Of a DNA stretch of 64,000 bases, positions 1-64,000 are shown piece by piece. Numbering within the stretch: the first letter of the stretch is position 1; each line of letters begins with the position of its first letter. The notes under the pieces were generated by a model. The model was not told where the DNA came from. It saw nothing but the letters and a program-made list of their open reading frames with translations, and made no database searches. The stretch spans positions 1 to 64,000 of the forward strand of contig MSJH02000539.1 in NCBI GenBank assembly GCA_001931875.2, in the 5' to 3' direction. The stretch comes from Byssochlamys sp. IMV 00236 (taxonomy: Eukaryota; Ascomycota; Eurotiomycetes; Eurotiales; Thermoascaceae). Made by a program: the position numbers and the translations under genes.

Positions 1-103
1 TCTATCACTTCATCTTTTTCTTGCTCTATCTACTCTCTTAATTTTACTTCTGAATCGATCGCCTTTGTTCTAAACTCGCGTTTAACGTCAGCGAATATTC
101 GAA

Positions 104-1624
104 ATGAAAAAGGTTCTCTCGAAATTCAGACATTCGATGCGTCTTTCCACGTCTATGCCGGATTCCACACCAGATCCAGCTCTATCAGTGATAACGGCTC
201 AAGTCAGTCTGCACCAGACCATCGCCCAGTCAGAAAGACCCGTGTCAGTTCAAGTACTGGAAGATTCCCAGGCAAAGCCATCCGGCAGTACTTCTCATCT
301 TAATGCACCGCTGGAAAACCTCCCGCCAGAAGTCCGGCGTCACCTCCTTTCTATGCTGGAACTCGATGGTTTAAGGGCCCTGGTTTCTACATCTCCTATT
401 TATTACCACCAGTATCTGCTAGATCGCAGGCACCTACTCTGTAGATGCTTGGAGGTAACCTTGCGTAGCGTTACCGTCGACGCTTGCGCCGTTTATCAGT
501 CCAGCTCGATCGAGTTTTCAGACGCGCGCACCAGTGAAAGTGTCTCTCAGTTTCTCAAATCCTACCAAGATCGACGCTCGGGGTCCCAATATTCGGTAAT
601 AAGCGATACATTAACCGTTGATGACATCGTACGCATAGTGGCCTTCCACTCCTCGATCATCAAACCTCTCGTGAGGCACTATACCGCCTGGGCTCTTGAC
701 AATCTCTCCAAGGAGGCCGGCGACCCGCAGAATCATGAGTCTCTCAGTATTACGGAGGAGACACGACTAATGCGTGCTCTTTACCGTTTTCAGCTCTGCT
801 GCAATCTCTTTGGCGTCGGCCGTTATCGATCCTACTTACAACCGAGGTTGGGCTTCGATTCTGTGGGCATCTTGAAGATATTTATATGCATATTCGAGCC
901 CTGGGAGGTTGAGGAGATTGCCTGTATCTACAGTTTCGCCAAGGAGAAGTATAACCAGATCTTCGACGATATCTGTTGGGATGTAAATGAAAAGAATCCT
1001 AAGTTTGCAGCACAGCGGCCTCCCACGCCGGAAGGAGCATTTGACCTCGACAATAGCTGTTAGTTTACACCCCTTCCTGCTTCCCTCGTAATTCTAAACA
1101 AAATGAAATCACTTTACTGTTTGTATACAACTAATCACACAAAAATGATAGGGGTTAGAGATAGCCTCCTGAAGGGAACAATCTCCTGTGGTCTCGAGCT
1201 GCTGCATACTGTCTTGTTCAAGATTAAGGACCACGCACAACTAGTTTCGACAATGCAAAAGCGCATTTCATGGCCGATAGGCAATTTTCTCGAGGATGAT
1301 GCTTTGGGCGAAACAGCACAGTCCCAGCGACGCCAGGAGCAACTCTCGAATCGGGACTTGAGGCAGGAGCGGCGTGATCCGTTCCCTTTCCAAGGTGACG
1401 AGGTGCCAGATGCAAATGGGGAACATCCACCGCTTGCTTGGACTCTAATATGGAAAGGGTCCTATAGCAATCTGTATGGATACTACGTGCAAGACGTTAT
1501 CCGTCGTTGGGGGTACGTTATGTGGGATGCGTCGCGACTCGAGCGCACAGGTGCGAAGGAGGTATTAGCACGGCAGTGGAGAGCTGATTGGGGGGACACC
1601 GATCCAAGGGATTATCTACTATAG
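104..1624 (+). CDS. F-box-like hypothetical protein (2 exons)
   Basis: Exons 104-1058 and 1152-1624 give 475 residues. The 93-nt intron (GTTAGT..ATAG) removes a TAG right after residue 318 and keeps frame, so two apparent ORFs are one gene. Near residues 72-105 is a degenerate F-box-like stretch, ENLPPEVRRHLLSMLELDGL, followed by an all-helical body with no catalytic motif that I recognise. The C-terminus (WTLIWKGSYSNLYGYYV, then RRWGYVMWDASRLE) resembles the tail of a large Aspergillus family of uncharacterised F-box-like proteins. A role as SCF substrate adaptor is only inferred. The ATG at 104 has a purine at -3 and no upstream in-frame alternative. Family placement is moderate; the gene model is good. 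Confidence 0.75.
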
Positions 1625-1931
1625 TAATACTCTGGGCGGGACAGCCGGGGCGCAGGAACGGGATGGAAGTTGTGGATGTGGAATTGCATGATTATCTAGA
1701 TCTACGGGTAAATGTAAGACCTTGTCGAAAACTCAATGTAGAATAGTAACATCTGAATCCAACGACTGACTAGAAACTGGACTTAGTCACGATGGTTAGT
1801 CATTAGCTCAAAGCAATATGGTAAACATGGCCTGTATATTCGCAATTGTGGCAACCCATTCTGCTGTTTCCTGCACGGGTATTTGCCGACTAAGCTGCAT
1901 TGCACATGTCCCCAGGGAGAATATTTTGTAA
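1625..1931. other. Intergenic, convergent 3' ends
   Basis: Non-coding gap between the 3' ends of the F-box-like gene and the AIG2-like gene. No ORF, repeat or RNA structure was recognised. Confidence 0.5.
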
Positions 1932-2465
1932 TTAGAGACTATCCCCTTTCGTTTGTGGCGCTTCGTTTCCCTCTCGTTTCCATTTCTCTAAACTGAATTC
2001 CCCTTCACTCAGCTCTTCGGGCTTCCCGTCCCAAAGAAATGTTTCACCAAAAAGGATATCTGTGCTATTTTCGTCAGAGTCCGCGGGATAAATCCCGCAT
2101 GACTCAATTCTATATTTTTCGGTTTCGTACGCAACCAGTCGATCCAAGTGCTCCTGTGACTGAACTTCGTAGGCCATACCGTATACCCAGTTTCCGGGCT
2201 TACCGTCTAAAAGTGCTGGATACTTGCCCCAGAGTTTGATGTAATAGCCCGCCACCTTTGTAGGCAGCAGGGTCGGTTCCTCGGACAAGTCAAGAACTTT
2301 CATAAGTGTAGCAGGATCCATCAAGGTGCCATAAAAAAAGTAGTACTCTTTTCGAAAAGGGATGTAGTCGATGACAGGATCGCATGGCGCTGGTTCTGTA
2401 TCTTCGGCCTCTTTTTTCGCGGCCATCATTTTACGAACAATAATAGGGATCTTGTTCTGGTTCAT
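1932..2465 (-). CDS. AIG2-like gamma-glutamylcyclotransferase-fold protein
   Basis: Single exon, 177 residues. After a charged N-terminus (about 1-38), residues 39-150 carry the GGCT/BtrG-fold signature: YFFYGTLMDPATL (substrate loop, YGTL), then PALLDGKPGNWVYGMAYEV and LDRLVAYETEKYR, whose Glu fits the catalytic acid of this fold. Family members cleave gamma-glutamyl amides to 5-oxoproline, but many fungal AIG2-like proteins have no assigned substrate. The protein is probably cytosolic, since no signal peptide or membrane helix is seen. The next gene downstream on the opposite strand (3907-4998) has the same fold. ATG at 2463-2465 is the first in frame. Confidence 0.85.
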   Translation of the reverse strand: MNQNKIPIIVRKMMAAKKEAEDTEPAPCDPVIDYIPFRKEYYFFYGTLMDPATLMKVLDLSEEPTLLPTKVAGYYIKLWGKYPALLDGKPGNWVYGMAYEVQSQEHLDRLVAYETEKYRIESCGIYPADSDENSTDILFGETFLWDGKPEELSEGEFSLEKWKREGNEAPQTKGDSL

Positions 2466-3906
2466 AGTCGCAGTCTGTTTTGCATCATCAGTCTCTGAGT
2501 ATCGAACTGTCTGTCTATCAAATGGTACCTTTGGTTGATGTCAAATCTCCTTCAGCGATTCAGTTGTTCGCTCAAATAGTGGGGAAAAAATCACTACGCA
2601 AGGCTATCTGGTGACAAGAATAGAGATATCTGTTGTTGCCTGGTGGATAATGTAATCACAGTCAGTCATGCTAATTGCAATAATTGGAAAGGCACTCTTG
2701 CGGGTATTCCCTACAAGCAACAATACCAGGTAAACGTAGATCTTTGAGAAAGACTAGAAAAGTAAGAGCGATAACTAACCAGTTTTATGATTAATGGAAC
2801 TATTTAATAATAAGTCAAGTTTTTGAATTCAAAATGCGACTACGGAGTAGATAGTCAAGCAGCTATAGTTAACCTACCGAATGCCGTCGTCACTTTTATT
2901 TACTAAGCAATCTGGCGACTTTCACTGGTTAACTTAAACTAGTCGAGTCGTAGTAATCATGGACAATTTGATCTTTTCGAGATTGTATGGTGCTTAGTGA
3001 AGGAAATTTGTACAAGACATTATATAGGACAGTATTTACAGCATTCTCTCGATCGTCCAGGGTCTAGACGTTGTTGGGGGATACATTTCAACTAAACTCA
3101 ATTTTGAAACGATCTGAACAAGATAAACCTGGGGAAGCGAAGCACACAGAACTGCGCTTCAAAAGATCAATAGGAGTAAATTCAGCACAGTGGAATCACA
3201 ATAATATGTGGATTGTCCCCGTAATTTAGTGCTGGGCCCATCTGGGGAAAGATGGCGTTACTAGCTGCTCCTGGAAAGATTGTCAGAGTCCGGGGAAATT
3301 GCGTGATGTAAGTAGGCATTATCCCATCCCCATCAGTCTTGCCTATAAAACCCACAACGACCTCACATCTTCACCTGCTGGAGTCTACAGCCTTCTGCTC
3401 GATCGCTCCTAACTTGATGACTTGTTGATGTCTCCAGGAGCTTATACCATGAAGCCATCGGCCACCACGCCGATACGGAGACCATGGCAGCTATTACTTC
3501 ACGTCCAAAAGACCTGTCCAGGAGTCCCAAATAAATAGCTGCTCTGGTGATCAACATCAGTATCACATCTCAGATTGCAAACCATGATCTCCAGCATGCC
3601 AGTTCTAGCTCAGTTAGCATGTCTGAGAACGCGGCTACCCAAGACTTCGCCGCCCAGAACGGGTGGATTTGTCTCCGTGTTCCCGTTCATTGCAGGTCAA
3701 TCGCAAGGCGGGCGCCTCGGACGAATCCATCCGGTTGTGACGGCCCCAGCGGGCGCTGACCGCGGACTAACTAACTACGTACCAATTGATTACAATATCA
3801 GCTTATTCTGCTAATTATCCAGGGTTAACGCAGCTTCTCTCCAGCAGACGCTAACTCTGGCAGCTTTCTTGAGGAGACTGATACAAATTCAGAAGCACGC
3901 TCCGTC
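2466..3906. other. Intergenic, AT-rich
   Basis: About 1.4 kb between two divergent cyclotransferase-fold genes. The left part (2500-3250) is AT-rich without coding signal. Open frames in 3360-3810 are short, overlap on both strands and show no domain. They are more likely 5' leader of the gene at 3907. Confidence 0.5.
3344..3350 (+). promoter_or_regulatory. Possible TATA box
   Basis: TATAAAA followed about 20-30 bp later by a CT/CA-rich stretch typical of fungal transcription starts. The nearest plus-strand ATG is at 3907, so use of this site would imply a leader of about 500 nt. Weak evidence. Confidence 0.25.
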
Positions 3907-4998
3907 ATGAGAGAGGAAACCCGGGAGCAGGCCTACGGCTCCGGCCATGAAGCCTTCCAGCGCCTTCGGAATGTCTTCGCTTTCACACGCCCTTCCACAT
4001 ACACGACGAACGCCCTCTACAATCAGACAACGGCGGGGCGGCGACAGCAGTCTACGCAAGGGGATTCCCTTGATTCGGATCCATGCCTCTCCCAGGAAGT
4101 GTTGGAGCAGGACATACCAAGACACGAGGAAGCGGCTGAGGAGAAAACGGTCTTATACCTTGCATACGGCTCGAATCTGTCTTCCGCCAAGTTTCGCGGA
4201 TCCCGTGGCATCAAGCCGCTATCTGAGATCAATGTCTACGTCCCAGAGTTGAAACTGACATTCGATCTTCCCGGGCTCCCATACGGAGAGCCATGCTTCG
4301 CAGGTTCACAGTTCCGGGATCATCCAGCATCCCATGATGGAAGCAGCAAGGAAGACACAGATGGAAGCCCTCTTCTCGCCAAGCGAGAATACAACAAAGA
4401 TCGATGGCACAAGCCTCTAATCGGGGTAGTGTACGAAGTCACACTGACAGACTACGCCCGCATCATAGCCACCGAAGGCGGAGGACGAGGATACCGGGAC
4501 ATGGTCGTGACATGCTATCCCTTCCCTGAGAAATATGACTCGACAGATCCAGTCCCCGACCTGCCAAAGACGCAGCCCTTCAAAGCGCACACTTTACTCT
4601 CTCCAGATCGAGAAGATAGTGAATCGAACCCACTCGTTCGCCCGGACCCTTCTTACGCCCAACCCTCCGCGCGTTACCTTGATCTGATAAGAACAGGCGC
4701 CGCCGAGCATGACCTTCCGATTTCGTACCAAACCTACCTTTCACAAATCCGCCCATATCGCATAACCACCGTCCGCCAGCGCGTCGGATCGGGTCTTTTC
4801 CTCACACTATGGGGGCCATTGATCTTTCTACTGATAACTCTGGGAGCATACTTGGCCGACTCTGATGGACGCAGCCCAGAATGGCTTGTAAAGGTGGAAG
4901 ATAAGGTCTTCGTTGCGATGTGGAAGGCCTATGACCATGGCTTTAAGCAGGTCTTTGGAGACGGAGAGCGGACGATTGAGGATGTGATTCCACGCTAG
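3907..4998 (+). CDS. Gamma-glutamylcyclotransferase-like protein with C-terminal membrane anchor
   Basis: Single exon, 363 residues. Residues about 79-110 start the GGCT fold with TVLYLAYGSNLSSAKF (YGSNL substrate loop). A middle block, LIGVVYEVTLTDYARIIATE, ends in the Glu expected for the catalytic residue (IIATEGGGRGY). GliK-type and GGCT-type enzymes of this class act on gamma-glutamyl conjugates, including glutathione-derived ones; the substrate here is unknown. A hydrophobic segment near 297-318 (LTLWGPLIFLLITLGAYLA) predicts a tail anchor with the catalytic part in the cytosol. No gliotoxin-type cluster genes are nearby, so a housekeeping role is more likely than a toxin role. Confidence 0.85.
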   Translation: MREETREQAYGSGHEAFQRLRNVFAFTRPSTYTTNALYNQTTAGRRQQSTQGDSLDSDPCLSQEVLEQDIPRHEEAAEEKTVLYLAYGSNLSSAKFRGSRGIKPLSEINVYVPELKLTFDLPGLPYGEPCFAGSQFRDHPASHDGSSKEDTDGSPLLAKREYNKDRWHKPLIGVVYEVTLTDYARIIATEGGGRGYRDMVVTCYPFPEKYDSTDPVPDLPKTQPFKAHTLLSPDREDSESNPLVRPDPSYAQPSARYLDLIRTGAAEHDLPISYQTYLSQIRPYRITTVRQRVGSGLFLTLWGPLIFLLITLGAYLADSDGRSPEWLVKVEDKVFVAMWKAYDHGFKQVFGDGERTIEDVIPR

Positions 4999-5542
4999 AA
5001 GGTACTATATGTCTACTATTTGAAGTTCTTGGATATATAAATATAGATATGAAACATGAAGTATCAATGCAATGATAGTGATGGTTTGTTCAAATAACAT
5101 TACCGTGTCGCCGCTCGGGTTAGTGTGCATCGAAGGCCACTTCATACCTCGACTTAAGGGACGCTCTCAATAAGTAGCACATGTTTCTACGTTGCATTTT
5201 CCACAAGACGCATCCGACAGGAGTACACCTAATTTCCACCCATAAAGACAGCCATATACCAGGAATACGCGATCGAGAATTGAAGAACAGAAACGGAATT
5301 CTTTCTGACAAAGGAAATGGCTTTCTTCGAACAGATTTTCAAAGGAGATATCTAGGGTACAGATACAAGCGTTTCTGAGTAGGTTCAGATAAAAACAGGT
5401 AGACAGACAAGTAGTAACAATGGCCAATGAAGGGCGGAAGTCGACAGTACCCAGCCAACGGGGGGGAATGGAACGCAGGCTAGGATATCTCCTTCATACC
5501 CTCCCGTTTCCGCATATCATCCGATCGAGACGTTCTCCAACC
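4999..5542. other. Intergenic, convergent 3' ends
   Basis: Gap between the cyclotransferase and cytochrome c1 genes. AT-rich start, no convincing ORF or RNA. Confidence 0.5.
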
Positions 5543-6826
5543 TTACTTTCTGCCAACGGGGGGGTTGTAGATGATCTTTCTCGTCTTGATTGGGGCCCAC
5601 TTGTAGCGCTTGACCCAGACGCTCAGGGCGAAGAGACCGGTCAGGATGGTCAGAGACTTGAGACCCATCTTCTTGCGGTCATCCATCTCGGGCTCAGCAG
5701 CCCAGTTCAGGAACTCAACAACGTCCTTGGCCATCTGGGAGGTGGTGGCGGGGGTGCCATCCTCGTACTCAACGAGGCCGTCGAAAAGGACGCGGGCCAT
5801 ACCAATACCTAGAAGAAGGTCAGCTTCTCTAATCACACAGCAAATTCAGATTCAGAGCCCATACCAGTTCCAGGGAAGTAAGGGTTGAAGTTCAGACCCT
5901 CCTGGACGGAGGCACCCGCTGGGGGCTCATCGGGGTAACCGGTCAGAAGGGAGAAGATGTAGTTGCAGCCACCGTGACGGCCCTTGACGATCAAGCTGAG
6001 ATCAGGGGGCAGAGCACCGTTGTTGGAAGCACGAGCGGCCTCGTCGTTCTTGTAAGGCGGAGGGATGTAGTCGGACAGCTTTCCGGGGCGCTTCTCGATC
6101 TCACCCTCGTCGTTGGGCTCGGTGTCGTACTCGTGCTCTTCGGCCATAGCCTTCATCTCGTCAACGGTGTGCATGACACCGACGAACGAACGCCACGGGA
6201 CACGGGTCAGAGAGTGGCAGGAAGAGCAAACTTCACGGTAAACCTGGAAACCGCGGCGCAGACTGGAGAGCCAGGTGAGTCTGATATCAGCCAAAACAAT
6301 AGATCGGGTGGACTCACGCCTGGTGGTCGAAGGTCTTTGTCCATTTCTGGTGCTCCCACGGGTACTGAGTCGCGTGCAATCTTTAATTCCAACACGTTAG
6401 AAGTTGCCATCGTTGTCATCGTCGCACGCTTCGGAGAAGCGGAACGGCTAGACACCCATCAAACGCGGTTCAGGACCACTCACCCTTCCTCAGCAGGTGT
6501 CATTGCAAAGGCCTCCTGGCCATAGAGATGGTAGTACCATGCGGTCGAACCGATCGTGGCGAGCGTCGCAGCGGTGGCCGTGAGTGTGAGATAGAAGGGG
6601 GAGCTGGCGGCCTCAGCGCCGGATGTGGAGGAAGACGCCCGCTGCGCATCTTGTCAGTCAAAAAGTCCCTCATCATATTTCTGACGGCCTTTGCAAGGAA
6701 TTGTGCTATCCCATCAAGGCCAATGGCTCGTCGAAGGCCGGTGATGCGTACCGTGGTTGTTTGGCGGAAAGTCTGTCGTGCGATCGCCCGCGAGGGCACG
6801 CTGAGGAGGGAAGAGCGTGCCAGCAT
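5543..6826 (-). CDS. CYT1: Cytochrome c1, haem protein of respiratory complex III (5 exons)
   Basis: Exons 6826-6752, 6641-6484, 6380-6318, 6262-5865 and 5808-5543 splice in phase to 319 residues, the usual length. Residues 1-25 are a basic mitochondrial presequence ([20 protein letters not shown]). A bipartite sorting hydrophobic stretch follows ([20 protein letters not shown]). The haem c site CSSCH covers 111-115. The conserved [17 protein letters not shown] region supplies the likely axial Met235. A C-terminal membrane helix ([17 protein letters not shown]) anchors it in the inner membrane. It passes electrons from the Rieske protein to cytochrome c. Twin CCAAT boxes lie 167-192 bp upstream of the ATG. 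Confidence 0.96.
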
Positions 6827-7228
6827 GCTGATGAATCCAAGGCCCTCTGATCACCCAAGGATAGAGGAAGGAACAAGAGCCGCAGAGGGGTTGTAGAGGG
6901 GAGGGGGGAGGTAGGCGCCGGTGAGGAGGTTGTCCTTTGGAGGTGAAGTTGAAGTTGTCGACCGGAGCTCGTCAAGTTTCTCTTGGGGGTGGATTGGCTA
7001 AACCCTCGCGCTGATTGGCCGCCGGCCGTGGTTAGGTTCCTTCGGCAAAAACCGCGACGGCACGACATCGACAGCGCGAGATGCCAGCACACAAAAGGCC
7101 GGCTCAACGTCGAGGTGATGGTTATATTGTATGTCTAGACCGCTGAACACCGTGATTCTATCTTGCATTCCAGTATCAACAGCACCGCTACCCCGTGCAA
7201 TGTCTCAGGAACCGTCCCAGATGGCCTC
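6827..7228. other. CYT1 promoter region
   Basis: GC-rich gap between the CYT1 start and the Pch2 stop, both on the minus strand. It contains the CCAAT pair listed separately and no ORF with coding character. Confidence 0.5.
6993..7018 (-). promoter_or_regulatory. Twin CCAAT boxes upstream of CYT1
   Basis: Two ATTGG pentamers on the plus strand (6993-6997 and 7014-7018), read as CCAAT toward CYT1. They are 21 bp apart, two helical turns. CCAAT is bound by the HapB/C/E complex in Aspergillus, with HapX on iron-responsive genes. Respiratory haem proteins are classic targets. Use at this promoter is inferred. Confidence 0.5.
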
Positions 7229-9036
7229 TTAGCTACTCCCCGCCGTTTCCGTGCCCACCCGCTGTTCCGCTGCAATGCCCTTCCGCAGCGCCGCAGCCGC
7301 CTCGTGAATCGTGCAAGTCGCCCAGCGTGTATGCAGTACCAGCGACAGAGCAGGCAGTCTACGCAGTGTACGGCCGCTCAGCCCCTAGTGATAATGTGAG
7401 GAGACATCATCCCGTTAATTCCGGGGTATCCGCTGCGGTACTTACTTGACTGGCACTTGCAGCATCTGCAAGCTGCTTGGGAATAGAATCCGGGAACATC
7501 TGATACCTCAGCAGCATATCATCATATCCTGGAAGCAGCAGTACGTCTGCGTTCTGCTCGATGTATTCAAGGGGTGCACATATGTCGTCAGGAACGGTCT
7601 GTATCACATCGAATGCTTTCCCCTCGATGACACCGCATCTACTCAGGTCCTCCAGACAGCTCTTGTAAATTTCGTAAATAACTCTTGATGGCGGCTTTGG
7701 TATAAACTGTTTTATATCGACACGATCAAGAAACGCGTCGTCCTGGCAGTCACAATAAGGTTAGCAATTGACTATATACTATCAAAAACGGGTCCAAGCT
7801 TCCAGTCCTCTCACCAATGCTGCAATCAAGTTGCTCGTGCAGAGCACGACCACGTTCGGACGGTGTCTCAAGCGGTCCAGCGCTGTTAACAGCGCATTAA
7901 CTGCACGCATGGCATCAAACGGCTCATTCCCCTGGAGAGCTTGCTCCCTTTTGGCTGTCAGTGTCTCGACTTCGTCCACAAAGACACAGGCCAGTGTATC
8001 CTCTTCTTCCTCCAGCATAGACTCGATATGATCGAACATCTTGCTTACAAGCTTTCCGCTCTCGCCGAAATATTTACTGGCTAACGAGTGGGCATTTATC
8101 TCAATCAACCTGCTCTGCGGGAATTGCTTTCCGAGTCGAATTGCAAGTTTCTGAGCAAGGGCACGACTGCAGTCCTTGATCAGCTACTCCTTGGACTATA
8201 CTTGCAGAAATGCAGTCTGGCAGTACTGACCATAGACTTGTCTTTCCTGTGCCTGGAGGTCCCCAGAGGAGAACGAGGCGATTCCAATTGATCGTCCATG
8301 CGTCTAAACGACGAGCGGACATTGAAACTGTGCTGTTAGTCTTGACAAGAAAAACCGGGACTCGAGTACTAACCCATGCGGCTAAGTGCTCGTAGCAGAG
8401 TCGATGGAATCTTTTGTTCAAACAATAGACTGGAGATCCAAAATTAACATATTATCAATCCCACAGTGCAGTGATACGTACGACTCCCAGATACCGTCCA
8501 ACTCTTTATTCGGCAGAGCAACAACTCTAGCTTGAGGCCCTGTATCCTCTCCGTTATCTCCTAGTCTCATAGTTTGTTGAGAACTCTCCAGTTCTGCGGA
8601 GCCTCGAAGCTGGTACGCCTGCACATCCAGCTGGACATCCTCCAAGCGGTAGGCACCTGATTCGAGTTGGCCTCCAGTGCACTCAATAATCTTGATGGAA
8701 TCCAGAACTTGAGCGTGTGATTCCCTGAGGTCATCTGCGCGGAGTTGTAAGGAATAAACTCCTCAGTTCAAGAAGAGCAGTGCCCCTACCGAACGAGCGT
8801 AGCTCCTGGCCCAAAGACAGCACTGCAAAGTTCTCGACCAGCCATTTACTGATCTCTTCCCTAATCTGAATGCTCGTAAGTGTCATGACACAGGGAATGG
8901 TATCGTGCTAGAGAAGACCCACGACGTCTGTACGGATAATGACATTCTCTCCATCGCTCTTGACGCGAGCTTCTACGTGGAGGATTGGTTTAGAAATGTC
9001 TCCAGTTAACAGCGAGGTACAGGAAATTGAAGGCAT
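7229..9036 (-). CDS. PCH2: Pachytene checkpoint AAA+ ATPase Pch2/TRIP13 (8 exons)
   Basis: Exons 9036-8923, 8865-8790, 8734-8482, 8429-8374, 8327-8231, 8166-7815, 7742-7446 and 7384-7229 all join in phase to 466 residues. Walker A GPPGTGKT is at 189-196. LIEINAHSLASKYFGESGKL follows, then Walker B VFVDEVE (Asp263, Glu264), sensor-1 VVLCTSN and the arginine-finger region LDRVDIKQF. The C-terminal lid includes GLSGRTLRRLP. The N-terminal 130 residues form the adaptor/HORMA-engaging domain. Pch2 remodels HORMA proteins on meiotic chromosomes and Mad2 in the checkpoint. No stop or frameshift was found after splicing, so the gene looks functional. The 3' intron ends and the 46-nt intron at 8373-8328 are the least certain points. 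Confidence 0.93.
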
Positions 9037-9968
9037 ATCGACAGCTCAAAAGAAATAACCTCATCGAGGATGACAGTGGGGTATTGACAGCGAGGCGATT
9101 GCGGGTTGAACGCTCCTCAGGTGGCAGTGAAGCCGGTCACCTGTTACCTTACTTTGGGACAAGCACACGCCACTCTTCGACGAGCTTTACACGATGCTCC
9201 CTATATCTCTATTTGTCTCTTCTCATCGGAAGTAGCTTACAGCATCAACATTTACATCTTACGCTTTCACGTTCCTGGCTGCTTAAGAATCCATACTGCG
9301 CGGTGCTTCCAAATTATTATTCCAGTAGTAAGAAGTTCAATACTCAAAAGAATGGCTGCGCAAATCAACCTAATTGGCTCCTGCTGTGGAAGTATAATAT
9401 CTCTGTGTGTTCGAGTAATGGCGCGTGCGGTGACATCTGAAGTATGAATAAATATTCCACATGAAACACGGAAGACAGGTGCTCATAATCTTGGAAACGC
9501 ACAGCATATTCTCCGTCCTCACCATATGATTTTTAGGAACTGGAACACTTTACAAATCCCTGGACGGATATTCTCACGAAGCTGAACAGAGAGTGGATCA
9601 ATAGATGGAAGATTACCCCGGATTCTGCAGACAAGAAGTTCCTTTCCTAGCCCGACATGGAAATTTTGCCGATCTCCAAAGTGCCACCGGCGGGCATCCC
9701 GAGTACCCCAAACACTCCGCCATCCGGTGTGTATGTTGACAATCTCCAAGAACTACGTGGAAGATTTTTTTAAAAATAATAATGATAATGATTATACCTT
9801 CTCCTCTGTTTCGTTAAAGTCCTTTAACTGTCTCCTCCTTTCTCCGGTGAAGATCCACGCGGTCGCATGAGCTCACGGACCGCCACGAGCTCCCGTCGCC
9901 CACGAATGCGATAACATACTTACAATACGAAGAGCTGTTCTACCAGATGCTGAACCACCGATACCAAC
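9037..9968. other. Divergent promoter between Pch2 and recyclin genes
   Basis: About 0.9 kb between two head-to-head starts. Overlapping short frames at 9030-9450 lack any family resemblance. A mixed A/T tract lies at 9765-9800. No gene seen. Confidence 0.5.
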
Positions 9969-12779
9969 ATGTCAAAACCAAGGAGAGGGCCAGCCCAGGC
10001 GAACAAGCCGAGGAGAGATGTGCTGGCTACGTTGAGGATGGCCTCCATGGAGGAGGTGTCCAGAGCGGCTCTCCCTGCTGGTAGGTGTTTTGGTTCCACA
10101 TCTCCAGATGTCCATGATAATAAAGAGGATTTTCAAAGCTAATGAAATCTTGTCATAACTAGAGATCATGTCTTCTATTCTTGACTACCTATCTCCTACC
10201 GATTTGATCCTCGCCGCACGTTCCTCGCGCCTCCTTCGTGAGATGGTCTATGATGACACCAGATGGGTACAGAGACTGAAGCGCATGGGTTGCTGGAACG
10301 AAATAGAAGCGAGGAAGCATGTGGAGAAAACACACGGGACAATTGCCACGGTTGAAAGTGTCGAGCGACAGGAAATACAGGAGCTGGCAGACAGTGTATC
10401 TGTTACAAACGGTTCCGCTGGCGATAATGGCGCAGCTAATAACAGGAGGTCGCTTATTGATGGTTTCGACAAGATAAGCCTGTCGGTCCCAACAACGTCC
10501 AACCAGTTCTCAGGTCCAGCCGCTGAGGGTCCTCTGGTGGCATTGAAATCAGTCCAGTCCATACGCGGAGAAGCGCGACAGGAGTATGGGAAAGTTCATG
10601 CTGCGCTGGCCCCGTTCTACAATGATATAGTGAGCAATGGTCCGTCTACTGAGAACATGGTATTCAAACAATACCAGGACCCAGAGCATCAAGCGCAGAT
10701 CCTCTCTCAGCTTCAGGCGTTTGCCAAATCCGATACTACGACAGGGTGGGAGGAACGTCATCGGCAGCTGCAGGATACAGTCTCCATGTTTGAGGTCGCA
10801 GCTGCCAAGGAATTCCGAGACGGTTATGAAAGCGAGGATATTGATGGTAAAATGCGCAAATATGCCCATGTGCTTACGATTCTCAACGGGGGCGGCTCTG
10901 CTATCGACTATTTTATCCACCACAACCATGTCGTGACCAGGAAGTCTGACTTTGGCAACGTAAAAGACTGTATCGATTCGGAAACTGGGGCTGTTAAGCT
11001 TCAGCACACCCAAGCTTTTCTTACCCGCCTAGGTGTCGGCTATAATGATGAGGTCTCGATAATCTCGCGAGCTTTCCCACCGTCTTTAGACGTTGCTATC
11101 CCTTTTCTTCAGAAGGTGGGAGTGGATGTAATGTCCCCGTTTCTGGCAGCGTTATTCGAGGAGCTGCATCGGAGAGACGTTGAATCCTACCTCAAAGCTG
11201 TATCAGGAACTTTTGTGCAATGCACAAACTTTTCCCAAACGTTACAGCCTATCCACATTACCGGTGATGAGTTCTATGACACAGTCAACCGTGTCATTGC
11301 CGGAATTTATGAGGCACATATTGACCTGTATCTTGCGGAGGAGCTAGAATTTTTCAAGAAAGGTTCTGATGATGCAGTTAATGAATGGGATCGGCAGCTC
11401 TCCGAGCAAGCAGCGTCAACGGAGTCTTTTCTGATGTCCAATGTGAATCGACAAGCTGATAAGAAGGATTTCCTGTCCTCTTTCAAGAAGGTCGTCATGA
11501 TGCCTGTGAATATTCTTCCAAGCTTCTCATCAAAATCAAGCACTGCTAAAAGCGAGGGTGAATTGAGCGGCGCTGACCCGAACCCGCCGCTGAAGAGTCC
11601 CAACAGATTTTCGACTACAATGTCTCCGGTTTTTCCTGTTCCCTTACAGGAGGCTCCAACCACAGAACTCGCAGCAAAGGCTGCTATCATGAATGCAAAA
11701 TTGGAAGGTATCCGATCGCTCTTCAGTATTGAGGTCGCTTTAGGCCTTGTACATTCCGCGAAAAACAGTCTGGAGAGAGCGGCGCAGTTTGTGAAACTTG
11801 GCGGAGAGTACGGCATGGCAGCAAGACACCAATGCGAGGCCATATTTGTTGCTTTGCTGCGCATTCTAGGACAGCGCCATGTCATCCAAGGCTTTGACAA
11901 GGCAGTGGATCACCTGTCCAACTATAGGCCACGTGAGCAAGGAGACCGCGACACGTCTGGGGTCGAACCTCTGGTGACATTCCTGGAACTAGTAAACGTT
12001 GGCGATCTGATTCTTCAGATGGTGGACGTCTTCTACGAACAGGAGCTGATAGGCTCGAAGTTGACTGACCGAAGCGACTTCTTGGACCCTGCAGTCAAGG
12101 AAAAGAAGAAATTTGAACAGATGCTCGACGAACGGGTGGCTGCTGGGCTCAACAAGGGTATCAATGTCCTAATGGAAGAAGTGGATTATATTCTTGCCAC
12201 AAGGCAGGTAGCCACTGATTTTAACCCGGAGGTCTCTATGGACCCCAAACGGCAAACAATGGATGTGGGGGTTAGTGAAGCTGCGCGGGCTGTAGTGGAT
12301 GTGGTCTCATCCCTTACGCAGATGCTTGTGGGAAGTACAGACAAGAGTACGCTGGATGTTTTCAACCAAGAAGTTGGACTTCGTCTCTTCAATGCTCTGT
12401 GCAAGCATCTAAAGCGGCAGCGCATCAGCGTCGAAGGTTCACTAAAGCTTATCAGGTAGGGAGATCTCGAAATATACGTCCGACAATTTACTTACTTTTC
12501 CAATACAGCGATATGAACCATTACTACCGCTACATACAGACGTTGAAGAACAGTGAACTACTGCTCTACTTCAAGGCTCTCCGGGAACTGGCTCAAATCT
12601 ATCTCATCCATCCCTCCGATGCGAAAGAGCTGGCCACCGTCATTGCCGATAATGATCGATTCTACGGCATCTTGCGAGCAGAAGAGGTTTACGAATTCGC
12701 CGAGCGTCGTGCAGATTGGTATATAGTGCGACATAACGTTGAGCGAGCCATGTACGGTGTTGGATGCAGTATCATGTAG
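9969..12779 (+). CDS. RCY1: Recyclin-1-like F-box/Sec10-domain protein (3 exons)
   Basis: Exons 9969-10080, 10163-12455 and 12509-12779 give 891 residues. An F-box begins at about residue 36 (LPAEIMSSILDYLSPTDL, created by the first splice). The rest matches the Sec10-like helical body of Rcy1/Pof6 proteins, for example LYFKALRELAQIYLIH near the end. The protein ends GVGCSIM, a CaaX prenylation box like that of yeast Rcy1, so it is probably lipidated and membrane-bound. Rcy1 works in endosomal recycling and interacts with Skp1, exocyst-type tethers and SNAREs at polarised growth sites. Splice sites are canonical (GTAGGT..CTAG; GTAGGG..ACAG). Confidence 0.93.
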
Positions 12780-14072
12780 AGACATGCTTATATCGACTCC
12801 CATCTACTCGAGCAATCATACTATCCGAAACGATTGCGACGCGCGTACATAACTGGCACGCTTGCTATCATATCAGGACTGCCCCGCTGGCGACACCATC
12901 GCGGGTCCCACAGACGTTTATCTTCGGGGCTACAGCACCGTTCTCTATACGAAATATTTGGCTATCAGAACGAAGTACTGTCATCTACAACAGAGCGGCT
13001 CTTAGCCCCAGAGAGCTGTTTGACACTGCATAGCTTCATTGCGAGCGCGGAAAAAGGAAGCGTATATAGCATCAGCGAGTTCACTTGAGCGGAATGTGCA
13101 TAGATACCCAGAGATATAGAAATCATGATGAGCTACGTGAATGAATCCGTTTTGCACCAGACGGTAGAGCCCGGATCCGGCATCTTCTGAGGCCAAGCAG
13201 CCGGGAATTTATGACGAGAATACTGATCACTGGTTCAGAAACACCAACACATTATCAACCACTTTGAACTGTAATAATGGTGTCCTGATAGCCTTTATTT
13301 CTCTTGATCCTGGATTTGGGATGTCCAGGAACCCTGCGCGGAAAGCGGAAACACCGGCTACTAATCTAGATAGAGAACCCCCAAACCCTACAGACCCGGC
13401 GGCTGATGACACAGAAGTTCTCTAGGCTTCCATCTCGAAAATATGTTCCCATAACTATGGGTCCTACATCCACGGCTTACAATGGTTGGAAAAGGTTCCC
13501 GGGCCGCGTCTTTTTGCTCGTACGCATGACGCTGCGCCACGGCGACAGAATGGAATCAAAGGAGAACCAGAAGAGATAAACTAGAGAACCATTCCAGAAA
13601 AGTTCCTATCTTATATGAGTCGCCAGTGGTGACAAAGAGATCCCGAGAGAGCTTCGGGCCGCACATTGCGGGGCAGAAGATATGGTACGTAGGTATTCGG
13701 TAGTTCAAGTTCAATAATAATCGCTGTTCGCCGCTGTCTTAAAATGCTATATTTAGAAGATTTCAAATCCTGTCTCACCGGCAGTTACTGGATCCTTTTG
13801 ACTGGGAGGATCCAACAATATTTTCCTTTTCCCTTTAACTCATTCGATTTCAACTTTCGGCGCGTTCAAAGCATTATTCAGCAAATTGTCCTTTCAGACG
13901 CCGTTGCAAATGATACCGATCTGCACCACGATCTGCATAGCCGCACTAGCATATAGATATTCAGTACGACCATAACGTCATATGTGACACAGACAGCAAC
14001 AGATCTAGTTAACCTACTCTTTGCGGATTGTGATTTGTCGAGGAGGAGGGCTTTGCTTTTATTTCTCCAGCA
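12780..14072. other. Intergenic
   Basis: About 1.3 kb between two plus-strand genes. Short frames on both strands, no domain, no tRNA-like fold recognised. The last 200 bp should contain the CAP gene promoter. Confidence 0.5.
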
Positions 14073-14945
14073 ATGCAGCTGAAGTTATACCACACTCATG
14101 TCCTCCCGTTCCTATATCTCGCTGTGCAAAGTGGCATTGCCTTCGCTACACCAGACGAAGCTACCGTCGTATCGACAGTAGTCATCACAAGCTATGCACC
14201 TCAGCCAACTCCAGCGCGTTCATACACATCAGAGACATTGTTCGAAGATACAGTCCTGAACGTGACGAATCGATACCGCGCGCAACACGATGCCAGCGCT
14301 CTAACATGGAATAACTCGTTGACTGCCTATGCGGAGAATTGGGCGAAGAAATGTCTATGGAAACATTCTGTAAGGGCTGCATGTTTTTTTCCGCTTTGTC
14401 ATTTAATACATGAAAAAACTCCCCGTTTTTCTTCAATTCTCCAGTAGTTTAACCAGTTAAATGGTCACAATCAATGACTAACTGACCCCCAGCATGGCCC
14501 CTATGGCGAAAACCTCGCTGAGGGGTACCCAAACGCTTCTGCTTCCGTCGAAGCCTGGGGTGATGAAGAGAAGTTATACAACTACTCAGATCCTGGCTAC
14601 GCCGAATCAACGGGCCACTTCACGCAGCTTGTCTGGAGGGCCTCGAGGACCGTGGGATGTGCTCGAGTAAACTGCACATCTGACACGGGTGGCGACGATG
14701 GAAAGGCCAGCGGCTGGTTTGTTGTCTGCGAGTATTACCCGCCTGGGAATGTCGTGGGGGACGACAATAAGTATTTCATAGAAAATGTACTGCCGGTTGG
14801 AGGGGGTTCGAACTCGAGTAATTCGACTGATTCAGGACATAAGAGCGGCGCGGTGGGAAGGGTACAGGGGATTAAGGTGTCCGGTGTCTGGGCGGTAGAA
14901 ATCTCACTAGGGTTGGTCATGATGAGTTTGAATGGGTTTATTTGA
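14073..14945 (+). CDS. Secreted CAP/SCP (Pry1-like) protein, probable GPI anchor (2 exons)
   Basis: Exons 14073-14369 and 14493-14945 (intron 123 nt, GTAAGG..CCAG) give 249 residues. A signal peptide covers about 1-25. The CAP domain (about 55-220) shows NRYRAQHDASALTWN, YGENLAEGYPNAS, GHFTQLVW (CAP1 motif) and FVVCEYYPPGNVVGDN-like (CAP2). The Cys pairs and the GHFTQLVW His are retained. Fungal Pry/CAP proteins bind and export sterols and fatty acids. After the domain come a Ser/Asn/Gly-rich stretch and a hydrophobic C-terminus (VWAVEISLGLVMMSLNGFI), fitting a GPI signal and wall or membrane location. Confidence 0.9.
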
Positions 14946-15144
14946 TGAGACTATGGTTTAACGCTCATGCATATGACATTTCATCGATCACTGTCTTTGT
15001 CTCTTAGTTTGAATGTCAATAGCGTGCATTTATAGATCATCAAGAGAAATCGAACTCAGTTTTGTTGATCACCGAACCCCGGGGTATCATTATTGTCATT
15101 TTGCTATATACTTTTTCAACCATATTTTGATATCGTCGAGACCG

Positions 15145-16836
15145 TTAATGTCTCCATATCCTAACTGCCTTGTCTCGTCCACCGCTGCCGACCTTTTCTC
15201 CGTCGGGGCTCCAGTCAACGGCATACACTTCGTCCTGGTGACCTGGGAGGTCCATGGACAATTTCCCGGTGCGAACGTCCCACACTTTCAGCGTGGTGTC
15301 CTTGGAGGAGGATACGAGTAGACGTGAGTCAGCGGAGAAACAGCACTGATAGACGGCACCGACGTGGCCGCGAAGTGTGGTGATGAATCTGAAGTCAAGA
15401 AGATTAGCTCCGTGTTGCGTTGTCAATTGGATAGACTGGATGATACTCACTTGCCGTCACGAGCATTCCATAGTTTGACATGATTGTCGAAACCCGCAGA
15501 TGCGATGTATGCCATGTCTGGCGAGAAAGTGACATGATTCACTTCCTTCTGGTGACCAAGTAACCGAGCCACGGGCTTGGTCGAATTCACAGGATCCCAA
15601 AGGAACATAGTGAAGTCGTCACTAGCAGACACAAGCTTCTCCGTGACCTTGTTGTCAATCGTCGCGGCTTTCTCGAATCGCTCTTTAGCAACTTTGACTT
15701 TCTCAGCATCTGTTTGAGGAACTTTGCCAGTGTGGTCATAGAATGCAGTGCGTAGGACGAAATCGGTAGAAAGGGCCAGGTGATTTACGCGATGAGCATG
15801 CGCGGATAATGTTTGGATAAGGCTTCCGTCCTTAGGATTCCAGATTTTGATAGTCTTGTCGTGCGACGCCGTGTAGACCTTCCCTGTACCACCCCATCGG
15901 ACACACGTCACCGATCCTTTGTGACCTGTGAGAAGGGTATCGATCTTCTTTGTCACTACATCCCAGATGCGAACTGTCGAATCTTTCGAAGCAGATGCAA
16001 GTCGTGGCCTTCCCGGTTCCTGCAAATGGTAGGGTTCCCACGCTAAACTGGTGATCCATTTCGTGTGGCCACGAAGAGCGTTCCCTAATGACTGTCCGTT
16101 CTTTGCATCCCACAATCGCACAGTATTATCCATGCTCCCAGTGGCTATCATGAGGCCATTAGGCGAATAGCTGACTGCTAGAACCCAGCTAGTGTGACCC
16201 TTCAGGGTATGCTTTGGGGTTCCTGTGTCGCAATCCCATATCCTAGCCGTGGAATCTCCGCTTCCAGATACCATTGTCGACGAAGAGATAGGAGAGAATT
16301 GTGTCGCCAGAATAGCTTCTCCGTGACCAGAGATCGCGGAAGCACATCGTGACACAGCCTTTACTCGAAATACAGCCTGCGGGGTATAGTGAAGGTGAAC
16401 GATGTCTTCGGTGGTTTTTAGACCAGGCTTCAGCAAGGAAGAGTATAGGTCTGAAAGGATATCGACCGTCTGCTCGTCTTTTTCGTCCGATCGATACGTG
16501 AACCTGTATGGCACGCGCTCATTCTCATCCTACAGGCACGGAGTCAGCTAATCCGGTACTCGATACTTTCTCAAATTCGTTAACGATCTCGAGAATGGAA
16601 GGCATACCTACATTACCCTGGAGCGTATTAAGCAGTGTCTCAAGATTTTTCACATTCGCATTGGCGACAGGTACAGCGACCGCGGGGCCAGTGGGTTTCC
16701 CGGTAGCTTGGTCGAAGAATTGCACTCGAACGTTTCCCAGATTTTCCGGGATAGCTTGAATTTCCTGTTGTTGCTGTGCCCTTTCAGCAACCTCGCGCTT
16801 TTGGCGCTTGCTGGGAGGAGGAAAGACCGTGGCCAT
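15145..16836 (-). CDS. RSA4: Notchless/Rsa4 60S ribosome assembly WD40 protein (3 exons)
   Basis: Exons 16836-16612, 16529-15451 and 15388-15145 give 515 residues, the length of yeast Rsa4. An NLE ubiquitin-like domain (about 28-110; VRVQFFDQATGKPTGPAVAV) precedes an eight-bladed WD40 propeller (GHGEAILATQFSP, HTSWVLAVSYSPNG, GHVGAVYQCCFSADS, ending KAVRIWRH). The NLE domain docks on the MIDAS domain of the AAA+ machine Rea1/Mdn1 to release Rsa4 from pre-60S particles in the nucleoplasm. The conserved acidic metal-bridging Glu should lie in the NLE domain, but I did not pin it. Convergent with the CAP gene, about 200 bp apart. Confidence 0.95.
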
Positions 16837-17078
16837 TTTGCAGCAAAAAAGTTGTTTCTGCGATTGAATTGTTCTGATATCGCAAAGTTTATCGGTTTGG
16901 AGAAATTTCGGGCATGATCGCACTAAACCCGTTTTGTCCAACTGTGGTTTATCTCCGCAACTGTCCTCAACAGTCCTCGAGACATCAACCACATCGTTTT
17001 CATTTCTGGGAGATGCCTATAATCATATATCGATCCCAGTAATATTGTGAGACTATCAAACTGAGCCAGGGACTGACG

Positions 17079-20036
17079 ATGGCTTCATCCTTTTCGACGG
17101 GTACATCTTACCCCTATGACCAAGGAACAACGACTACTACTTCGTCGAGACACCCCTCGGGCAGACCAAATACTGGACGACCAAGAACCGGAAGACCCAT
17201 GACGGCAGCTACAAGTATAGCTTCCCAGGACATCATATGTGCAATTAGTGAATCAAGAGGAATATCATCAACCGTGGGCCTCGCGTTTGTCAATCTTTCT
17301 ACCTCTGAAGCGGTGCTCTGCCAGATCTGCGATAGCCAAACTTATGTCAAGACAATAAACAAAATTGACGTGTTTGAACCCACGGAAATATTGTTCATGA
17401 GTACAGCCAGAGATACACAATCTAAGTTGTATTCTATCGTCCAGGAGAACCTTCCAGATCTCAAGACTACCACAATTGATCGCAAATACTGGTCGGAAAG
17501 GACAGGACACGAATATGTGGACCGACTCGCCTTCCAGGAAGATCTCGAGACCATTAAAATCACATTGGAGGGCAACTATTTCGCAGCGTGCTCACTTGCT
17601 GCGGTTTGTTAGCTGCTGTCCACAACTCCATGCTTAACTAATCTCTGATAGGTGTTGAAGTATGTCGAAGTGGAACTCGGCATGTCATTTTCCTTCCATT
17701 CTCTTCGCATCAAATTCGAACCTTCGCAGGGATCTATGATGATTGACCTTGCTACCGTTGTCTCTTTAGAGTTGATCCAGAACGTGCAGAATACGAAGTC
17801 CAAAGACTCCTTGTTCGGGCTTCTTAATGAGACGCTGACGCCGATGGGCGCCAGACTGCTTCGTAGTAACATTCTTCAGCCATCAACAGAGCCACGCAAG
17901 ATAACCGGTAGATACGAGGCCTTAGAGGAACTGACCACAAATGAAGACATGTTCTTTTCTATCAGACAAGGTCCGTGAATGCTTCAGAGAGGCTTCCGCT
18001 TATTGACTTCTCCCTGCGTAGCTCTCAAGAACTTTGTGGATTCAGATAGGATTATTACTTCTGTTAGTCGGGAACACACATTCGAGAATGGCCCAATACG
18101 CTGACTATCAAGCTCATCTTGATTCCTACCAAACTGTCCTTTCAATATGCCGAACAATGCATTAATAAGGTTATTATGTTAAAAACCTACGTCTCATCCA
18201 TCAAGCCTGTTTATGATGCATTGGCCACCGCGCAGAGTGAGCTATTACTGAATATCAGAGACGTTAGTCTGGCATAATTGGGATCAATAATTCATCTTCG
18301 ACTGACAATCCCAGCTCTGCAATCCTACCCGTCATCGTGCTATTCAAGAGCTGATAGACGCAACGTTGAATGAAGATGTAACCTACCAAACTAGACCCCT
18401 TGACCTGAGGAACCAGCGCACATACGCAATCAAGGTGAATGTTCCAGCCACATCGATGAGACAGGAAATAACGAACTTTGCAGGCTGGAGTGAATAGTCT
18501 TCTAGACGTCGCACGCCAGACATACAAGGAGGCAAATGCGGATGCTGTGGAGCTGGTATCTGCTCTCGCAGGTTGTGTGTTCCTCCTAATTCACGTCCAA
18601 ATTATTGACACTCTACAGAGGCTCATAATCTTGTCCTGGACCTGAAGTTCGACCCCGCTCGTCAATATTATATCAGTATGTCTACCGGAGAACTGGAGAA
18701 TGGACCTCTTCCAGATATCTTCATCAATGTGTTTCGCAAAAAGAACACCATTGAATGCCAGACCTTAGATCTTGTCAAACTGAACCAAAAGATCATGGAT
18801 TCCCACAACGAAGTTGTCAACATGAGCGACAGGAGTATCCAGGAACTAATCGAGGATATAAGATCCGAGATATCTGTACTGTTCAAAGTAAGCGAGGCGA
18901 TTGCCATTCTCGACATGTTGACAGCCTTCGCCCAGCTCGTCACAACTCAAGACTACGTACGTCCGGAATTAACAGACGTCCTAGCCATCAAAGCTGGTCG
19001 ACACCCGATCAAGGAGAAGATCCAGTCCAATAAATTCGTCCCGAACGACGCCTATGCCGCTCAGCAGTCTCGATTTCAAATCATCACCGGCTGCAACATG
19101 AGCGGTAAATCCACATACATACGCTCCCTCGCTTTGATGACGATAATGGCACAAATCGGCTGTTTCGTTCCCGCCCAATACGCATCTTTCCCAATCGTCC
19201 ACCAGCTCTTCGCTCGCGTTTCCACAACGGACGATATCGAAGCTAATATGTCAACATTCGCTGCAGAAATGCGCGAAATGTCATTTATTCTTCACAACAT
19301 CGAACCTAGAAGCATGGTCATTGTTGACGAATTAGGTCGCGGCACCAGCACGACCGACGGCCTCGCTATCGCAATTGCCATCGCAGAAGCTCTCGTTGAA
19401 AGCCACGCTCTGGTATGGTTCGCAACCCACTTCCGTGACCTGGCCCGTATAATGTCCGAGCGAAGCGGCGTCGTGAATCTCCACTTAGCAGTTGAACTAT
19501 CACCCGAAGCATCGAAGATGACCATGCTCTATAGAATCGCCGAGGGACACGTCCAGGAAAAGTTCTACGGACTCGCTCTGGCTAGACTCGTTGCTCTCCC
19601 TCCAAGAGTACTCGAAGTAGCTGCAAACGTATCAGAGAAGCTGACCGAGATCGTGGAGCGTCGCCAAGGTAGCTCTAAAGCTGTAGCTATTGCGAGAAGG
19701 CGGAACTTGATCCTCAGATTAAAAGAGCAACTAATGCAAGCCAAGGATGGCAATATGGAAGATGGAGCTTTGAAAGAGTGGCTTAGCAAGCTCCAAGAAG
19801 AGTTCATTCTGCAACTAGCAGCTATAGACGCTGAGTTTGCATCTTCTGACGATCAATATGATGTGGAGGAAGAACTCATCTCAGAAGTATCCGAGGATGC
19901 TAATTACTCGACTGAAGAAATGGACCAGGGGTCGGGATCCAGTCAGTCTGACAATCGTGACGAATGCAGTGATCTATTGGATGACTCTCCGGGACCACGC
20001 GGTGGTTCTTCCACGGATAATCAGGTTGAGGGATGA
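17079..20036 (+). CDS. MSH4: Meiosis-specific MutS homologue Msh4 (7 exons)
   Basis: Exons 17079-17603, 17652-17970, 18022-18062, 18113-18262, 18315-18434, 18484-18571 and 18619-20036 join in phase to 886 residues. The ABC ATPase core is complete: Walker A GCNMSGKST at 572-580, Walker B MVIVDELGRGTS (Asp651, Glu652) and the ATHF motif in VWFATHFRDL. The connector, lever and clamp regions lie upstream. There is no N-terminal mismatch-recognition domain (no Phe-x-Glu), as expected for Msh4. With Msh5 it forms a sliding clamp on Holliday junctions that promotes class I crossovers. The acidic Ser-rich tail (about 830-886) is probably unstructured. No inactivating change seen. Confidence 0.95.
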
Positions 20037-20491
20037 AGCCCAAGAGGTTGGAAGGGATATCTTATTTTATTTAATTACTTCTGTGTATAAATATATAGTA
20101 TCAATTAGTTAAGAATACAAAGTAATGCGACCGAATTTACAAATAAACTCCTCCATGTTACTTTACAGCTACTCAGCATAATATCCTACCAGGATGACCC
20201 AAGACCGAAGACAAAATCCTCAGGAAGAGGTGGGATCTGTATCACTTTTATCTTTCATTGTATTGGAATAGAACTAGATACATATTACAAATAACAACAC
20301 GCTTTTCCTTTTTGCTCATGCACCGGAACTGGCTTGAAATACTACTCTACACATCCAACCAGTCTCAAAGTAAAGATAAAAAGAGAAACTGAGACGGAGA
20401 CAAATCCCTTGATGACTCCAACATATGCATGGAAACCGAATCAGCGTGCATAGGGCCCGGAAATAAACCCTGACTAGTTATGAGGAGGCTA
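20037..20491. other. Intergenic, convergent 3' ends
   Basis: AT-rich gap between the 3' ends of MSH4 and HEL2. No ORF of note. Confidence 0.5.
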
Positions 20492-23016
20492 TCAACCAAA
20501 GTGGAAGAGAGTCTGTTTTCCCTTCTTTCCTTTTCCTTTCTTCCCAGTATGGTTGTCGTTAGCAGACTCTTCGTTCTCAGGTTGGGCAGAAGCACTGTTG
20601 GAACTGCCAGTTCCCCAGGCACTTGGGGCTGGTCCACGACGGTCGTCCCAGCGGACAGTGCCGCGCGTAAGACCGGCCATGAGGACGTTAGGCTTCGCAG
20701 CGGGTGGCAGAGAGGGGAATGCCTCGCTGTCGCGTGGAACTGCTGCTCGAGTGGTGTTGCCGGCTACGTGCGACGCGGTCGTAGCAGGGCGAGAGGCAGG
20801 CCGAACGGTAACAGAAGACGGACCAGGAGAAGATATGTTCTGAGTACCACTATTACCCCAGACCGTGGAGCTTCTATTGTTAGAAGACATCCTGTTGTTA
20901 GAAGCCCTCGCTGCAGCGGTTGGCAAAGCCGGGAACGCATTGGCTCCGCTTCTGCTAACGACAGACCGAGAAGACTGAGCGGTTGAGGACTTCAGGCGCA
21001 ACACACGCTTACCACCGCCACCCGCGCCGCTGACAGTACCAAGTGTTAGGCCAGGCACCATACCGCTGGGTCCAGGAAGAGCGGGATAGTCTTCGTTGAT
21101 GGCCCGCCAATTGTTCCAGGCTTTCAGGAGGCCGTTGCGTTTTGATTCATCTTCGTAAATTTCGGCCAGCTCCTTGATTAGCTTGCCAAGTTCGGAACTA
21201 GAAGTATCGAACAAGGAGAAGAATGCGTCGAGAAGTTCGGTGGCGGAGATGGCTGAAGTGCGGTAGCTGGAGACTTTGGCGCGAAACTCGGATATCTTGA
21301 TCTGATCATTACGGAGGAGGGTAGATGCCCGCTCGATCACGGCAGCATGGCGGAGACGACGAGCTTGCTCTTGAGGAGTAAGAGGACCGGTGGTGGCACT
21401 GATATTGAGGTTCTCCATCGCCGAAACTGGAGGATTGCGTGCAGCAGAGGCAGCAGCGGCAGCTTGCGCAGGTGTAGGATCAGCAGGACGGGCGGGTGCG
21501 CGGACAGGCTGAGTATCGTTACGTGTCAGCTGGCCACCGAAGCTTCGCGTCGACACGGACTGAGCACTCTGGATAGCCACCTGTCGCTGATATGCTATCT
21601 CATCTCTTCTCAGCGGCTGAGCACTAGAGACTGGAAGAGGCTCCGCGTTCGGATCACGTCCTCTACCTGCTCCACGCTCCCTGCGCGGCCTCGAGGCCTG
21701 GTACGGAGCGCGATAGTCGAAAGCAGACATATCGACTAGACGAGCGTCCCTTCTTGCGTCTTTTGAAAGGCCGTTAGGGTGTGCTTCTAGTTGGTGGGCT
21801 TTCAAGTCCATCTGAGACTCAAAGACGACGAACTTCTTCTCGAGACACTCCTTATCCAAGCAGAGGAAGTGGTCTTTCTGGAAATGATCCTCAAGAGCGT
21901 TGTAGTCAATGTAGTACTGTTGTTGACGGTTCCCAGACCGGCGGTCACATATGTGGCAGCGCTCGTGTTTGTCTCGGCAATGGGCATAAAGCTCATCATC
22001 GCCGTAGAAACGCTGGCGACAGAATCCGCACTCAGGATGACCACGGAACCCACTCTGGTTCACCTCTCCAGGCTTATTGTCACCATACTTCTCATGCTTC
22101 CGAAGTTCTGCTGTTGTGAACAATTGATGTTCATGTGTGAATACCTTTTTATTCCTTGTGCAGAGGTCACTGTGGGATATATTAGCATCTTCTACTGGAA
22201 ACTCGTACTTTCCAAGAGATACTTACCACATCACCTTTCCATGCTTGGTCTTGACATGGCGATGAAGGTCTGGCCAGCCCAAACACGCTACATCGCAGTC
22301 TTCATCCGGGCAGTTGTACCGCAGCAGCAATACAGTGTCCTCGAAGATTTCGTCCTTCTCATACTTGATTCCTAAGTTGTCATCCTTTCTGACGAAATCC
22401 GACTCATTGAACTCGTTGTAGCGCTTAAGGGGGTCATCGGTAAAGATGACAAAGCTGGATTCGGTCTATAGATTTCGATGGAAAATGATCAGTATACAGC
22501 TGTGATAACCAGAGATAGGGGACGAATCAACGGTGAACATACCCTGCAGTGCGCGCAAGCTTTGGTCTTATACAGGGCTCTCAGCCGCAACGCGCAGATA
22601 TGACAAGTGCGGTGGTTACATGGCGCAACAGACGTATGCTCGACTTTTGATGCGCAGATAAAGCAGACCTCAGCGTCATCCGCGTCTTCTTCCGCTGTGA
22701 CACCAGCCGGCAGCTTGCCCTTATCCTCACCCTCTGTCGTTGAGGTATTTCCGGTCGACTGATCACCGGTGGTGCCTTTGCCTCCGGAACTTGCGCTAGG
22801 AGTTCGTCCGCCATCTCCTGATGTCGCATTTGCACCTTGCTGTCGGTTCTTCTGGCTGCGATTTTGCCTATCGCGGCCGCCTCGTCCTCCTCTACCGCCT
22901 CTTCCTCTCCCTCTTGACTCTCTAGGCCCGCTGCCGTCAGCCGCAGGGTGTGAGGGGTTGTTCGAGTCCCGCGGACCGCGTGGAGCTCCTCCTTGAGCTG
23001 AGGCTTGATCTGCCAT
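20492..23016 (-). CDS. HEL2: RING E3 ubiquitin ligase Hel2/ZNF598 (3 exons)
   Basis: Exons 23016-22543, 22465-22227 and 22169-20492 give 796 residues. An RG-rich N-terminus (33-50) precedes a C3HC4 RING at 118-157 (CFICASKVEH..CNHRTCHIC..CAHC). A row of C2H2-like zinc fingers follows (CPDEDCDVACLGWPDLHRHV, CGFCRQRFYGDDELYAHC, CHICDRR), then LDKECLEKKFVVFESQMDLK. The Ala/Ser/Pro-rich C-terminus ends in a Lys/Gly-rich basic tail. Hel2 senses collided ribosomes and ubiquitylates 40S proteins to start ribosome quality control. The start at 23016 is chosen because upstream in-frame residues are not family-like and it directly precedes the RG-rich region. Confidence 0.94.
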
Positions 23017-23898
23017 TGTGGTGTCCCAGTCAAAAGCAAGGAACCGAACAAGACCGGAGCGACAAGCTAGGGAATACTTCACAGGACGGCGATTGCTGGG
23101 CTTTCGCAACTCTCGGCACGTTCTCTGGCAGCGGTCCGGTGGGGAAGATTATCAACCAGCGGATAAAAAAGTCGTTGCCGCAGATGCGGGACGTCAGAAG
23201 GAAAGATAGGAGTTTATGTACGCGCGAAATACTTGGTATTCGCCAGAACTTTCAGGCGACCTCCTCAAGGGAGGAGCCTCGAGTGATCTCCAGTGAACTC
23301 GAATGGCAGGATTTGCCTGATGTTGATGTCTTCAGAGTCATTATGAGTCAAGATGGCTAGAGTACGCGCTGTTAATCGGCTTGACAGAACCCAAGGCGGT
23401 GAGTGCGGGAAAGCATGCTGAATGGACAGAACAAGATCAATACGCGATTGTTACTGCCAGACGCTAAATAACTAGAATAGAATTGAAGGAACTATAAGCT
23501 TAGGATTACAGCAGTTAGTTATGTGAGGCTGGGCAAATCCAGGGACTGTGATAAGAGAAAGGTACGCTTTATTCTTGCGTAATGGAATTCTCGTGAATGG
23601 CAAAAGAGTCAGTCCAGGATACCACACGCAGGATCCCCCCATCAAAGCCACCAACTCCCGCTGGAGATACAAAAAGAGAGTATAATATGATGCTTGTACA
23701 AGCGTCGTTCGCTAAGAGATATAGCCGGAGAAACAAAGGAAATATGACGCCAAAAATAATTGTGTGTAGAGGTTCACGTGTCCTGCGCGACATAAGGGTG
23801 AGATAGACAATGCAACAAAAAAAGAAGAAAAAAAAAGTAAAGAAACCCAAGTCTGCGCCCAACCACGGCGTCATGCTCTTCAAAGATGCTGTCAGGTA
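23017..23898. other. Intergenic, HEL2 promoter side
   Basis: About 0.9 kb between the HEL2 start and the stop of the SWIB gene. A frame open across 22950-23360 is a shadow of the GC-rich HEL2 5' end. An A-rich tract lies at 23816-23840. No gene seen. Confidence 0.5.
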
Positions 23899-25008
23899 TT
23901 ATTCATCGGGGTTATAGAGATTCTGATTGAGAATCTTGGTCATGGTAAACATGTGGACCCGATCTTGTTTGAATACTGCTCGCATAGCATCATCACAGCG
24001 GATCTGGCGGCGATCATTGGGGTCCTGAAGATCACGTTCACGAATATATTGCCAAAGTCGCTTTACTGTCTGGGGCCGGGAAAGCTTCATTCCGTCAGCA
24101 GAGGACCCGGCAACAACGACCAGAACGTAGGGGACTTCACTTACCGACACCTCACCGTCCAGCAAATTCGACAGTGCTGGTGATAATGTAAGCGGTTTCT
24201 GTAAAGTCACCAAGGTCAGCCACTGGCGATATGATTCTATCAAAGGTGACCGGACTCACGTGGAAACCACCCGATCGATTCACCTCCTTCTTAGTCCCTG
24301 CCTCAGATCCAGACTCCACATCGGAATCATCCTCTGCCTTGACCTTCTTGGAAGTTTTGGACTTCTTCTTCTTGATCGGGGCCGCCTTCCTTGTGCTCCC
24401 AGCGCGAGTCGGCCTGGCGCGCAGGTTCTCCTCTGCTTGCAGCTTGGCAGCATACAGGGCGTCAGCGTCGATGTCTGCCTTTCTCTTCTTTTTTGGAGGC
24501 GTCTTGGTGCCATTCTCGGAAGGGTCTTCGCTATCAGCTTGGCGCTTCTGGGACGTGGATGAGGTAGGAGACGCTGGTGCCGCGGTGGGGTTAGAGACAT
24601 CGCTTGCTTTGTGTCCGTTCGTAGTCTCAGAGGTCGTTGCAGCATTCTCTGAAGACTCTCCTACGCCATTCCTCTGGGCGAAGATATCGAAACGCTCCAT
24701 GATGAGCTCCTTGATGACCGCCTTCCCCATCGGTCAGCATGAGGATCACCAGACGGATAAGCGCGCGCAATTGGCGACGACCGTCACGACGAAACAACGA
24801 ACCTTTTGCGGTGTCAGGTCATAGCCGACAGCCTCCTGAAGACCCTTGCGAATTCGCTTTTCTGAGATGGTGTTCAGATCACTGGCGGCCAAGATGGAGT
24901 CAATGACCTTGACATAGGATTCGCGGACATCGGGACATACTGTCGCGACACTACTATTAGCTTCCTGTCGCATGCGCGTGCTCGAGACCAAGAACACTCA
25001 CATGACAT
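23899..25008 (-). CDS. DEK-C plus SWIB domain protein, UAF30/Spp27-like (5 exons)
   Basis: Exons 25008-25002 (only 7 nt), 24939-24803, 24721-24260, 24198-24145 and 24084-23899 give 281 residues. An N-terminal DEK-C domain (about 1-75; SILAASDLNTISEKRIRKGL) is followed by a Ser/Pro/Lys linker with likely nuclear localisation runs (PPKKKRK, KKKKSKTSKK). The SWIB/MDM2 fold occupies about 200-278 (KPLTLSPALSNLL, RLWQYIRERDLQDP, ending MTKILNQNLYNPDE). Uaf30-type proteins belong to the upstream activating factor of rRNA gene transcription, and related SWIB proteins act in chromatin remodelling. The 7-nt first coding exon is required to supply an ATG in frame; this is the weakest junction. Confidence 0.9.
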
Positions 25009-25615
25009 CTTGCCCGTAACTGCGAGAGAACTTCGAGAGAAACTGGAACAGCAGAGAGATCTGAAGAATTGCAGGAAATTGGGGGACGGTTGGATCAACA
25101 CAGGAAAGGTGGACGACAGGAGCTGTAGTTGGATAGGCACCCCGATCTAGTTAGTGAGTGTACCGCTGGCGGTTAAGGCCGGCGGGGTATGATATCGATG
25201 CGCTTGAGGAATGCCCAACGTGAGGAGGATGGAAGAGAAGGTAGTGTAGAGATCAGCAAGGAAGAAAAGAAAAAAGAGACCGGAGAGAACAAAGAAAGCC
25301 AGCCGGTCTACTACAGCCGTTTAATGGGCTTCTTGTTGTTGACGGGTTTAGAAAGCGAACGATTGCCCAGAAGCTCAGGCGGAGACCGGGGAAGGATGAC
25401 CTAAGCATGTCAGGTGACTGTCCCGGCACGGATCAATTAAGGAGCCGTGCAAAGGATGACTCAGCATCGCGGCGCACACAGACGGCGAGATTAATCTTTG
25501 CCCTAACGAGACGGCCTGCGCGAACGGGAACAAAAGACGAAGAAATCTGCTAGTTGCAGTCCATCGCCCTTACGACCTGAGTGCTTGTCGTACGCTCCTG
25601 GTCTGCGAGTTCGCC
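25009..25615. other. Divergent promoter, SWIB gene / eIF3b
   Basis: About 0.6 kb between two head-to-head starts of nuclear and translation genes. Purine-rich at 25200-25310. No ORF with coding character. Confidence 0.5.
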
Positions 25616-28046
25616 ATGGCGCCCAGTTTCGATACCCTGTCCGAGCAGGACCTCCAGCACGAGGAGGAGGAGGAAGAAATCGACTTTTCTGGTAGGCAGG
25701 CCTTGCCGCCCTGGCTGTTTGTGCCCCTCTCTAACTAACGCTGCTTTGTCGCTCAACAGATCTCAAGGCGCAATATGAGGTCAAGTTGGAGGAGGGTCTG
25801 GATACCTTCGTTGTCGTCGATGGACTGCCCGTTGTGCCGGCGGAGAGCAAACAAAAGCTCATCAAGTTCTTGCTGAAGAAACTCAACACTGTCGGACACA
25901 CGAGCGAAGATGCCATCTTCATGCCGCTCAACGAGAAGAACATGTCGGAGGGGTATGTTTTGCTCCCGGAATATGATGGTATTAGTATTTTTTGGGCTCA
26001 CAGACGTTAGATTTGCGTTCGTTGAATATGATACCCCCGAACAGGCCGTGGCCGCAGTGAAGCACCTGCACGGTGTCCCGCTGGACAAGAAACACACAAT
26101 CGCCGTCAACAAGCTGACAGATATCGACCGCTACGGCCGCGAAGGACGGATCGACGAGGAATACAAGCCACCCCACATCGAGCCTTTCAAGGAGAAGGAG
26201 CATCTACGCTGGTGGCTGGCTGATCCCTCTGCCCGGGACCAGTTTGCTCTCTACCGTGGAGATAAAGTTGGCGTGTACTGGAACATGAAGAATAACCCTC
26301 CCGAGCCTGTTGTTGACCGACCTCACTGGACCCAGCTCTTTGTGCAGTGGTCCCCTCAAGGAACGTTCCTTGCTTCCATTCACCCGCAGGGCGTCCAGCT
26401 TTGGGGCGGTCCCTCGTTCTCCAAGCAGAAGCAGTTCCCGCACCCCTTCGTCTCGCTCATTGAGTTCTCGCCTCTGGAAGGATATCTGACCACCTGGTCA
26501 GCTCGTCCCATTCAGGTTGATGAGTCGCAGCCGGCTGGCCCTCTGACCTTCGAGGAGGATGGAAAGAACATAATCATTTGGGATATTGTTTCCGGAAAGC
26601 CGTTGAGATCGTTCGTCTCTCACGATCTGGCCGGTCCCGATGGCCCCGATGCAGCCGTTCCTAAGAAGAAGGTTCAGTGGCCTGCCTTCAAGTGGTCCGC
26701 AGATGAGAAGTATGTAGCAAGGCTGCTGCAGGGCCAGTCCATTTCTATCTACGAGGCACCCAGAATGAACCTACTGGGCAAGACTTCCGTCAAGATCGAA
26801 GGAGTCATGGACTTTGAGTGGTCGCCTGCCACGCCCCAGCGTGAGGGTGTCAAGCAGTACGAGCAGCTGCTTGCATTCTGGACTCCTGAAATCGGCAGCA
26901 ACCCTGCCAGAGTCGGTCTTATGAGCGTCCCATCGAAGGAGATTGTCAGAACCAGAAATCTGTTCAATGTCTCCGACGTTAAGCTTCACTGGCAGTCTCA
27001 GGGTACCTACGTCTGCGTTAAGGTTGACCGTCACTCCAAGTCTAAGAAATCCATGGCTACGAACTTGGAAATTTTCCGTGTCAAGGAAAAGGGTGTTCCT
27101 GTGGAGGTTGTGGACAGTTTGAAGGATGCGGTTATCAACTTCGCCTGGGAGCCCAAGGGCGACCGTTTCGTCTTGATCACCACCGGAGAGGCCGTCGCTG
27201 GCTCGGGTGTCGCCCCTAAGACGTCCGTTTCGTTCTTCGCCCCCGAGAAGGTTAAGGGTGCTGGTATTGGCAGCTTCCGACTTGCCCGCACCGTTGAGAA
27301 GAAGACCAGCAACGCCATCTACTGGTCACCGAAGGGACGTTTCGTCGTGGTGGCCACAGTTCACTCGCAGCAGAACTTTGATCTCGACTTCTGGGATCTG
27401 GACTTTGAAGGCGAGAAGACGGAGACGGAGAAGGGAGAGAAAGAACTGAACGCCAACATTCAGCTGATGAAGACTGTTGAGCACTACGGTGTTACGGATA
27501 TCGACTGGGACCCTACCGGCCGCTACGTCGTCAGCAGTGCTAGTGTCTGGACTCACCAGGTATGTTGATATTTGCTTAATCTTGTAACATTATTGATCAT
27601 GCTAACTTCTCTACTAGATGGAAAACGGCTGGAATCTTCACACGTTCTCCGGTACCACCTTGTCCGAGAACCCGACAGAGAAATTCAAGCAGTTCGTCTG
27701 GCGCCCACGGCCACCGACTCTCCTTAGCAAGGAGGAGCAGAAGCAGGTCCGCAAGAACCTCCGTGAGTACTCGCGCGAGTTCGACGAGGAGGACAAGTAC
27801 GCCGTCGATATCGCCAACACAGAAATTGTCGAGAAGCGGAAGCGCGTCCTCAACGAATGGACAGCCTGGATTCGTCGGGAGAAGGAGCTTCTCGCAGAAG
27901 AGAGGAAGGCCATGGGTCTTCCCGCCGAGGGCGAGGATGCAGAGCTCGCCAAACCTACGGCTCCCGCCGCAGAGGACAAGGGCGATGCCATCGTCGAGGA
28001 GATTGTCGAGGAGATCATCGAAGAGACCGAGGAGGTTATTGGTTGA
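25616..28046 (+). CDS. PRT1: Translation initiation factor eIF3 subunit b (4 exons)
   Basis: Exons 25616-25691, 25760-25952, 26011-27559 and 27618-28046 give 748 residues. An acidic N-terminus leads to an RRM (about 38-125; [11 protein letters not shown] as RNP2, [12 protein letters not shown] as RNP1, the latter restored by the second splice). A nine-bladed WD40-like propeller spans about 150-650 ([47 protein letters not shown]). The C-terminus is helical and highly charged. eIF3b scaffolds the eIF3 complex on the 40S subunit and contacts eIF3a, eIF3i, eIF3g and eIF3j. Codon bias is strong, as expected for a highly expressed gene. Confidence 0.96.
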
Positions 28047-29204
28047 AGAGATGCGGATATTACGTGCTGTTCCAACGACTTCTCCACCTCGAATAGGTCC
28101 CTCCATCCACTCCACTTTATCGCCTCGATTTCCTGCGTCTACCGCAGCACGAGGTTTCTGCTCTACTTTTCTCTTTGTCACTTTGCTGGAGACATGGTCT
28201 TTGAATGTTTGGGTCCCGGCTTTCTAAAATAGAGAGTATATGTACTTCATTTAGCCAGGTGTGGATTTCACATGAGCGACGTGGGCGTGGCACGAGAGAT
28301 GATAGGACGCTTCCCGGGGCGTATAGCTCGTACATGGGCCTGGAGATGCATTAATGACATTTTACAAGTATACATCGTTCTTCTGCTCAATCTTTGTAGC
28401 TTTGAGAAAACACAAAAGTTCAGCATCATATGCCATCGTATCATGACGCAACGTCCATCCTTTGGGGAAGCCTGCCCTTAATGGCAGAGTCCTTCAGTAG
28501 GTGATTTCCAGGAACAGATCATTTCAAGAACTAGAGTGGCTGATTATTTGTCATTTTGTGAAAGCTAGTTATAAGATTGTATCGGGCACAGCATAGTATT
28601 TGGAATTCTTAATGTTCCAGCGTAGTTGCCCTGTACGACCTTTTACTCGATCGATTGACGAGCAGTCATTTTTCACGTGTAGTTATGTACTTTTATTGTT
28701 AGTAATGCCGCTTACAGAGTACAAATCGAGCTTTCTACAATTCGAACAAGCGCGCTACTGGAAGAATCTTATGATAGCCAAATTTGTAACTAGGCATGAA
28801 AGAACAGCCGAGAGATAGATTGCTGAATCACCTCCTGTAAAGTGTATCTCCACTGTATAACCTAGATTATGTACTGTGAGGGTAACGGATCTTCTTGTGG
28901 CGGTATTTATGCATTGATTATGTTGCTGGTACTTAGGCCAAGTGGATTCATGTCGTAGAGGACAGTTTACGACAATGCCTCGAGTCACATTTGAAGAAAA
29001 GAGCAAATAATCACCCGCATGGGACACTAATGTCAGGTACCTTTCGATTCCTCAGCAAAATCGCGCAGGTGCCTGTGTTGTGCATATATTATATAGTGCG
29101 TAAACCTTCCCTCTCTTCTTCCTTCCACCCATCAACAACCAACCCAAGACAACGAGCAACTTCCCCTCTCATCAGAGCCAGCTCAGGTACCTCATTCATT
29201 CAAA
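28047..29204. other. Intergenic
   Basis: About 1.2 kb. No supported gene; short frames only. The distal part holds the HsbA gene promoter with a TATA-like element and a CT-rich leader at 29100-29180. Confidence 0.5.
29084..29095 (+). promoter_or_regulatory. TATA-like element of HsbA-type gene
   Basis: ATATATTATATA about 110 bp before the ATG at 29205, followed by a CT-rich tract ending CAACCAACCCAAGAC, a typical strong fungal promoter and leader. Confidence 0.45.
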
Positions 29205-29821
29205 ATGATCTTCACCAAGCACATTATGATGGTTCTTACCGTCACCAGTCTCGCCTTGGGCTCTCCTCTCGCGAGACGCAGCACTGGCGAAACCGTCATT
29301 GGCGACCTCTCTAACGTCTCTCGCGACTTTAGCGCTATTGAAAATGCAATGCAGCTGTTCAACGGTAGTTCTGCAAGTGCTGCACATGTTCCTGTAGCTG
29401 TTACCTCGCTCGAGGGTCATCTGCAAGCTACGGCCAATGATACTGCTCATTCGCCGATGTTCAGTCCATCGGAGAGCGTAACCATCACGAACGCTTGGGA
29501 CGAACTGAAGTCTGCGTATAGTGATTCCTTGGAAGGTGCCATTAGAAAGGTATCTAGTTTCCTCAAGAGACCGCCAAACGAGTTTGTGGTAGATGGATAC
29601 TAACAGAAATTTCCTTTCTACAGAAAGCCCAATTCCAGAAGCTTGGCATGGCAAATGCAATGGTCAACAACTTCAACGTCGTCAGAGCCGACACCAACAA
29701 GGTCTCCAATGAGCTCAAGAAAAAGGTCGGGCTTCTTGATATTCCCGTCATCACGTTGGCTACCTCGCAGATGGATGGGGCGTTGCAGGCTGCCATTGAA
29801 GCGTATGCTAGCAAGAACTAG
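29205..29821 (+). CDS. HsbA/galactomannoprotein-family secreted wall protein (2 exons)
   Basis: Exons 29205-29549 and 29624-29821 give 180 residues; the 74-nt intron carries a perfect TACTAAC branch site. A signal peptide covers about 1-19 (MVLTVTSLALGSPLA). The rest is helical and Ala/Ser-rich, without cysteines, like hydrophobic surface-binding protein A and cell-wall galactomannoprotein families (IGDLSNVSRDFSAIENAMQ near the N-terminus). Such proteins coat hydrophobic surfaces or sit in the wall; some bind fatty acids. It lacks the Ser/Thr-rich, GPI-signalled tail of the longer wall members, so it is probably secreted or loosely bound. Confidence 0.88.
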
Positions 29822-30651
29822 AGCATCTAGGTCTTGTGTCGGATTAAACGATTAGACTCAGAGAAAGGGCAGCATCTACAGTTAGCATTATTGTAAGAGA
29901 CAGGCAATATGCGTGGGTGAAGATTGATCTCTATCTGGAGGAAAGATGCTTAGAAAATATGTTTAGATAGCAAGAAGAATAGGGGTGAAGAGGGAGAGTT
30001 TAATATTATCGGACGTTCTTTGCACGAAGTAATTCCAATCTAAACATAAACAGTATATACATACGTAGCATGGACACATTGGACTATGAAGGTCTTTCCT
30101 GCGACCAGGACTGGTAAAGATATCGGATAGAGAAAATCCAAGCTCTCCACAACCATGACACTTAGTCGTCGGTGATCAGTGGAGAACAAATGCGGAGAAG
30201 ACGCCAGGTGAAAGATCTACTCGTTCACTGTCATATGCAGATGTAACTAGTAACTTCACCCCAGAGGAATGAACTCAGTAACCCTGCTCAACCCCCATGA
30301 TCAAAAACTGCTCAATGCGTCGTTCGCATCAAAAGCCGACGTGGAGATGGGTTCTCTTTACCCCGCGATATGAAGCCGAGCTTATCGCCGGTTAGTATTG
30401 TTCACCTGGCTATCCTGTCCCATTCGTGGACCAGCTCGAATCGACCCAGCTAATTGGGTCATGTGGCTTGTACGATGGGGATAGATTCAGGTAGATATCT
30501 CGGAGATGTTGCCGATGTGCGGGTTATATATTGCTGATTTCAAGATACACCTGGTTGCGTATATCGCGAAATCTCTCTGGCCATACTTACTCAATTGACA
30601 TTTCAAGTTCAAGCAGAAGCCCCGTTTGAAGTAATTGCTGCACACACAAAC
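29822..30651. other. Intergenic
   Basis: About 0.8 kb between two plus-strand genes. No supported ORF. An in-frame extension of the next gene from 30595 lacks an ATG and was not used. Confidence 0.5.
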
Positions 30652-31812
30652 ATGCCAGGCCTAACAACAGAGCCCCCTTTCAAGCATATCGCCATCAAAG
30701 AGCTCCATCCCACTTTTGGCGCGGAGATATCTGGCATTGACTTCTCGAAGCCCGTCGACGATGATGTTTTTCAGGAAGTCCTAGCTGCTATTACCAAAGT
30801 AAGTACCTATACAATTCTAACAGCACAAATTCTCAACAACGATACGTCCCAACATGCAGAAAGAATCCCCAATGCTAATATTATCTGTAATATCTATAGT
30901 ATGGCGTCTGCGTCTTCCGTCAAGCTGGTCTAGACGATGAGCGACACGTTCAGTTTGCCAGGAAATTCGGTGAACTCGACGATGTGACACCCTACATCGT
31001 AGGTGGTCGTCCGCATAGACTTCCATATGTCGAGTTGTTTGATGTTGGAAATGTCGACTTGGACGGATCGGTCTTTGCGATGGATAATGTCCGTAGGGAT
31101 TGGAATAAGGTATTAACTAGCAGTCTTATCCAGAAGATGAATATTCCTCCCATGCCAAATAACGCTGAGATTGAACCACCCACTAACCAACCCTCTCACT
31201 ACGTAGGGAAACTCCCTCTTCCACGTCGATTCAAGCTTCAACCCCCGTCGCGCAGGCTACTCTCTCCTTCGCGCACACGAACTCCCTCCAAAAGGAACAG
31301 GCGGCAACACCGAATACATCGATACACGCACCGCATTCGATGAACTCCCCTCCGATCTCAAAACGGAACTCCTCACAAACGACTACATAGCCGCACACTC
31401 ACTCTGGCATTCACGCAAAGTCGCCGCGCCCGAAACCTTCGCGCACATCAACCCGGACGATTACCCATATAGCAGACATAAGCTGGTTCAGATGCACGAG
31501 CCTTCCGGTCGGATGAATCTGTATATTGCCGCACATGTACATCATATCGAAGGGTTATCGGATGAGAAGTCGAAGGAGTTGTTTAATAGGCTTTATGAAC
31601 ATTGTAAGCAGCCAAAGTATGTGCTCAGTGTGGAGTGGGAGAAGGATGGGGATTTGATCTTGTGGGATAATACGTGTGTGATGCATAGAGCGACAGGGGG
31701 TAGTTTTGAGGGGAAGTATAAGAGGGATATGAGACGGGCGACGGTTCATGATGGGAGTAGTACCGCTTGGGGATTGAATGAGAAGTCGGATATAAGGCAG
31801 GGGTTGCCGTAG
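30652..31812 (+). CDS. TauD/TfdA-family Fe(II)/2-oxoglutarate dioxygenase (3 exons)
   Basis: Exons 30652-30798, 30900-31109 and 31207-31812 give 320 residues, normal for the family. The metal triad is complete: His125-Val-Asp127 (FHVDSSF) and His279 (WDNTCVMHRATGG). Arg295 (DMRRATV) fits the 2-oxoglutarate carboxylate ligand. An N-terminal block, GAEISGIDFSKPV, is also typical. Relatives hydroxylate taurine, alkylsulfonates, 2,4-D or fatty-acid-like carboxylates. The fungal branch is mostly unassigned, so the substrate is open. No transporter or regulator is adjacent. The 101-nt first intron is AT-rich and slightly long. Confidence 0.92.
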
Positions 31813-32105
31813 TGGATGATATTGATGTGTTGTTTCTTTTTTGTATACGGGATGGTTGTTAATGGCTCTCCTGTCTTTGGACAGCGGTCCGGATAATGTC
31901 TATATTGGGTGGGCCCTAGATTGGAAATTGGAACACTTGAAGCTTTTTCTTACTGTTCCTTCTAATGGAGCTCTTCTGGATTCTGTCCAAGTTTGCACTT
32001 ACTGTATTATGATGACTCTTATGTTGTATCGTGACTAGGTACTGTAATCATCCATAGAAAGGCGAGTGTTCTTCTCAAATGCCGGAATCCAAAGCACTCA
32101 AGATT

Positions 32106-33435
32106 TTAGTCTTCGCTCTCAGGACCAAGCCACCTATCGTTCAGGAGTTCTTGCGCAGTAGGCCTTTCCCTCGGGTCCATCTTCAAGATTTTGCCAATGA
32201 ACTCGCGATCCTCACGCGTCATGCCCAGCTCAGACTCTTCATCTTCTTCTACCACGGGACTCCAGGCCTCTGCTAGCTTGATCCTCAACATGTGGTTCTG
32301 GATGTAGTTCATCACGGACATTCTCTCTGCGTCGATTGGGTCAGTCGAATAGGACGATGGAAACGCTCCGAATTCCTTTATCTGCCTGATGAGGACATGG
32401 AACGGATAGGTTTCATCAGACGGGGAGATATTGAACGAGGGCGAGAAGATGTGGTGTTCGGGACCACGGAGAAGTGTCGTGATCTGATGAGAGATCCATA
32501 TATTAGCGATACTTCTTAAGGGTACTTGATAAAATAAAGCTGGCTGCGTTCACTAACAGTCACCCCAAAAGACCATATGTCTGTCGAGGTATCCCAGGGA
32601 AGGTTCAACATGGCCTCTGGACTGCGGTATAATGCTGCGCCAATTGTATGTCTGTTCCTGGGTCTCTGGTGAGAATCCGTACTCTCAATGGGAGTGTCAC
32701 GGCAGGAATGACCGCAATCCCCTAGCTGAACAGTGCTGAAGCGTAAGAGGCCTTTGCCGTAGTTGACGAGAATGTTGTCTGGTTTTATATCTGACATTTC
32801 TACTGTTAATGCGTTGTCCCTCCATGTGACTGATAAACAACGTACCAGTATGGACCCATCCTGCTTCATGGAACGCCTTCAGTCCTTTAAGTATATCTCT
32901 TGCAATAAGTCTCACCTCTCCTCTTTTTAGTCTCTTCACATCCGCTGCTTCGAGAAGGTTATCGTCTAGCCGCTTTAGTACCAATCCTGGAGGATTGGAT
33001 TCTGACTCTGGAATCTCATCGACAAGCTGCCTGATGTAGGGCTGATTGCGGAGGTGGCTCAAGACGGCCCGTTCATTTTCAAGACGCAGCTTGGGTGCTG
33101 TCTTGATAACAACGGGACCTGTCGATTGGTTCAGGGGTCTACTTTTAGTCAGGGATAGCCTCCCAGATAAATAGGTAAATGCGGGAGTTTTAGAAGGCTG
33201 GTGGTTCACCATGGAAGGACAGAGTAACTCACGCAGCGGCCCAGATCCGTGGATGCAACTTTCTCGCGATCCGGTACGTCCCCAATCGTCCTGTCAACAG
33301 TTGATCGATCTTTATTGTTTGTGAAACTATTTCGCGCTGCATGAGGACAAGGCTGTGTATATCTATTGTGGTTACTGGTGTCGACGCTGTATCGTATTGA
33401 GTCAGTGGGGGAAGGTCAGATTTGATGCCAGTCAT
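32106..33435 (-). CDS. Divergent Ser/Thr protein kinase (4 exons)
   Basis: Exons 33435-33233, 33141-32846, 32790-32558 and 32483-32106 give 369 residues. The glycine-rich loop is eroded (TGRLGTYRIARKL). Lys81 (VVIK) is the ATP-binding lysine. The catalytic loop reads HTDIKPDN (Asp167, with HRD changed to HTD) and the metal motif is GDCG (Asp191, with DFG changed to DCG). YRSPEAML and DIWSFGV follow. The C-lobe ends with KMDPRERPTAQELLNDRWL. This matches a lineage-expanded fungal kinase family of unknown target. All key acid/base residues are kept, so activity is possible. Start is uncertain: 33540 or a Met just before IVSQTIKIDQLL are alternatives. Confidence 0.82.
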
Positions 33436-34598
33436 GAAAGGCTGGATTCCTGGAAGGCAATTTGGGTGAGCATCATCTTTTATATTGTTATTGACGTGAC
33501 AGATAGCATGATAATACCGAGTCTGTGGCGGACATGACATGATAGATGCGGGGTTTCTATACTGAATCCGGCAGCAAATTAAGTACACCTGCACCTGATC
33601 GCCATATGTCGCGGTCCGGCAGCTACTGCCAGGGACATAATCAAGCCTTCACCACAACACGACTGGTCTATACGCGAGGTGCTGCTCTAGCTTTCCAGTC
33701 GTATTGTATAGCTGGAAGCTTCGATACATCTAGGATCGAATGCCAATTAGCTTGAAGGGCTAGCGGCCCGGGTGGTAATTCTGTGTTCTTCCATTCTGTC
33801 AATACCTGAACCGAACATGCTGGAATATAGAAAAGCTCGACAGACATCTGAGATGAAGTGTCTTGCTATGGACATCCACAGCAAGTCCCAAAGCTCATCA
33901 GACTTCCGTCAGACTAGCTCATTCTGTTGTTCCTCATAAATGGCTTTGTTCCACGTGGAAGACCATGTATTAGAGCTCGAATAATCGCGGTAGACTCCGT
34001 CAAGTTCGTCACTAAACTGCAAGTGGTTTATCATCTACCAGTTTGGCCAAGGCTTGCATGATCAAGTCGATGTGGTTTGAGGTTATCGCCTCGAACACAA
34101 ACTAGGATGTCAAGCCAGCGTTGTGAGTCTACAGTGGCAAGTAGCTGAGTATGGCTATTATCCCTCGAGGATATATGGTCACCATGGTGCTTTTGGAGCA
34201 ATAAACAGTGTCAGGGATAATTGATTTGAAAACGGCTGATGCTACGCATATGCCACAATGTAAAGACATGAAAAGCTGCCAACCGTGCGGGTGCTCTCGG
34301 ACGGATGTATTCCTGTCTATATGCAGATGTGTCTGGCCAGATCCTACCTGGAGATGTGAATCGAGATTATGAGTCTCGTTGCAGACAAGCAGTTCGTGAA
34401 GTGAGCGCAGTGAAAGGAGAGCGCTCTTGCCTGGAAATGGAGGAAGGACATGTATGTACCACTGGCTCCTTCCATCACAGAGCATTACGGCCGCCTCTTC
34501 TCTGTTCGTTAGACCTTCGTCCCTCTTATTGTTCTCAACATCACTCGTTTTACTCTTCGACCACTTACTTTCCTCATTAAGACCATTTTAACGGGATC
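33436..34598. other. Intergenic
   Basis: About 1.2 kb between the divergent kinase and GH72 genes. The right end is CT-rich (34500-34575), as in strong fungal leaders. No gene recognised. Confidence 0.5.
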
Positions 34599-36438
34599 AT
34601 GAAAGCCATGCAGTTACTATCTACGGCCTTCGTGGCGGCATGCTTCTTCCTTCATTCTTACGCTGCGGATGTTGATCCTATTGTGATTAAGGTAGGCAAG
34701 GAGAAGGATACACTCTGAATCCTACATGACCACTTTACTGACCACCGATTTAGGGGAAACACTTCTTCTATAAGACGAACGGTACTGAGTTGTAAGTCTC
34801 GTTGAGGGTCCACTAGATTTTCGTGGCTGATCGTAGCAGCTTCATCAAAGGATTGGCCTATCAATGTAAGTGAATTTCACTTCACCTCGTCACCTCTTCT
34901 GATATCTCCGCAGCAAACACGCCAAGTGACTCGGGTCAGAGCTATGTCGACCCCCTGACAGATGTAGCGGGATGTCGTCGGGATATCCCTTATCTCAGGG
35001 AGCTGAGCACCAATGTCATCCGTGTATACGCGATTGACCCTGATGGGGACCATAGCGAATGTATGCAAATGCTCGCAGATGCGGGTATCTACGTGTTCGC
35101 AGATCTGTCCGAGCCTTCTCAGTCCATCGTTCGATCTCACCCGCAATGGAATATCGAACTCTATACGCGTTACACGTCTGTCGTGGATGCACTGGCCAAA
35201 TACACAAACGTGATCGGATTCTTTGCAGGTAATGAAGTGACCAACAATATGTCTTATACCCCTGCGAGTGCCTTCGTCAAAGCTGCGGTACGCGACACAA
35301 AGAGCTATATCTACGAGAAAGGTTATCGAGAGATTCCAGTTGGATATGCCGCGGATGACGATGCTGAGCTGCGCGGAATAATCACTCAGTACTTCGACTG
35401 TGGCACAGACGCTGAAAGAGTTGATTTTTGGGGTCTGAATATCTACGAATGGTGCGGCAATTCTTCGTTCCAGTCCTCTGGCTATGCCGACCGCACGAAG
35501 GAGTTCGAAGCTTTCAACATCCCAGCCTTCTTCTCTGAGTACGGCTGCAATACGATCAGACCGCGAGAGTTCAAAGAAGCAGAGGCTCTCTTTGGCCCTC
35601 AGATGACAAAAGTTTGGTCGGGAGGGATTGTCTACATGTTCCAGCAGGAAGATAACAATTATGGTCCGTATTCCTTTCTCTAGAATTATATAGTTTCACG
35701 CACATGATCAGCGATCGATGATTGACGAACTATTTAGGGGTCGTTTCAATCGAGGATGACACGATACACACACTTACAGACTTCCCTTACCTCTCCAGCC
35801 AGATGGCCAAGGCAAAGCCGACGGGGACCAATATGGCCCAATACACTCCAACTGTGACTGCAAATGCTGCTTGTCCTACGGTGAATACTACCTGGCAGGC
35901 TGGTACAGTCCTACCGCCGACACCTAATAAGGAGCTCTGTAGCTGCATGGCAGAGTCTGTAACGTGTCGACCCAAAGCGGGCCTCTCAGGGAAAGACGTC
36001 GGCAACCTTCTAGGTATTGTATGCGGCCTGTCCGAGAAAGCGTGCACCGGCATCAGCGGCAATGCGGCCACAGGAACTTTCGGGTCCTTCTCGATGTGCG
36101 ACGCTGACGACCAACTCGCCTGGGCTTTGAATGCCTACTACTTAGAACAGAAGAAAGCCGGCAACGGCGCCTCTGCCTGCGACTTCAAGGGGTCTGCTAC
36201 CAGCGGCAGTGCCCAGAAGCCTACTGGCACCTGCGCAGCTCTTCTGAGTGCAGCTGGCAGCTTTGGCACCGGTACTGTAACCGATGAAGAGACAGGATCG
36301 GGACGTAGCAAGCCATCCAAGGGAGTAGCTGCATCCAGCTTGTATGCATCGCAGACGATTACGATCCCGAGCGTGGCGCAGATTGGACTATACCTGCTCT
36401 GTGCGTTTGGCGCTGGTATGGGAATGGTGTTGATGTAG
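34599..36438 (+). CDS. GPI-anchored beta-1,3-glucanosyltransferase, GH72 with X8/CBM43 (5 exons)
   Basis: Exons 34599-34691, 34754-34791, 34840-34865, 34914-35663 and 35738-36438 give 535 residues. Signal peptide about 1-22. The GH72 domain has catalytic Glu160 (AGNEVTNN, acid/base) and Glu261 (FFSEYGCN, nucleophile). It is followed by a Cys-rich X8/CBM43 module (about 355-445: [36 protein letters not shown]), a Ser/Gly linker and a hydrophobic GPI-signal C-terminus ([20 protein letters not shown]). Gel/Gas enzymes elongate and branch beta-1,3-glucan at the plasma membrane and wall. It belongs to the Gas1/Gel2-like class bearing X8. The exon 3 acceptor is a tandem TAG/CAG (34834-34839); the downstream AG is used here. 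Confidence 0.95.
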
Positions 36439-37384
36439 AGCAGATAGAAGAGAGGTCACTGGAATATCTTTTGGGTGAGAAGGATGGACGAGGGGATTGT
36501 TGTGACGACGGGTTCATCCAAGTTAGTTGAGATTGTCTTTCATTCATTCATTCGGTTACAGTGTATACAAGATATGGATTCTGCATTACTTGGCAGCAAT
36601 GAGATTGACGATATTTTGAAGTTTCCTGAATTCTCTGTCAGCCTTAGATATCTGGCTACTGGACGATGGGCGTATGAAAGCGCGTCGGCTTATCTTTGAG
36701 GTTGCGGGGGCGCTTGCATTGGCCCTGGTCCGTGTCAAGTGACAGGGGGTAGTGAAGAGATAAAGAAATGGTATAAATCTTGTCGAGGTCTGTCTGCATC
36801 GCGTGGACACTTCGTGCAGGATCTTCCAAGTGTCTATCAAATGTCTGGAATTGATGAAGCATTATCAACCCATCCGCGCAGTGTCGCCATATCTATAAGT
36901 CACGCCTTGCTCCAACAGCAGCAAAAAGGAAAACGAAAACAACAATAATATTCTCTATTCAGTCTAAAAAGGAGACAATGCACTTCCAAGTGTCCCAGGA
37001 CGGAGCGCCCTCGATCGAGGAGAATGATAACTAGGTATCGTGACCAACAATAACGAAAAGCAGGGGGGAATATGTACAGTTCGTGATATGGAGACCAGCC
37101 TTCGAAAATAAGACGGGAAAGGGAATTAATTCATGAGGAGTATTAAGGGAACACGATGCGTGTGATATGTACGCGCAGAGGGATATTGTTTCATCGTTAA
37201 GGCGGTGACTGAGCCGTCTGACTGGTTTCGCCATGTGAGCACCGCCGGCAGTACTGTCTCTTCCTACCGTTCCGTGCCATGCTTCTGTCTCGAATGGATT
37301 CTGATGATGATCGGTTGCTCGCTCGGATGGTCGTTTCCCAGGAAGATTCGATCGAGCACCAGGCCGCACTGTTTGGGACATGGC
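36439..37384. other. Intergenic, convergent 3' ends
   Basis: About 0.95 kb between GH72 and the PAR32-like gene. No supported gene. Confidence 0.5.
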
Positions 37385-38031
37385 CTAGTGCAAGTGAAGA
37401 GGGTGATAGAGGTGATGATGATGATGGTGTTGATGCTCCTTGTCCTGGTCCTTGTCCTTCTCTCCCTCCTTTTCCTTTTCCTTTTCCTTCTCCTTCTCTC
37501 TTGCCCGCTCCTTCGAGACAGCGCGCTCTTTTGAATCAGCTCGTGCCGTGAGGACTCGTCGCAATTCTTGCTCTTGTTCCTGGAGATGCTTCTCTTCCTC
37601 TGGAGTGGGGATGACTGCATTTGCGACACCACCTGTGATTTTATTGACATAGGTCAGTTTTCCGATCATCGACGGCGCATTCAGTCTGTGTGCAAAAGCA
37701 TACCTCGTCCCGTGAAATGCCGCCCCTCTTCCAATCGCAGTGGCGGTGCCTCGACATCCTGGCTCTCTCTGGCGATTTCCGGATGCTCCTTGTCGTTGTG
37801 CATCATGTTCCCCGTGCCTCCGCGACCGGTCGTGTAATAATCCTGCTTGATTGTGGGCGTGGTCAGGTCTTCAGGGGTTGGCGGGGCATCTTTGGCGAAC
37901 ATATTGCCTTGCGAGCGGAGTGTCAGCGATGCGATCGTTTAACGGAAAAGTCCCGCAAATTCTGCGATATACGAGACGAGGAGTGTGAGCTTACCTGCGC
38001 CTCCGCGCCCGTGGGAGATATTCCGCGACAT
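37385..38031 (-). CDS. DUF3602/PAR32-like protein (3 exons)
   Basis: Exons 38031-37995, 37907-37704 and 37632-37385 give 162 residues. Three copies of the GRGGxGN-type motif define DUF3602: SHGRGGAGNMF near residue 8, TTGRGGTGNMM and FTGRGGVANAV; two of them span intron positions, which supports the splices. The C-terminal third is a low-complexity Lys/Glu run (KEKEKEKEKE) followed by six His. Yeast Par32, phosphorylated after rapamycin treatment, inhibits ammonium transporters downstream of TORC1; that role here is inferred. The protein is probably intrinsically disordered. Confidence 0.85.
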
Positions 38032-39600
38032 TGGTGAAGTGAAAAATGTGCTGTTTCGAAGTGTCGCGAGGGAAAAGATAGGCGGCGAGTCGAAGGTGTC
38101 GATGACGCAGATGAAGGCGCGCAAGGTGCAATGCACCAGAGGAAGGAAGATATCTGCGCTGGTGATCGGGACGATGTGTATCTATCTGGTCTGGCAGAAC
38201 AGAAGAGCGCAAGAGATCAAGATCAGACAGAAGAAAGAGAGAGAGAGAGACAGGAAGATAATCGCTGAGCTTTCCTCTCGAGGCGGTCGCAGTTCTCTGG
38301 GTCACAGCCAAGCACTGAGGGGCTTCTTTTTCTCGTCCCGCTCAAGACAACCAAACAGCTCTCGATTCACTAAACTTCTTGTCGCGATAGTTTCCCGTTT
38401 GCAGCTTTTTTTCGTTGGAGATAAAGATAAAGAATTGATTTCCGAACGTCCCCTGGTTGGTTGCTTATTGCTACTTTATTACATTACTACTACCTGAGAA
38501 ACGACCTGGATTACTTATACGCCGGTTTCTCTCTTTTTTTTTTTCATCCTTTTTTTTTTCTCTTCTTCTTCTATCCACGAATCGGCCACTCCGGACATCT
38601 CTCGCCTTTTTCTCTTCTACACCTGACTCGACTCGATCTAACTATCAGCTAATTAGTGCCGATTAGTATACCCCATATTCCCAGGAATCCCATCATTTCC
38701 GCCGTCGATCGTGGCTGCCGGCGCCAGGGACGCCTCCCCCGCGCCCGTCCGAATCAGAAAATTTTCTACTGCCGCGTGGATCATGGCGAAATGGTCGGAT
38801 GACGCGACCGCCAAGGCGAATCTGTCCTTTTTTTGATTGATTTATTCAGGTCATTCGCATGAAAAAAAAANNNNNNNNNNNNNNNNNNNNNAAGAAAAAA
38901 AAAAAAAAAGGAAATGACTCAATTGTGGAGAGATATTAAGAGTTAAAGAAATATTGCAGAATTGATAATCTATGATTATCCTAGCTGTGCTGTTCTTGCG
39001 ATAGTTTGACACAACGGTCCATAGAAATACTTAGGTCCTGTGTATAGAAAATTCTTCCTTCGCATCTAATTACTCCATGTATCTAACGTCCAATTGTGTC
39101 CTTCTCTGGGCCACATGAGTCTAGACTTCGTTTACTACTAGGGCAAAAGTGCCGAACTTCATCCTCACCGGCTCACGGTGATTAATTAATTAGTTAAAAA
39201 AAAAATTCCTTAGTCTCCGCCCCGGAATAATGGCCCAAGGAATAAGTATGGGACTACTGTAGTGGGATTATTCGAATAACGGATTTTCGTTCGTCAGTCT
39301 TTGATTCTTTTACGAGAGACGTCCAACGTCCACCTTATGCTATTATTGTGTGATGCGTCTTCTGGGTATAATTGTTTCTTTGAGATAGGACTGAGAGATA
39401 ATGTAATAATGCCATGCTTTCTTCCTTATCTATGGCGTCTTGGTTTTGCAATATGTTCGGCTGTCGTTATGCTTGATAGCATGGCATCCTTATTTACATC
39501 GTTAACTATGTATAGATGTTACTATGTACTTGTTTCATTTCTCGTGATGCGTTGAGTGATCTCATTGTATCCTCGACTGAATGGGCCCAGGACGGTAATA
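38032..39600. other. Intergenic with assembly gap
   Basis: About 1.6 kb. Strong pyrimidine tracts at 38520-38575 suggest the promoter and leader of the PAR32-like gene or an unassigned transcript. 38705-38770 is GC-rich. The poly(A)/N gap lies at 38860-38910. 39000-39600 is AT-rich 3' sequence of the Zn2Cys6 gene. No gene seen. Confidence 0.5.
38871..38891. other. Run of 21 N inside poly(A)
   Basis: Undetermined bases flanked on both sides by A-rich homopolymer, so the true length is unknown. It does not touch a coding exon. Confidence 0.99.
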
Positions 39601-42331
39601 TCAGCCTAGAAACTCGCCGTCTGCGAGTGCGATCCACGGCAAGTCCTCTGCCCAACAGCGTTGCATAAGTGTGCGTGCATTTTGGACCTGAAGCAAAATT
39701 CAAGTCAATAAAAAGGAAATAGACAGTAGTAACAAGCGACGACAGCTACAACCTACCTGCTTTAGACCTGCTATCTCCATGCCCTTGATCCTGTCCAGAA
39801 TTTCTAGCCGCTCTAGCGGATCCTGCGTTTCACAACCAGCTGTGAATATGGGAAAGATGACTGACATTTCAGGGGGGCTTCCAATGGGGACTTTTCTCAG
39901 GACGCCAAAGAGTTCTTTTAAACACGCGTGGAATTCTGGACTAGATGGCGACGTATTGAGAACTCGACGGTGTAGATGTACCATCGCGGCCCAGTGGAAG
40001 GCTTGATCGATAGAAATAGCCTCCACACTTTCCACGTCTTCATCGTGCGCTCCTCGAATCTTGCCGTACTCTCGGAGCTCCTGCATGTCGTGTAGTAAGC
40101 TTTCTGCAGCTAGGACAATATCCGGGGAAGGTCCCCAATCTGCGAGAAATCTTCCTGTCTCATCGAAGCGTTCATTATCGCAGCGGTGGGTAAGATCACC
40201 TAAACGAGAGAGGAACGATTGTGTGACTGGAGTGAAGCCCATGAAACAATCGACCTGGAATTTCGTTTCTTCCTCAATGCTTGAGCCAGGAATGGGTGAA
40301 GACCAGCATTCGCCGCCAAAGAGAGGAGGGTCACTGTGCCGGCAAGATAGCCCTCCAAATATGTCAAGATACGTGATCCATCGCGAAAGGAATATGGCTA
40401 TCTTGTTCCCCAGACGGGCTAGTCGATGTTCTTCTCGCGCTACAAAGAGATCGCGCGCCAATTTCAGATGGCTCTGCCAAGGAATTGGGACCTCGAACGT
40501 GCTTGGTGAAACGATCTTCAGGGAGAGCAACATGATAGCTGTTGCCAGATGGCTATCCGTGACATTCTCTTGAGGATCGTTCAGGGCCTGCCGCAAGGTT
40601 GGGAAGACATCACTGACCCAGTGTGCGATTCGATTCGCTGGCTCGGGATGCTGCAGATATCTTGCACGATGACTGGCAGAGTACGCCAAAAGAAGATTCA
40701 ACAGATTAGGGTCACTCACAGCCACTATTATAGGTTAGCCAAAGCGCAGTACCCCAGGGATATTGTACTTACTCGAAGGCAAAACAGACACAAACGGATT
40801 TTCCGAGCAGTGGTGTGGCACAAGTATACGCGCAGTGTGGTTCAGAAAATGATGAAAATACATTAGATTGATCGGATTCTCGAGGAGTGCAGATGGCAGA
40901 GGAGATAAGTATCTCGGTATATTGACTGGAACTGGTTGCCTGTAATAGTCACCTTTGATAACAGTATCATTTCCCGGAGTGGATATCGTTTGCGGTGATT
41001 GTACTTGTAGGCTACCCTCCGTTTGTTCCTCTGGGTTCGCATGCTTGAGAGCAGCGATGTCGTCATTCTTGTTGAGATCATGGTCAGGATAGCCATAGTC
41101 GTATCCATAACTGTCAGCAGCACGAAGTGTGCCGCTGTCCGGCTTCAACTCATCCCCAGCACTCGCGCGAAGGGCATTGGTCTCAGAATCTGGTTCCGCA
41201 GAATGAGATAATAAGGAGTGGACAGATACACGCCGCAGGGCTGTTGAGCCATCAATTAAAGCAAAAGACTTGCTGAGGCTATTGGTATAAACATCGCCGG
41301 ATACCCCTGAAAGGCTTGCAGGTGATAGGGGGGTACACTGATGTCGCCGCTCACCAGAACGTATATCAGACTTACTTCCCTGGAGAACTGGTCTGTCACC
41401 AATGCTGGCCGGACTGTCTATCAGCGAGACGATTTTGTTCTCGTCGTACCCTGGAAAAGACGAGAAAGGATAACTGGAAAGTCGTATGCGCTTGGCAGAA
41501 TACTCTGAGCCTCTGTCATCGCCGATAGAGGGGCTCTCTTGCGTGTCGGGCTGCGCATTCCACGATTGGCGAAGAAATGACGTGGGCTGAGAGACAAACC
41601 TTCCACTAATACTGAACGGTGACATGCGGGGACAGTTGGTTTCGTGGATGTCTATGTTGAATGGTTGGTCGTATACTGCACAAGAGTGTGTTGCCTCAGA
41701 TGGTTCGACCATTCCCTGCCAAAGTCCGCCAGGCGGAGTAGCATCCTGTCCAGTCCAGTCACTGGCAGCGCTTGGAGGTTCTTGATTAGACGCGCTCAAT
41801 AGATCGCCATCAGGCTGATCATCTCTTCCAAAAGTGGCAATCGTAGCTGTTGAAACATGCTGCGAGTGTGGCCTGGATACTGCATTTTGTTCTGGGTTAT
41901 TTGACCCCTGGACGTCCAGAGAGATCGACGATTGTCCCTGGTGATCGGACGCAGAAAATACCTGGAATGACTGCGGTATTTGGTGCTCGAATGAAACTAC
42001 ACTAGAAACGGGGCTATAGGACTGAAATCCAATAGGTTTCTTCTTGGTCCTCCCTTCCCAGTTCAGGCGGATACTGTAGTCGCAGGTCTCACCTTGTCGT
42101 TGACAATTAAGACAGGAAGGTTTTTCTTCGCCACTAGCAAATTGTCAATAGAGGACATTGTAGCCGTAATTATATAATTTACTCACCATTTAACCTTCCG
42201 TCCCTTACATGGCCTAATGGTTGAGTCAATTATCTGCACCAGTCATATTCAAACATATAGGAGCCTTACCAGCATCCGTTGCGGCTCCTCCGTTTGGGTT
42301 CGGGAGCACCTGGCCTCTTAGGGCGAGGCAT
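39601..42331 (-). CDS. Zn2Cys6 transcription factor, acr-2-like (5 exons)
   Basis: Exons 42331-42270, 42213-42187 (27 nt), 42133-40773, 40724-39757 and 39687-39601 give 834 residues. The binuclear zinc cluster is exact: Cys20, Cys23, Cys30, Cys37, Cys40 and Cys47, split by two introns. The following CDYSIRLNWEGR block is shared with acr-2-like fungal regulators. A long Ser/Pro-rich low-complexity middle (60-440) precedes a fungal-specific factor helical domain (about 450-800: LLNLLLAYSASHRARYL, HWAAMVHLHRRVLN). Expected to bind DNA in the nucleus; the target is unknown. Its divergent neighbour is the FAR-17a gene, and no biosynthetic cluster is adjacent. Confidence 0.9.
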
Positions 42332-42989
42332 ATGGCCTTAGTAACGACTGATCTCTATCTCGTGAATTTGTGACTTTGTATAAACCCCGGTTCCACAAGG
42401 GTCCAACTATATCTGACGACACAGCCATCCAGTTGATCTAGCGTTGATGCAGTGATAAGAGTAGATAGTTACTTCTGAATCTCAGCTCAGGATGAGGCAG
42501 GACAGTTGAGTATATGGTCTATCTTCGTGTAGGTAGACAGAGACTTATCGATTGCTTGATTTCTGGTTCCAGCGCTGGAAGTCCAACTGGTCTGATAAGA
42601 ACGGTGAAGAGGAGATTTCCCTTGTTCCAACAGTTCTCGGTCCGTATACCCTCCCAAACAGTCGAGCTGACAGAGTGTCTTAACTTCCAGAGATCAGACA
42701 CGCAATCCGAAGTGAACCGTCATCAAGAGGCATCCAAACACCACTCGCAGACAATCATCAGCGACGAGTCAGCCAGAGATAAGCCCCGCGATAATGTTTT
42801 CCCGGTGTTGCTAGTGCTGACTCAGCGGATAAGCACACGTGGGTCTGATCGGGCTCGGAGTCTCGGGACGATGAAGTCATCGCCGGCTGAAACTCCCCAG
42901 ATTTTTAATCCCTTGTTTAATACTTGTTCTGTTCGTGTGCACTTTCGGTTTCGTTTTTTCTGTATAGTCCTCAATAAATTGTTCGTTCA
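42332..42989. other. Divergent promoter, Zn2Cys6 factor / FAR-17a gene
   Basis: About 0.66 kb between head-to-head starts. A plus-strand frame open from about 42514 has no family resemblance and was not called. Confidence 0.5.
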
Positions 42990-44052
42990 ATGGCATCGTC
43001 AAAAGCTTCTGAGTCGCTCATTAACAAGCATCCTCTCCAGAGACTGCCAAGTCCCTCGAGAGGTGTTTCTGCTATTGTTCATGTCCGTCGGCTATAAACT
43101 TAACCTTTACTCGACCCGTGGCTGACTCTCGTACAGTGGACTGGTCTTGCAAGCTTTATATGGTCTTTTAATTTGTGAGTTGTGCAGATAGAGATAAATG
43201 AAATGGACTTTCGCTCACATAACGAATAGTATGATCGAGAATCCAAACCATGCGTGAGTACACTGCTGCCTGCTCTGGAGGGACAATCCGTTAACCTCAG
43301 TAGGAACGAGGCATACGGTTGGCATTTTCAATATTTGACTGTTATTGGCCTTACGCTGGCGACAGTCACCTTCGCGATCGGTCTCCTTGCCGATATAACG
43401 CTCTCTCCGCGATTGTTTCTGGCAAAAAATCTTCTTTCGATCTGCAGTACTCCTCTGGAAGTGCTCATTAGCATTCTGTACTGGGGTCTCCGTTTGGTTT
43501 GTAACCCGTCTCTATCCATGAGGCAGTTTCTTACGATCTTCAGATTGATACACGCTTGGTTATCCCAGACTGGGCATATATTCCTCTCAATGCCGGTGAG
43601 TACCCTTCCAGTCAGCGTAGGTGATTTTGCTAACTCTAGCGTAGATCTTAGCTTTCACGCGGTGCCCGCCATTGTGATGCTGATCGACCTACTATTGCTT
43701 TCGCCTCCTTGGACCATCACAATCTTCCCAGCTATCGGGTTGTCAAGCACTATCGCCTTTGGCTATTGGTTTTGGATAGAGAGATGCTACGCACACAATG
43801 GATGGTATGAGAGGCCTCGTTCAGAGTGTGAACGTGGGTGGGACACCGTATGCTAACATAAACAGGTACCCGTATCCCATCTTCGAGCGGTTGCCCACTG
43901 AAGGCCGGATTGGTCTGTTCGCTCTTAGCGCTGTGGTAATGGCATTCAGCACTAGCACATTGAAGTGGCTCTATGGTCGGGTCAATGGATATGGCACGTC
44001 TACCCGCGCGACTTCTCGACCCGGAGCTGTCAAACAGAATGGCGGTCTGTAG
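42990..44052 (+). CDS. FAR-17a/AIG1-like integral membrane protein (7 exons)
   Basis: Exons 42990-43082, 43137-43174, 43230-43253, 43301-43496, 43544-43595, 43645-43804 and 43866-44052 give 249 residues. Each junction restores family sequence: FNFMIENPNHARNEAYGWH, LRLIDTRLVIPDWAYIPL, HNGWYPYPIFERLP. Six hydrophobic segments fit the FAR-17a/AIG1 fold. Human AIG1 and ADTRP are Thr/His hydrolases of fatty acid esters of hydroxy fatty acids; DLSFHAVPAI supplies the conserved His. The catalytic Thr is probably in the first helical half, but I could not assign it firmly. ER or plasma-membrane location is inferred. Confidence 0.9.
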
Positions 44053-44718
44053 GTCCGCCTTCCTCTAGTCTTTTTAACTGAAGGAGCCGGACATTGAGTG
44101 TCGTTTTGCCGTTTCCTCAAAGTCCATGGAGAGCATGGAGAGCATATAAACCGACCAGCAACATAGGTATATAACTTTTTGACGATCTGTATCATTGGAG
44201 ATGGATATAACGACGATGGAAACACACCGTACATCACTGTATAGCATGTCCTCACATATTGCATGAAGTCAATTCTCCGCTGGAATTACGGAGGTGTCTT
44301 CTCTATGAAATGCACGTGGTAAGGTTCTTGTCCATATGATCCTAAAGTAGTTGGTAGTACTTAAGCTGAGCACGGACTCGGTCGTTATCCACTCATTATG
44401 CGTAAACAAAATAGCAGGCCTAACAGCCTAGAATTAGAGAGAGAGAAAAACATAATCTGCCTTTTGTCATAAAGTGTGCCAGTTCCCTGTGCGAAGAAAC
44501 AAAAAATACCACAAAACTACCCTCTTCAAGCACTTTTGCCCGGGTTTTCCATTTCCATGATCGAATGATGGTTGGTTGTTGCTTATGTAACGCGACGGTC
44601 AAGCTCCCGCAACCTTTGACGCTTTGATGCTCATACGACCATCGAAGCCTTTACCAGAGCTCCAGACATTCACCACCGCTAAGAGCACCAGTCGATTATT
44701 TGACAGGCTTGATTTGCA
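44053..44718. other. Intergenic
   Basis: About 0.67 kb between two plus-strand genes. No supported ORF; the right end is the Pam17 promoter. Confidence 0.5.
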
Positions 44719-45600
44719 ATGCATATCACAGCTCTAAACGCATCTTTGCGCACCGCTGCGCTGGGGACCCGGATCTCCTCCGGCCCTCTTGCGCCATTTG
44801 CGTATTCCACCAGTTCGTTCCAGCAGTCTTGCCGCAGCATCTCGACGAAGCAGCGAAGACAACCAGCAGGCACGGTTTCAAAATGTCAAAACAACCTTCC
44901 TTTCCAGAGTCCCATACAGGCAAACGTCCTGAAGTCATCGCGGTCCCAGCATGTTCAGAGCATCGCTAAGGTCGCCGTCCAGCGGTCCTGCATCCGTTCC
45001 AACTCCACCACCTCGGCTGCCTCTGCAAAGACGTCTTCATACAACCAAGACGCTCCTCTCGACTGGAACACATTCTTCAAGCTTCGTACCTCCCGGAGAC
45101 GATACTCGCTTGGTTCTTCGATCGTTGCCTCCATAGCCAGTACCGCCATTGGCGTTCAGATCCTCTCGTCCCAAGACCTAGAAAACCTGGGAGCACAAGT
45201 GATGGGCCTTGACCCTTTCGTTGTCCTGGGACTGGCGACAGCTGCTTGCGGTGCTGTTGGTTGGCTGGCTGGTCCTTTCCTCGGAAATGCTGTCTGGGGA
45301 CTGGTCCACCGACGATACAAGTCTGGAGTTGCGGTGGTGAGTTCCCCTCTCATTATCTGTGAAGATCTTGCAGATCAATCATCCCATATAGCAAGGAACA
45401 GTGCTAAATAACACCCATAACAGAAAGAAAAGGAATTCTACAACAGAATCAAGCGTCACCGCGTGGACCCCTCTTCCAACTCCCTCGCCAACCCCGTCCC
45501 AGATTACTATGGTGAGAAGATTGGCAGCGTCCAGGGCTACCGCCAGTGGCTCAAGGACCAGAGAGCCTACAACCGAAAGAAGAACAGATTCATCCTGTGA
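44719..45600 (+). CDS. PAM17: Pam17, import motor subunit of the TIM23 translocase (2 exons)
   Basis: Exons 44719-45336 and 45424-45600 give 264 residues. A long Ser/Arg-rich mitochondrial presequence precedes the conserved core: LDWNTFFKLRTSRRRYSLG, two membrane helices (SSIVASIASTAIGVQIL and FVVLGLATAACGAVGWLAGP), then KEFYNRIKRHRVDPSSNS and DYYGEKIGSVQGYRQWLKDQ. Pam17 organises the presequence-translocase-associated motor at the mitochondrial inner membrane. The single 87-nt intron (GTGAGT..ACAG) lies just before KEKEFYNR, as in relatives. Confidence 0.95.
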
Positions 45601-46415
45601 GGTATCATGATGTCATCTGATACGATCTTCTTTGTTTAATAGCGTTGAGACTTCGGACTGTAGAGGCAAAAAACCGCCCTGGTGTAATATCATAGTTTTC
45701 ACATAGCATTGAAATGATTTCTTTTGTGTCCTTCATGCTGTTTTTCTGGTAATACGTGCGGGATCCATATCATTAGCATCCTTTTGGCCGTAAAAGCTCG
45801 AGATATCTGTCCGATAACAGTACCTTTCGTGACTGAAGACCGCACTTCAATATGTCGAATATTGAATGGCACGGAAGCAAGGTCTGACCTGAACGACTCG
45901 AATCGCTTGCTTGCTTTTAGTTCTAAGGGGTATTTGAACCCATATTTATCTCTGTAGGTATACAAAGAATCTAGTAATCAGGTAATCTAGGACGTTCTAT
46001 CCCATAATCAGGATTCAAAGAACCTGCCGCGAACGGATGATTGGCAGATCACTTGGCGTTCGCTTTGTGCGCGTACACAATACTATCTATCCTTGCCAAC
46101 TATAAAGATAACGGACTCCAAATATAAACATCACCTGAAATTTTCAGTACGGAGATATTTCCCGATGATAAACTTTAATTTTTGATGTTGTGAACTAATT
46201 ATTTGCAACTTTGCAAAACATGCGACTAACCACTTAGAAAAGACATGTAGTGGTACGCTGGATAGCAAATATGCCGTAGAAACCAAGACCGAAAACACCA
46301 TTGCCCCTAAAAGTGCAACCAGCGGATAGTCCACACCTAGAACCAGACCCATCGCTCAAACACCGAAGTATTTACCCGCAGAAGCCAAATACGCGTCTGA
46401 GGAAATGTCGTTCAC
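45601..46415. other. Intergenic, convergent 3' ends
   Basis: About 0.8 kb, AT-rich. A 73-residue hydrophobic frame on the minus strand (46131-46352) was considered and rejected. Confidence 0.5.
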
Positions 46416-47783
46416 TTATTCCATGACTGGGCGAGCGGGACGAGCACAAGGGTCAGGCGCAAAATCAAGACGACATCCTGAGAAGGAACGGCGGCCGCGA
46501 ATTAGTCCAAAGGCGACAGCGGCCATCTTGATGGAGTGAAACTGGATAGTAACCCTGCTCCCTTCTGGCTTGATCTCTTCGATTTCATTACCGCAAACAG
46601 ATCCGATGACGAGAGAGACAAGTTCCTCATAAAGATCTTCTTCAAAGTCACGTATGACAACACAGCGCGTGTAACCCTCGTCAAGGATGAGGCCTTCCAT
46701 CTCCGCGGACATTGGATAGGTCGGGGTCTCCAGCATCTTCACGGAGACATTGTCCTTTCCGAAAGAGAGACCATACTTCGAAGCGTAGTCAACAAAGGCC
46801 TCTGCCTGACGCTGCTGGACAAAGGTAACCAGGGCAGTGTGGTGTCCCGTAATACTGCTGGTATTAAGGAGACGGGCAACGACAATCTCGCCACCACAGA
46901 CCTGGCTAAGCAGAGTGTTCATGTCGATATCCAACGGCAGGTTCTCAACTTTAACAGTACGGAAAGCGTTTTTTTCTTCTGATCCTGGGATGTAGCGGAT
47001 GCCATACTGGAAGAGCCATAGCTTAGAGGCAGTGCGGCCTCCAAAAAATGCGTAGCGGACAGCAGCGGCGTCTGTTTCCTCTTCTGGGTTGTCAAAAATG
47101 CTTGAGGATTCGAACGCCCAGGAAATCTTTCCGTCCCATGGAACAGGCTTCAGTGGCATTTTGTTGGGAAAATCGCCCATGACGCTCTGGTAGTCGGAGA
47201 CGTTAGATGCTGATCTGCGATGAGTTGGCATGAAGTCCTAACGCTTATAAGCACGCAAGAATTTATATATCACCAATGGAAATAAACATACACGTCTCTC
47301 TGGTTCTAGAACTGGGGTGTTTATGTCGTCCAGGAAAGAGTCAATGTTGCCGTTCTCGACAATCCAACAATCCGCTGACTCCTGTCGAGTGGGAGTGGCA
47401 GGCGGAGCTGCAATCATTAACATGGACTCGACAGGAGACTCGCGCTCCACGAAAGGGGCTTGGAGCACACTGCTATCCATTCTGCACTTCACATTCACCT
47501 CGAATCCCGAACCAACGTTCAGCTGAAAAGAGGACTCAGTGGTATCGACCAACCGTCCAACCCCATTATCAATCTTGCGCCCAGAGACGTCCGTCTTGAC
47601 TTTTAGCTGATTCTCAAGATACTGTATCATTTTCTCATGTTTCTTCAGCTTATCTTCCATGGTGACAAGAGCACGCTCGAGCGATGCAACTCTGTATGCA
47701 GTATAGCGTTGATTCTCCACAGCAGCGTTACGGAGCTTGTAAACGCTATCAAGAAGCTGTCCGAGATCGCACTCTTCCGACAT
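46416..47783 (-). CDS. Coiled-coil protein with two RRM-like folds (2 exons)
   Basis: Exons 47783-47292 and 47237-46416 give 437 residues. Residues 10-65 form a heptad-like coiled coil (ASLERALVTMEDKLKKHEKM). The middle is Ser/Pro-rich and phospho-site-like. The C-terminal half has two degenerate RRM-type folds, judged from a beta-alpha pattern with RNP2-like FRTVKVENLPLDI (about 265) and TRCVVIRDFEEDLYEE (about 360). RNP1 aromatics are weak, so RNA binding is uncertain. I do not recognise a named family; Aspergillus homologues are likely. The donor is GTGTATGT; the CGT codon is kept in the exon to hold frame. Confidence 0.75.
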
Positions 47784-48706
47784 TTCTGCTAGACTCTAAT
47801 TTCCAGTTATGTGAGAAAGAATATGCAGGTACGCGCAGATGCTTGTAGATTATCACTTACTCTGCAGAAGCTGACTGACACGAAAACGGATTCCTGCAGC
47901 CAAATCACAGTTCGGAGGTATATCGAATCCTGAGTACTATGGAGAGTTTCGCAAGCACCTCTCGCTCTGAGTCCTACCCACTCTTTGGAGACTCCTCTGG
48001 ACGTCAAGAGAGTAGACTGGAACAGATGAAAAGAGAGAAGGAAGGGTCTTTCAAAGGACAGGAGCAGTTTCACCTCCCACCCTCCTGCCCTCTTGAGCGC
48101 GTTGTCCACATGGGGCAAGGCGTCTTCAGCACGTGATTCTTTGAAGTGAAAGTGAACTGTTATACAATGCCACTACAGAACTGTTTGGGACAGATCAATG
48201 CTTGTTGCTGTTACGATATGACATTTGTAAGTACAAAGAAAGTGCAGTCATGAATTAGGTATATTGAAGGACTGTTTACATGGTGCCTACTAGAGCCGGA
48301 GGCTTGGCAGACAACAAGACATATTAGTGTGAGCAATGAAACACTTCAATACCATGATCGAAATATCATCAGAATAAGAAGCGGAAAGGCAGGTGTGAAA
48401 GGAGCTGCGGAAAGTGCTATGCACTGGACTTGTGGGGATAGTCTTCCCTCAATATAATATGACTACACGATCATTCTGCAAGCAACCACCACTTGGACAT
48501 AACAATAAGGAAGGAAACAACGATACAGAAATAGTTTTAGATACGTGTAAGTCCTTTCGTCGAAACCTCAAGGGTAGGCAAATCTCTCAATAAGATGCAG
48601 GCGCTTATACAAGCAGGTCGAAAATCATCATGCATTGGAGTCGAGACACTTTATCCTGAGTGAACCCTAAGAATGGCTTCACATTGTATCCGTAATGTAG
48701 TTTGCT
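47784..48706. other. Intergenic
   Basis: About 0.9 kb between two minus-strand genes. No supported gene. Confidence 0.5.
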
Positions 48707-49864
48707 TCACGCGCATGGCTCTTTTACTTTGAATTTAATCAACAGCCAATTCATCGGTACGGCTGTCCAATGGCCCGCGAACATGCCGATCTGAAAGAAG
48801 CATATCAGATAGGATACTCTCTGACGGTGGGCAAGGCTATTCAAAACATATCCGGCTAATTGCGAGGGAGCATACCTGCATCATCCACCAGTAAACAACA
48901 TTGCTCACTTCCAACCTAAAGTTCCATATTGGAATCTGGTATATTGCCATCCACCCGTACAGACCGATCTGGAACGAAGTCAATGACAGGAAATCGGCTT
49001 TTATCGACCGCCATATCGTCACGGGACCATAATCGCCTGACATCGGGGCGATGGAGAAGTATTGAAATACAATTCCAAAAAGAAGAGCGAAGCCGTAGTC
49101 TCCAGGCGCAGGCGTATCAGATTTCATGCGTAGAGAAAGATATGTAGGAGCCTAGAAATACGTACCAACTAGGAAAGCGACCCATAGTCGGTGGCCATTG
49201 ATTTTGGCATCCGTCCCATAAACAAGCCATTCACCAACGATATCTCCCAAGAGACATCCTGCTCCGCAATGGCACACTGCGACAGTTGTGGTTGCGAACA
49301 TAGGCCGTGATGAGCCGCCCATGTGGTGGTGACCTTCCCCGTGGACCTCACTGTGGTGCTGGTCATGGCTATGGTCGTGTCCGTGTTCAAGTTCTTTATT
49401 CTCCATGTGGTCATGATGGTTTAGTTGACCATTTCCGCCAGGACTATACCGCAAGGAGCAATCAGCTTTGGATTATAGGTAGGATTTATGGAGATCTCAA
49501 CCAGCGCGTACTTGCAATGACCATGTTGATGCTCACCGGTTGACTTAGAGGGTCTCTCTGGTTTTGTTGGCCGGCCATAATTGAAGTATACCCATAACGT
49601 GATTGGTGCAAGATATAACGAATTGAGGAGGTACACTGGAATCCTACGGTCAAGAACAATGTCAGTTATCCGAAGCACTCCTTACCAAGAATTTATATAG
49701 CCGGAGACCACAACATGGAGGTAAACTTACATTATGCCCATCATTGACCTCCATCCTCGGCGGAGAAGTATATCAAGCCCGATTACAATAGAAGCTATAA
49801 GCCCCAGACCAATAAAGATTGTTCCTATTATGACAAGCGATAAAGGTGGATGATAGGTGCCCAT
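48707..49864 (-). CDS. DUF4396 membrane protein with His-rich loop (5 exons)
   Basis: Exons 49864-49731, 49643-49512, 49443-49166, 49099-48876 and 48790-48707 give 283 residues. An N-terminal helix (LVIIGTIFIGLGLIASIVIG) and a second segment (YLLNSLYLAPITLWVYF) lead to a His-rich loop: 13 His within residues 98-129. The DUF4396 core follows: MFATTTVAVCHCGAGCLLGD, YGFALLFGIVFQYFSIAPM, YWWMMQIGMFAGH. The CHCGAGC pair plus the His loop suggest binding of a transition metal. The family has no proven activity; bacterial members are likewise uncharacterised. It is next to, and co-oriented with, the first caleosin gene. Confidence 0.85.
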
Positions 49865-50490
49865 AGTGTCCTACCACGGAGAGGGAAAATGAGCGATCTA
49901 CTAACAAAGAATCGTAGATTCCAAGAAGCTGAAATTCGATCCATGATCCTTATGTAGACTTATAAGGAACTCAATAATCAAGTTAAATGCTATTCCTGTC
50001 ACCTTACTCAATGCCTGCTACCATCATATGTGCAGGTCAATATTATTGCCACTCCACGCTAAACAACGCGAAAATATCGCATCGAGAACGAGCCTCTCAT
50101 AGAGTTCAGTTGGATTTGGATGCCCCGCCGATACTTATGGAAAAGAATGTAAACTAGTGTATTTTGAATCTTGATGAATTAACAGAGATCGGCTGCTAGG
50201 GAATCTCACAGTGACGTCAGGCATTTGACGTTCGGAAGACGTCCCGATCACCACCTCAACAACTGTTATTGACATAGGGAAAGTAAGCTAACTGGAAGAC
50301 TCGAGCTACTATAGATTGAACTCGTAGGTAAGAATGGGTCTACTAAACATCCATGTCATAAGCGACCGGATGTCTGGCCTATCTTCTTCAAGAGGAACGC
50401 CTGCATTCATATTGGGTCTTGTCTGATGCTTATTTACAAGAGGTTATAGCTTCTAGATGCCAGAAAGAATGGAAGAGTGCCTACGGAAAC
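49865..50490. other. Intergenic
   Basis: About 0.63 kb between the DUF4396 start and the stop of caleosin 1, both minus strand. No ORF of note. Confidence 0.5.
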
Positions 50491-51764
50491 CTAAGAACGT
50501 AGTCGTTGTCTCTCCGCCTGCAGATAGTTACCAAATCTCCAGGATGTAAGACAGAAACTACATGTCATGACCGCAAGTATGGTCTTTAACTCTTTTCCGG
50601 GGTCTCCAGCAATACAGGTATATGCAAATAACGGAACGGCGAACGAGGCTGCAAAAAGAGCAAGTATAATGTAAGCGAGAGTCTTGTCCATCGCAGACTG
50701 AAGCGCCTAGGCAAGCGTTAATAACTCGAAAATAGTATAGCATTGTATACCGATACAAAAGCTTGAACTCACGGGCGGCCAATAGGCAGGGTTCGTAAGG
50801 TCCTCTATAGGATGCGAAATAGCATGGTAATCGGGCCAATATCTGTGATGAGATCTTTGTTGCTTCCGAAGTTCCCAGAGCACGGATCCCTTGATTCTTC
50901 ACAGTCAGTGTCCCCGGAAAGAGCTCTATAAATCACAATGGGCCATCTAACCTCATATATCTGACGCAAACCGGTGCGGCTCAGTAACCTATTCCGTTGC
51001 CGAAGGCATATGACATGCCATTCAGCAATGACCAGGATCCACTATTGAAAGAGTAAATATTCAATCATGTTAAAAATTGGTAGGTAGGAACATACACCTA
51101 TAGGACTCGAAGGCTCTCTCCGCCGTTTAACAAAGTCATAGGCCTCGCTCAACGTGAGATAGTCTGGCTCTTCTTTGCTACTCTCGGAGAATAGCCTCTC
51201 AAAGACCTCTTCTTGGAATCGACCTTCGGCATCGAACAAGGTATGCCCCCAAAGTTGGAGCAGCTACTTCCACAACTTTAGCCTGAATTAAAACACGTAG
51301 ATAGGTAAAGAAGATGCGGACCAAAGCTTTTACGACCGTCCCGAAATATATGGCCAGAAATGGATCAATTCGGCCTCGCGTGGCCAGACTAGTCGGTAAT
51401 GACATAGCCATGTGCATCGAAGTTGCAATCAAAAAAGAGAAAAGAGTGTTAAAACCGAGATCATGAAAGGCCACGAAGCTATCGAACAGTGAGACACGAC
51501 TATCATCATCTCGATCGAAAAACGTCAAATAACGTTGCAATGAGCTCTGGCTCAATAGTCAGAGAACTGTTATCTTCAGAATAAAGCTAGCAGACCTACA
51601 TCCCGTGCAACTTTGGGTAGCGTATTGAACGCCTCGATTTCAGCAGTGTCTTGCAAGTTCCGACGTCTAGCATCATTCTCAACGTAAATGGCAGGGAGGC
51701 GCTTTTGTGTCACAGAACTATTGGGAACGCAAACCGCAAAGTCTAGCATAGTGGACTTTTCCAT
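50491..51764 (-). CDS. Divergent caleosin with C-terminal membrane extension (6 exons)
   Basis: Exons 51764-51600, 51546-51322, 51263-51096, 51041-50952, 50889-50773 and 50706-50491 give 326 residues. The caleosin EF-hand is at 66-77 (DRDDDSRVSLFD), followed by the hydrophobic hairpin that inserts into lipid droplets. Two conserved haem-region histidines are altered. QQHVxFWD has become QRYLTFFD (Tyr61), and KAKHGSG has become KALLLQLWGH, so peroxygenase activity may be lost. Exons 5-6 add a tail with two likely helices (LAYIILALFAASFAVPLFAY and LKTILAVMTCSFCLTSW) not found in the neighbouring copies. Exon 2 has 75 codons, as in the other two. The second intron is the least certain junction. 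Confidence 0.8.
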
Positions 51765-52322
51765 AGTCTCAAAGTCTAATAAAGTCTTTCTGTTTGGAGA
51801 GAATATCAGCTAGAGAGTCTCCAGAGGCACAATATCTCAATAAATGCCTTAAGTTGTCTCACTAGGTACAGCTAGCTGCACGTGAGGTATACATGACGTG
51901 TTTGGTTTCCTGCCGAAAGTTCCAGTGATAGAAGTTTTGTATTTCTCAACATTATCGAGTTCCCTAAGTTCATATATTATTCAAGGACCTGTGGTCTACT
52001 ATGGCAGGACATTCCCAACCAAGAAGTTCTCGCTCCTCTCCCGTTTCAAACTTCTACTGATAAAGAATTACCCCAGAAAAATAGGTCCAAATCAAACAAC
52101 TCAAAGATTATCTGAGCGTGTCCATGCGCTATCCATGAGTAGGATGGCTAGCTTTGTTGCAACAAGTCCGATATGTCTGGTTCACGATGCGGAGGAATAA
52201 ATGCCACCTCTGCGCTTACGAGAGTACTATACAGCCCTCCAGATTTTGAGTTTTGCTAAATAGTGTTTTCGTGTCCCAGCAATAACGCAAAAAGCCACTG
52301 CATCCTGCCTCTCTGTCCCTTC
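51765..52322. other. Intergenic between caleosins 1 and 2
   Basis: About 0.56 kb, promoter side of caleosin 1. A plus-strand frame at 51898-52200 shows no domain. Confidence 0.5.
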
Positions 52323-53352
52323 CTAGGTAACCTTAACGGATCCAATAAATCCATCACCTCCTAGGCCAAAACCCTGGCGCCAACCTTCTGCTTTTAATCG
52401 CTTGTCGCGAATCTTCCAGAATAGTGACCCCTACAGGAAAGCAATTAGTTACGAATTGGATAGAAAGACCTTACTACTCACGTCATAGACCTGTCCCAGG
52501 TCTTCCTTGTAGACCATTCCACCTTTCTGAAGCAATAGCCAGGTTGTCCCCCATTCGAAGAAGGCTGCTCCCCACTATATGGTATGTGTCTTTTTAATTC
52601 TTTTTTCTTTTGGTTGAGGGGGTGGTCCTCAGGACATAATGTAGTCGGTCACTTACACCAAACGGGTCAGCAGCGACTCTCTGCCCTTTCATCATGCGAA
52701 AGATGTCGGCAAGACTCAAGCAACCGCGATTTTCCCTGTCGTACTTGGCAAAGATATTCTCAAATGCCTGCGAAACGAAATGTCCCTCGTTATCAATTGC
52801 GCCGCTGCCTGAACCGTGCTGAGAGCAAATCGAGAGTTAAAAAAAGTGCTTTGTCGTGGTGTACTTATTCTCGCTAACCTTTGCCTTGTGGATACTAGGC
52901 ACATAGACTCTGAAGAAAGGATCAGGGAACCACGAATACGCAAGCCTGGTCGGATATGAAAAATTGAGATTTATGACCAGAACTGCCAGAAGAGAGAATA
53001 TGATATTAAATCCTAGTTCCCTAAAGCCGATATATGTATCGATGGGTGTAATCTGGCCATCGTTATCCCGGTCCCAGAAGAGTACGTGTTGCTGCAGAAG
53101 TGTCTAACCTCGCAAATGGTAATGTTAGTGACGTTTCAGTCTTGAAGGGGGCACCAGTCCAGAACTCACATAATCTTCGTACTTATGCGAGTCTTTCGGG
53201 GAACCTCGCGGACTATCTATAGATGGTCCCAGGTTTCCGTGCGCCCCAGTAGGAAGATTAACGTGGTTGTCGATATCAACTGCTAACGGTCTGGACTGTG
53301 TTACTGTCGCTTTGGGAACTGCGATTTCGAAGGCTGAATTGCCGTTCTGCAT
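52323..53352 (-). CDS. Caleosin (peroxygenase family, 5 exons)
   Basis: Exons 53352-53170, 53103-52879, 52818-52657, 52574-52482 and 52430-52323 give 256 residues. His67 (LLQQHVLFWD) and His137 (KAKHGSGSG) match the two haem-coordinating positions of plant caleosin peroxygenases. The EF-hand loop is 72-83 (DRDNDGQITPID). A hydrophobic hairpin with a proline-type knot follows (LLAVLVINLNFSYPTRLAY). WGAAFFEWGTTWLLL and GSLFWKI complete the C-terminal domain. Caleosins sit on lipid droplets or ER and use hydroperoxides to epoxidise or hydroxylate unsaturated fatty acids. Divergent from the fusion gene at 53912, sharing a 559-bp promoter. Confidence 0.93.
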
Positions 53353-53911
53353 AGTGGAAAAGGAAGTAATTACCCGAAGGCAAGGGGATTATTGGCAAGG
53401 TTCTCTGTCTAAATGTATGTTAACTTCTCACAGCAATATTAAGCGTTTCTTTCATTTAGATAGATACGTACTCCTTTTGGGCGTCGAATTCAGTGTGGAA
53501 GACCTGGACAGCAATCCGGGACCGTATTTAGAGAATGCAAGTCCAGTGGGCTACATTATGTAGTCTCGATACGATATTTGGTGGGACAGTTCGAAACCAT
53601 GGGGACATTATTGGTAAGGAAACCCAGAGGCATTTGCAAGGTGGCTTTGTTGAGATGGATTTCCCTGGCTATGTTGCAGCTGATCTGGAACTTTTCGAGT
53701 GAAAGTGCAGGGGTCTGTGGAAATCTCGGAAGGTGGTGAACTTATTCCCCAACATGATATCAACAATGCTCAACGACATCTCGGATCCCCATCCGCATTG
53801 CTACCTTGCAAGTTTTCTGCCGCCAGATCGGACCCGAAGCTATGTAAGCTTACAACAGACCAGATTTCAAGGAGAGAAACTTAATATCTGCTCTAAAGGG
53901 GGCTAGTGCAC
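53353..53911. promoter_or_regulatory. Shared divergent promoter of caleosins 2 and 3
   Basis: 559 bp separate two ATGs pointing away from each other, which allows co-regulation of both caleosin genes. No clear TATA pair or known zinc-cluster repeat was identified. Confidence 0.5.
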
Positions 53912-56826
53912 ATGGAGAGTGAGTTTGTTACAGTGCCATTCATTCTGCCCTATATAGCGCAGACAGAAACCGTGTATTGCGTCGCATCTACTTTCAGTCC
54001 AAGGCATCTAATGATGGAAATTGGTGCACCAAGAGGAGTACCTAAAGCAGGAGTCGCTCGAGCCAATCTTGCGGTGTCGAATGAGAACCCTTGCGGTTCT
54101 AAAGGACCTCACTACGAGAAATTCAAAGATTATGTATGTCAGCAGGAATCTGCCGTGCCTTGATACCTTGCAGCACACTCGCTAATACTAGATGAAAACG
54201 TGTAGAGCGTGTTACAGCAACATGTGATTTTCTGGGACCGGGATGGAGATGGCATCATTTGGCCCTTGGATACCTATCGAGGCTTCCGAGAGCTCGGCTT
54301 TAATATTCCATTTTCTATATTCGCGATAATGGTCATCAATGGTGGTTTCTCCTATCCGACACGCCTCGCGCATAGCGTGATTCCAGACCCTTTTTTCCGA
54401 GTCTACCTGGACAGTATTCATAAAGCCAAAGTAGGTGTTACAAAAGTCTATTCTTATGTCGTCTTGATACCAGAAGCTGATGCGCTGACTTGCTACGGTT
54501 TCTTTTATCGGACTAGCATGCATCAGATAGCAACGTCTATGACCACGAAGGGCGGTTTGTAGCTCAAAGTTTTGAGAATCTGTTCGCGAAATTCAGCAGC
54601 CCTGGTGCCAACGATCTCTCTCTTAAGCAGATATTTAATCTGATGAGTGGTAACCGATGTGCCGTCGATCCTTATGGGGTATGTTGTTTTCTATCACGCA
54701 ATTGATAACGGTGAAAAGCTGGCTGACGTTGAATAGTGGTCTGCTGCTTTCTTCGAATTCGGAACCACTTGGATACTGCTCCAGAGAAATGGCAAAGTCC
54801 AGAAGGAAGATCTCCGCCAGCTATATGATGTAGGTTATATGCTTTGAAACGAAAATCGCCTTCTTAGTATTTACTTTCGCTTACAGGAAGGTACTCGCAG
54901 GGGTCACTCTTCTGGAGAATAGCCCAGGAACGGTCTCGAGGAACAGGATGGTCCCAAGGCTGGGGTCTCGGTGGCGATGGTTTCTGGGGATCAAAAAAGC
55001 GGAAACCGCCTTTGCTTATCAGGCTGGTGGGGAATGCTTTCAAGGCCCTGTTTCGTCTCACTTTTATCATGACATTGGTGGGACCCCTGTTGATCTATGT
55101 GTACGACTGGATGGGAGCACCGTCTATTACATTTGGGCGGGGGGATCTACCTAATGTCATCAAGAGCGCATGGTACCCTCGAAAATGTCCACCTCACGGC
55201 GGAGAACTTTATATGCCGGAAACCACCATAGATGTTGCATCGATCGTTAAGAGTGGCCTTGACAGATGCCCGATCGCTCTAGGATCCAAAGAAGGTAGCG
55301 ATCAGCTCAGCATTCGTGCCTCAAGGCAACTCTACCATAGTACTGTGAAGTTTCCATGCGTTAATGTCAAAGCTGGGGATTGTGCTATGCAACTTGATAT
55401 GTCTCGCATGAGTGACGTGCTGTCATGGGACAAAGGGCGGAAAACGATCACTGTACAGCCGTCAATGGAGATGGACCACCTCATGGACACTATGCACGAA
55501 TTGGGAATGAGCATGCCTTCGGACTATATACCGATCTTTACGGGACTTACAGTCGGGGGAATGTTCTTAACGGGCGCCCATGGCAGTTCCACCGAAAGAC
55601 CATCGGCGTTCGGACACGCAATATCACGAATAACCTACGTGGACGGTCGAGGCGAAGTGCGCGAAGAAGATAACCCAACAAGGTGGATAGGGACTATGGG
55701 TCTTTTAGGGATTGTCACCGAGATGGAGATCCAAGGGACGGAAATGTACAAGCTTAACACCACTGTGAGTCGCAAAAAGTACCTATTTCACACAATGCCT
55801 TATTAACATTTCTTACTACAGGTGGTTAAGGAATCAGATCGACGACTTCCAGAAAGAATTGCCATGCTTGTGAGGGAACCCTCGTTTGCACGAGTGATGT
55901 GGTATCCCAATGCACGTACGGCCATTGTCCGATGGCATACATCTGTGCCTCCTGATACCCCAGGGGATGCTTTTCACAGCTTCTTCGAACACCGTCCGTG
56001 GGCTGCTATTGGTGGAAAGTTCTCGCTCGCTATCGATCAGATCAACTTCACGCCGCTGCCCACCGACTGGGGAATTTGCTTTTTTGAGCAGCGTCCTCCT
56101 CCATTCTGGTACAAGGAAGGTGAGATTGGACACTGGAAGATATTTAATCAAAGCATTATCGGGTGGCCACATCGCCTAGGGGGCTCTAGCTGTAGGGGTC
56201 GTCTCTCGGGATGCTACTGGCAGAATCAAGTGCAGATTCTGGTTGAGTTTGATATGGATGTCCGGTACCTCGGAGACTGGATTCGAGAAGTCCGCGCGAT
56301 CACTGATCTTATCCCTCATCAAGGATGTCTGCCATCGCTCCTAGGTTTCGCCATGCGGTTTGGAAAAGGTTCGGACGCCCCACTCGACATGGCCTACGGG
56401 AGAGACACGGTCTACATAGACATGCTTGTCTCGAAGGGCCTTGCAGGTCTTCCTGCCCACCACCAAGACATTTTGGACGAGATAGAGCAGATTACATTCT
56501 GTAAATACGGCGCCCGAGCGCACTGGGGCAAGAATCCACAACGAGCCTTTCTTCACCCTGAATGTCCTATGAAAGACAAGTATCCGGAACTGGAAAACTT
56601 CCTGGACACGGCACGTCAACAGGACCCTCGAGGAATTTTTGTACCGCCGCTGTTTCGTAAGGTTATGGAGGAGTCTGAATATAGCTATTACCCTGGTTGT
56701 GCAAGCTCGATGGATTGTTATTGCAGGGAAGATGTGCATTGTGGGCCATCGATCCTCTATAAATGTGACAAGGGGCGGCACTCACAGGCTGCTAAAGTCT
56801 GTCGGCAGAGATTTCAGCGCTATTAG
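53912..56826 (+). CDS. Caleosin fused to aldonolactone-oxidase-like FAD protein (6 exons)
   Basis: Exons 53912-54133, 54206-54430, 54517-54678, 54737-54829, 54901-55764 and 55822-56826 give 856 residues. Residues 75-265 are a complete caleosin: His80, EF-hand 85-96 (DRDGDGIIWPLD), His150 after KAK, GSLFW and the GWGLGGDGF end. With no stop codon the frame runs through a membrane-type helix (about 275-300) into an FAD_binding_4 domain (about 325-500; GAHGSS at 459-464). The ALO-type C-terminal domain follows, with HWGK at 756-759, and a Cys-rich tail. Aldonolactone oxidases usually reduce O2 to H2O2, a caleosin oxidant. The usual GHS FAD loop is replaced by GSKEGS. A separate FAD gene from ATG 55069 is the alternative. 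Confidence 0.82.
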
Positions 56827-57378
56827 CATCGGATTCTACATTTTGTGAAACAACTATGTGCGATATGAAGAGATAAATAAAGGGAAACTAAACTTGAGAC
56901 ATTGTATTATTCGGAGGCAATGTCACTAAGGAGCTATACCGCGATCTAATGCAGAAAATATCGGAGACTCCTTGGGGGTTCCTGGCCGAGGTCTACACCT
57001 TTGCCTCAGTGCGCTTCATCCACGCATGGGGACAATTACCATCAGCTTGCTAGAGAACCCAAGTACGAGGAAGCTTCGGCCTGCCAGAAGAAAACAAGTA
57101 CAATGTCCAGGCGGCACAAGATCATGCTGACATCATGGTTGAAGCCTTCCATTTCCAAGTTGATAAGTAACCTGTTCTCGAACTTCGGATATTCTTCCGG
57201 GATATGATATAGGCACGACGGTATTCGTCAGTGAGCAATGCTAGGGTCAAGGATAGTCAATTTCGCTGGGATAAAATCTAGAGCATTAACTGCTGAACCG
57301 TCATGATTCGACACGAATATCGACTTGAAACTGTCTACATCTTTGAGACAGTCTGTCCTGGGCAAAATCATTTCTTAT
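56827..57378. other. Intergenic, fusion gene / SDR
   Basis: 552 bp between two plus-strand genes. It holds the possible relic listed separately and the SDR promoter. Confidence 0.4.
56888..57190 (+). pseudogene. Possible gene relic with one in-frame stop
   Basis: One frame has coding-like composition on both sides of a single TAG near 57050. Before it comes DIVLFGGNVTKELYRDL, then ETPWGFLAEVYTFASVRF; after it comes LPEENKYNVQAAQDHADIMV, ending at a TAA near 57190. The family was not recognised. It may be the remains of an eighth cluster gene, or chance. Confidence 0.25.
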
Positions 57379-58434
57379 ATGATCTATCCATTCACAATGT
57401 CTACCAAATTCCTGGGACATGGTCCTGAACAAAATACGCTCCTTTCTTGGATCTTCTCATACTTCAGCAGTTTTTATTTTGGTCTTTTGTTCCTCTACAG
57501 ACAATTATTCGTCGAGCCTCCTTATCCCATCATCTACTGGACTGGGAAAACAGTAATTGTTACCGGTTCCAGTGGAGGGCTTGGATTGGAAGCAGCAACA
57601 CACTTCGTGCGATTAGGGGCCCAGCGAGTAATCATCACTGCACGAGATGACGAGAAAGGCAAGCAGGCGCGAAGGATAATTGAATCAATCACTGGGCGCC
57701 ACGATGTTGTTGAGTGCTGGGGTCTGGAGCTTAGTTCATCCGACTCTGTCAAGAACTTTGTGAACAGGGCAAATTGTCTTGACAGATTAGATGCAGTTGT
57801 ATGTAACGCTGCTGTGGCAACTCCGACTTTCAGACTAGTCGATAGGGACGAGACCACCATAACTGCCAATGTGATCAACACTTTCCTCCTCGCCTTTATG
57901 TTGTTGCCGAGCCTGAAGAAAACATCACGAAATCATGGGACCGTTGCTCATTTATCGTTCGTCTGCAGCGAGGTCATCTTCCATACCTCACTCACGGAGC
58001 TGGAAGCACCCAATATCCTGGGGGCGCTTCGAGAGAAGAGGACAGCCTACATGTTGAGGAGATACCATATCAGTAAAGTCATGGCTGCTATGATAGTCCG
58101 CGAGTATTTTGCGAGACATCAAGACCACGACGAAGTCGTGGTCAATTATGTCAATCCCGGACTATGCCACTCGAATCTTCTCCGGGAGTTGCCCACGCCT
58201 ACCTATATAATCAAGACCCTTCTAGCGCGCACCGCGGAGGTTGGAAGCAGAACGTTGGTGCATGCTACCTGTGCAGGGAGAGAGTCACACGGTCAATATT
58301 TGAGTGATTCGGAGATACGTGCACCACCATATATCCTTTGCAGCAAGAGGGGGGTTGAGCTTCAGCGGAGATTGTGGGATGAACTTATGGATCACTGGAC
58401 CGAGATCCAGCCCGAAATACGACAATATGTTTAA
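57379..58434 (+). CDS. Membrane-anchored short-chain dehydrogenase/reductase
   Basis: Single exon, 351 residues from ATG 57379 (an alternative ATG is at 57397). An N-terminal helix (LLSWIFSYFSSFYFGLLFLY, about 23-42) precedes a Rossmann fold: TGSSGGLG at 62-69, the acidic LELSSSDSVKNF region and VCNAAV in place of NNAG. The catalytic YHISK (Tyr229, Lys233) follows, with a Ser in LSFVCS. The layout is that of retinol-dehydrogenase-like SDRs of ER and lipid droplets, which act on hydroxyl or keto lipids and sterols with NAD(P)(H). Arg52-type cofactor residues (ITARDDEKGK) favour NADP. Placed between the caleosin-oxidase fusion and the monooxygenase, it is a likely partner in lipid oxidation. 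Confidence 0.88.
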   Translation: MIYPFTMSTKFLGHGPEQNTLLSWIFSYFSSFYFGLLFLYRQLFVEPPYPIIYWTGKTVIVTGSSGGLGLEAATHFVRLGAQRVIITARDDEKGKQARRIIESITGRHDVVECWGLELSSSDSVKNFVNRANCLDRLDAVVCNAAVATPTFRLVDRDETTITANVINTFLLAFMLLPSLKKTSRNHGTVAHLSFVCSEVIFHTSLTELEAPNILGALREKRTAYMLRRYHISKVMAAMIVREYFARHQDHDEVVVNYVNPGLCHSNLLRELPTPTYIIKTLLARTAEVGSRTLVHATCAGRESHGQYLSDSEIRAPPYILCSKRGVELQRRLWDELMDHWTEIQPEIRQYV

Positions 58435-58833
58435 ACCCGCAGGGGCTTGTTCCTATTCTTAATGTGATCTTTCTTTTGATAACTGTAACTTGTCTTGTTT
58501 TCTCCTTAGCATGTTAGAGGAGCTCCAGTGCCTTAACTTCTCCAATAGATGCTACGAGAAGCAGTGGAGCGTTGTATCTATGGACTACAACGTCGTACTG
58601 TCACAAAATCCTCTCATTACATTGATATAGGCGTTCATCTGTCGAATTATTTTACAATGCATTTCAGACCGAAAAATCCTTCCCATTCGAGCTATCCATA
58701 ATCGCCCACTGCTGTTCCCTTCGATGATGGGATTTTAGATACAGCCCCAATCGGCAGTATGTTCTTAGACAACCACCTTGATGTAGACTAGATCCTGATT
58801 TTGGCATTTTCTGAGCAGAAGAATTCGGAGTGA
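58435..58833. other. Intergenic, convergent 3' ends
   Basis: About 0.4 kb between the SDR and monooxygenase 3' ends; nothing recognised. Confidence 0.5.
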
Positions 58834-60651
58834 TTAGGCGTCTTTCTTTGCTGCTTCTTGCTTCTCTTCCTGACCTTCCTGACTGTGGGTATCTGCGAAT
58901 GGCGGTTCTTCTTTCAGATTCTTCATCCTTGGTTGCCCTTTCGGCATATTCGATGCCAGAGCAGCGGAATAAGTTGGCTTGTTGTCGGTTTCGGAATGCT
59001 TCTCATTATCCTTAGATCCTTGGTCGTTGGACCCTGATTTGGTGCTGCCATTGATGATCAAATTTTCCCTTCCAGCATTATTGGCTGGGATACTTCCCCA
59101 TCCCCATAGGACAAAGAAGACCCATCTCCATCTCCACGGGTTCGAGAATATATTGAATATTATCCACCATATCAGTTCGCTATAGGTAAAGAACTCGAGT
59201 GCGCCACCTGGAGCGGCCCTTTTGCACATACGCGTCCAGTCGACCCAGATGCGCATCCAGGGTGTCGATGGACGTGTCTTTGGATCCACCAGAAACATCA
59301 AAAGCAACCTCGTATACAGGCCTATGTGAATATTTCCCACGGTGCCGATCCCATTGATGTACGTGCAGTTGTTGGCACAAATATCTGTATGGCCAACTGG
59401 AAAGGTTTGGAGAAACCAGTTCGGCGGCTTGTAAGGTTCCTTGAAGGCATCATCTGGCAGAAATCCCAGACTGGGTCTATGAAAACCTGTAGCCATGATG
59501 CAGATATCGCCCTTCACGGTAATGTCCTCTCCGGGTCCGCCTTTAGGAACACCTTTGGCGCGATGGTTGAAAACTAGTCCCGATTCCGCGAACTCTTTGA
59601 TGTCACCGCGCAGCCACTTAACCTTCCCTTTACGCACCTCTTCCAAGATGTCATTGTTGACCATGGGCGTATCTGTGTATAGGCCTCTTCCAGTGGGGAT
59701 CAGGTCTTCCAAATCTCGGTAGAAGAATTGCTTCAACAGTATTTCGGGCACCCAAGCAAACTCGGTTTCTTCGCCAAAAATGTTAAGAGACAGCAGAGCG
59801 TCGATAAGTGGGTTTCGTGGTATGACCCATTTATTCGACTATCGTGACCTGTCAGCGCTTGACAATTCTCTCGATTTGCCAGGTAATGATAATATACATA
59901 CCCTAGCCAGTATTGTCGTCTGCGCTGCGCCATTTTGTACTGCAAACTCAACAGCCTCAACAGCACTAGAACCACCTCCGACGACAATGACGTTTTTGCC
60001 TCTCACATCCTTACCCGCGAGTTGAGAGGAGTGGTAGATCTGGCCTGAAAAGTTCTCTTGGCCAGGTATATGTGGTGCTTTAGGGTCTCCGCAAGTACCG
60101 ACAGCAGCGATAACGCCGTCAAAATAGCCATAGGAAGGATCTTGGACAATCCATCTCCCGGTCTTTTCATCTTTCCAGACAGATTGGACCGAAACCTCGA
60201 ACTCAGTTCGCTCATCAAGTCTATATCTCTTCCACAAATCCGTAACCTCTCTGATGATGGCGTCGCGGTGGGGATAATCGTTCTTGAACCTCACAGAAGG
60301 ATGGAAGCGGTACATGAGGCTATGGATTTGCAAAGATGATGTTGGGTTTACTTGCTGTGAACGATATCCCATTAGCTCTCTTGATCCCTATAATAATTCT
60401 TCAGATGAACTCACACTCCAGATACCCCCCAGATGATCTCTCCCCTTTGCTTCAAAGATTGTGACCTCAAATCCATGACCAACACAATGTGCAGCAGATG
60501 AAACACCAGTAATCCCTGCGCCAATAACAGCAACACGGCGCGCATTACTGATCCTTCTCCGAGGTGCTGGAGGAGTAGGGGAGAAGAACTTTGAAACAAA
60601 AAACTGGATCACTTGGTAGACCAACGATATAATATAGTTTAAGAGGCCCAT
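58834..60651 (-). CDS. Flavin-containing monooxygenase (3 exons)
   Basis: Exons 60651-60415, 60354-59902 and 59838-58834 give 564 residues. An N-terminal hydrophobic segment (LLNYIISLVYQVIQFFVSKF) anchors it. GAGITG (44-49) binds FAD. FSGQIYHS (181-188) matches the FxGxxxHS fingerprint of FMO-type enzymes, GGGSSA (about 206-211) binds NADPH, and IMATGF is the family's late motif. No Trp follows the fingerprint His, so it is nearer FMO than classical Baeyer-Villiger enzymes. A second aromatic membrane patch (WWIIFNIFSNPWRWRWVFFV) and a charged tail follow. Start 60651 is preferred over an upstream extension. The substrate is unknown, possibly a lipid given its neighbours. Confidence 0.9.
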
Positions 60652-61609
60652 CTTGCAGTTCTGAAATGAATCAATGGACCGGAGATTGTGAGCCTGAAAC
60701 CATGGTAGGGCGCATCGATTCCCCAGGCCAGCTTTCTTATACTTATTCAAAATTTAAAATATGGCGACGTCATTTGTGCAAAACGCACATCCTTCGATAA
60801 GGCATGTCACTTTCACATTATTGAACATGTAACTAAACCGTAGTAACTAGCCCGAGACACCCGATCGAACCCCAGTGTGGGAGCTGTGATTTTGTGGTGT
60901 GCGTACCTGGGAGCTTCCAATTCGCATTTAATGCACACGGTACCTATGTCTGCTTACTAGAGTTGGGACGTTCCGATTAACTACTTCGTATAGATTGGAG
61001 GATAAGGATCCGGGGCTGGAACCAGCTTCTCGTGTATTCAAGAACAGGATGTTGGCCAAGCATCAACTTGATAGATCCTCCGAACTTCCCGGCCCACAGA
61101 GCAGCGATGTGATGTCACACATCCTCACTTTAGATTTACAACATCTGATATGGTCTGAGAGAACATCCTGGATATTCATGAGAAGTCATGGCTATGGTAT
61201 TGAGTAAAACTTAATGAAATGAGGCCTGTGGATCCAGGTCGGTTATTCCATGGATATATACTCCAGCCGTTCCTTTGCACTGCTCGCTTACCTATGTGTA
61301 TCTTCCCATCGCTTTTTTTGGTGTAGGTCACTTACCTGTTCAAACAGTTTAGGCTTATATTTGAGGAATCACTCTCGGGGGGTTTTTTTTTTCTTATCTT
61401 TTTTGTGGCTACATGACAACTTCCTTCACAAAGGAGAAGGTACACTGGGAGGTAATGGACTACTCCATAGCAAGCGTGAATCGACTACCATTTTATAAGA
61501 TCTGTCGAAGCTTTTGTTCATACTAGAATAAGAATGTCAGAAAACAGTTCTATGTCATTCGGCGTCTGCCGCTTTCCTTCATACACTCAATATCGTTGCG
61601 TTCCACAAG
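60652..61609. other. Intergenic
   Basis: About 0.96 kb between two minus-strand genes. T-rich tract at 61383-61403. No supported gene. Confidence 0.5.
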
Positions 61610-62841
61610 TCACAGAAACTCCAATTCTCCCTTTCTATCCTTCGCATATATATCCTTCCATTTGTCCCACAGGCGTCGTAACTCATCCATGTAGGCTTGA
61701 TGGACATGATCAACATACTCAGGATCAGGTTCTTCTTGACGCACAATGTTCACTGGCTCCCCAACAACTACATTAACGGGCTTCTGATAAGGCAAAAAGC
61801 CGCGACCGCCACCCAAAATACTGCGTCCGTAGAATATCGGCAATGTCCACCGCAAGGACTGCTTCAGTATTGATTGCAGTCGCTTGATTGAAGGATAGTG
61901 ATCGGCTTCGACTTGGTCATATAGGTCGTTTTCACCGAACCCGAGAACAGGAACGAGGTCGGCCCCTTGTTCTACAGCGAGCTTCACAAAGCCTTTGCGT
62001 CCTCGAATGATGATTCGCATTGTGCCTGGCTTCGCGAGGAGGGATTCGCGCGCTCCCCCAACCGCAATTGTTATTGCACGGCCAGCTCCGTTGCCGTCAT
62101 GGCCGCCAGATGATAGCAAGCGCCTGCAGGAGCTGCGCGACACTCCTCCGAGACCGGTGGACAGGATATACTCCCGATAGAATGGGACCTTGAAGTTTGT
62201 GTCCAGTGTGAGGAGTGCGTTGGTAATTCCTGGAAATAGCTTGGAAAAGCCTAACGCCTCGGTTGCAAATGCTGCGAAAGCACCATGACAGATTATGCCG
62301 TGGGGATGATACGCGAATATATATTTGCGTCTTGGAGATAGCAAAGTGGTGCGGCGCAGCTTGCACGGAAAGTAGGATGCAAAGGCCCTCAAGATGCGTG
62401 AACGACGGACGTTCTCGCTTCGACGCCAGAGGTTTCCGGAACATCCATCATTCGATTTCAGTATCCAGAAGATATAAAATAGCATCAACGGCAGAGTAAG
62501 TGGGCATAGACAGAAGACAATCGTTCCCGCAAGACTCAGAATGGCACTTAAAGCATGGAGTATATGTGCCGCCAATTCCAAGGGGCTAGCATGACGCTTG
62601 TCAATATTGCTAGAAGAGATCAGTAATCGCAATACTCCGAGAAATGCAGAGGTTCTTGCCTGAGATCGGAAAGCATGTATCCGGTTTGGAGTTCCTTTAT
62701 TGTTTCGGGCTCTTCTTCGGACAGCGGACTTGGAACATAATGCTGGATTTCGGCAGCGTGAATGTTTGTTCGATCCTTTTCAAGGAAAGTGCCCGCCGAT
62801 ATTCCTGTCTCTTGCTGCGAAAATTGAACTATCGATTCCAT
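61610..62841 (-). CDS. DGAT2-family acyltransferase (2 exons)
   Basis: Exons 62841-62636 and 62585-61610 give 393 residues. The second exon has no ATG of its own, and a 50-nt intron (GTATTG..CTAG) joins it in phase to an acidic N-terminus. Two membrane helices (about 74-110) precede the HPHG motif at 162-165 (FAYHPHGIICHG). Then come KVPFYREY, RKGFVKLAVEQGADLVPVLG, GFGE and GRGFLPYQKPVNVVVGEP, all typical of DGAT2. It would acylate diacylglycerol, a wax alcohol or another lipid hydroxyl at the ER or lipid droplet, the same surface that caleosins coat. The amino-terminal exon is less certain than the catalytic part. Confidence 0.86.
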
Positions 62842-64000
62842 CTGATACGTGCTGGCCGTAGAAAGATTGTTGATGTACACTCTCGCCCACTGACGGAAAT
62901 CGCGTAGTAGAAGTAATAAGTACTTCGTTCCTTAGTCTGGACCGTTCGACTGTGGATCCAACAAGCTTGGAAATGGAGAACCTTGCAATGTATCAGCATG
63001 AACCTGAACAACTGACTGCGGTCCAGGCCTGATTTTACCCTTGTACATACAACACTTAGTACACTGGATCACCGAATTCGTGTTGTGCTGAAGTCGAGAC
63101 TTTCATGCCACTGTCGGGCAGTCAGATAACCTGTCGAAATACGCATTTACACCTGTCTAAATGCGAAAGTAAGTGGAATATCCGCCGTATGGTGATGCTA
63201 GACGTCTAATGCATGGTGGCTAGATCCATTTTGGGTGTCGAAAGTCCGCGGTACAACCGGCAAGATTATCATATAGATACGTCTTGAATGTAGAAGTACC
63301 TAAGACTACATGGAGATATGTAGAAGAAGCAGGTAGTTTTCCCTATGATATCTGATTCCACTATCTCTGGCTGTTCGGGCTCGTCTGTTTTTCCATACGT
63401 CTTTGCCCTGGAGATAGACCCCACTTCGAAAGCATGGTAGTATGATATGGATGCTATCTTGATCGCAGCAACTTGATTTGTCTGAATTTTTCTTAAGAGA
63501 TAATACCATAGGGCTCGAGATGACGGTAAAAAGTTCCGCGGATGTTTCGGCTGTTGGCGCCTTGGAAACGGCGTTTATTCTCAATGCTAACTGGCTTGCT
63601 GATGTAGTAGAATAGGCACAGCGCTGACGCCACATTCTGTAGTATGTGCAAGGGTTAAATGGACTCTCCTTGGGGTTTCTCGCAATTCATATCGTGGGAC
63701 AAAAAGTGGGCGCCATCAATGACCTCGAAATGCAGCAAACGATCGAAGACGTCGTCTCTTTTCGGACGATTCATTGACCTAAGTGCCATGAATTATGCGA
63801 CAGTTCTAGATAAGCGAGAACTTTCGTGGAAGCAAGCATCGTCGATCGAGGAATGTCCACTTTCCGGCCCGCCGATCCTGACGGATCTGATATCCTAGGT
63901 GACGTGAACCGGATTCGGAACCTCGGCCGTCACTTTACACAATAATCTGCTATCTCCCGTGCATTTTCTCCCACTTACTTGTGAACTCGTACCCGGATGA
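62842..64000. other. Intergenic to window end
   Basis: About 1.2 kb with short frames only (63306-63635 minus, 63659-63898 plus), neither domain-like. It may contain the promoter of the acyltransferase gene and of a gene beyond the window. Confidence 0.45.

Follow-up and report, generated by a model that had tools for sequence, protein, structure and literature searches.

A caleosin joined in frame to a GulLO-type flavin oxidoreductase in Byssochlamys sp. IMV 00236

Introduction

Enzymes resembling either half of the gene described here are known as separate proteins. Among fungal caleosin peroxygenases, that of Aspergillus flavus (AfPXG) has a complete PF05042 domain, an EF-hand loop, two haem histidines and a hydrophobic segment, and the available text on an A. 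flavus caleosin calls His85 essential for haem binding and activity (PMC5808235). The role of the pair of haem-coordinating histidines is treated in the accessible part of a rice study, where H2O2 can serve OsPXG9 as an oxygen donor when hydroxy fatty acids are the substrate (PMC12295067). According to the same part, its kcat/Km was lower for H2O2 than for cumene hydroperoxide and the product abundance higher, the highest efficiency was reached with hydroperoxy fatty acids, and plain oleic, linoleic or linolenic acid gave no product with either oxidant. Caleosins have been reported to bind microsomes and lipid droplets, and their binding to bilayers has been described as "via a transmembrane domain".

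On the flavin side, classical GULO and ALO carry Gly at the gatekeeper position and make H2O2, as stated in the available portion of PMC11099136. The available sections of a review give Gly or Pro at this position as the sign of an oxidase and Ala as that of a dehydrogenase, apart from a few exceptions (PMC11505616). One of the enzymes covered there, AtGulLO5 (Arabidopsis GULLO5), has Pro and yet no oxidase activity, and is reported to act exclusively as a dehydrogenase; for rat GULO an orientation towards the ER lumen is reported. The nectar enzyme MsGulLO is described in the accessible text of PMC6077269 as having weak oxidase activity, as a proposed H2O2 maker and as flavin-less. A limited literature search, including the available part of PMC11218257, found no described fusion between a caleosin and a flavin oxidase.

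Results

We analyzed a window of 64,000 nucleotides (the whole stretch of DNA under study, to which all positions refer) from Byssochlamys sp. IMV 00236. Six exons at 53912-56826 on the plus strand are spliced into one frame of 856 amino acids that runs from a caleosin into an oxidase without a stop. All five introns are of the GT...AG type and measure 57-86 bases. The features of this gene and of its surroundings are:

51042..51809, minus strand: third, diverged caleosin, its exon structure partly worked out
52326-53352, minus strand: neighbouring separate caleosin, five exons, of which exons 2-4 (225, 162 and 93 bases) match those of the fusion
53912..54133, plus strand: exon 1 of the fusion gene, caleosin N-terminus, from the spliced frame
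54206..54430, plus strand: exon 2, first haem histidine H80 (base 54221), EF-hand loop DRDGDG (from base 54236) and hydrophobic segment (residues 104-122)
54517..54678, plus strand: exon 3, second haem histidine H150 (base 54517), from the alignment
54737..54829, plus strand: exon 4, caleosin, 93 bases as in the neighbouring caleosin
54901..55764, plus strand: exon 5, first part, caleosin end (GDGF, base 54973), basic linker (base 54994) and predicted membrane helix (about residues 283-301)
54901..55764, plus strand: exon 5, second part, FAD_binding_4, candidate flavin histidine His380 (base 55336) and gatekeeper Pro445 (base 55531)
55822..56826, plus strand: exon 6, ALO domain, HWGK (base 56521), Cys-rich GULLO2-like tail and stop
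57307..58431, plus strand: short-chain dehydrogenase (SDR) open frame
58837-59838, minus strand: frame taken as the FMO continuation by position only, with no Pfam or NCBIfam match
59842..60753, minus strand: pieces of an FMO-like flavin monooxygenase
61613..62779, minus strand: DGAT2-type diacylglycerol acyltransferase open frame

In the spliced protein the caleosin domain (PF05042) matches residues 73-242 over positions 2-170 of the 170 of the profile (234.1 bits, above the cut-off). FAD_binding_4 was found at 396-488 (profile 45-136 of 139, 39.9 bits) and ALO at 660-801 (profile 125-256 of 258, 66.5 bits), both over their cut-offs. The original prediction had spoken of a full oxidase with these two domains; both are there, but Pfam matches parts of the two profiles and the word "full" has to be dropped. 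GULLO2-like_3rd follows at 813-851 (32.8 bits against a cut-off of 27), and HWGK starts at residue 756, just where it had been placed before. The fusion of caleosin and oxidase is thus confirmed at the level of sequence. The start codon is uncertain, the public model of a close relative (P0001, see below) beginning at Met35 of the window protein (base 54014).

As in AfPXG, both haem histidines and the EF-hand loop are intact in the alignment of the fusion. The expectation that a caleosin should end shortly after GDGF proved right for the two intact separate paralogues, which stop seven residues later: the neighbouring one ends GDGF-IGSVKVT-stop and another, on contig C800, GDGF-FGATKVA-stop. 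In contrast, the fusion continues past this point as GDGFWGSKKRK, followed by the helix and the oxidase (about 590 further residues). Since they share the exon lengths 225, 162 and 93, the fusion caleosin and its neighbour look like paralogues. In the third caleosin the first haem histidine is seemingly replaced (LQRY) and the EF loop altered, as judged by eye.

At this level, the main argument for the fusion is that the join is conserved in two other proteins. A whole-protein search over about 5.8 billion proteins produced 6,500 candidates, with two matches, P0001 and P0002. P0001, a hypothetical protein of Paecilomyces variotii DTO217A2 (806 aa), carries caleosin, ALO and FAD_binding_4 and is 99% identical to the window protein over 90% of the query; it stands for 30 sequences clustered at 90% identity, this member being the one examined. 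P0002 (652 aa, 60% identical) covers the last caleosin exon only, not the earlier ones, and continues from it in frame into the oxidase. It has in common with the window protein the tail GDGFWG(S/P)K(K/R)R, at the place where separate caleosins stop; the linker sequence has diverged between them, with frame and helix kept. P0002 looks like an unspliced open frame, because the Gln that precedes GSLFW is compatible with a CAG splice end and the site of the last intron of the window gene is occupied by 24 additional residues. Beyond its first two residues, P0002 has no Met before residue 176, which already lies inside the FAD domain. As there is no Met in the linker, the P0002 oxidase could not start there alone, barring a further 5' exon. 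Homologues that always keep the two domains in separate genes would have spoken against the original prediction; instead, P0001 is a fusion, and in P0002 the stretch between the domains is free of Met. The openness of the linker (192 bases) is by itself weak evidence, because 3.5% of 5,000 base shuffles left it open as well.

A second search used the caleosin part, with a length range of about 443-1410 aa for the proteins admitted, and led from 682 candidates to 12 matches, of which P0001 alone combines caleosin and ALO. P0002, holding the last caleosin exon only, is absent from them. Among the best candidates scored in the own assembly, neither the oxidase half nor the join was found a second time.

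Two candidates were set aside. P0012 (A. insuetus), with caleosin and FAD_binding_4, was considered as a third fusion, but its FAD fragment is a different one, the order is reversed, the caleosin is incomplete and a sub-threshold NACHT_N match lies in between, so it is probably a bad gene model. A separate oxidase gene starting at Met291 (base 55069) was judged unlikely, P0002 having no Met there.

Other caleosin combinations were also observed, which are either real fusions or gene-model errors: in P0003 (Astraeus odoratus) the caleosin stands behind a fatty acid desaturase, and in P0004 and P0010 (Fusarium) before HET-E type domains.

A tree was built from 59 of the 131 proteins. In it P0001, P0002 and P0014 (Penicillium cinerascens, 407 aa, a shortened model of the same oxidase) form one clade (100/100), with P0001 and P0002 together inside it (99/82). 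Together with P0021, which sits on a very long branch, this clade groups with plant GulLO and P0016 (96/94); its exact placement is uncertain because of the long branches. The public model of P0001 seems mis-spliced at its 3' end (after FRK; window 56668-56845) and so to lose the Cys-rich tail, since the window protein, P0002 and P0014 all keep it.

Plant GulLO (TIGR01677) and the fusion have in common FAD_binding_4, ALO, HWGK, a Pro gatekeeper and the Cys-rich GULLO2-like tail, which is recognizable in the alignment. The GULLO2-like match of P0002 is just under the cut-off of 27 (25.9 bits). The two differ in that the fusion is only about 25% identical to the plant enzymes and has a caleosin in front, where plant GulLO has a signal peptide. 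The best NCBIfam model for P0001 and P0002, the two proteins covered by the scan, was TIGR01677 (pln_FAD_oxido, plant FAD oxidoreductase), with 134 and 148 bits, far below the curated cut-off of 383.1. By these scores the fusion oxidase is a distant relative and not a member of this subfamily.

Its catalytic signatures are kept, namely HWGK, the gatekeeper Pro and the candidate flavin histidine. The gatekeeper, Pro445, at the position that governs the use of oxygen, is Pro in 10 of 11 aligned rows (YTPYWLGLTVGG in the fusion versus YIPIFTGLTVGG in plant GulLO). It lies at the same distance before GG as Ala113 in GalDH; phmmer instead pairs Ala113 with the neighbouring Ile. His380, the candidate for the flavin-binding histidine, is His in 9 of the 10 rows with letters there, and falls in a stretch outside the Pfam match. 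Because the studied GulLOs disagree on H2O2 production, the label of "H2O2-class" given in the original prediction is a possible one for this oxidase.

The classical fungal D-arabinono-1,4-lactone oxidase, of which the assembly has a copy on contig C789, belongs to the same superfamily and shares the HWxK motif with the fusion. The C789 copy differs from the fusion by GSGHS, a Gly gatekeeper (NLGSI) and HWAK, and in the same search PF04030 gave 290 bits for the C789 protein and 55 for the fusion. Another ALO is found on the short contig C566. With these two in the assembly a housekeeping ALO function of the fusion was judged unlikely, and the fusion probably does another job.

The positive-inside rule orients membrane helices by their flanking charges. 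The linker helix (hydropathy moderate in the window protein, 1.92, and 2.44 in P0002) is flanked by +6/-1 before and +2/-2 after; in P0002 the values are +7/0 and +2/0. Applied to this basic N-flank, the rule predicts a cytosolic caleosin and a lumenal oxidase. We also looked for signal-peptide-like N-termini, by a measure of our own (a hydrophobic 12-residue stretch within the first 45 residues). They were present in 32 of 37 Met-starting relatives among the 41 examined in P0015-P0055, a set that holds many near-duplicate plant proteins, and in 7 of 75 beginning with M or V among the 76 of P0056-P0131, largely bacterial or metagenomic by their labels. The helix of the fusion aligns where these signal-peptide-like segments stand. 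Three N-glycosylation motifs in the oxidase half are also present in P0002 and P0014; the placement of all three sequons in this half carries little weight by itself (about 0.27 by length). A position of the oxidase in the ER lumen, opposite the caleosin, is suggested by the helix with its basic N-flank, by the Cys-rich tail and by the way in which the relatives start, with signal-peptide-like segments.

The description of caleosins as binding bilayers through a transmembrane domain speaks against this topology: if their hydrophobic segment (residues 104-122 in the fusion) crosses the membrane once, the oxidase would be cytosolic. A single crossing would, however, part the two haem histidines: His80 and His150 stand on either side of the segment, and if both bind one haem the segment must be a hairpin, which would leave the whole caleosin on one side of the membrane. 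Droplet monolayers should not accommodate proteins that have a folded domain in the lumen, and the predicted ER anchor argues against a lipid-droplet location.

The surroundings of the gene in the window (51042-62779), with two more caleosins, the SDR, the FMO and DGAT2, fit lipid chemistry. Further away are a FAR-17a/AIG1-like gene (43230-43853, plus strand), two fungal transcription factor domains and, downstream, a GMC oxidoreductase (the remaining positions being 39703-40734, minus strand, and, on L023, 5381-6019, plus strand, and 8046-8867, minus strand). These genes are possibly part of a larger lipid or metabolite cluster.

Discussion

The reading that we favour, with moderate confidence, is that one gene gives an ER-anchored oxidoreductase with two heads, which carry out separate catalytic steps on the two sides of the membrane. 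The N-terminal caleosin head, of the haem peroxygenase type, would sit at ER-droplet contacts or on the ER surface that faces the cytosol. Acting as a signal anchor, the linker helix would replace the signal peptide of the separate relatives, and the join may have been made through this former signal peptide. The C-terminal GulLO-type flavin head would be in the ER lumen, with disulphide bonds and probably glycans. Most likely the two heads would run separate steps of one oxidised-lipid pathway, which has the SDR, the FMO and DGAT2 as gene neighbours, with no closed peroxide relay between the heads. The sequence shows the frame, the exons, the domains, the conserved join and the catalytic signatures, whereas topology, location, substrates and pathway are inferred. 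If the heads do work apart, the gene would clearly exemplify the joining of a cytosolic lipid enzyme to a secretory-pathway oxidase. The readings that compete with this one are not mutually exclusive, and our confidence in them overlaps.

Closest to it, and overlapping with it, is the somewhat improbable case that the flavin half is a dehydrogenase passing its electrons to a different acceptor, and that the lipid hydroperoxides used by the caleosin come from another source. AtGulLO5, reported as an exclusive dehydrogenase in the available sections of PMC11505616, is a precedent for the first part, and the preference of OsPXG9 for hydroperoxy fatty acids (PMC12295067, accessible text) for the second. 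Against it, MsGulLO has weak oxidase activity in the available text of PMC6077269, and the gatekeeper Pro does not predict a dehydrogenase under the review's rule.

The original prediction went beyond the in-frame fusion and the catalytic signatures, both of which stand, to a droplet-bound peroxygenase that would be self-sufficient, its oxidase forming H2O2 from O2 and its caleosin, in the same chain, spending this H2O2 to oxygenate lipid. Both halves keep their signatures, the gatekeeper is one of the two residues that mark oxidases, and OsPXG9 takes H2O2 with hydroxy fatty acids, giving more product than with cumene hydroperoxide. However, the GulLO type includes AtGulLO5, without oxidase activity despite its Pro, and OsPXG9 works less efficiently with H2O2, prefers hydroperoxy fatty acids and, in the available text, gave no product with plain ones. 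Besides, a closed peroxide circuit on a droplet is disfavoured because the oxidase is predicted to be lumenal and the caleosin cytosolic, so that the heads would be on opposite sides and the protein would be a misfit for the droplet monolayer. We consider a self-sufficient enzyme unlikely, and find the droplet version, as it was written, unsupported. It is similarly doubtful that the GulLO head makes H2O2 for lipid oxygenation by the caleosin in some other arrangement, side by side or across the ER membrane; in the latter case, peroxide would link lumenal sugar-lactone oxidation to cytosolic oxylipin synthesis. If the heads cooperate, nature would offer in this protein a model of how a peroxygenase can be provided with its own oxidant.

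The caleosin half might also serve mainly to anchor the oxidase at ER or droplet membranes, its haem chemistry being unneeded. The binding of caleosins to microsomes and lipid droplets makes this conceivable, and together with the helix the caleosin would be a plausible targeting device. The conservation of both haem histidines and of the EF-hand loop in the fusion points the other way, as does the third caleosin, which seems to be without the first histidine and suggests that loss may be tolerated where catalysis is unneeded; we regard an anchor function alone as improbable.

That the gene model is an artefact, two adjacent genes whose frames were joined by chance, could draw on the 3.5% of open shuffles, on Met291 as a possible oxidase start and on the faulty look of P0012, but is very hard to maintain when P0002 keeps the join and the shared tail at 60% identity and, with no Met until residue 176, could be a separate gene only if another exon, lying further 5', were spliced into the linker.

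For P. variotii, transformation and targeted gene disruption are reported in the available parts of published work, which makes tests of the fusion practical. The contig of the window (C538) has 102840 bases. The assembly itself amounts to 47.4 Mb in 840 contigs, and that of P. variotii CBS 101075 to about 30.1 Mb; the former may be mixed or belong to another species.
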